DNA from: Acidimicrobiia bacterium | GTDB taxonomy: Bacteria > Acidobacteriota > Vicinamibacteria > Vicinamibacterales > CAVVIG01 | Direction: 5' to 3' | DNA: 35,006 bases | NCBI GenBank assembly: GCA_016871175.1 | Contig: VFZL01000042.1 | Location: forward strand, 1-35,006 | The notes under the pieces: model-generated | Told to the model about the DNA's origin: nothing | Seen by the model: only the letters and a program-made list of their open reading frames with translations | Database searches by the model: none | Position numbers and translations under genes: made by a program | Shown: piece by piece, positions 1-35,006 of the stretch | Layout of the letters: each line of letters opens with the position of its first letter | Numbering within the stretch: position 1 is the first letter of the stretch

Positions 1-1
1 A

Positions 2-110
2 CTTGAGCGACCGCCCGTCGGCGCACGTGTCGAACACGAAATCGTACGCCCAGGCGTGGTTCACCTGGGTCGGAGGCACGGGCCGCGGTCGGGCACTCGC
101 CACGCGACGC
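2..110 (-). pseudogene. IS3-family transposase (OrfB) fragment at window edge
   Basis: Reading the minus strand from about position 110 to the left edge gives an open frame containing VNHAWAYDFVFDTCADGRS. This matches the start of the rve/DDE integrase core in IS3-family OrfB proteins (IS407-group type: N-x-x-W-x-x-DFV); the Asp in YDF would be the first catalytic Asp. The roughly 100-residue N-terminal helix-turn-helix half that normally precedes this is absent, because the cupin gene stop lies only about 20 bases upstream. No inverted repeat is visible. The fragment continues off the left edge, so how much of the DDE domain survives is unknown. The family call rests on the short conserved motif; the truncation is seen directly. 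Confidence 0.6.
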
Positions 111-127
111 CGCGGGCGACGGCGCGG

Positions 128-604
128 TTACCGCGCGGCCGTGTTCACGTTGACCGAGTAATAGGCCACGGGCGATCGCACCTCGGTGTACTGGTGCGGA
201 ACACCCGCTGGGATCACGAGCACGTCTCCGGCGGCGACGCGCTGCGGCTGGCCACCTTCGATCCTCGAACCGCGCGGCTCGCCGGGGACGGCCGTCTCGA
301 CGTCCATGATGGTGCCACCGGTGACCACCGTGCCCTCGCCGTCCAGGATGTACCAGACGTGCGCGTGGCCGGCGTGGGCCTCGGCCCGACCCGGCGCCGT
401 CCGGGAATAGCAGATGACCGAGTAATCGGCGGCGGTCGACAGCGTCGAAGCCTTCGCGCAGGCGGCAACCCTCGCCGCTGCGATGTGGGTCGCTTCGGAG
501 TTGCTCGCCCCCACGGACCCGGTCGCGGCCTGGCTTTGCGCCCCGGCGCCAGACGGCTCCAGTCCCGTGACGAGCAGCAGCGCAACCGTCAGCATGAATC
601 TCAT
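128..604 (-). CDS. Secreted cupin-domain protein
   Basis: A protein of 158 residues. It begins with a hydrophobic signal peptide (MRFMLTVALLLVTGLEP, cleavage likely after the GAQS stretch). A single cupin_2 barrel follows: the first motif centres on HAGHAHVWYILDGEGTV, the second on GDVLVIPAGVPHQY, with the metal-binding His residues kept. Cupins of this size bind a metal and may be dioxygenases, isomerases or simple sugar/small-molecule binders; the substrate cannot be read here. ATG at 604 is preferred to GTG at 607 because GGAGAG sits a few bases upstream. It is the last gene of the minus-strand run behind the NHL propeller and PQQ dehydrogenase, 9 bases after the NHL stop, so it probably works in the periplasm on the same substrate. 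Confidence 0.8.
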   Translation of the reverse strand: MRFMLTVALLLVTGLEPSGAGAQSQAATGSVGASNSEATHIAAARVAACAKASTLSTAADYSVICYSRTAPGRAEAHAGHAHVWYILDGEGTVVTGGTIMDVETAVPGEPRGSRIEGGQPQRVAAGDVLVIPAGVPHQYTEVRSPVAYYSVNVNTAAR

Positions 605-613
605 CACTCTCTC

Positions 614-1678
614 CTACGATTCCCTAGGCAAGACGAATTTCTGGACCCGCTGACCGTAGGTGTCGGCAGCATAGACCGCGCCGCGGGAATCGACGACGAG
701 CCCGTGGACCCAGTCGAACTGGCCCGCCGCCCGGCCGGGTCCACCGAAGGTCGCGAGCAACGAGCCGTCTGCGAGCGAGAGCTTATGGACTTCCTCGCGG
801 TCGTGTTCAGCGAAGAAGCCGACGCCTTGAGCTCCTTTGCGCGAGATGGCGATGTCCCAGGGGTTCCACGCCGGATTCCCGTACTGCCGCAGGAAATTCA
901 GCTGCCGGTCGAACACCTGGAACCGCTTGTTGCTCCGATCCAGCACGTAGACGGTGTCGTCCGTGTCCAGGGCCAGCTTGTGCGGTGTGCTGAACTCGCC
1001 GATGCCATGGCCCCGATCCTCGGGTCCGCCGCGGCCCCGTCCGAGCTGTTTGACGAACGTGCCGTTCTTGTCGAACATCACGACCCGGTTGTTGCCGTAG
1101 CCATCGGTCACGACGATGTTGCCATTGCGCATGACGACGATGCCGTTCGGCAGATTCAGGTGGTGCGCATCGGCACCCTTCTGACCGGTGACGCCGAGCT
1201 GCAGGAGAGGCCGGTCGAGTGTCGGCGAGAACTTGATGATGCGGTGTCCGTCGCGTTCGATCACCCACACGTTGCCCTCGTGATCGACCGTCCCGGCATG
1301 AATCCAGCCACCCACGAGGGGTTGCCCGTCGAGATCGCGTTCGCCCCCTTTCTTGACGAACCGGCCCTCGCGGTCGAACACGATGATCGGAGGCACTCCG
1401 CGGTTGAAGACGTAGATGCGGTCGCTATCGTCGATGCCGAGGCCCGACACGCCGACGCCGAACGTCGGGCGTGATGGCGGCGCCGGCCCCTGCTCGCGTG
1501 GCGCGGACGCCTGCGCGGCCCGTGCCGCGGCATCCGGAAAACCGTCGCGCGTCCCGAAGAACAGCCCCGCCGGCATGCGCGGCCACGCCGGGTCGGCGAC
1601 GTACCGCCCTGTCTCACCGCCGAGGGGCAGTGAGACCATCAGGGTCAGCACAACGACTGAAGCCCCTGCTCGACACAT
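614..1678 (-). CDS. Secreted NHL-repeat beta-propeller (peptidyl-amidating-lyase-like)
   Basis: A protein of 354 residues with an N-terminal signal segment (AGASVVVLTLMVSLPLGG). NHL-type blades follow, seen as repeated VFDREGRFV, VMFDKNGTFVKQLG and QVFDRQLNFLRQYG units, each ending in a short strand plus a Gly/Asn turn. The final blade carries WVHGLVVDSRGAVYAADTYGQRVQKF, typical of six-bladed NHL propellers related to peptidyl-alpha-hydroxyglycine alpha-amidating lyase. Catalytic activity is not assured; many bacterial homologues are annotated only as NHL proteins. The ATG at 1678 is preceded by GGGAG. It lies 49 bases after the PQQ dehydrogenase and just before the cupin gene, consistent with one transcript. 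Confidence 0.85.
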   Translation of the reverse strand: MCRAGASVVVLTLMVSLPLGGETGRYVADPAWPRMPAGLFFGTRDGFPDAAARAAQASAPREQGPAPPSRPTFGVGVSGLGIDDSDRIYVFNRGVPPIIVFDREGRFVKKGGERDLDGQPLVGGWIHAGTVDHEGNVWVIERDGHRIIKFSPTLDRPLLQLGVTGQKGADAHHLNLPNGIVVMRNGNIVVTDGYGNNRVVMFDKNGTFVKQLGRGRGGPEDRGHGIGEFSTPHKLALDTDDTVYVLDRSNKRFQVFDRQLNFLRQYGNPAWNPWDIAISRKGAQGVGFFAEHDREEVHKLSLADGSLLATFGGPGRAAGQFDWVHGLVVDSRGAVYAADTYGQRVQKFVLPRES

Positions 1679-1727
1679 GTTCAGCTCCCGCGTGTGAGGT
1701 CGATGTCCCTCGAGACGCTGGCGACGC

Positions 1728-3671
1728 TCATTGCGGCGGCAGTGCGAAGGCCGACAGCGTGGCGTCCTCTCCGCCGCCGTTCGCCACGACGACGAACTGC
1801 CGGCCCGACCTCGTCTGGTAGGTCATGGGTGCGCCATTGATGCCAAACGGCGTCGCGACACGGGAGATCTCGCGCCCACTCTGCTTGTCGAAGGCGTAGA
1901 GATAGGGGTCCACCATCGCGGCGAAGATCACGCCGCCTCGGGTGACCACCAGACCGCCCGAGTTGCCGTGCGTGCCGAGCCGATCGGGGAGCGTCACGCC
2001 CTTCAGCAGCGGGCTGCGCCGGAGCGCCGCGACCCCCTCGCCAAGCGTGGAGCGCCACACGATCTCGGCTTTGTTGAGATCCAGGGCGACCACCGAGGCG
2101 TACGGCGGCTTGATGATCGGAATGTTGCCGAGCTGGCGCCCGGCCCGGGGTATCGCGTACGGGCCGCGGCCGGCGGTGTTCACCGGGCAGTTGGTGTTGT
2201 AGGGGATGTCGCTGACCACCCCGCTGCCCACGAGCGGATATTTGTCGTCGCGCGCGCACACCTGGATGACGTGCGTGTGCTGCGACACTTTCAGGTAGAG
2301 CATGCCGCTCTCGGGGTCGGCGCCCGAAGCGCCCCAGTTGGCGCCGCCGCCTGCCGAAGGCCGCATGAGCGTGCCGCGCAGGCTCGGCGGCGTGAAGAGC
2401 GGCCCGAGCCGGTACTGCTTCATCTCCTCGACCGCGAGCGCGTGAATCTCTGGCGTCAAGTCGTTGGCGTCCGCGAGCGACACCCCCTGCGGGACGAACG
2501 CGGGCGGCTTGGTCGGGAACGGCTGCGTTGGTGAGAGCACTTCGCCCGGCACGTCGGTGTCGGTCGCAACCGGGCGCTCCTCAATCGGCCACACGGGCTT
2601 GCCCGTGACGCGGTCGAACACGTACGTGAAACCCTGCTTGCCGGAGGCGGCCACCGCGTCGATCCGCCGCCCGTCCACGGTGATCGTCAGCAGCGTCGGG
2701 GCGGAGGTGAAGTCGTAGTCCCAGACCCCGTGGTGGACCGCTTGGAAATGCCACTTCCGCTGGCCGGTGTTCGCGTCGAGGGCGAGCAGCGACTCGGCAA
2801 ACAGGTTCGCGCCCAAGCGGCGGCCGCCCCAGAAATCGCCGCTCGGCGTGCTGGTGGGCGCGAACACGATGCCGTTGGCTTCGTCGACCGACATCATGCC
2901 CCAGACATTGGTGTGGCCGTTGATCGCCCACGAGTCCTTCTCCCAGGTCTCGTTGCCGTACTCCCCGGGGGTGGGGATCGTGTAGAAGACCCAGGCGCGC
3001 TTGCCGGTCTGTGCGTCGAACGCCTGCACGGTGCCCGGCGGGTTCCCTTGGTAGATCATCGTGTCGGACATGCTGCTGCCGACGATGACCAAGTTCCTGT
3101 AGATGACGGGCGGCGAGCTCTGCGCCATCTGGTCGGATGGGAAGACGCGGCGCAGCCCTGCGGTCATGTCGACGAATCCGCTGGTGCCGAAGCTCGTGAC
3201 CAGCGCACCGGTCTTCGCGTCGATCGCAGCCAGCCGGTTGCCCGTATTCAGGAAGATCCGATCGCCGTTGGCGCCGCGCCAGTAGGCCACGCCGCGATGC
3301 GGCTGCGCCGACCACCCCTTCCGCACGGCGCTTTCCGGATCGAAGGCCCAGAGCTGCCGGCCGCTCTCCGCGTCGAGGGCCACCACGCGGTTGAAGGGCG
3401 TGCTCAGATACAGCACGTTGTTGATCATCAGCGGCGTCACCTGGAACGATCCGGCGCGCGCGCCGTTGGGCAGCGGCCGCTCCTCGGTGCGCCATTGCCA
3501 CGCCGGCGTCAGCTGCCCCACGTTGGCCGGCGTAATCTGGTCTGCGGCCGAATACTTGGTGTGCGCGGGTTGGCTGCCGTAGGCGGGCCATTCGACCATC
3601 CGGGAGCCTGGGCTCTGCGCTCCGAGCAGCGCCGTCGACAGAACAATGGCGATTCCGCACAACCTTTTCAT
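1728..3671 (-). CDS. PQQ-dependent (quinoprotein) dehydrogenase
   Basis: A protein of 647 residues exported to the periplasm (signal MKRLCGIAIVLSTALLGAQS). It is an eight-bladed quinoprotein propeller: the N-terminus has the family WPAYG..PAHTKYS and ITPANVGQLTPAW segments, blades carry VVALDAESGRQLWAFD and VQAFDAQTGKRAWVF, and the C-terminus has GTHGNSGGLVVTRGGVIFAA. There is no CxxCH, so it lacks the fused cytochrome of quinohaemoprotein alcohol dehydrogenases and resembles soluble glucose/alcohol-type enzymes. The substrate is unknown. An upstream in-frame GTG/ATG could add 16 residues, but the ATG at 3671 begins the signal peptide and is preceded by a GGGGGG run. It starts 59 bases after the Oar-like receptor, suggesting uptake and oxidation are coupled. 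Confidence 0.88.
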   Translation of the reverse strand: MKRLCGIAIVLSTALLGAQSPGSRMVEWPAYGSQPAHTKYSAADQITPANVGQLTPAWQWRTEERPLPNGARAGSFQVTPLMINNVLYLSTPFNRVVALDAESGRQLWAFDPESAVRKGWSAQPHRGVAYWRGANGDRIFLNTGNRLAAIDAKTGALVTSFGTSGFVDMTAGLRRVFPSDQMAQSSPPVIYRNLVIVGSSMSDTMIYQGNPPGTVQAFDAQTGKRAWVFYTIPTPGEYGNETWEKDSWAINGHTNVWGMMSVDEANGIVFAPTSTPSGDFWGGRRLGANLFAESLLALDANTGQRKWHFQAVHHGVWDYDFTSAPTLLTITVDGRRIDAVAASGKQGFTYVFDRVTGKPVWPIEERPVATDTDVPGEVLSPTQPFPTKPPAFVPQGVSLADANDLTPEIHALAVEEMKQYRLGPLFTPPSLRGTLMRPSAGGGANWGASGADPESGMLYLKVSQHTHVIQVCARDDKYPLVGSGVVSDIPYNTNCPVNTAGRGPYAIPRAGRQLGNIPIIKPPYASVVALDLNKAEIVWRSTLGEGVAALRRSPLLKGVTLPDRLGTHGNSGGLVVTRGGVIFAAMVDPYLYAFDKQSGREISRVATPFGINGAPMTYQTRSGRQFVVVANGGGEDATLSAFALPPQ

Positions 3672-3730
3672 TGGCCCCCCAAGCCCTTCTATGGGCCCCC
3701 AGCCCTGGCTCCGGCGCACATCACAGAGCG

Positions 3731-6667
3731 TCAGAACTCATAGGTGATGCCGAAGCGGATGATCCGCGGGTTCACGATTCGCGTGACGAAGTTGTAGGTT
3801 GGTCCCGACAAGTCGATGATGCCCGCCCCGTCGCCCGTGCCGGCGCCGCCTCCCGTGGCCCAGGGGACATTCGAGTTGAACACGTTGAACGCCTCGATGT
3901 CGGCACCGATCGTCCCCTTCGTGGTCTTGAACCGTCGCGAGCCGCGCATGTTCACGATCACGCGGTTGGGGCCGCGCAGCTTGCCGTATTCCTCCATCCG
4001 CAGCGTGATGATGCTCGAGCTCGGGAGGCTCGGCCCACCCGCAGGATCGGCGGTGCGGAACTGGTGGGTTCGCAGGCGGGGAATGCCGTTGTAGAACTGC
4101 GTCAGCGTCGACAGATTGATGCCGTAGGGCGCGTTGTAACCGGCCGCGATCCGTCCACTGATTTCCCAGATGCGGTTCATCGGGAACAGCAGATCGTTGG
4201 GTGACTGCGGGACGGGGTTGAACCACGTTGCGTATTTGGTCGCGAGGATCGAGGCGGTGCCAAACCATTTTCCCGCCTGCCGCTTGGTGATCGAAACCTC
4301 GGCGTTGTCGTACGTGTCTTGGTGGTCGGAGTCGGCGTTGAGGCGCGTGACCGTGACGAAGCTCGCGGCCCGAAAGGCCGGATCGAAGTCGTAGAAGGTG
4401 ACGATCCCCCCATCGTCGGCTGTGCCGAGCGCACCGTCGGGACCGGGGTCACGGCGGTTGAATTGCCGGTTGTAGACCTCTTGGGGCCGGCCGATGTTGA
4501 AGTCTGCCGTGTTGCCCTGGACCCGCTTGTGCACGTACAGGCCGCGCAGCGACAGCGTGCGACCGAGTGACTGTTCGATCGAGCCAGTCACCTCGTGCGT
4601 CCGCACGACATCCAGGTCCAGATTGGGGACCCGGTTCGTGGCGCCCGCGACGCTGATGAAGGCGGGGCCGCTCAGGCTCAGGTCGACCTCGCCCGTCTCG
4701 TAGTTGCGGTTGCCGTTGGGATCGTTCCAGCGGTAGTTGTAGAGCGTCACCACGCCGCGGTTGTAATCGAACGCAAACCCCACGTGATACGCGTACTGCA
4801 TCCATTCCTGTCGGAACAGGTTGTAGGTGCTCTTGATGACGGTGTTGCCATTCCCGAACAGGTCATAGGCGACGCCGAGACGCGGCGCGACGTTGTTGAA
4901 GGTGCCGGCGTCGATCCGCGGAATCTCGCCTGACAAGCCGAACCGGCCCTGCGCCTTGGAGATCGGAGGCACCGAGTTCTCATTCCGGTCCCAGCGCACG
5001 CCCAGATTCAGCGTGAGCCGGCGGCTTGGACGCCAGCTGTCGGACAAATAGAGCGCGTAGGTGTCGCTAATCGTGTCGCCAGACGTCGGCCGATCCTGCG
5101 CCGCCAGTTCCACCGGCCGGCCCGACACGCCGCCGACGCGGTCGAAGATCACTTGGTAGTCACCGTAGGGCAGGCTCGGGAAGTTGGTCTCGAAGCCTCC
5201 GCGCTGATAGCGAAACCCGCTCTGGAAGGCGTGCGACCCGAGTAGCCGGCGCTCCGGGAAGAAGTCGAACCGGCCGATCAGCTGACGGTGGCGACGCGGG
5301 TGCCGCAGGCCCACGGCGGACAGGAAGCTGGCGCCCGTCCTCAGCTGGGTCTCGCGGTCGAGCGTCGGCGTCTGGCTCTCGTACCCGGACTGCAGGTTGC
5401 GAATCGCCCTGAGCCCCGAGGCGCCGGTGAACATCGTGAAGTTCATCCGGTTGTTGATGACCCACTGCCACTCGATTGGCTTCATCGCCCAATCGATCTC
5501 CTGATGGCGCACGGTGGTTTCGAGCGGATTGAACCGGTCCGCGCCCTGCTGCCATTCGAAGAGCGGCGTGCGCGAGTAGAAGCTGACGAAGCGGTGGTTC
5601 CGGGTGGGCTGAAACGAAATCTTGATCGTTTGCGCCGGTGCGCCGTCGAGCACCTTTCCGATCGGTTCGTCCCCGGTCAGGAACCTGCCGTCGGGGCCGG
5701 GCCCGGTGACGAACCCCGGCACCGTCCGGGCAGCGCGCACGTCTTTCAGGGCATAGTAGAACCAGAGCTTGTCGCGGATGATCCGGCCACCGATGTCAGT
5801 GGTGAGATCATTCTGCCAGACGATCGCGTCGCCCGCGGTAATCCCCTGCCGCCGCAAGTCGGCGTCGATGTTGTTGGACTGCAGCGAGCTGCCCTGGAAG
5901 TACTGCGCGCTCCGGCTGTGGAAGTCGTTGCCTCCCGACTTGACCACCATGTTGATGGCGGCGACCGGACTGGCGACCTCCGCGGTGTTGCCGAAGGACT
6001 TGACGTCGACTTCCTCGAAGCTGGCGAAGTTTGGGATTTCGTTGGACTGCACCACCAGCCCTTCGAAGGTGTTGTGCGTCTGCATGCGCAGACCGTAGCT
6101 CTTGGGGGCGAGATTGGGGCCGGTTTCCCGCTGTCCGCCGCTACCGGTCAGCGGCGGTCCCGTGATCTGCATGCCTCCCACGATGACGAAGATGTCCTGG
6201 TAGTTACGGTTGGTCGGCAGCTGCTGCAACAGCGTTTGGCTGACGATGCTGCCACCGCGCGTGGTGGTCACGTCGATGAGCGGGCTGGCGCCGGTGACGG
6301 TGACCGTTTCGGAAAGGGAGCCGAGCTTGAGCGAGACGTCGAGGCGTGCGGCGAAGCCGGTCGACAGCTCGAACCCTGCCCGGACCAGCGTGCTGAATCC
6401 CTGTAGCTCGTAGGTGAGGCGGTAGACGCCGGCCGGCAGCTCGGTAAACAGGTATTCGCCCGACGCGTCGGTGATGCGCTGGATCTACGGCACCTGGAGG
6501 GCCGGGCTGGTCAGCTGCACGCTGACGCCGGGCAGCGCGGCACCGGACTCGTCGCTCACCAAGCCGGCAATCTGCGCTCTGATCGCTTGGGCCGCAGCGG
6601 CCGGCGAAAGACCGATCACCAACAACGCGGCGATGAAGGCACGTTGAAGAACTTTTTTCGCGCTCAC
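3731..6667 (-). pseudogene. Oar-like TonB-dependent receptor with carboxypeptidase-regulatory domain, in-frame TAG
   Basis: About 978 codons. A GTG start at 6667 (AGAGGTG upstream) begins a signal peptide (FIAALLVIGLSPAAAAQA) and the first strands of a carboxypeptidase-regulatory domain (IAGLVSDESGAALPGVSV). A TAG at 6485-6487 then interrupts the frame, which continues without shift as IQRITDASGEYLF and LSETVTVTGASPLIDV. Next come the plug (NRNYQDIFVIVGGMQITGPP, INMVVKSGGNDFHS) and a long beta-barrel ending in the aromatic FGITYEF, the usual outer-membrane C-terminal signal. Such proteins carry large substrates across the outer membrane with TonB energy. A GTG at 6271 could restart translation, but the product would have no signal peptide. 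The lesion may be a true nonsense mutation (a Gln codon is one change away) or a sequence error; everything downstream is intact. Confidence 0.85.
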
Positions 6668-6747
6668 GAATCACCTCTCGAGGGGCTCGACGTCACGACG
6701 CGCAAGCGAACGCATTGTAGCAGCGAACGGACTCCGTCGGACCAGAG

Positions 6748-8895
6748 TCATTGGCGCACCGCAAAAGGCACGACTCTCTTCACCGGCGGACGATCCCCCC
6801 GCGGCGAGTGCGCTTCGATGCTCAGGACGTAGGCCCCTGGAGCCCAATTGGTGAGCGGGAGGCGTGTGCTGTAAGCGAGCGCTCCGGGGCGCTTCTTCAC
6901 GTCGCCCGTCGATTGTTCGCCGCGGCTCGTGAAGACCACGCGGCCAGAACTCGCGGATGTGACGTTGGTCACGATACTGAGGTCTTCGACCTCCAGGATC
7001 CTGGTCTCGTAAATCTCGACGAAGGCCGCGAGCTGATCGCCGCTCGCAAAGGCGCGAAGGGCGGTCGGCACGCCGGGCAGCGTCGCGGCAAACGACCGTT
7101 GCCAGGACGAAAACGCCGGTGACAGCGCTGAGGCCAAGGCGATGCCGCTCAACGCCAGCGGCTGCTTCTCGAAATCGGGGACCTCGACATCGAGCCGCAG
7201 CGTGCCGCGCTTGCCGCCTACCGAGTCCTGGGCGGCGATGCGTAAGCTGTACTGCCCGGGGGACAACTCCAGCGTCCGGATCACCCGCAGGCTGTGCTTG
7301 ACAAGGCGCTCGTACGCCTCCCGCTGCAGATTGAGTTCGATCTCGAACTGCTCGCCCGCTGCCGGTCTTCCGCGCCGGTCGATGGCCTGGACGGAGAACG
7401 AGACGATGTCGCGAAAGGCTCCGTTGCTCTCGTTGAACTGGAGATTGCTGCCGGTTGCGTCGATGACGATGTCCACGGCGGCGGCCTTGCCGCTCCCTCT
7501 GTACGGGATCGCGCTGGCATGCAGACCGAGATCGGTCTGCGGCAACGGGTTCGACATCTGCTGATTGAGCTGCGCCAGGATGTCCGATGCGGCGCCTCCC
7601 GACTCCGGCGCTTGGCGGGCGCGTCCTCTGGCGACGGCGTATCGAGTGCGGTAGACGAGCCGGGCATCGGGACGTGAGGGAACGGTGATGCTGACCGACC
7701 GCATCCGGCCGTCTCGCTTCTGGTTCCCGGACTGGTAGCCGATGACGTAATACGCGCTGTTCTCCTCGACGACTCGATCGAACGCGCCGCGGAAATCATT
7801 GGTGTTGACCGCGGCGAGTCCGCCGGTCTGTTCCGCCAGTTGGAGCAGGTTCTCCTGCGAGGTCTTGATCTCAACAGCCGCCGAAGCCGATCCCGCGGTG
7901 AAGGCCCCGGTCGGCACGCCGACGGTCTGGATGAGGTCGCTGCCGGCCGTCAACCCGCGAGGGTCGACGGGATAGATCTGCACGTTGGCTCGCGCGGACG
8001 CCGCGGCCGCCTCCCAGGTGGCCTCCCGCACGGCTGCGAAGCTGCGCTCGCGCGAGTTGTAGTTCTGTGGTTCCCCGATCGCGTATTCGCGCGCCCCGAA
8101 CAGATCGAAGTACTGGAAGTTGTCCACGCCCTCGCTGAAGTACACGACCGACTTGCGCCGGCCCCGGATCGGCGACAGCCAGTCGGCGATGGCCGTCAGG
8201 GACCGCATCGTCGCGCGGGCATTCGCCATCCGCTCCATCGCGTCGGGATCCTCTTGCGACAGTCTCGACGCGCCTGCTTCCCGCATCTGGCGCGCCTCGA
8301 TCATGGCGAGGGTCGCCGGCGGGAGCTTGCGGCCCGAGAATCGATCGATCGCGTCGAGCAGGAGCCGGCGGTTCCGGGTGAAATCCTGCGTGGCGTTCAC
8401 GTCGCCACTGGTGACCAGCACCGCCGCGTAATCGTCCGCGCTGAGATGGTCCAGGATGAACCGCTTCGCCAGTTCCTTTGTCTGCGCGCTGCTCGCCGAC
8501 GCGACATGGTAGTCGTCGAGCACGATCAGGTAGAGGCGCCCGTCACCGTCAAGATTGGAGACGGCATCGGGCTCGATCGCCGTCGCCTCCGATCCTGCCT
8601 GTGGCGCCTGCGTGGACCGGACAAATGGGATCTGGACTTCGCCGAAGGCCCGGATCCGCTGGCCGACGCCATCTTCGACGACCCGGAAATCGGCGGCCGT
8701 CAGCCCGCTGATGAAACGGCCGGCCCGATCGACAACACGGACATCTTGTTCGACATAGTTGACGTCGACGCGGATCGGTGTGGCGGAGGGCGCCCGGGCG
8801 GGCTGCGCGGACAGGCCGGTGAGGCCGGCAACGCCGGCAAGGAGCAGCAGGCCCGAGAGCTGCAGCCACGCGCGCAAGCGAACGGACACGTGCAT
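6748..8895 (-). CDS. VWFA-related Acidobacterial domain protein
   Basis: A secreted or membrane-anchored protein of 715 residues (N-terminal hydrophobic stretch LSGLLLLAGVAGLTGLSAQ). The family signature follows: IRVDVNYVEQDVRVVDRAGRFISGLTAADF, with the VEDG segment, then a von Willebrand A-like fold in which the usual DxSxS metal site is degenerate (LYLIVLDDYHVAS). Later landmarks are GRRKSVVYFSEGVDNF and the C-terminal part of the domain ENSAYYVIGYQSGNQKRDG, followed by an extra 250 residues of beta-rich sequence. This family is abundant in Acidobacteriota and has no known function. It is transcribed in the same direction as the receptor operon that begins 80 bases downstream, but it need not share a promoter. 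Confidence 0.85.
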   Translation of the reverse strand: MHVSVRLRAWLQLSGLLLLAGVAGLTGLSAQPARAPSATPIRVDVNYVEQDVRVVDRAGRFISGLTAADFRVVEDGVGQRIRAFGEVQIPFVRSTQAPQAGSEATAIEPDAVSNLDGDGRLYLIVLDDYHVASASSAQTKELAKRFILDHLSADDYAAVLVTSGDVNATQDFTRNRRLLLDAIDRFSGRKLPPATLAMIEARQMREAGASRLSQEDPDAMERMANARATMRSLTAIADWLSPIRGRRKSVVYFSEGVDNFQYFDLFGAREYAIGEPQNYNSRERSFAAVREATWEAAAASARANVQIYPVDPRGLTAGSDLIQTVGVPTGAFTAGSASAAVEIKTSQENLLQLAEQTGGLAAVNTNDFRGAFDRVVEENSAYYVIGYQSGNQKRDGRMRSVSITVPSRPDARLVYRTRYAVARGRARQAPESGGAASDILAQLNQQMSNPLPQTDLGLHASAIPYRGSGKAAAVDIVIDATGSNLQFNESNGAFRDIVSFSVQAIDRRGRPAAGEQFEIELNLQREAYERLVKHSLRVIRTLELSPGQYSLRIAAQDSVGGKRGTLRLDVEVPDFEKQPLALSGIALASALSPAFSSWQRSFAATLPGVPTALRAFASGDQLAAFVEIYETRILEVEDLSIVTNVTSASSGRVVFTSRGEQSTGDVKKRPGALAYSTRLPLTNWAPGAYVLSIEAHSPRGDRPPVKRVVPFAVRQ

Positions 8896-9193
8896 GGTCC
8901 CTAGCTTGTGCGCATCTTACCCGACGCCGCGAAGGGCATTTCCGGTTTCTTGCCGGGCCCAACGAGTCACGGCCTCTGCACGTGCGCGGAAGGACCCAGG
9001 CGATCGGGGTCTCCTCGAGGTCGATCGCCACGTCGCAAGCGTTCCAGTCTCTCGCTGTGAGGGAGCCTTTCTCAGTCGGTTGTCGTCCGTGACGACGACC
9101 AAGGTTCTCGACGCGTTACAGGAGATGTTCGCCGAATGAGCTACGCAGGCTCAGATCGGAGGATCGTGGCGCCCTGGTTGCCCTCGATGGCGA
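8896..9193. other. Intergenic stretch with no recognisable gene
   Basis: About 300 bases between the VWFA-related gene and the small membrane protein gene. Short open frames exist on both strands, but none has a recognisable motif, convincing ribosome binding site or typical codon pattern. No RNA gene or strong hairpin was seen. The promoter of the VWFA gene should lie here, but no clear -35/-10 pair could be chosen. Confidence 0.5.
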
Positions 9194-9715
9194 TCACAGA
9201 CTCACCACGAGCAGGCCGATGGCGACAGCCGACGCGGCACCGAGCAGCGTGAAGCCGTAGGCCCACGCAGCGCGTGCCCACGGCCACGTGCGTGGCTTTC
9301 GCCAGTCGCGAGCGAATGATTCATCCAGCAGTTGCAGGAACTCGTCGGTGATGGGTTTGGGTGCCACCGCCGTCCATACCTCCCAGAGCAACCAGGCGGC
9401 GAAGGCGATGAGCAGCAGCCCACACCAGCCGTTCAGAGCGGCGCTCAGCTCGCCGGTGCGGTAGGGGACCAGTTCACAGGGCCGCTGTGGCGAAGCGGTA
9501 TAGCAAATCGGGACCATAATCGTCACGATGTTGCGCGGAGCGATGACGATGAGCTGGATGCCGATGCCCAACGCGGTGGCGATGAGCGCGCCCATCCAGC
9601 ACTCCCACGCGGCAAGGGAGAGCCAGGCACGCCACGAGTCGGGCGGAATGGTCAGCGCTTGACGCCTCCATAGGCCCATGTCGGCCACCACGTGTCTGGG
9701 GGTTCGCCTGGCCAT
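9194..9715 (-). CDS. Small membrane protein of unknown function, third gene of MoxR/VWA cassette
   Basis: A protein of 173 residues not assigned to any family. It has about three hydrophobic segments: around residues 27-55 (MGALIATALGIGIQLIVIA), around 95-120 (WCGLLLIAFAAWLLWEVW) and at the C-terminus (GFTLLGAASAVAIGLLVVSL). Between the second and third is a polar, probably cytoplasmic loop rich in Trp, Arg and Pro (DESFARDWRKPRTWPWARAAW). The reading frame overlaps the end of the VWA gene by 242 bases as the sequence stands; an alternative start is the ATG at 9679. Two bases upstream of the 9715 ATG a TAA lies in the third frame, suggesting the VWA gene once ended there (see findings). As part of a MoxR/VWA cassette it could be the membrane target or anchor; that is inference. 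Confidence 0.6.
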   Translation of the reverse strand: MARRTPRHVVADMGLWRRQALTIPPDSWRAWLSLAAWECWMGALIATALGIGIQLIVIAPRNIVTIMVPICYTASPQRPCELVPYRTGELSAALNGWCGLLLIAFAAWLLWEVWTAVAPKPITDEFLQLLDESFARDWRKPRTWPWARAAWAYGFTLLGAASAVAIGLLVVSL

Positions 9716-11033
9716 CGTTATCGTGGTGTCCGCCGGGGCGCGGTCCGCTTGAGTCTCCCTCCACGTCCGGGATGGAGATCACCGTGTTCGCCCCGTAATG
9801 GCTCCACGGCGGCGGGGTACCGTCGCCGACGCGAATGATGATGACGGGAAACGGTGGCACGTCAGATGGCCAAGGCGAATGGCAGTCCGTGACGATGAAC
9901 AGCACGTCGATGGGATCGCCCGTCCGCGTCGTGAATATGCCGATACCGGCCGCCAGGTCCGTTCCCCCGCCGCCATAGAGCTCCACCTGTGTTGCCGAAA
10001 ACGACGAGCGCACCATGTGTACCGCGGCATCGCAGCAGGCGACGATGACCTCAGCACCGTACCCCAGTTGACGGAACAGCCCCGTCAGCTCCGACACGGC
10101 GCGTGACAACTGCGAGTCGCTGATCGATCCAGACGTGTCAATCAAGAACCCGGGCCTTGGCCGCGGCTGGTGAAAGCTCGGCATGATCAGATCGCCGTAA
10201 CAGGCCTGCCGCCGGTGGGGGCGCCTGTAGGTCCGATCGTAGCGGCCAAGGGTGCTCCGGCGCAGGGCTTTCCGCGCGACCTGACGGATGGTCGCGCTGT
10301 AGTCGACCTTCGGAGCAAGGATCGCTGTCGCCCAGCGACGCCAGGACAGTGACACCGTACCCGCGAAACGTGAGATGTCCTGAATCCGCCGCGCCACGTC
10401 GCGTCGTATCAGCTCCGCTTTGAGCCGATCGACACTGGGGATTGCGCTGGCCTGACCCTGATCGGCGGGGACTTCCCAGGGGCGCGGTTCCCCGTGTGCA
10501 CCGGACCCGCAGTCTGCTCCCTGCTGGCTCGGTTCCTGCTGCGGGCGTTCCTGGGTCTGTGAGGACGAGGAGAGCTGCGCGAAGTAGACCTCGGCGCGAT
10601 CGCCGCTCTCGAGTCCGTACTTGCTGGGCAACGGGGGATCACCCGGGAGCGGGAGCCCTTCGTCTTGGAGATCATCATTGATCTCGCAATCCGTGGCCGT
10701 GTTCCAGCGCTTGTGATTGGTGATGCCGGCCGCCTTTCGGCGACCCTCGTGATCGCGGAGTAGGTGGCTCACTTCGTGGATCAGCAGCGTGGCGTTCTCT
10801 TCAACGGTGTGCGAGATCAGCCACGTCGGGTTGTAGTACATCCGCCAGTGCGCGTCGACGGCCATGCTGCCGATGAGTGTGGTCTCCACGGGCACGAGGC
10901 TGAAGAGCGCCGGGGCGAAGTAGCTGCGCTGGTAGGCGGCATGGACGCGTGCCGCCTGTAGCTGACGCGCGTAGCCAAGCGCGGGCCTCTCGGCACGACG
11001 ATCCGCTCGAGACCAGAGACCAGCGAAACGCAT
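9474..11033 (-). CDS. DUF2201-type protein: zincin-like domain plus VWA domain, MoxR partner
   Basis: A protein of 519 residues as read. The N-terminal domain has HEVSHLLRDH at residues 86-95, an HExxHxxxxH zinc-metallopeptidase motif, followed by TATDCEINDDL, characteristic of DUF2201_N. A linker rich in Gln, Ser and Pro (about 150-200) leads to a VWA-like domain with a canonical metal-site motif LIDTSGSIS and, later, GGGGTDLAAGI and VLFIVTDCHSPWP. Such proteins pair with MoxR AAA ATPases, here encoded 4 bases upstream. The last 80 residues, after about ISIPDVEGDSSG, are His/Arg/Pro-rich and lie entirely over the membrane-protein frame, so they are probably not native: the domain normally ends about here, and a frameshift may have removed the real stop. 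The motifs are seen directly; protease activity is not demonstrated for the family. Confidence 0.82.
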   Translation of the reverse strand: MRFAGLWSRADRRAERPALGYARQLQAARVHAAYQRSYFAPALFSLVPVETTLIGSMAVDAHWRMYYNPTWLISHTVEENATLLIHEVSHLLRDHEGRRKAAGITNHKRWNTATDCEINDDLQDEGLPLPGDPPLPSKYGLESGDRAEVYFAQLSSSSQTQERPQQEPSQQGADCGSGAHGEPRPWEVPADQGQASAIPSVDRLKAELIRRDVARRIQDISRFAGTVSLSWRRWATAILAPKVDYSATIRQVARKALRRSTLGRYDRTYRRPHRRQACYGDLIMPSFHQPRPRPGFLIDTSGSISDSQLSRAVSELTGLFRQLGYGAEVIVACCDAAVHMVRSSFSATQVELYGGGGTDLAAGIGIFTTRTGDPIDVLFIVTDCHSPWPSDVPPFPVIIIRVGDGTPPPWSHYGANTVISIPDVEGDSSGPRPGGHHDNDGQANPQTRGGRHGPMEASSADHSARLVACLALPCRVGVLDGRAHRHRVGHRHPAHRHRSAQHRDDYGPDLLYRFATAAL

Positions 11034-11037
11034 GTGG

Positions 11038-12195
11038 TCAGTCTCGCGGGAGCAGCTTGGCCATCTGCATCAACTCGTAGAAGGGACGACACTCCTCCGG
11101 GAGCGTCAACCGCCCCTCGGGGCGATTGGCCCGATCACACAAGGCTCGTGCGGCGGCGGTGGGGATGTCCGCATTCGTGCGACACGCGACCCCGAGCGCA
11201 ATCATGGCGGCTTCCCACCGCTCCGGGGTGTTGCGGTTGATGACCGCGCCGGCGAGGGAGTGGCAGACTGCGTATGCGCGATCGACGCGGTCGGGCAGGA
11301 CGAAGCGCCGAGGATCTCTGAGAATGTCCTCCGGATCCGGGAGGTTCAGCGTCTCCTTGTATTCGAGGAAGGGCAAGGCCTGATCGCCAACCAACCCGGC
11401 GAGGGCCGGACCCTGGAGCAGCCGATTGCCGGGAGACACCGATTCAATGGCTGCAAGCAATCGCGACGCGAGATACCACGTCCGCGCTGACGCCCACGGA
11501 CCACTCCGCCGGGCCGGATCGTCTGGCGGGGCCATCCACGCGTCCCGGCCCGACGCCTTGACGTACGCGGCAATGATGGCCCGCTGGCGATGGTGGTGCA
11601 CCTGCAAGTAGTCGGCTGGCAGCAGCGGGAGATGGCTCGGAGCGGGGAAGTCGCTGACCATCAGGTCGCACCACGTGTCGTGGTCCATCGGAAACTCGCC
11701 GTGCCACAGGCGATTCGCCATTGGTGGCTGGATCTCTTGGCCGCCTGCCGACCAGTCGACGGCGTTGCTGGCGCACAAGTACACGACTCCGCCTTGACCT
11801 GGCACGTAGTTGGGCAGCTGGAGCTCGCCGCACACGTTCTCGGTCAGCAACCTCAGCATCGCCGCCTGTGTGGTCGGAGGGACAGTGGTGAGCTCATCGA
11901 GGAAGACCACCACCATGAAGCCCTCTTCGGCGAGCCGCTGCGCGTCGCGCGCCCAGGCCATGGGCAGCAGCCTCACGCCATCGGTGGTGGAGACCGGGAA
12001 GCCGCCGAAGTCCTGTGGCTCTCGAATCGAGCCCACCAGGACGAGGACCTTGCACTTCAGCCCCGCGCGCCCGAAGCCGACCTCGAGGCTCTTGGCGAAC
12101 TCGGTCTTTCCAACGCCGGGAAAGCCGGTCATGTGCATGGGAACACGGGCCTGCAGGCCTATGGCAATGAGCTGAACGAAGTCTCTGAATTCCAT
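11038..12195 (-). CDS. MoxR-family AAA+ ATPase
   Basis: A protein of 385 residues. The Walker A motif is at residues 24-31 (GFPGVGKT), Walker B at 95-101 (VVVFLDE), followed by a helix TTQAAMLRLLTENV and sensor-1 like YLCASN, then the MoxR-type PMANRLWHGEFPMD segment. The C-terminal 150 residues are helical and carry the winged/lid region. MoxR ATPases act as chaperone-like remodelling machines with VWA-domain partners, and here the partner gene begins 4 bases after this stop, so co-translation is likely. The ATG at 12195 leaves 35 bases to the broken sugar dehydrogenase upstream, with no obvious promoter between them. The operation (metal insertion, complex assembly or stress/defence switch) cannot be read from the sequence. 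Confidence 0.88.
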   Translation of the reverse strand: MEFRDFVQLIAIGLQARVPMHMTGFPGVGKTEFAKSLEVGFGRAGLKCKVLVLVGSIREPQDFGGFPVSTTDGVRLLPMAWARDAQRLAEEGFMVVVFLDELTTVPPTTQAAMLRLLTENVCGELQLPNYVPGQGGVVYLCASNAVDWSAGGQEIQPPMANRLWHGEFPMDHDTWCDLMVSDFPAPSHLPLLPADYLQVHHHRQRAIIAAYVKASGRDAWMAPPDDPARRSGPWASARTWYLASRLLAAIESVSPGNRLLQGPALAGLVGDQALPFLEYKETLNLPDPEDILRDPRRFVLPDRVDRAYAVCHSLAGAVINRNTPERWEAAMIALGVACRTNADIPTAAARALCDRANRPEGRLTLPEECRPFYELMQMAKLLPRD

Positions 12196-12230
12196 GCCTG
12201 CACGAAGCCGTCTGGGCGGGACCGACTCGG

Positions 12231-13757
12231 TTAACGCGTCGAGGACGATGCCCCTTCGGGCACCAGTACGCGTACCATCCCGTCTTGACCCGACGTCAAG
12301 AGCAACTCCCCGTCGCGGCTGATGCTGATGTGCAGATCCGCGCGCGGCAGCGTGGCACCGTTGGTCTTCTCCACCAGCTCTCGAAACGAGGTGTAGATGC
12401 GGTTTCCCTGGGCGTCCCGCACGAAGATCTGCACCTCTTCCACGGGCGCCACCGTCCGCGGCACGCCGTCGTCGGCCTTCTTCATCGCGGCGACGTCTGC
12501 CACGAACACGCGTCCGCGGGTGATGTCGCCGAACACGAACTTGCCGCGAAGCGCCGGGATGCGACCGTAGTACGCGAATCCGCCCGTGATCGCCTGGCCA
12601 TCACGGTGGTCGTAGATCGTGACCGGATAGGTAAAGCCGTCCTTCTGTCGTCCCTCCAGGATCTCGGCAGGCAAGGCAAACAACTGGCCCGGGTTGACGC
12701 CAGGACGCGTGACGCCGTTGTCGAAGTAGCCCTCGCGTTTCATCCATCCATAGTTCTCGCCGTTGCGGACGATGTTGATCTCTTCGATGTGATTCATCCC
12801 AATGCCCGAGGCGAACATGGTGCCGTCATTGCGATCCCACGAGATACGGTGCGCGTTGCGGAAGCCGTAGGCGTAGATCTCGCCAAGCGTCTTCGGATCG
12901 CCGTCGGCCGCGAAGACGTTGCCCTTCGGAATGGTGTAGTCGCCGAGGCCCTTGGCGCCACCGGTGACGGAGGGGCTTCGCGGATCGAAGCGGAGGATCG
13001 CGCCGACTACCGTGTCGAGCCGCTGCACTTGAGTGGGGTTGTTGGCCTTCGGTCCAGCGCCGTTGCTGAAGCCCAGGTCGTTCCCGCTCGTAAAGATCAG
13101 CCCGTAGTCGACGTCCCCAGGTCTCGCCGTCGGGTTGAACCCGACGAACCCGAAGGGGTGCGTCAGGCTGTCGACGATGTGCGCCACGCGTAGCAATTCC
13201 CGGCGTGTGCCGTCGAACGTGCTGGCCGCCGGGTTGGTGGTTCTTCACTCGGTGTAGACGTTGTGATACGTGACGTCCGCCGCGGTGAACGTGGGGGGAA
13301 TGAAATTGGGCGTCGCCGGATTGCCGGGTGCCCGCTCGGCGTGCACGGTGTAGAAGAGTCCGTTCTTGGCGAACTCGGGATGGAAATCGAACCCGATGAA
13401 ACCGCTCTCCAGGCGGTTGTGCACGGACAGCGGAAACACCTTGCCCACGTCGAGGCAGAGCAGGGGTTGGTTATTGGCGTCCAGCAGGTAGAGGAAGCCG
13501 CGTGAGTCGTTGACGAATCGTCGTCCGTCGGGTAAGTCGCGCACGAAACTGACTCTGGCCCAGCCCGATGGGTTGACGTCCTGGTCGGGCGGCCGCAGAC
13601 CTCGCGTCTGCGGCAGGCGTACGAGGTCTCTCACCTCGACCGCCAACCCGCGCTGCTCGACGCCGGCCGGGAGGGGAGGAGTCGGAATCTGGCCACCGAG
13701 CCCGCTGGCGGCTGCCAAGACGAGGCCGGCGACTGCGACGGGCGTTCGAGCAGGCAT
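12231..13757 (-). pseudogene. PQQ-type sugar (glucose/sorbosone) dehydrogenase split by in-frame TGA
   Basis: About 508 codons. The ATG at 13757 follows a strong GGAGGAG and begins a signal peptide (MPARTPVAVAGLVLAAASG). The first piece has FVNDSRGFLYLLD and SGFIGFDFHPEFAKNG, typical of soluble glucose/sorbosone dehydrogenase propellers, and ends at TGA 13245-13247 after YHNVYTE. The frame continues unchanged: RTTNPAASTFDGTRRELLR, then PFGFVGFNPTARPGDVDYG, LGEIYAYGFRNAHRISWD and a complete C-terminus. Homologues usually have a Trp in this position (a TEW pattern), so TGG to TGA is the simplest explanation. A TTG at 13196 could start the second part, but it would lack the signal peptide and first blades. 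The original enzyme would oxidise a sugar or sugar alcohol in the periplasm. Confidence 0.85.
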
Positions 13758-13872
13758 CACTCCTCCGTTCAAGGGCGTCGACGCGGATCGGGGCGAACGA
13801 TGTGACAGGCTATCACGCAGCACGCCTCGGCATAAGATGCGTGTCGACGGCCTGTATCAGAGGAGCCACATC

Positions 13873-14901
13873 ATGGCGTGTACCGAACCTAGCGAGGGCA
13901 CCGTCGGCCGGTGGATGAGTCGACGCGAGTTCGGAATGTTGGTGGGAACGGCGGCCGTTGCGGCGCCAGCGCGGCTGCGCGCACAGCCGCCGGCATCGCG
14001 GCCGACACGGCCGCTCATCAAGGCACAAACCTTCAATCATCTCGCGATGGCCGTGACCGACGTGCAGAGGACCGCCGATTGGTACCAGAAGGTGTTCGGC
14101 ATGCCGGTACGATTCGGGGAGGACGCGTCTGGGACGCGGATCGCGACCCTCCGAGTCGGTGACGGTCCTGAATTCCTCGAACTGATTCCTGTATCGGGCG
14201 GTGCCAAGCCTGGTTTTGCGCACCTCGGGTTCGGCGTGCTCAACTTCAACCGTGCCGCAGCGGATCAGGCGCTTGCCGCCAGAAGCCTGAAAGGCGAGTG
14301 GCGGACGCGCACGATCTCCGGCACCGGCGTGGCGGAGCTCTTCATCCGCGACCCAGACGACCTACACATTCAGATTCAAGATACGCGTTACACCGCAGGG
14401 GGTGGAGCACTGGGCGACCAGTGGGCGCAGGGGTGGACCGTGCCGGCGCAGGGGAGCGTACCGTCGCTGGGAGTGCGCTGCGTCAACCATGCGACGTTCG
14501 GATCCGCGAGCAAGGAACGGGTGGAGCGGTTCTACATCGAGCTGTTCGACCTGCGCCTGCTGTCGTGGGACTACCGACCGAGCGAGCCGAGCAAGATCCT
14601 CGGGTTCGTGAGCGACTCGCCCCGATCCTTCATCGCGCCCGGGCAGGGCCGGGTCGGCATCAGCCATTACTGTCTGGGTGTCGATTCGTTCGATCGCGGC
14701 AGGGTCGTGAAGAGGTTGACCGACCTCGGCGTTCCGGTTCGGCCAGCGGGTGACGATCGAAAGGCGTGCTGTGGCGCCGGCATCGTATACAGCGCTGGCG
14801 AGACGGCCTTCCTCGCTGATCCAGACGGCATCAGCGTGCAGATCACCGATGCGAATTACTGCGCCGGCACAGGTCCGATTGGGGTCATCCCAGCCATCTG
14901 A
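13873..14901 (+). CDS. Tat-exported VOC-superfamily protein (two glyoxalase/dioxygenase modules)
   Basis: A protein of 342 residues. The ATG at 13873 is chosen because AGGAG lies 7 bases upstream and a twin-arginine signal follows (SRREFGMLVGTAAVAAPA). Two vicinal-oxygen-chelate modules are visible: one begins FNHLAMAVTDVQRTADWYQKV and ends ELFIRDPDDLHIQIQD, the second begins VNHATFGSASKERVERFYIE and ends ETAFLADPDGISVQITD. These contain the alternating beta-alpha-beta-beta-beta units and likely metal ligands (His in NHL/NHA and SHY, acidic residues in IQIQD/VQITD). The family includes extradiol dioxygenases and glyoxalases; the substrate is unknown. The aldo/keto reductase gene follows after 40 bases on the same strand. 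The frame is open upstream of 13873, but that part reads over the signal peptide of the divergent gene. Confidence 0.82.
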   Translation: MACTEPSEGTVGRWMSRREFGMLVGTAAVAAPARLRAQPPASRPTRPLIKAQTFNHLAMAVTDVQRTADWYQKVFGMPVRFGEDASGTRIATLRVGDGPEFLELIPVSGGAKPGFAHLGFGVLNFNRAAADQALAARSLKGEWRTRTISGTGVAELFIRDPDDLHIQIQDTRYTAGGGALGDQWAQGWTVPAQGSVPSLGVRCVNHATFGSASKERVERFYIELFDLRLLSWDYRPSEPSKILGFVSDSPRSFIAPGQGRVGISHYCLGVDSFDRGRVVKRLTDLGVPVRPAGDDRKACCGAGIVYSAGETAFLADPDGISVQITDANYCAGTGPIGVIPAI

Positions 14902-14941
14902 GTGACGCCAGAACGCCCACGCCACGGAACATGGAGCCCCT

Positions 14942-15943
14942 TTGGAACGCTACTCTCTCTCGCCTGGCTTCAGCATCTGCCGCATCGTCAACGGCATGTG
15001 GCAGGTTTCCGGCGGCCATGGCCGCATCGATCGCGACAACGCGCTGCAGGCGATGACCGCTCACGTCGACGCGGGGTTCACGACGTGGGACCTGGCGGAT
15101 CACTATGGGCCGGCGGAGGATTTCGTCGGCGAATTCCGTCGGGGCCACGCCGCCGCGCACGGCGAGGCCGCGCTCGACGGCTTGCAGTTCTTCACCAAGT
15201 GGGTCCCGCGGCCCGGACCGATGCCGCTCGCGGTGGTGCAGTCGGCCGTCGATGTCTCGCGACGACGGATGGCCATGCCCACACTCGACATGCTCCAGCT
15301 GCACTGGTGGGACTACGCGGATGCCCGATACCTCGATGCACTCGGGCACTTGGCTGCGCTCCGCGACTCGGGGTCGATTCGCCATCTGGCTCTGACGAAC
15401 TTCGATACCGCGCACGTGGCCGGGATCCTGGACCGCGGCATTCCGATCGTCTCGAACCAGGTCCAGTTCTCGCTGATTGACCGTCGGCCCGAGGTCCAGA
15501 TGGTGCCGCTGTGTCTCGAGCGCGGCGTGCATCTGCTCGCGTACGGCACCGTCTGCGGCGGACTGCTGTCCGAGCGGTTTCTCGGCCAGCCGGAACCGCG
15601 GCCGTCAGCGTTCGACACGGTCAGCCTCCGCAAGTACAAGCAGATGGTCGACGCGTGGGGCGGCTGGTCGCTTTTCCAAGAGCTCTTGGTCGCTCTGCGC
15701 GACATCGCCGCCCGGTATGGTGTCAGCATTGCGGCCGTGGCGGTGCGCTGGGTGCTGGACCGTCCGGCGGTTGCGGGTGCGATCCTCGGGCGCCGGCTTG
15801 GGCTGACCGATCACCGCGAGGACGACCAGCGGGTTCTCGCGCTCAGGCTCGACGCTGAGGACCGTGCCCGCCTGGATACCGTGCAGGGGAAGTCTCGGAA
15901 TCTGATGACCGTGATCGGCGACTGCGGTGACGAGTATCGTTGA
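14942..15943 (+). CDS. Aldo/keto reductase
   Basis: A protein of 333 residues with a TIM-barrel aldo/keto reductase layout. The catalytic tetrad is complete: Asp and Tyr in TTWDLADHYGPAE, Lys in LQFFTKW, His in MLQLHWW. The cofactor region toward the C-terminus (SIAAVAVRWVLDRPAVAGAILG) fits NAD(P)H binding. The proposed start is a TTG at 14942, because no ATG or GTG in this frame lies close upstream and the protein begins as homologues do (YSLSPGFSICRIVNGMWQV); GGAG occurs a few bases before it. The ATG at 14931 is in another frame. It probably forms a two-gene unit with the VOC protein. The substrate is unknown. Confidence 0.87.
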   Translation: MERYSLSPGFSICRIVNGMWQVSGGHGRIDRDNALQAMTAHVDAGFTTWDLADHYGPAEDFVGEFRRGHAAAHGEAALDGLQFFTKWVPRPGPMPLAVVQSAVDVSRRRMAMPTLDMLQLHWWDYADARYLDALGHLAALRDSGSIRHLALTNFDTAHVAGILDRGIPIVSNQVQFSLIDRRPEVQMVPLCLERGVHLLAYGTVCGGLLSERFLGQPEPRPSAFDTVSLRKYKQMVDAWGGWSLFQELLVALRDIAARYGVSIAAVAVRWVLDRPAVAGAILGRRLGLTDHREDDQRVLALRLDAEDRARLDTVQGKSRNLMTVIGDCGDEYR

Positions 15944-15995
15944 AGCGGCGAGCGCGTCCCGTCACGCGCGCAGCCCCGATCGAATGCCCCCGAGC

Positions 15996-16024
15996 AGACG
16001 AGCTCGCCATCGCGGTGCTCGTCT
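15996..16024. terminator. Hairpin between convergent genes
   Basis: AGACGAGC (15996-16003) pairs perfectly with GCTCGTCT (16017-16024) across a 13-base loop, in the 168-base gap between the plus-strand reductase and the minus-strand epoxide hydrolase. There is no T-run on either side, so it is at best a weak or Rho-assisted bidirectional terminator. The rest of the gap shows nothing recognisable. Confidence 0.3.
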
Positions 16025-16111
16025 CGTAGGGCCAACCGAGCGTCCACCAGCCGGCGCGAGCCAGGGCCTCAGTGCGGAGAGGAAGCGCGAGGAGGAGGCG
16101 GTGAGGAGGGG

Positions 16112-17422
16112 CTAGTTCCCTCGCGTCGGGGAACGCAGTCCTCGAAAGAACGTGCGCACGTCGTCCACCAGGAGGCCAGGTTCTTCGAGGGCCGCAAAAT
16201 GACCGCCGCGTGGCATCTCGGTCCAGTGGACCAGGTTCATGCCGGGCTCGAGCCAGACCCGCGGCGCGTAGACCAGCTCCCTCGGAAAGATCGCGCAGCC
16301 TGTGGGGACGTCGATTCGAGGAAGCTTCACGGCGCCCGCATGGCGCGATTCGTAGTACAGGCGGGCGGAGGAGGTCGCGGTCTGCGTGACCCAGTACACC
16401 GTGATGTTGGTCAGGAGCTCGTCCTTCGTGAACTTCTTCTCCACGTCGCCGTCGCAATCGCACCACGATCGAAACTTCTCGACGATCCACGCGGCGAGGC
16501 CGGCCGGCGAGTCGTTCAAGCCGTAGCCGACGGTCTGCGGCTTCGTGCCCTGGATGCCGCTATATCCCTGTTCTTCGCCCGCAGCAAAGAGACGAGAGCG
16601 CACCTTCTCGGCCTCGGCCGGCGGCAAGGTGTCGATGGCGTTCTGGCCTCCTGGAGGTGGACCGCCGACACAGAAGTTCAGATGGAGTCCCGCCACGTGT
16701 GACGCGTCCTGTACGGCGAGCGACCGCGAGATGATCGATCCCCAGTCCCCGCCCTGCGTGCCGTACCGCTCATACCCGAGGCGAGTCATCAGCTTGGCGA
16801 AGATGTCCGCCATCCGCTGCGGGCCGTAGCCGGAGCTGCGCGGCGCCGCGGAGAACCCATAGCCGGGAATCGAGGGTGCGACGACGTGGAAAGCGTCCTC
16901 GGCGCGGCCACCGTGCGAGGTCGGATCCGAGAGCGGGCCGATGATCTTGGTGAACTCGACGAACGAGCCTGGCCATCCGTGCGTGATGAGCAGCGGCAGC
17001 GCGTTCGGCTGCGCAGACTTCCGATGCACGAAGTGCACCTCGATGCCGTCGATGTTCGTCTTGAACTGTTCGAACGCGTTCAACCTGCGCTCCTGCGCAC
17101 GCCAGTCGAACGTGTCGCGCCAGTATGCGATGAGCTCCTTGAGATAGGCGAGGTCCGTGCCGTAGGTCCAACCCGAGCCGTCAATCGCGTCGGGCAACCG
17201 TGTCCGCGCCAGCCGGTCCTTCAGATCGGCGAGCACTTCGTCTGGCACGTGGATCGTGAACGGCACGATCTGATCGCCCTGCGGGGCCGGACCTGATCCA
17301 CTCGCTGGCGGGGGCTGAGACGAGGCGGCAGGCGGCGCTCCGGCAGGGCCGCCACAACTCCAGACACCCTCTCCCGTCACGAGCGCCACAACGAACACGA
17401 TCCAACGCTGACGGCTTCTCAT
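16112..17422 (-). CDS. Epoxide hydrolase-like alpha/beta hydrolase, probable lipoprotein
   Basis: A protein of 436 residues. An N-terminal hydrophobic segment (WIVFVVALVTGEGVW) ends in VWSCGG, a plausible lipobox, followed by a Pro/Ser-rich linker. The epoxide hydrolase N-terminal domain follows (PFTIHVPDEVLADLKDRL and LPDAIDGSGWTYG), then the alpha/beta core with oxyanion motif HGWPGS, nucleophile elbow GGDWGS (Asp nucleophile) and a catalytic His in RGGHFAALEEP. These features match the microsomal/juvenile-hormone epoxide hydrolase-like group, whose bacterial members act on unknown epoxides. The ATG at 17422 is preferred, since the long open region upstream overlaps the neighbouring gene. 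It lies 14 bases after the cytochrome/propeller gene and probably shares its transcript. Confidence 0.88.
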   Translation of the reverse strand: MRSRQRWIVFVVALVTGEGVWSCGGPAGAPPAASSQPPPASGSGPAPQGDQIVPFTIHVPDEVLADLKDRLARTRLPDAIDGSGWTYGTDLAYLKELIAYWRDTFDWRAQERRLNAFEQFKTNIDGIEVHFVHRKSAQPNALPLLITHGWPGSFVEFTKIIGPLSDPTSHGGRAEDAFHVVAPSIPGYGFSAAPRSSGYGPQRMADIFAKLMTRLGYERYGTQGGDWGSIISRSLAVQDASHVAGLHLNFCVGGPPPGGQNAIDTLPPAEAEKVRSRLFAAGEEQGYSGIQGTKPQTVGYGLNDSPAGLAAWIVEKFRSWCDCDGDVEKKFTKDELLTNITVYWVTQTATSSARLYYESRHAGAVKLPRIDVPTGCAIFPRELVYAPRVWLEPGMNLVHWTEMPRGGHFAALEEPGLLVDDVRTFFRGLRSPTRGN

Positions 17423-17436
17423 GGCAATCCGTGCCT

Positions 17437-19601
17437 TCAGTTCGCCAACGGGTCCGGTCGAACTTGGATCTTCACGACCTTGCTCGTCGTGCCCTTGCCG
17501 CCCTCCGCATGGAACGGCGCTCGTGTCGCCACCGTCGTCCAGATGGCCCGACCCTTCCAGCCTCCGTTCGGATCGTCGATCCGGCCATCCAGCCCCTTGC
17601 CGTAGTAGCCCATCGGATACGGGATCCGCAACGTCAGGAACTTCCCGTCGACGAGCGCGAGCAACGCTTCGGATTCGTTGCCCGTCACGATGGGGATGTC
17701 CTTCCCGAGGCCGAGCAGATTGAACCGATCGACGAAGTTGTAGTACGCGGACTCGGCGCTTGCCGACTCCACGGCGCCTTGGTAGTTCGGGCCGGGGAGC
17801 GGATAGAGTGTCCACCCTTCCACGCAGTGCTTCCCAGTGGCCGTGGGTCCGTTCAGGGGACCTTGACACTTGCGGCGATCGAAGCTGGCGAGGTGGCCGC
17901 TCGACGGAACTGCCCACACGACGCCCTGGCTATCCACATCCATGCCCCGAGGGGCGTATCCCTGCGATGAGGCTTTCGACTCGTTCCACGGTACTTCGTA
18001 CACCTCGGACAACGCTGTCTCTGGTGGATTCGAGCCAGGCACGAGGCGAACGATGCCACCGGGCATGCCCAGGTAAGAGCCCCAGATGGACCCGTCGGCC
18101 GGGCTCGGCGCGACGCCGTAGAACGGTGTGTTGACGCGCTTGTCCTTGTTCGGATCGACCGGTTGGTTCGGCTCGACATACGCGTCACGTTTCCCGTTGC
18201 CGTTGGTGTCGAGGACGAACACCGTCCACCCTTGCGCCTTCTGCTCGTCCTTCGTCTCGTTGTAGATTCGCGTGTTGAACCACCCTTCGACCGGACCGCC
18301 GCCCGTGAACCACAACGTGTCGTTGTCGTCGAAGTTCAGGTGGTGCGTGCCAAAGCACGTGTCGATGGTGACCACTTGCTTCGTCTTCGGATCGTACATC
18401 TGCATTTGCCGGCCGCTTTGATCCAATGGATAAGCCTTTGCGGACGGGTGAGTCGACCCTTCTCGGCAGAATGCGGGCGTTTGGCCCGGACGGATGCGCG
18501 CGGCGATCCACGCACGCGATTGGCGATCCATGGCGAAGCTGTGTGCGACCGACTGACTGCTCCAGAGCACTTCGGCGCCCCAATAGGGTGAAGGTTGCTC
18601 CGGCCGATTCGCGCTCGTGCTCGGTGTGTTGGGATCGCGCACCGCCAAGGTGATCCGGCTCGCGGTGTGACGGGCCGGATCGAGGACCGACAAATACTCC
18701 GCGCTATCCTCGAGCGCGCCGTAGATCGGTCCGTTCGGGTTGACGGTCGGATCCCGCTTGTCACTCGCAATCTCGTCGTGCAGGTAGGCCTTGGGGTCTG
18801 CCCAGTCCCAGAGCGTCACCACGACGTTGCGCTCCTTGCCTTGCGGTCGCGGCGGTGTGACGCCAGGCAGCTCGCCGCGGGCGATTCGATCGGTCCAATC
18901 GGCGTACATGGCCAAGGCGCGCGCCCGGCCCACCTGATTGAAACGGCCGCTCATCGCGGCACCCGCCTGACCCGACTGAATCCGACGATCCCATGCGGCG
19001 GTGGTGGTGGCGAATCGACCCAGGCTCTCGGGAATCTCGCGGGTCGCCTTGTTGCCCATCTGGTGGCAGCCGGTGCAACCGTCGGTGTTGACGATGCTGC
19101 GAATCCACTCGCCCTGGCTCCTGACGTGCTCGGCGATGCCGTTGCCCTTGACGCCTGTGCCGGGGAAGTCGCTCTGGGGCGGAATCTGGAGGAGCGAGAA
19201 CCAATAGAGCGCCGGGTAGTACTCGGCAGCGGCGCGCGGGTTCGACGCGGCGGTGGCCCGAAGGTTGATCGCCTTTCCTGGCTGGGCCTTCACCTTTGGC
19301 GAGTCGACCAGCCTATAGCCTCGCACCCACAGGTTGTAGGTCGCCTTCGGCAGCCCCGGTAAGACGTATCGGCCCTGATCATCGGTGATGACGATCTTGG
19401 CAAAGCGTGTCGGGAGCTCGCTCGTCTCGGCAATGACCCAGACACCGGCCTCTGGTCCTCGCGGGCCGCTCACCATATGCCGCCGATGTCTTCGCCGCCG
19501 ATTTTGACGCCAGCCGGCAGCTGCGCCTCCAACGGGGCCAGCGTCGCCAGGACCGCAACGACGAGTGCTCCAAGCGGCAGCCACGCGGTCACGCGATTCA
19601 T
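17437..19601 (-). pseudogene. Carboxypeptidase-regulatory / c-type haem / beta-propeller protein, frameshifted near N-terminus
   Basis: The ATG at 19601, with AGGAG just upstream, starts a signal peptide (MNRVTAWLPLGALVVAVLAT) and reads to KIGGEDIGGIW, then TGA at 19470-19472. In the next frame the expected continuation VSGPRGPEAGVWVIAET appears at once, so a 1-2 base shift at about 19473-19482 separates the export signal from the body. The body has a carboxypeptidase-regulatory beta-sandwich (ITDDQGRYVLPGLPKATYN), a haem c motif CTGCH, and a large propeller-like part with KTKQVVTIDTCFGTHHLNF and GMDVDSQGVVWAVPSSGHL. It resembles large secreted proteins common in Acidobacteriota with unknown substrate. 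It precedes the epoxide hydrolase by 14 bases and follows DUF1552. Either a real lesion or a sequencing indel. Confidence 0.8.
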
Positions 19602-19669
19602 GGGTCTCCTCCACGGCCACGAGTCGGATGACCTGGCCGCTCCTTAAGCCGATTCTCTCCGGATCGAGA

Positions 19670-21016
19670 TCAGACCCCTCTGACGAGCTCGAGCCTCCCC
19701 GTGCTGTCGCCCAGCGCATCGAGTGGTACGCCGAGCTTGTCGAGCAGCGCCAGCTGCAGATTGGTCAGCGGCGTGTCCTTGGCGACCCGGAGGTGTCGGC
19801 CGCCGTTCATCGATCCGCCCGCGCCTCCAATCACCAGGATCGGGAGGTTGTCGTGCGCATGGCGGTTGCTGTCGCTGATGCCGCAGCCATAGAGCAGCGT
19901 GAGCTGATCGAGGAGTGTGCCAGCGCCGTCGGGAATCGCTTGCAGCTTACCGAGGAAGTAGGCCAGCTGCTGGATGTGATAGGTGTTGATCTTTGCGAGC
20001 TTCTCCATGGCCACCGGGTTGTTTTGGTGGTGCGACAACCCATGGTGCGGATCGGGGATGCCGATCTCCGTGTAGGTGCGTGGGCTCACCTCTCGCGACA
20101 GGAGGAACGTGGTGACGCGGGTCATGTCGCACTGGTAGGCGAGCACCTGCAGGTCGAACATCAAGCGGGCATGCTCGGCAAACGTGTCAGGGATGCCGCC
20201 ACTTGGCCGCTCCATGGCGGGCAGCTCGATCTCGCTCTGCTCCTCGGCTCTCTGGATTCGCCGCTCGATGTCGCGGATCGCTTCGAGGTACTGCGTGACC
20301 TTCGCGCGGTCGCCGGGCTCGAGACGACGCTGGAGGCGAGCCACCTCCTGCACGAGCGAGTCGAGCAGGCTCCGATCGCTCTGGATCCGGCCGAGACGTG
20401 CGGCGCGCGTCGTGTTGTCGCTGTCGCCGAACAAGCGCTCGAACACGGCGCGCGGCTGGTTCTCCATGGGCAACGGCGTCGTCTCGTTGCGCCAGGAGAG
20501 CGTGTTCGCGTAGGCGCAACTGTAGCCGGCTTCGCACGCGCCAATCAGTTCGTTCGAATCGAGGCAGAGCTCGAGCGACGACAGCTGTGTCGCACGGCCC
20601 AACTCGCGGGCGGCGATCTGATCCATCGAAATGCCCGCGCGGATGTCGGGCCCCTCGGTCTTCTTCGGGTGTACGCCGGTGAGAAAGGTCGCCGCCGCCC
20701 GCACGTGATCGCCCGTGCCTTCCCCCGGCACCGGCACCGCGGGCTGATTGGCGAGCCCGGTGACGACCAGCAGACGATCGCGAAACGGCGCGAGGGGCTG
20801 AAGGATTGGCGTGAGCTCGAATGCGGTGCCGTCGGCGCTCGGGATCCACTGTTCCATCTGGATCCCGTTGGGCACGTACGCCACCGTGAGTCGGCGGACC
20901 GGCTGGGGTGTCGCGGCGAACGCCGGCACCATGCTGTCGAGGAACGGCAGCGCCACCGCGGCACCCATGCCGCGAAGGAACGTGCGACGTGGCAGGCACA
21001 GTTTCGTCACGATCAT
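19670..21016 (-). CDS. DUF1552 protein, Tat-exported
   Basis: A protein of 448 residues beginning with a twin-arginine signal (LPRRTFLRGMGAAVALPFLD). Family landmarks include VAYVPNGIQMEQWIP, LSSLELCLDSNE, YSCAYANTLSW, HHGLSHHQNN and LLYGCGISDSNRHAHDNLP, spread over the whole length, so it appears complete. DUF1552 proteins nearly always occur beside DUF1592/DUF1588/DUF1587 cytochrome proteins in planctomycetes and acidobacteria; the function is not established, though the DUF1501/sulfatase-like fold suggests a periplasmic hydrolase or partner. The start overlaps the regulatory zone of the upstream gene: its stop and a GAGGA lie within 15 bases of this ATG, indicating translational coupling. 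Confidence 0.88.
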   Translation of the reverse strand: MIVTKLCLPRRTFLRGMGAAVALPFLDSMVPAFAATPQPVRRLTVAYVPNGIQMEQWIPSADGTAFELTPILQPLAPFRDRLLVVTGLANQPAVPVPGEGTGDHVRAAATFLTGVHPKKTEGPDIRAGISMDQIAARELGRATQLSSLELCLDSNELIGACEAGYSCAYANTLSWRNETTPLPMENQPRAVFERLFGDSDNTTRAARLGRIQSDRSLLDSLVQEVARLQRRLEPGDRAKVTQYLEAIRDIERRIQRAEEQSEIELPAMERPSGGIPDTFAEHARLMFDLQVLAYQCDMTRVTTFLLSREVSPRTYTEIGIPDPHHGLSHHQNNPVAMEKLAKINTYHIQQLAYFLGKLQAIPDGAGTLLDQLTLLYGCGISDSNRHAHDNLPILVIGGAGGSMNGGRHLRVAKDTPLTNLQLALLDKLGVPLDALGDSTGRLELVRGV

Positions 21017-21026
21017 GATTGAGTCC

Positions 21027-23456
21027 TCATTCCGAGCCGGACGCGCGCCGGGTTCGCATGCGGAACGGCGCGCTCTTCGCGATCCCCAGTATCATCGCCG
21101 ACCAGCGGTAGTCGCTGCGGGCCGCCCCGTCGACGATCGCTCGAATCGCTGGCGCATCGTAGTACTCGACGCCGCGCCCAAGCGCGTAGGTCAACAGCTT
21201 CTCCGCCACGGTCGTCGCGAACTCCTCCCGACGGGCCAGCAGTGCCTGCCGGAGCGTCGCCGGTCCGTTCACCGAGGCGCCGTTTGCCAGCGTACCAGAC
21301 GGATCGATAGCGACGCCGCCCTCGGTCGAACGCCATCGGCCGATCGCATCGAAATTGTCGAGCGCGAACCCCAGGGGGTCCATCACTTTGTGGCAGCTGG
21401 CGCAGACTGGGTTCACGCGGTGTGCCTCCATGCGCGCCCGGACCGTGAGGGCCCTGCCATCCTGGCCGGCCTCCTGAAGCGCCGGGACGTCGGGCGGAGG
21501 CGGCGGGGGCGGGGCGCCCAGGATGTTCTCCAGGAGCCACTTGCCGCGAAACACCGGCGACGTCCGGTGGGGATAGGAGGTCACGGTCAACAGACCGCCT
21601 TTGCCCAGCAGACCGAAGCGGCTGTCGTCCGGTAACGTGACGCGGCGGAAGTGATTGCCGTACACGGTCGCGATGCCGTAGTGCCGTGCGAGCCGTTCGT
21701 TCAGGAACGTGTAGTCGGCGGTCAAGAGCTCGCGAACGCTGCGGTCATCTCGGAGCTGGCTTTCGAGGAAGAGCTCGATCTCTCGCGCGAACGCCTCGCG
21801 CAGATTTTCGTCGAAGTCTGGGAAGATGGCCGGGTCGGGCGTATGCAAGCGGATGTTGCGCACCCACAGCCATTGACCAGCGAAGTGACGCACGAGCGCG
21901 CTCGAACGGCGATCGGCCAGCATGCGGCGCACGTGCTGCTCGAACACCGCCGGCCGCGAAAGCTCACCCCGAGCAGCGGCGTCCAGCAGCGTATCGTCTG
22001 GGATGCTGCTCCAGAGGAAGAACGACAGCCGCGAGGCCAGTTCGATGTCGGACAGGCGGTAGGGTTGGCCTGGCGCGAGCTTCGGCGGATCGTGTTCGAT
22101 GCGGAAGAGGAAGTCGGGGCTCACGAGCGTCCGGCGCAGCGCCGCTTCGATGCCGGCGTCGAAATCGGCGCCACCCCTCGCTTTTCGCGCGTCCTCGTAG
22201 AACGCCAGCAACGGCCGGATGTCGGCCTCAGTGACCGGTCGTCGATAGGCTCGCCGCGCGATGGCCGAAATGATTGTCCGCGCGCACGCGGACTCCGAGG
22301 CCGCGGCCGGTGTCGCCGTCTTCGAGGTGCCGCCGCTGGCCGAGGGATGACACGTGAAGATGCGCGACCGGCTCGGTGAGTGACCGCTCCCGCGCACGGC
22401 GACGGGGCCGCGTACCTCCACCCGTCCAATCGCTGGCGGCAGGTTGATGTCGCCGGCGTACTCGTAACTCGTCACCGCATAGAAGGGCCGGCGCATCCCT
22501 TCTGGCTCGTCGACTTTCCTGACGAAGCTCACGCCGAGGGTCTTGGGGCCGGCGCTGGCACTGAAGCGTACCTCGGTGCCATCCACGGTCACGTTGCGCT
22601 GACCCCGGCCGGTCGATTCTGGACCACCGATGGTGATCTGTTGAATCCTGGCCCCATCCAGTCGCACCTCGAGCTCGTGCGCTTCGCCGAGCCCGCGGAC
22701 GCGGCCGTCGTAGGTCCGATCGAAGAACACCTTGATCGCGTAGTCGCCGTCGACGGGGAAGTAGTAGCGAATCGCCAGGCCGCCTCTCGAGCCGAAGGGG
22801 AGGTCGTCGCTCACGCGATCGTCCTGCCGCAGGTACTTGTTCACGGCGAACGTGTCGGTGATGGGCTGGATCGTCGGATTGCCCACCGCGATTCGGCTGA
22901 TCTTCAGCGCGGCTGACAGGTAGCGTTCGGTCAACATCGGCGAGATGGACAGCACGTCCGCGATGTTGTCGAAGCCGTAGCCGGAGTCGTCGGGAGGGAG
23001 GAGCGTCGACGCGTCGATCTCGATCCCGAGGAGATCGCGAATCGCGTGGGCGTATTCGGCGCGATTCAAACGGTGGACCGCGGGCCGGCGGCCGGGATTG
23101 GGATGCGACGCCGCAGCCGCGTCGATGGTGGTCTCCAGCCACGTGGCGAGACTGGCGGCGGTAGCGTCGTCGGGTCGTCGCGTGCCCTGCGGAGGCATGG
23201 TGCCGCTTCTCAGCTTTCGAATCACCTTCTCCCACAGGTCCGCCTGCGCGGGTACCTGCGACAAGTCGGCGACGTCGAGCGAGAGATTCGCGGTCTTCAG
23301 CCTGGCGTTGTGACAGGAGACGCAATAACGGTCGAGTGTGGCGCGATGGTGGGCCGGGACCGACGGGTCGCCGGGCGATTGAGACACGCCCGCCGCACGC
23401 GTTGTTTCACCGACGCTCAAGAGCAGTAGCGGGAGCGCGAAGAGGGCTCTAGGCAA
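21027..23456 (-). CDS. DUF1592/DUF1588/DUF1587-type protein with cytochrome c motifs
   Basis: A protein of 809 residues, secreted (FALPLLLLSVGETTRAAG). It starts with a planctomycete-type cytochrome c domain (YCVSCHN near residue 44, and the GTMPPQGTRRP segment), then the DUF1587 region (VHRLNRAEYAHAIRDLLGI), DUF1595 (RAYRRPVTEADIRPLL), DUF1592 (VSPDFLFRIE through GELSRPAVFEQHVRRML) and DUF1588 (HRTSPVFRGKWLLENIL, with a second haem-like CASCH), ending in DUF1585 (LLTYALGRGVEYYD). All domains are in the usual order with no break. The function is unknown; it is presumed to be a periplasmic redox protein acting with the adjacent DUF1552 protein. The start is TTG 23456; an in-frame ATG at 23516 is followed by a stop, so it is excluded. 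Confidence 0.88.
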   Translation of the reverse strand: MPRALFALPLLLLSVGETTRAAGVSQSPGDPSVPAHHRATLDRYCVSCHNARLKTANLSLDVADLSQVPAQADLWEKVIRKLRSGTMPPQGTRRPDDATAASLATWLETTIDAAAASHPNPGRRPAVHRLNRAEYAHAIRDLLGIEIDASTLLPPDDSGYGFDNIADVLSISPMLTERYLSAALKISRIAVGNPTIQPITDTFAVNKYLRQDDRVSDDLPFGSRGGLAIRYYFPVDGDYAIKVFFDRTYDGRVRGLGEAHELEVRLDGARIQQITIGGPESTGRGQRNVTVDGTEVRFSASAGPKTLGVSFVRKVDEPEGMRRPFYAVTSYEYAGDINLPPAIGRVEVRGPVAVRGSGHSPSRSRIFTCHPSASGGTSKTATPAAASESACARTIISAIARRAYRRPVTEADIRPLLAFYEDARKARGGADFDAGIEAALRRTLVSPDFLFRIEHDPPKLAPGQPYRLSDIELASRLSFFLWSSIPDDTLLDAAARGELSRPAVFEQHVRRMLADRRSSALVRHFAGQWLWVRNIRLHTPDPAIFPDFDENLREAFAREIELFLESQLRDDRSVRELLTADYTFLNERLARHYGIATVYGNHFRRVTLPDDSRFGLLGKGGLLTVTSYPHRTSPVFRGKWLLENILGAPPPPPPPDVPALQEAGQDGRALTVRARMEAHRVNPVCASCHKVMDPLGFALDNFDAIGRWRSTEGGVAIDPSGTLANGASVNGPATLRQALLARREEFATTVAEKLLTYALGRGVEYYDAPAIRAIVDGAARSDYRWSAMILGIAKSAPFRMRTRRASGSE

Positions 23457-23478
23457 TCCGGCCTGCCCAGCGATCCTT

Positions 23479-23500
23479 CACCTGACTCGCACCTGACTCG
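23479..23500. repeat. Perfect 11-bp tandem direct repeat, operator-like
   Basis: CACCTGACTCG occurs twice back to back at 23479-23489 and 23490-23500, in the 128-base divergent gap between the DUF1592 and ankyrin genes. The 11-base period places both copies on the same helical face, and the second ends 4 bases before the -35 of the proposed ankyrin promoter. This is a reasonable activator or repressor site, but no regulator is known. Confidence 0.45.
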
Positions 23501-23504
23501 CCGA

Positions 23505-23533
23505 TTGTGGCGACATGATGGCGCCATTATAAT
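23505..23533 (+). promoter_or_regulatory. Sigma-70-like promoter for ankyrin gene
   Basis: TTGTGG (23505-23510) and a perfect TATAAT (23528-23533) are separated by 17 bases, about 50 bases upstream of the ankyrin ATG. The -10 lies inside the palindrome CATTATAATG, so the minus strand also reads TATAAT there and could serve the DUF1592 gene, although no good minus-strand -35 is visible. A second palindrome, ATGGCGCCAT (23518-23527), sits in the spacer. Confidence 0.5.
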
Positions 23534-23584
23534 GACGCCGGGTCCGACCCGTGACGAGAATACCGGCAACCTGAGGCGTTCCGC

Positions 23585-25066
23585 ATGTCCACATGGCTCA
23601 ACACGATTGGAGCCTCGCTGACCCTCGCCGGTGGGCTGATGGCGGCGCCAGCGGCCGGCGGGGAACGGCGTCTGGCCGACGCTGCGAAGGACCAGGATCT
23701 GGTGGCGGTCCGAACGCTCCTCGCCGCGCGGGCCGACATCGACGGGCCTCGAGGCGACGGCACGACGGCGCTGCACTGGGCGGCGCACTGGGATCGGCGC
23801 GACATGGCGGACCTGCTGATCGCGGCGGGCGCACAGGTGAACGCCGCCGACGACCATCACGTGACGCCGTTGGCGCTCGCGTGCCTCAACGGCAGCGCCG
23901 GAATGGTGGCGGCGCTGCTCGAGGCGGGTGCGACCCCTAACGTGTCGTCGATCGCCGGTGAGACGCCACTCATGATCGCCGCGCACACCGGCAACGTGCG
24001 GGTGGTGCAGGCACTCCTGGCGGCAGGCGCGGACGTCGCCGCGCGCGAGCGCGCTCAGGATCAAACCGCGCTGATGCGCGCCGTCGTCAAGAGCCACGCC
24101 GACATCGTCCGCGCGCTCATCGCGGCGGGCGCTGACGTGCGGGCCCATTCGAGGAACCGCTTCACTCCTTTGCTGTTCGCCGCCCAGCAGGGGAACATCG
24201 AAATCGCGCGTCTGTTGCTCGACGCCGGCGCGAACGTCGACGAGTCAGCGCCCGATGGGATCGCGGGTGACACGAATGCGGCGCGCCGCTTCAAACCGGA
24301 CACCGACGCTGCAGCATTGCTCGTGGCGATCGATAGTCAGCACGAAGCGATGGCGCGCTTCCTGCTCGAGCGCGGCGGCGATCCGAATCTCGCCGGGGCA
24401 GGCCGGACCGCACTGCATTCGGCAGTGCAGCAGGCGATGCCTGAACTGGTCAAGACGCTGCTGTCGCGCGGGGCGGATCCCAACGCGCGGTTGACCAAGC
24501 CAATGCCCGCGCTCTCTCGATTCATTCTCCAGGCGCACGGGCTCGAGGTGGTGATCACCGGCGCCACCCCCTTCTGGCTGGCCGCCAGCTACGGTGACGT
24601 GGCGACGATGCGCATTCTCAAGGACGCTGGCGCGGATCCCCATGCCACGACCGCCGATGGCACGACGCCGTTGATGGCGGCAGCTGGCGTGGATTTCGTC
24701 GAGGGTCAGGACAAATACGGACGTCGCTGGTTCAGCGCTGACACCACGCCGGTGCAGGCGCGCGCCCGCGAGGCGATCCGCTATTGCCTCGAGCTCGGTG
24801 CCGATATCAACGCGGCCAACGACAAGGGACAGACGGCGCTCATTGGCGCCGTGTACTTCCGATCGCCGCCGCTGGTGAGGTTCCTGGTCGATCTCGGCGC
24901 CAAGGTGAACGTCGTCAACAAGCGCGGGCAGACGCCGTGGCTGATTACCCAGGGGGAATATCGCTCCGGATCGTATTTGACCGACAAGGCGACCGGCGAT
25001 CTCCTGGCGTCGCTTGGCGCCGACGTCTCGCTCGGTAAAGAGATTCCACTCGAACCGAAACGGTGA
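23585..25066 (+). CDS. Secreted ankyrin-repeat protein
   Basis: A protein of 493 residues. A signal-like N-terminus (TIGASLTLAGGLMAAPAAGG) is followed by about ten ankyrin repeats, for example DGTTALHWAAHWDRRDMADLL, GETPLMIAAHTGNVRVVQALL, RFTPLLFAAQQGNIEIARLLL and GQTALIGAVYFRSPPLVRFL. Two repeats are separated by an insert with ITGATPFWLAAS and a spacer containing EGQDKYGRRWFSADTT. Ankyrin repeats bind proteins; a periplasmic partner is likely but unknown. The ATG at 23585 has GAGG about 9 bases upstream. It is transcribed divergently from the DUF1592/DUF1552 cluster and may share regulation through the tandem-repeat region; such proteins are frequent next to these clusters in Acidobacteriota. 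Confidence 0.85.
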   Translation: MSTWLNTIGASLTLAGGLMAAPAAGGERRLADAAKDQDLVAVRTLLAARADIDGPRGDGTTALHWAAHWDRRDMADLLIAAGAQVNAADDHHVTPLALACLNGSAGMVAALLEAGATPNVSSIAGETPLMIAAHTGNVRVVQALLAAGADVAARERAQDQTALMRAVVKSHADIVRALIAAGADVRAHSRNRFTPLLFAAQQGNIEIARLLLDAGANVDESAPDGIAGDTNAARRFKPDTDAAALLVAIDSQHEAMARFLLERGGDPNLAGAGRTALHSAVQQAMPELVKTLLSRGADPNARLTKPMPALSRFILQAHGLEVVITGATPFWLAASYGDVATMRILKDAGADPHATTADGTTPLMAAAGVDFVEGQDKYGRRWFSADTTPVQARAREAIRYCLELGADINAANDKGQTALIGAVYFRSPPLVRFLVDLGAKVNVVNKRGQTPWLITQGEYRSGSYLTDKATGDLLASLGADVSLGKEIPLEPKR

Positions 25067-25107
25067 CGGCCCGCCGTCGCTGCGCCCGAGTCCTTCACGC
25101 CACAGCT

Positions 25108-25263
25108 TCAGCACCTGCTCCATGACGAGCCGTGGGCCAGACTGGTGCCGTCGAGAATGCGTCCAGAGCCGGAGCCGCTCGAAGAGCCTCCGCCGTGCAG
25201 CCACACCATGACCGGGCGTTTGCGTCCGTCGTTGAGACCCGGCGTGAACACGTTGAGGACGCT
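25108..25263 (-). pseudogene. Carboxylesterase type B fragment
   Basis: About 50 minus-strand codons read VLNVFTPGLNDGRKRPVM followed by VWLHGGGSSSGSGSGRIL and DGTSLAHGS, the conserved N-terminal block of type B carboxylesterases (LNVFTP, VWLHGGG oxyanion loop). A TGA stands immediately upstream at 25264-25266 and another ends the frame at 25108-25110. The nucleophile elbow and the rest (over 400 residues) are absent on both sides. A dead relic between the ankyrin gene and the truncated PEP-utilising gene. The remainder of 25067-25342 shows no gene. Confidence 0.7.
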
Positions 25264-25342
25264 TCACCCGATAGCGCATGGCCGGCGTCTTTCTGTTCGG
25301 GCTGCCACCGCTCCGGGGGCGCCGGCTGCAACGAGAACTGAA

Positions 25343-26540
25343 TCAGGAAATCTCGACCCGTCCGGTCGTTCCGTCGACGGTCACCGTCTGACCATCCACG
25401 AGCGACGAGGTCGCCGCGCCGGTGCCAACGACGGCCGGGATGCCGTATTCACGGGCCACGATGGCCGGATGCGCGAGCATGCGACCGTGGTCGGTCACCA
25501 GGGCCGCGGCACGCGCAAAAGCGACCGACCAGCTCGCATGCGTGCTTGGACACACCAGGATCTCGCCTGGTTCGAGCGCTGACAGTTCGGCTTCGTGGCG
25601 AATGACGCGCACCCGGCCGCTGACGCGGCCCGGGGACGCGCCGATGCCGGCCAGGGTGCCCTGCGGCGCCGGCGGCGGCGTACCGGCCTCCTCGAGCGCG
25701 ATGTGCCACGTGAAGGCACCGAGCAGGCGCTGCATCGCGGCGGGCAGGCCACGGGTTGAGGGCGGCGGCACTGGCGCGGGCCCGTAGAACGCGGGACCAG
25801 GGTTCGCGCGTACCCAGCGCAGCTCCGCGTGACGCCAAGCGGCGCGAGCCGCGGCCGGCTCGCCGGCGAGGCGGCCCTCGAGCGCCGGTGCGATTTCGGA
25901 GACTTCGAGATAGGCGATGTCGTCGGCACGGCGAAGGGCGGCGGCGGCCACGAGGCGCCGGCCCAGCTCGAGCAGCGTCCGTCGCAGAAGACCGATCGGC
26001 AGGCTCTGCGTGTAGAGGACGTTCTCTTCCCGGGTCGGGGGCACGCGCTCGGCCACGCTCAGCGCGCGATCGAAGCGTTCGCGGCCGGTCGGGCTCAGCT
26101 TGGCACGCGCACGGGCGATGGCGGACTCGCGCGTCCGCTGGCGGGCGCCGGTGGCCGGAGGCGGTTGACGCAACAACGCGAGCAGGGTCGACTCGTGCTC
26201 GGCCACCGTGGGCGCTCCCGGGTCGAGGTCGATCGAGCGTGAGCCCCAGGTGGCCAGCCAGGCCTCGAGCCGCTCGCCCGCCGCGCTGGCGCGCACGGCC
26301 GCGAGGCCCTGTGCGACCGCCTCCGGACCCGCGAGGTCGGCGATCCCGGCCATCTCCACCGCCGGACGCGTGACCGTGTCTGAAAGGCCGGCGAGCAACT
26401 CGAGCGTCTGCGCCGGGGTCCAACCAAGGCTGGCCTCGCAGCACCTGGCGAGATCGTGCACCGCCACCACGTCCGGCATCATGAGCTGGAAGTGGATGAC
26501 CAGCCCTGGCAGGGCCACCCGATCGATCAGGTGGTGCAGG
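25343..26540 (-). pseudogene. PEP-utilising enzyme, 5'-truncated
   Basis: About 400 residues resembling the central and C-terminal parts of PEP synthase/rifampicin-phosphotransferase-like proteins. The C-terminus is complete and has the mobile swivelling domain: GEILVCPSTHASWSVAF, then LVTDHGRMLAHPAIVAREYG with the phospho-carrier His, and IPAVVGTGAATSSLVDGQTV. The N-terminal ATP-grasp half is missing: recognisable sequence (HLHHLIDRVALPGLVIHF) stops near 26540, and the remaining upstream codons to 26590 lie in opposite-strand sequence belonging to an alpha/beta hydrolase. The gene therefore ends at a sharp junction. It could still be expressed from the GTG-rich upstream region but would lack nucleotide binding. 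Confidence 0.7.
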
Positions 26541-26541
26541 T

Positions 26542-27135
26542 GCCTTTTCCGGCACCGGCGTGCTAGCAGCGCGATTTGCCGGCTACGCACCCGAGCGCGT
26601 GGTGGCGGTCATCGCGGCGAATGCCGGCCACTACGATCCGGTCGGGCTCGATACCATCCAGATGTCGGACAGGGCAGCGGTGGTGCCGCAGAAGGTGATC
26701 GCCAGCAGTGGCGATGCGGTCTCGGGCACCCGGCGTCCTTATGACTACTTCCGCCGGCACCTCGACCGTGGCGCGCCGTGGGTCTTCGCCGTCCAGAATG
26801 GCGTGCCGCACTGCTGCGTCATCAACGCCCGGACGCTGGTGATCGACTGGCTCGAGCAGGTGGCCATCCCCTCACTCGCCGGCAAGGGGCCTATCGTGCG
26901 CAGCGGCGGCTACTACGGGTTCTTCGAGACGACGCCCAGCGTGGCCGACGACTGCCCGGCGCGGGGCGCGGCGAACTGACGGGCTCGGACGGCGAGCATC
27001 CTGAAGGCAGCCAAAGGAAGGGGCCCGGTCGCTCCGGGCGGATGGTTGCCGGCCGGCTGGTTCCCCACTCGTCGTCTTGCGCGCGAGTGGGAGGCCTTCG
27101 TCGTTGCGGAGCAGCCGATCACATCGCTGCCGTGA
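26542..27135 (+). pseudogene. Alpha/beta hydrolase, 5'-truncated, with in-frame TGA
   Basis: Plus-strand sequence begins abruptly at about 26542 with AFSGTGVLAARFAGYAPERV, which looks like the nucleophile elbow (FSGTG, G-x-S-x-G-like) of an alpha/beta hydrolase. Typical core follows: ANAGHYDPVGLDTIQM, YFRRHLDRGAPWVFAVQNG and the His-containing VPHCCVINARTLV. A TGA at 26977-26979 interrupts, but the same frame then gives the expected C-terminus GGWLPAGWFPTRRLAREWEAF, ending at TGA 27133-27135. All residues before the elbow, including the signal peptide and first strands, are absent. This is the plus-strand partner of the head-to-head junction. The assignment of the original family is by pattern only. 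Confidence 0.65.
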
Positions 27136-27305
27136 GTCGACCCGCTTCCTGCCAGTCTGGATCAGGCTTCGAACCGCTCTTTCTGCTGCAACCGCTCGGT
27201 CGCGGCTGCCGTGGCTGCTGTGCTTTCCCGATGCTCCGTTCCGGAGCCAGGCTGACAGGACCACGACAAACACGCGGCAGTCGCGGCAGATCGGTCAGCG
27301 TCGCC

Positions 27306-28030
27306 TCATTTCCTGGGCACAACCTCGATCTCGAAGAGTCGCGGCCAAAGGTTTCCTGTGACGAACAGGCGGTTCGTTGCCCGCATCGAACGCGATCCCG
27401 TTCAAGACCGCTTCGGGCTCGGACTTGTACTCGGGCGCCAGCAACCCTTGCAGATCGATCCACCCGGAACCCTGCCTGAATCGGGCGCGATCCTCGCGAT
27501 TCGATCCGTGTGCCACCTGTTGGCCCACACCTCGCCACGGACGTACTCGAGCTCATTGAGATCTCGAACACGAACGCCACCGTCGGTGACCGTGACCCGG
27601 CGGACTTCGCGGAAGGTCTCGGGGTGGAGGAATCGCAGCCGCTCGGTACCGTCGCTCAAGATGAAGCTCTCGCGGTCGAGGGTCAGGCCCAAACCTTCAC
27701 CGCGATACGTGAACGTGCGACGCGGCGCCGGGCTCGAGCGGTCATACACGAAGGCGATGTTCGACTGCCATGTCAGCTGCACGAGCTGGTCGTTCCACTC
27801 GGCCAGGCCTTCCCCGAAATGTGCGGTTTCAAGGCGACGCTGCTGGACCACTTCGCCGGTTTCGAGCCTGACGCGGCGGAACGTGGAGTGCCCGTTGCGG
27901 CCCGTGCTCTCGTAGAGGATTCCATCTCGATAGATGAGGCCTTGAGTGACCGCGGCCGCGTCGTGCGGATAGGTCAGGATCGTCCAGCAAACGGTCGAAC
28001 GTCGATATCGCGACTCATGCGCAAGGGCTC
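27306..28030 (-). pseudogene. Glutaminyl-peptide cyclotransferase (glutamine cyclase), twice frameshifted and 5'-truncated
   Basis: A minus-strand propeller enzyme that would convert N-terminal Gln to pyroglutamate. Recognisable sequence starts at ILTYPHDAAAVTQGLIYRDG and goes on through STGRNGHSTFRRVRLETGEV, GEGLAEWNDQLVQLTWQS and RDLNELEYVRGEVWAN. At about 27462-27465 the frame slips by one base: VPG continues in another frame as WIDLQGLLAPEYKSEPEAVL. At about 27380-27383 an extra G in a GGG run shifts it again, after which NRLFVTGNLWPRLFEIEVV reaches a natural TGA at 27306. No start codon or signal peptide is found: the 5' end runs directly into the methyltransferase stop at 28052. Nothing recognisable was found between 27136 and 27305. 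Confidence 0.75.
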
Positions 28031-28051
28031 GGCATCTGACGTGGTGCTTCG

Positions 28052-28675
28052 CTACGAGCTCGGTCGGCCCACCATGCCCCTCACCGCGTTGGCGCGGGCG
28101 CTGTAGGTGATCCGGCCCGTCGCGTCCGTTGGCAGCGCAGCTCGCAACCGATCTTGGAGCTGCCGCGCGTCGTCCGGCGACATCTCGCGGATGAGAGCGC
28201 CCATGCTTGCGGCTCCGAGCACCGTGTTCCAGTAGTCGTCGAAGTCCACGAACGTGCGCTCCACAACGATCTCCGTCGTGGCAACGGACTCGGCGCCGGC
28301 GCCGCTCCACAGTTGCCGCAGGCTGTCGATGCGAGATGCCTCGGGGCTTGGTGGTGCGGGAACCTGGCGCCCCATGTCCTTCAGCGCCCGAAACAACGTC
28401 GCGTAAGGAAAGCCGCCCCCGGGCATGTCCCAGGCGTAGGCGGCCATGACGCCCCCCGGTCGTGCCACGCGTGCCATCTCCGCGACACCTCGAGCGGGGA
28501 CGGACAGGAAGAAGACCACGAGCGGCATGACGGCGACATCGAACGCGGCCGAGGGGAACGGCAGCTCGTACGCGTCCCCGTCGCGAAACTGCACGCTCGC
28601 GAGCGCTGGCCGTGTGCGGGCATAGGCGAGCCGCTTGTAGGCGACGCCATCATCGAAACGGATGGTGTTGGTCAC
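28052..28675 (-). pseudogene. Class I SAM-dependent methyltransferase with internal deletion of the SAM-binding motif
   Basis: 207 residues in one frame from a GTG at 28675. The N-terminus (TNTIRFDDGVAYKR) and the rest, from LAYARTRPALASVQFRDGDA onward, match a common methyltransferase type (post-I acidic region GDAYELPFPSAAFDVAVMPL, ARVARPGGVMAAYAWDM, RTFVDFDDYWNTVLG, ITYSARANAVRG). Between them, at the codon junction near 28630, roughly 55-65 residues are missing, including motif I with its Asp and Gly-rich loop. The deletion is in frame, so a protein could be made, but it should not bind SAM. The C-terminus looks complete. The gene lies directly upstream of the decayed glutaminyl cyclase and 57 bases downstream of the VOC gene. 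Confidence 0.7.
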
Positions 28676-28732
28676 CGAGGTACGATCCGCGCGGGGGCTG
28701 CTGCCCGCAAGCGCCCGGCCCGGGAGGGCCCA

Positions 28733-29299
28733 CTACAGTTGATACCTGACGCTGCCCAGCTGGACGCTGATGCCGTCCGGATCCTTCAGCATCACGCTTC
28801 TCGTCTCCGCGGCCTGCGACACGCGGTTCTGATTCGCTCTCGGCTCGCTCTTCGGGAACCTGTCGCGCACCATCTCGAGCGCCCGGTCCGCGCCAGGCCA
28901 CGGATCGAGTCCGATGGCGAAGTGATCGACGCCAAGCGTCGACCGCTTGCCGAGCGACACGAAGCTGTCGCCGATGAGAAGGTCCACGTAGCCGGCTTGC
29001 GCGGAGGATCGCCCGTCGAGGAGCACGCTGGCGCCGAGAAGCGACCGATAGAACTGACGCGACTCTTCGATGTCGCTGACCGAAAGCGTGACGTGGTTGA
29101 CGATGCGGCCGCGGAAGAGCGCGTTCTTCGGCGCGGGCGCACCCGTCAGGTTGTTGCTGGGCTTCGCAGGTTGCTGCGAACTCGCGGCGGCAGCCTGCGG
29201 GGCCATCGCCAGAGCCGTCAAGAGCGCTCCGACGAGCTCGCGGCGGCTCAGTTGCTTTTGGTCGTACATCGTGAGCAGTGTGTCGATTGTTTCAGGCAT
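28733..29299 (-). CDS. Tat-signal VOC-family protein
   Basis: A protein of 188 residues. The ATG at 29299 is chosen because AAGGAGG lies 8 bases upstream and because the sequence then reads PETIDTLLTMYDQKQLSRRE, with a twin-arginine-type signal (SRRELVGALLTALAMAPQAA). One vicinal-oxygen-chelate domain follows: VNHVTLSVSDIEESRQFYRS, a central GVDHFAIGLDPWPGADRALE, and a terminal SVMLKDPDGISVQLGS with a probable acidic metal ligand position occupied by Gln. Single-module VOC proteins dimerise to make the metal site. The substrate is unknown. It appears intact among decayed neighbours. Confidence 0.8.
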   Translation of the reverse strand: MPETIDTLLTMYDQKQLSRRELVGALLTALAMAPQAAAASSQQPAKPSNNLTGAPAPKNALFRGRIVNHVTLSVSDIEESRQFYRSLLGASVLLDGRSSAQAGYVDLLIGDSFVSLGKRSTLGVDHFAIGLDPWPGADRALEMVRDRFPKSEPRANQNRVSQAAETRSVMLKDPDGISVQLGSVRYQL

Positions 29300-29379
29300 T
29301 CCCGGGCCTCCTTGGCCTACCGGCTGCGCGAGTCGCACGAGGCCAACCGCCGCAGCAGTACGACGACTCCGACGCGGCG

Positions 29380-29589
29380 CTAGCCTCTCGCGGCGCGCGG
29401 CACATGCGGTCGACCGACCCCCATGACCTCCCAGCCCGTTCCGTGGTCGTAGGTGGAACGCCGTTGGACATGAAGATCGCCGTAACAGAGCTTCCGCAAG
29501 ATCGAGTCGGGACGCAAGTGCCAGCTGGCCCAGGACCGTGGCCAGTCGCCATGCATGTCTTTCGCCTCGACGTTCGCGCCCGCGTTCAT
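29380..29589 (-). pseudogene. C-terminal fragment of an ankyrin-repeat protein
   Basis: About 69 codons ending at a stop at 29380: NAGANVEAKDMHGDWPRSWA is an ankyrin repeat turn and helix, followed by SWHLRPDSILRKLCYGDLHV and GWEVMGVGRPHV, which recall the tail of some bacterial ankyrin proteins. No earlier repeats are present; sequence above 29590 is unrelated. No sensible start was found. It is presumed to be a relic. Confidence 0.55.
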
Positions 29590-29653
29590 CTCCCCCGAGA
29601 CTGTCTGTTCGGCCGCTGGTCGATCACGGCGCCGTGTGCCTGTCGAAGCAGCG

Positions 29654-29770
29654 CTACTTGGCGCCGCTGCCCCGCAACAGAAGGATGAAGCACACCACGT
29701 GGCAGATGACGAGCGGTGGCCCCGCAAAGACGGGCACGTACCACTGCGTGGCCAGGTGCGCGATGGTCCC
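29654..29770 (-). pseudogene. Fragment of a small membrane protein
   Basis: A minus-strand stretch ending at TAG 29654-29656 reads TIAHLATQWYVPVFAGPPLV and then ICHVVCFILLLRGSGAK: a polar stretch, a Trp/Tyr-rich interface and one strongly hydrophobic segment. The codon pattern looks coding, but no start codon or family is recognised. The bases between it, the ankyrin scrap and the propeller gene (29300-29821 overall) contain nothing else that can be supported. Confidence 0.35.
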
Positions 29771-29821
29771 AGTGGCTCCGGCATGGCATCTACGATGATG
29801 ACCACGGGCTCTCGGGTGGGC

Positions 29822-30928
29822 TCAAGGCCGTCGCAGCGAGAAGCGGGCGATGCGGTCGTCGTTGCTGCCCACCCAGATGTCGTCGCCCACTCGCATGGCC
29901 GAACTGACGCGTTGCATCGCGGCCGTTTGATCCGCGCCGCCGAGTCGCGAGAAGGCGAAGGTCTCCGGATCGACTTCGAGCACCGACCAGCCCGTGGCGC
30001 AGCCAGCGCCGCTGCACTGCCCGGGCGGGACATAGTTCGGACCAGCGGTCAGCAGCTTGCCATCGGTGGCCCAGTGGACGTTGTCCGGCCGAATGGGCAG
30101 TGACACCGTGCGCTTGGCCATCGGCGTCGACCGGCGATCGAAACGAACCAGCTCCTGCGAGCCGATGGCGGCCACGTAGATGTAACGCTCGTCCTTCGAG
30201 ACGTCGATACCGTTCGGCAGCGACATATCGGTGTCGGCAAGCCGCTGCGGTTGGCCGCCCGGATGCCATTCGACCAGATGGCCGGTGATGCCGACCGGGG
30301 CACCTCCACCCCCCTTGAAGTTCTGGTCCCGCATTCTGGTCGCCACGAATCCGCCGTCGGCGAGCCGGGCGACGCTGTTGTGATAACTGTCCTGCTGCAG
30401 CACGACGCAGCCCTTCCACGTGAGCATCGGCGCCGTGCCGCGCAGGTCGAGATCGTAGATTTCGATGGCTTCGCGCACGCCATGGCTCGTGGTGTACAGG
30501 CTGAAATGACGGGGCGACGTCTCGGTCAGGCTGAGCCCGTGGACATCGAAGGCCTGGAGGTTCAGCGGTCCTGGACAGTCGGGATAGGCGCGGGTGTCGT
30601 GCTGGAGCCTGAAGGTGGCGCCGTGGATGAGCTCCGATTGCGCCCGTGTCGCAGGATCGATCAGATACAGGTGACCGGGTGCACGGTGACCGGATACGAG
30701 CAGAAGGCCGGAGGAACCAACGGTGAGGATATCCTCTGGGACGCTGAGGTCACAGATGTAGGTGAGTCCCTGCTCGTTGCGACAACCGGGCAAAGGGGCA
30801 ACTGCCTGCTGGCCCGGTGCGGTGGCGGCAGGTAGTGACTCGGTCGCGTGCTCAGCCACGACGGAGGGTGTGACGGCGCCAAGGAAAGCAACGATCGCGG
30901 CGGGGATACTATGCTGCAGGGTCATCAT
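29822..30928 (-). CDS. Secreted SMP-30/gluconolactonase-like beta-propeller protein
   Basis: A protein of 368 residues with a signal peptide (HSIPAAIVAFLGAVTPSVVA). Blade-like repeats are visible: SSGLLLVSGHRAPGHLYLID, FDVHGLSLTETSPRHFSLY, LPNGIDVSKDERYIYVAAIG with the conserved NGI/D of the SMP-30 and paraoxonase folds, and a last blade VGDDIWVGSNDDRIARF. Four Cys in LPGCRNEQGLTYICD and QCSGAGC may form disulphides in the periplasm. This fold includes gluconolactonases, arylesterases and strictosidine-synthase-like enzymes; calcium is the usual cofactor. The specific reaction cannot be assigned. Two adjacent ATGs at 30928 and 30925 are both possible. Confidence 0.78.
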   Translation of the reverse strand: MMTLQHSIPAAIVAFLGAVTPSVVAEHATESLPAATAPGQQAVAPLPGCRNEQGLTYICDLSVPEDILTVGSSGLLLVSGHRAPGHLYLIDPATRAQSELIHGATFRLQHDTRAYPDCPGPLNLQAFDVHGLSLTETSPRHFSLYTTSHGVREAIEIYDLDLRGTAPMLTWKGCVVLQQDSYHNSVARLADGGFVATRMRDQNFKGGGGAPVGITGHLVEWHPGGQPQRLADTDMSLPNGIDVSKDERYIYVAAIGSQELVRFDRRSTPMAKRTVSLPIRPDNVHWATDGKLLTAGPNYVPPGQCSGAGCATGWSVLEVDPETFAFSRLGGADQTAAMQRVSSAMRVGDDIWVGSNDDRIARFSLRRP

Positions 30929-31164
30929 GCGGCCAACGCTTTCTGGGGCAGCTCGGAAACAATGCGGAGAATCCCTTCATCGCCTCGATTGCCCGCAGCT
31001 TCTCGGTCGTTTCCATGACTCGATCCTAGCATCGTCTACAGGTCCATCTTGCGGTCCCGCGATTCGTCCGCATTCGTCGACCTAACCCGCCAATCGAGCC
31101 GCGCCCGCAGGCACGCGCGAGCGGGCCGAGGACGTCGGCTCCATTTGGATGTTGGACCGCCCAG
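30929..31164. other. Intergenic region, no supported gene
   Basis: 236 bases between the propeller gene and the antitoxin-like gene. A minus-strand reading of 35 codons (30909-31016, METTEKLRAIEAMKG...) overlaps the propeller start and is not convincing. No clear promoter, terminator or RNA was identified. Confidence 0.4.
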
Positions 31165-31488
31165 TCATCCCGTGTTCCGGAGTTCTTCGCGGACGATTCG
31201 TCGGATGGTTTCGGCACTGACGCGATCACCCGGTTGGCCGAGATGCTCCCTCAGCGCCTCATTGATCATCGTCTGGTACCCCCGGCCCGCGGCGTCGGCG
31301 CGCTCGCGAAACGCTTCGAGTACGTCGTCGTCCAGATGAATCGTGATGCGCGTCTTGCCGCGCGGTCGAACGACCGCGCCGCGCCGGCCCTTCGTGAAGA
31401 TCTCGTCTGGCTCCTTGAGCAATCGCAGGCTTTCGCGAATCACTTCACTGGGATCAGCTCTTCTGTCGCGTGCGGTCAATGCCTTCAT
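31165..31488 (-). CDS. BrnA-like ribbon-helix-helix antitoxin, no adjacent toxin
   Basis: A protein of 107 residues. The second half is a clear BrnA/CopG-type antitoxin: GRRGAVVRPRGKTRITIHLD, with the RITIHLDDDVLEAF strand-helix and GRGYQTMINEALREHL helix. In the family this binds the BrnT toxin and represses its own operon. The N-terminal 24 residues (ALTARDRRADPSEVIRESL) look instead like a ParD-type helix and overlap the MFS gene end by 35 bases; translation might really begin at TTG 31422, before KEPDEIFTKG. brnT normally precedes brnA, but the upstream gene here is the MFS transporter and nothing toxin-like follows, so it is an orphan. A solitary antitoxin can act as an anti-addiction factor or simple regulator. 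Confidence 0.7.
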   Translation of the reverse strand: MKALTARDRRADPSEVIRESLRLLKEPDEIFTKGRRGAVVRPRGKTRITIHLDDDVLEAFRERADAAGRGYQTMINEALREHLGQPGDRVSAETIRRIVREELRNTG

Positions 31489-32797
31489 GTGGAGCTGGCC
31501 TCGCGAGTGCCCCGGGTGCCGTGCTCACGGCGTTCGGATCGAACTGCCGCTCCGCGACGAAAAACCCAGGGATGAGCGCACAGGCGAGATACGAGACACC
31601 GAGCAGGCCCAACCCCATACCGATCGAGTATTGTGTCGCGGCATAGCCAATCAGCAGCGGCGAGAGCATCGCGCCGACACGACCGAAGTTGTACGCCGCG
31701 CTTACGGCGGTGCCGCGGACACCCTCCGGAAAGCTCTCGCTCATGTACGTCGCGTTCACCGCGTACGGCGCGCCGTAGAGGAAGCCGAACACGAGCAGCA
31801 TCGGCGCGATCGTCGAGGGCGTCCCGAGGAACGCCAGGAGCGGCAGATACACGGCGGTCAGCAACCCGGCGATCACCCACATCGCCTTTCGACCGAAGAC
31901 ATCCGCGGCATAGCCCGTGACGATCTTTCCGACGCACATCATGGTGTACGTCGCGGCGACGTACCAGCCCATGCTCTGAAGGTTCACGCCGAGGTCTTGG
32001 ACCAAGTAGCTCGGGAGCCACGTGTTCGCGCCGTAGTAGCCGAACTGGAGCGCGATCGACGCGGCAGTCCACAGAAGCAGGTTGCTACGCGCGACACGGT
32101 GACACCACAGTCCAGAGAAGCCGCTCGCCCTGTGCGCGTCGGTCGGTGATCGATTCGACGCCCAGCTCGGTGGATCCGGCAGTCCCTTCAGCAGCCAGAG
32201 CGTCGCGAGCCCCGGCGCAAGGGCACACCAGAAGAGCGGTCGCCATCCGAAGGTCGGTAGCACGTACGACGCGAGCAACGCAGCCGCCACATAGCCGGCG
32301 GACCACCCCGCTTGGACGGTGCCGAGCACGGTTGTACGGACCTTCGTCGGCACGAACTCGGCGACCGCGAGGGTGCCCAAGCTATAGAGCGCCGCGATAC
32401 CGAAGCCTGACAGAAACCGCATGAGCGCGATCTGCCAGTACGACTGTGCGAACCCGATGACGCCGGTGCAGACCGTGAAGATCAGCACGGCCCAGCGGAT
32501 GATCCGCATGCGGCCGATCTGATCGGAGAGTCGACCGGCCAGTACACCGCCAACGCCCATGCCGGCCAATGTGTACGTGCCCAGCGCGCCGGCGCTCACC
32601 GTGGACAGCTTCAGCTCCTCCGCGATGCTCGAGAGCGCCAGCGAGAGGATCTGCAGGTCCATCCCATCGACCACCATCGCCACGGACACCGCGACCGCGA
32701 CCGACCGGCCCGTGGGGCCGATCGACTTCGCTGCTGTGGCCACCTCGGTCATCGTCTCTGGATCGCTGGATGGCGGGAAAGTGGCGGCGTGGCGCAT
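31454..32797 (-). CDS. MFS transporter, aromatic acid:proton symporter-like
   Basis: A protein of 447 residues with twelve predicted membrane helices. MFS landmarks include DGMDLQILSLALSSIAEE in helix 1 with the acidic motif of AAHS-type carriers, and GVLAGRLSDQIGRMRIIRW in the helix 2-3 loop. Others are the helix 4 region RFLSGFGIAALYSLGTLAVAEF and the second-half loop YAADVFGRKAMWV, while the cytoplasmic loop in the middle carries SPTDAHRASGF. Substrates are likely organic or aromatic acids. The start at ATG 32797 avoids the divergent flavin reductase; ATG 32752 is an alternative and places the first helix nearer the N-terminus. Its end overlaps the antitoxin-like gene. Confidence 0.82.
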   Translation of the reverse strand: MRHAATFPPSSDPETMTEVATAAKSIGPTGRSVAVAVSVAMVVDGMDLQILSLALSSIAEELKLSTVSAGALGTYTLAGMGVGGVLAGRLSDQIGRMRIIRWAVLIFTVCTGVIGFAQSYWQIALMRFLSGFGIAALYSLGTLAVAEFVPTKVRTTVLGTVQAGWSAGYVAAALLASYVLPTFGWRPLFWCALAPGLATLWLLKGLPDPPSWASNRSPTDAHRASGFSGLWCHRVARSNLLLWTAASIALQFGYYGANTWLPSYLVQDLGVNLQSMGWYVAATYTMMCVGKIVTGYAADVFGRKAMWVIAGLLTAVYLPLLAFLGTPSTIAPMLLVFGFLYGAPYAVNATYMSESFPEGVRGTAVSAAYNFGRVGAMLSPLLIGYAATQYSIGMGLGLLGVSYLACALIPGFFVAERQFDPNAVSTAPGALARPAPHEGIDRTRQKS

Positions 32798-32889
32798 GCG
32801 AATCGGTCCTGATGTTACTCGCACCGCGCTCGTCGAGGGCTCGAGATTCCATCGACATCTGGCGACCGCGATCGTATCGTGAGGCTCCA

Positions 32890-33549
32890 ATGTCCCGCAC
32901 TGTGTCGCTGTCCACATCCGACGTCCGACCCGGCGAAATGTACTTCCTGCTGCGCGATTCGGTCATGCCGCGGCCGATCGCGTGGGTCTCGACCATCAGC
33001 GAGGGCGGCCAGACCAATCTCGCGCCGTTCAGTTTTTTCAACGTCTGTTGCCCGTGGCCACCGGTGCTGGGCTTCTCCTGCGGTCCTCGTGGGGACGATC
33101 ACGGGGCAACTGTTCGCGTGGAGAAAGACACCGAGCGCAATATCCGCACCACACGCCAGTTCGTCGTCAACATCGCGCCCGAGAGTCTGACCGAGGCCGT
33201 GATCAGAAGTGCGGACGACCTGCCACATGGAGAGAGTGAGTTTGCGCACACAGGGCTCGCGGAAGCGGCGTCGACGCAAGTCCGGCCGCCGCGCATCGCC
33301 GGCGTGCCGGTGGCATACGAGTGCACACTGCTCAACATCCTCGAGCTCGGCGCCAATCATTGGATCATGGGCGCGGTCGTGCACGTGCACGTCGACGAAT
33401 CCGTGTATGTGGGCGAGCGCGATGGCAAACGCCATCGTGTCGACCTGCTCGCCCATCTGGAGACCAGGCCCATCGGCCGCCTCGGCCGAGCCGATTACGT
33501 CCGCTTGCGCGAGATCGAAAAACATCTCATGCGAGATGGGCCTAGTTAA
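32890..33549 (+). CDS. Flavin reductase-like FMN-binding protein
   Basis: A protein of 219 residues. The ATG at 32890 has GAGG 6 bases upstream. The split-barrel flavin reductase domain is visible: MPRPIAWVSTISEGGQTNLA, APFSFFNVCCPWPPVLGFSC, TRQFVVNIAPESLTEAV and, at the end, VYVGERDGKRHRVDLLAH. This family binds FMN and includes NAD(P)H:flavin reductases and small-molecule oxidoreductases; the PFSFFN block corresponds to the flavin phosphate/isoalloxazine region. It is divergent from the transporter with less than 100 bases between starts, so the two may be co-regulated, for example for uptake and reduction of an aromatic compound. That link is inference. Confidence 0.85.
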   Translation: MSRTVSLSTSDVRPGEMYFLLRDSVMPRPIAWVSTISEGGQTNLAPFSFFNVCCPWPPVLGFSCGPRGDDHGATVRVEKDTERNIRTTRQFVVNIAPESLTEAVIRSADDLPHGESEFAHTGLAEAASTQVRPPRIAGVPVAYECTLLNILELGANHWIMGAVVHVHVDESVYVGERDGKRHRVDLLAHLETRPIGRLGRADYVRLREIEKHLMRDGPS

Positions 33550-33620
33550 CGAACCAGCACGGCACGCGCGCGAGAAGACCGGCACGGTTGCGACGTTCAC
33601 GCCGAAGGCGACCAAGGTCA

Positions 33621-34253
33621 CTAAGCCACGTCGCCAGCGGTCGGCGTAGGCTTCGTCCTCAGGTCGGCTACGCCGATGTTAGGCGGCGTCCCCGCTACGA
33701 TTCTCGCCTCAGGAAGATCCGTGGACGCGAGGACACGAGCGCACGCTTCACTGACCAGCGGAGCCGATGCTCCGAGCACCAAAAAGCACGCCTGAGACAC
33801 ATACGCGAACCCTGAGACGCGCTCGTGGCTCAGATGATCGAGTTTCGCCCGGATCGCTTCTCGCTCGCTTCCGCGTGGGACGCTTTGGTCAAATACCAAG
33901 ACCAAGCCGTTCGGCCGCTCGAACGCGATTGTCACGAGTTCGTCGGCAAAAACAAACTCAGTTGAACGATGACGCTCGCGCCGATGGAGCCGAACACCTG
34001 TGTCTGGATCTAGAAAGATGCTTCGCCCGCTCTTGCTCGCCGCCGCCAAGTATGCAGGTCGGTCCGTGGCAGGTGCCAAGACTTCAGTCGAGGCCAGCGG
34101 AATGCCGAGCAGGCGACCAAACGCCGCCGCCTCGCCGTCATTAACGGCGTGCGTGAACATTGGGTGTGCCACCCACGGACCGAACGGCTCAAGCGACTGG
34201 AGTAGAACTCGCTTCAGGATGTCGTAGGCGTCTCCGAAGTGCTTCAGGTCCAT
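33621..34253 (-). CDS. Conserved-looking hypothetical protein in lower-GC segment
   Basis: A protein of 210 residues from ATG 34253, not assigned to any named family. The sequence is soluble (no membrane segment) with alternating strands and helices: an N-terminal MDLKHFGDAYDILKRVLLQS, then GRLLGIPLASTEVLAPATD, SGRSIFLDPDTGVRLH, an RPNGLVLVFDQSVPRGSERE block, and a C-terminal SGFAYVSQACFLVLGASAP. The DxDTG and FDQS segments with following RGSERE could be catalytic, but no known motif fits. GC content is lower than in the genes to the left. The gene starts 32 bases after the DUF4268 gene end and is convergent with the flavin reductase. Its 3' end includes an attC-like imperfect palindrome. Function unknown; mobile or defence context is conjecture. 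Confidence 0.65.
   Translation of the reverse strand: MDLKHFGDAYDILKRVLLQSLEPFGPWVAHPMFTHAVNDGEAAAFGRLLGIPLASTEVLAPATDRPAYLAAASKSGRSIFLDPDTGVRLHRRERHRSTEFVFADELVTIAFERPNGLVLVFDQSVPRGSEREAIRAKLDHLSHERVSGFAYVSQACFLVLGASAPLVSEACARVLASTDLPEARIVAGTPPNIGVADLRTKPTPTAGDVA
33629..33684. other. attC-like imperfect palindrome at gene end
   Basis: Minus-strand reading begins GCCTAAC (33684-33678, matching the integron R'' form RYYYAAC), followed by TCGGCGTAG, an 18-base spacer and the perfect partner CTACGCCGA, then CCGCTGGC where a GTTRRRY box would be expected. The size of about 56 bases suits a minimal attC, but the second core box is degenerate and no integrase is present in the window, so coincidence inside coding sequence is possible. 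Confidence 0.25.
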
Positions 34254-34257
34254 GTAA

Positions 34258-34284
34258 CGCCCTCGATCATGTTCCTGTAGGGCG
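34258..34284. repeat. Short hairpin in 32-base gap between two hypothetical genes
   Basis: CGCCCT (34258-34263) pairs with AGGGCG (34279-34284) across a 15-base loop. It fills the gap between the DUF4268 stop and the start of the next gene, so it could act as a weak attenuator or be the remnant of a cassette boundary. It has no T-run. Confidence 0.3.
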
Positions 34285-34285
34285 G

Positions 34286-35006
34286 TCAGGCGCCAACTTG
34301 TTCGGCATCGGCGCTGCCAGCTAAGGGTGCATCAACTTGCAGGGCCTTCACTCGGGGTCCAAACACACGTCGCATCCTGACCGTCGACTGCACCATCCAT
34401 TTCAAGTACTCGGGCCACTGACCCTTCGCTCTGAGATCGGCAGAACGTTGCAGGACGATCACTTTGTCGCTTGCTTCCGGGTTGGGGTTCCACACCAGTT
34501 GCTCCCCGAGTTCGTGTTCAATCGACTCTCGACTTTCTATTAGCTGCGTCAAGGCGCTGTCTCCTCCGTAGCGCCCCATCAGATAGGCGCGAACACGAAT
34601 CCGACCTTCATCGACGTTCGCAGTTGCTGAAAGGAAGAAGCCGCTACGGCCGAGGGCAATGTTGTACCAGTACTGTGGGCGTGGAGTCTGCGTGCTCGGC
34701 AGTGCCTTGGCCGCAATCAGGGCATCCCTGAAAGCAGTCCACCATTCAAGCTGAAGCTGCCTCGTCGGAGACAGATCGGCCGTAGATTGAATTGTGGACC
34801 GGCGAACGAGCGAGGTCGGTCGACTGAGGACATTGAAGCGAACTGCAGGATTGGAAGAGTCGATCGCCCACAACTCAACTCTAGTGTCTTGAGTCTGGTG
34901 GAAAAGTAGAAATCGCGTCATCATCCGGCGCAGTTCCAATTCAAAGAGCTGCGCCCGCTTGGCGGCGGGTGCCGGAGGATGACGCAATGGAGCACTGTAC
35001 CAGGAA
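34286..35006 (-). CDS. DUF4268-domain protein, partial at right edge
   Basis: At least 233 residues (from a possible TTG at 34987); the frame stays open to the window end at 35006, so the 5' end is probably outside. The C-terminal part shows DUF4268: QLEWWTAFRDALIAAKALPS, PRPQYWYNIALGRSGFFLSA, IEHELGEQLVWNPNPEASD and QWPEYLKWMVQSTVRMRRVF. The region before it (TRVELWAIDSSNPAVRFNVL) matches the segment that links DUF4268 to an upstream nuclease-like or DUF91-type domain in longer members, which would lie off the edge. Such proteins occur in variable and defence-rich regions, but the function is not established. GC here falls to around 50-57% against 65-68% in the left part, suggesting recent acquisition. 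Confidence 0.72.
   Translation of the reverse strand, partial: SWYSAPLRHPPAPAAKRAQLFELELRRMMTRFLLFHQTQDTRVELWAIDSSNPAVRFNVLSRPTSLVRRSTIQSTADLSPTRQLQLEWWTAFRDALIAAKALPSTQTPRPQYWYNIALGRSGFFLSATANVDEGRIRVRAYLMGRYGGDSALTQLIESRESIEHELGEQLVWNPNPEASDKVIVLQRSADLRAKGQWPEYLKWMVQSTVRMRRVFGPRVKALQVDAPLAGSADAEQVGA

Follow-up and report, generated by a model that had tools for sequence, protein, structure and literature searches.

Two truncated genes meet head to head in the window, the whole stretch of 35006 bases analysed here, and their junction is probably the scar of one deletion that joined two divergent genes in a decaying stretch of the chromosome. The window is contig C42 of a draft genome (4.44 Mb, 85 contigs, 96.8% complete). 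When homologous proteins were compared with it by tblastn, two similarities met near 26542/26545. On the minus strand, positions 25343-26542 correspond to the C-terminal half of a PEP-utilising enzyme of the PEP-synthase-like type with its phosphohistidine 'mobile' domain, as judged from a PF00391 match and an alignment to a homologue in genome G059. On the plus strand, alignments to homologues identify 26545-27135 as the C-terminal part of a hydrolase-like gene, which begins at an FSGTG stretch and retains a conserved C-terminus up to 27132. A preliminary description of this DNA had placed a head-to-head junction of two 5'-truncated genes at 26530-26550, and this was borne out by the tblastn searches with longer homologues.

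The junction and the two remnants

Residues 389-787 of the G059 PEP enzyme (791 aa with our choice of start codon) aligned at 26542-25349 on the minus strand with 43% identity (E 4.5e-57), and residues 154-356 of a hydrolase-like protein of genome G007 (356 aa as a stop-to-stop frame) aligned at 26545-27132 on the plus strand with 47% identity (E 7e-52). The edge of the hydrolase similarity was stable and fell at 26542 or 26545 in all eight tblastn settings. The edge of the PEP similarity was unstable and ranged from 26518 to 26623. With the low-complexity filter on it lay at 26542 in three settings and at 26518 in one; in the four settings with the filter off it lay at 26575-26623, and at 26569 in a further search. 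Without the filter the PEP similarity continued weakly beyond the point where the hydrolase similarity begins, and in one case it crossed a stop codon. Because the PEP edge shifts with the setting, the gap of two bases between 26542 and 26545 should not be taken literally. The two genes had been described as meeting within about 10 bases; the similarities do meet within some tens of bases, and a distance of about 10 bases is possible within the range of the PEP edge. Judged from the alignment edges, the breakpoint falls inside the interval originally given, plus or minus some tens of bases. The junction zone can be drawn at 26518-26578, without strand, from the start of the hydrolase similarity and the end of the filtered PEP similarity, and the exact junction would most likely lie within it at about 26542-26545.

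No repeat or mobile element marks this point, in agreement with the preliminary description. The 27-mer at 26530-26556 occurs only once in the genome, even when up to three mismatches are allowed, and the 501 bp around the junction gave only self-matches. None of the repeat families of at least 14 nt listed for 25060-28740 (10 direct and 18 inverted) had a copy at 26530-26560, although one copy of a repeat may be removed by the deletion itself. A six-frame Pfam search of 25064-29899 detected no mobile-element family.

The PEP remnant is part of a minus-strand open frame of 415 aa (25343-26590) which ends at a normal TGA stop and contains the phosphohistidine mobile domain PF00391 (E 2.8e-24). 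The longer resembling protein is encoded by G059, a genome of the same order; measured against it, about 388 of 791 residues are gone from the remnant, the ATP-binding half among them. The ATP-binding domain PPDK_N was detected in the intact G059 homologue but was absent both from the 25343-26590 frame and from the six-frame Pfam search. The remnant thus shares the linker region and the phosphohistidine mobile domain with the PEP synthase/PEP-utilising family (PF01326 plus PF00391), whereas the ATP-binding N-terminal half of this family is gone. The stretch TDGGSVLSHAA of the G059 protein reads TDHGRMLAHPA in the remnant, with the histidine retained. PEP-utiliser domains are common in general (59 of 60 relatives gave a match at E<=0.001). 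Close relatives of the enzyme are sparse and were found in at least 3 of 396 genomes of the phylum at E<=1e-40, the own genome counted, a lower bound since few candidates were scored per genome.

The starts of homologous frames were compared with the junction. Only 4 of 20 PEP homologues (L003, L005, L006 and L018) align to residue 36 or an earlier residue of the window protein, and their frames extend 128-430 residues further upstream; the other 16 align only downstream of residue 36 and, offsets aside, give no information on the start. Forms without the ATP-binding half do exist. Four frames of 548-588 aa (L004, L005, L006 and L057) are of this kind, with 128-155 extra upstream residues by ungapped offset, and in genome G498 the two halves of the enzyme appear as separate matches. 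Stand-alone mobile-domain frames of 140 aa and 144 aa were found in G030 and G037, respectively, and start far downstream of the junction. A 436-aa PEP-utiliser frame in G004 ends at a contig end. Among the homologues examined none was seen to start at the junction.

The hydrolase remnant lacks the first 153 of the 356 residues of the G007 protein. The remnant also carries an in-frame TGA at 26977-26979 (plus strand), which faces a tryptophan in all three usable homologues (L049, L050 and L023); a fourth row, L048, was left out of this comparison as it represented a transporter in the wrong frame. Ahead of the TGA there is a short loss of about 16 codons relative to genome G015, counted by eye, and past the TGA the conserved C-terminus resumes. 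Longer resembling proteins are present in G007 and G015, two genomes of the same family as the source. They share 47-58% identity with the remnant over its C-terminal part, whereas the remnant differs from them by the missing front, the short internal loss and the TGA. Support for the original label 'alpha/beta hydrolase' is weak. With the intact homologue, a PETase-like model gave E 0.024, below the cut-off of the model, and a lipase structure gave E 0.22, and the G007/G015 protein gave no Pfam family above cut-off. Close relatives of the hydrolase were found in 3 of 162 genomes of the order and, with the full-length query, in 6 of 396 genomes of the phylum, the own genome being counted in both cases.

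In-frame TGA codons and lesions in neighbouring genes

A second in-frame TGA is found on the same contig. The glucose/sorbosone dehydrogenase (GSDH) gene at 12231-13856 on the minus strand is interrupted by a single TGA at 13245-13247. This position is TGG in the loci of 6 of 11 relatives, and the other five gave no match to the motif pattern. The gene is 69-74% identical to the seven copies found in the same family. One of these seven, the copy of genome G014, itself carries an internal TGA and an internal TAA. The possibility that UGA is read as tryptophan was rejected, since reading frames end in TGA more often than in any other stop and the genome encodes release factor 2. In a sample of 800 kb, TGA terminated 228 of 414 coding-scored frames of at least 250 codons, and no UGA-reading tRNA was among the 5 tRNA genes detected by ARAGORN in 40 stretches of the own genome (800 kb). 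At 7007-7405 of contig C48 of the own genome (G000) there is a short match that resembles a release factor and contains a single internal TAA. A codon-bias scan for in-frame stops returned 2.4 candidates per 100 kb for the own genome, 11.5 for G001 and 5.5 for G007. As the scan found none of the known TGAs of the window, and many of its hits in the controls resembled antisense frames by eye, nothing was drawn from it about an excess of in-frame stops.

Lesions were also found in three genes next to the junction, all on the minus strand. At 25132-25257 Pfam detects a scrap of a carboxylesterase, 42 residues corresponding to positions 88-129 of a profile of 515, lying between stops of its frame; its score of 25.5 bits is just below the cut-off of 27. 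At 27306-27983 a domain search and a homologue alignment revealed the remnant of a glutamine cyclotransferase gene with two frameshifts. The frame is lost near 27465 and regained near 27376, a longer homologue is present in G001, and inspection by eye showed neither a start region nor a signal peptide. The third is a methyltransferase remnant at 28052-28675, recognised by a Methyltransf_11 match and by alignment to a homologue in G007. It is about 56 codons short (residues 41-96 of the G007 homologue), a gap that takes in the initial third of the Methyltransf_11 domain, and the match of its N-terminal piece, which lies in the same frame, is short and weak (E 0.35). The alignments were first run without composition correction; only those of the methyltransferase and the cyclotransferase were repeated, and the rest were taken as noise.

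A glyoxalase-like frame at 28733-29338 appears whole by eye, although its Pfam match covers part of the model only. Near end-to-end family matches were obtained elsewhere in the window for a PQQ dehydrogenase, DUF1552, the DUF1592 group, an aldo/keto reductase and an MFS protein, and 6 of 20 window frames scanned had no family match. The DUF1592-group/DUF1552/ankyrin set at 19670-25066 has many diverged relatives in the own genome. Among the matches listed, counterparts of approximately 20001-22310, 22650-23350 and 23640-24260 lie close together on several contigs of G000, G001 and G015. This set represents a family expansion.

The coding density around the junction is 78% against a median of 89%, and 32 of 100 chunks of the own genome have the same density or less. 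If only frames of at least 200 codons are considered, 22 of 100 chunks do so. Coding density is thus unremarkable, and it is the homology evidence only on which we base the term 'decay zone'.

Origin of the junction

The arrangement can be explained as follows. In the ancestral state, an intact gene for a PEP-utilising enzyme would have stood beside an intact hydrolase-like gene, and the two would have been transcribed divergently. One deletion with its ends inside both genes would have taken their 5' halves, by homology about 1.16 kb of the PEP gene and 0.46 kb of the hydrolase gene, and the intergenic stretch with both promoters would have been lost in the same event. The result would be two C-terminal remnants joined head to head. 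Illegitimate recombination may have been the route of the deletion, and presumably neither remnant works. The preliminary description had offered a deletion/inversion or a chimeric assembly as the cause. A deletion is the simplest of these, since two divergent genes have each lost the end that faces the other; the geometry does not call for an inversion, for which no second breakpoint was found, and the chimera received no positive support. The TGA and the short loss within the hydrolase remnant, together with the lesions in the three neighbouring genes, argue for decay. The thin spread of PEP and hydrolase relatives is as expected of accessory genes and fits the loss, without selection, of genes that are rarely held.

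A search of the remaining genome for the missing 5' halves, as had been proposed, did not find either of them in the 96.8%-complete assembly. The hydrolase query gave only the remnant itself and a match on contig C6 (E 0.03) at E<=1. At the same threshold, the N-terminal half of the G059 PEP enzyme matched C54:35-772 (E 1.1e-33), C73 (E 3.8e-6) and C26 (E 0.16). The match on C54 was considered as a sign of misassembly and rejected. C54 and C73 overlap by 170 bases, of which 169 are identical, and the match represents the 5' part of a different PEP-synthase-like gene. This second gene is split across C54:1-808 and C73:3892-5779.

Neither the same arrangement in a relative nor a homologue that starts at this point, either of which had been thought to speak against truncation, was seen among those examined. 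Within 15-20 kb around four hydrolase genes (G007, G015, G366 and G443) there was no match to the PEP enzyme at E<=1e-6, and within 17 kb around the PEP gene of G059 and 6 kb around that of G498 there was no match to the hydrolase at the same threshold; both comparisons have little power, as few relatives carry either gene. Since no relative has the intact pair side by side, one event looks the same as two, and we infer both the former adjacency and the single event from the geometry of the remnants.

That the assembler joined two unrelated pieces of DNA at about 26543 is unlikely, and is the best of the alternatives. In its favour, the assembly is a draft in 85 contigs, and the two genes are not found together in any relative examined. 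Moreover, exactly 127 bp at the right end of the contig (34880-35006) recur without a difference at contig ends of C18 and C8, and this probably reflects graph-based assembly of short reads, with a branch point of the graph at this place. A false join in graph assembly requires shared sequence, however, and the single occurrence of the junction sequence means that a shared stretch was not found here. Neither missing half turned up as a leftover on another contig, and the genes on both sides of the join carry further lesions. The tetranucleotide profiles to the left and right of the junction (0.980 and 0.984 against the genome mean) lie within the range of 40 chunks of the own genome, which reach down to 0.950, although a join with DNA of a near relative would stay invisible in this measure (G007 0.979, G015 0.968).

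It is slightly less probable still that two genes, each broken separately, were brought together by an inversion or translocation. The geometry is compatible with such a rearrangement, and ancestral adjacency is not seen among the relatives examined, but an extra event would be required, and after an inversion the halves might be expected at the other breakpoint, whereas they were not found in the assembly.

Some chance of a working PEP remnant is left by the common occurrence of PEP-utiliser domains and the existence of short stand-alone forms. It is highly doubtful, though, that its expression begins antisense to the hydrolase remnant and yields a stand-alone phosphocarrier or a partner of the PEP synthase-like enzyme encoded on C54/C73. 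Least credible of all is a natural start of both genes at this point as short stand-alone proteins: the 415-aa frame with its phosphohistidine domain and normal stop, the 548-588-aa forms, the separate halves in G498 and the 140-144-aa mobile-domain frames would suit it, but the 548-588-aa forms run further upstream, and the hydrolase remnant opens at the FSGTG stretch and contains the in-frame TGA.

The single deletion thus remains the preferred reading. To annotate either frame as a working enzyme would require further evidence, and the junction should not be cited in support of a fused or bidirectional locus. If it is real, the locus adds one more example of several closely spaced lesions in a bacterial genome, with little import beyond annotation.

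Pseudogenes that arise by deletion across two adjacent genes are a known phenomenon in bacteria. In these cases, too, two truncated frames meet without a mobile element and in the company of frameshifts and nonsense codons. The present junction does not differ from them in kind, although its ancestral arrangement is a reconstruction. Most likely the locus is an ordinary one, a pair of pseudogenes produced by common gene decay.
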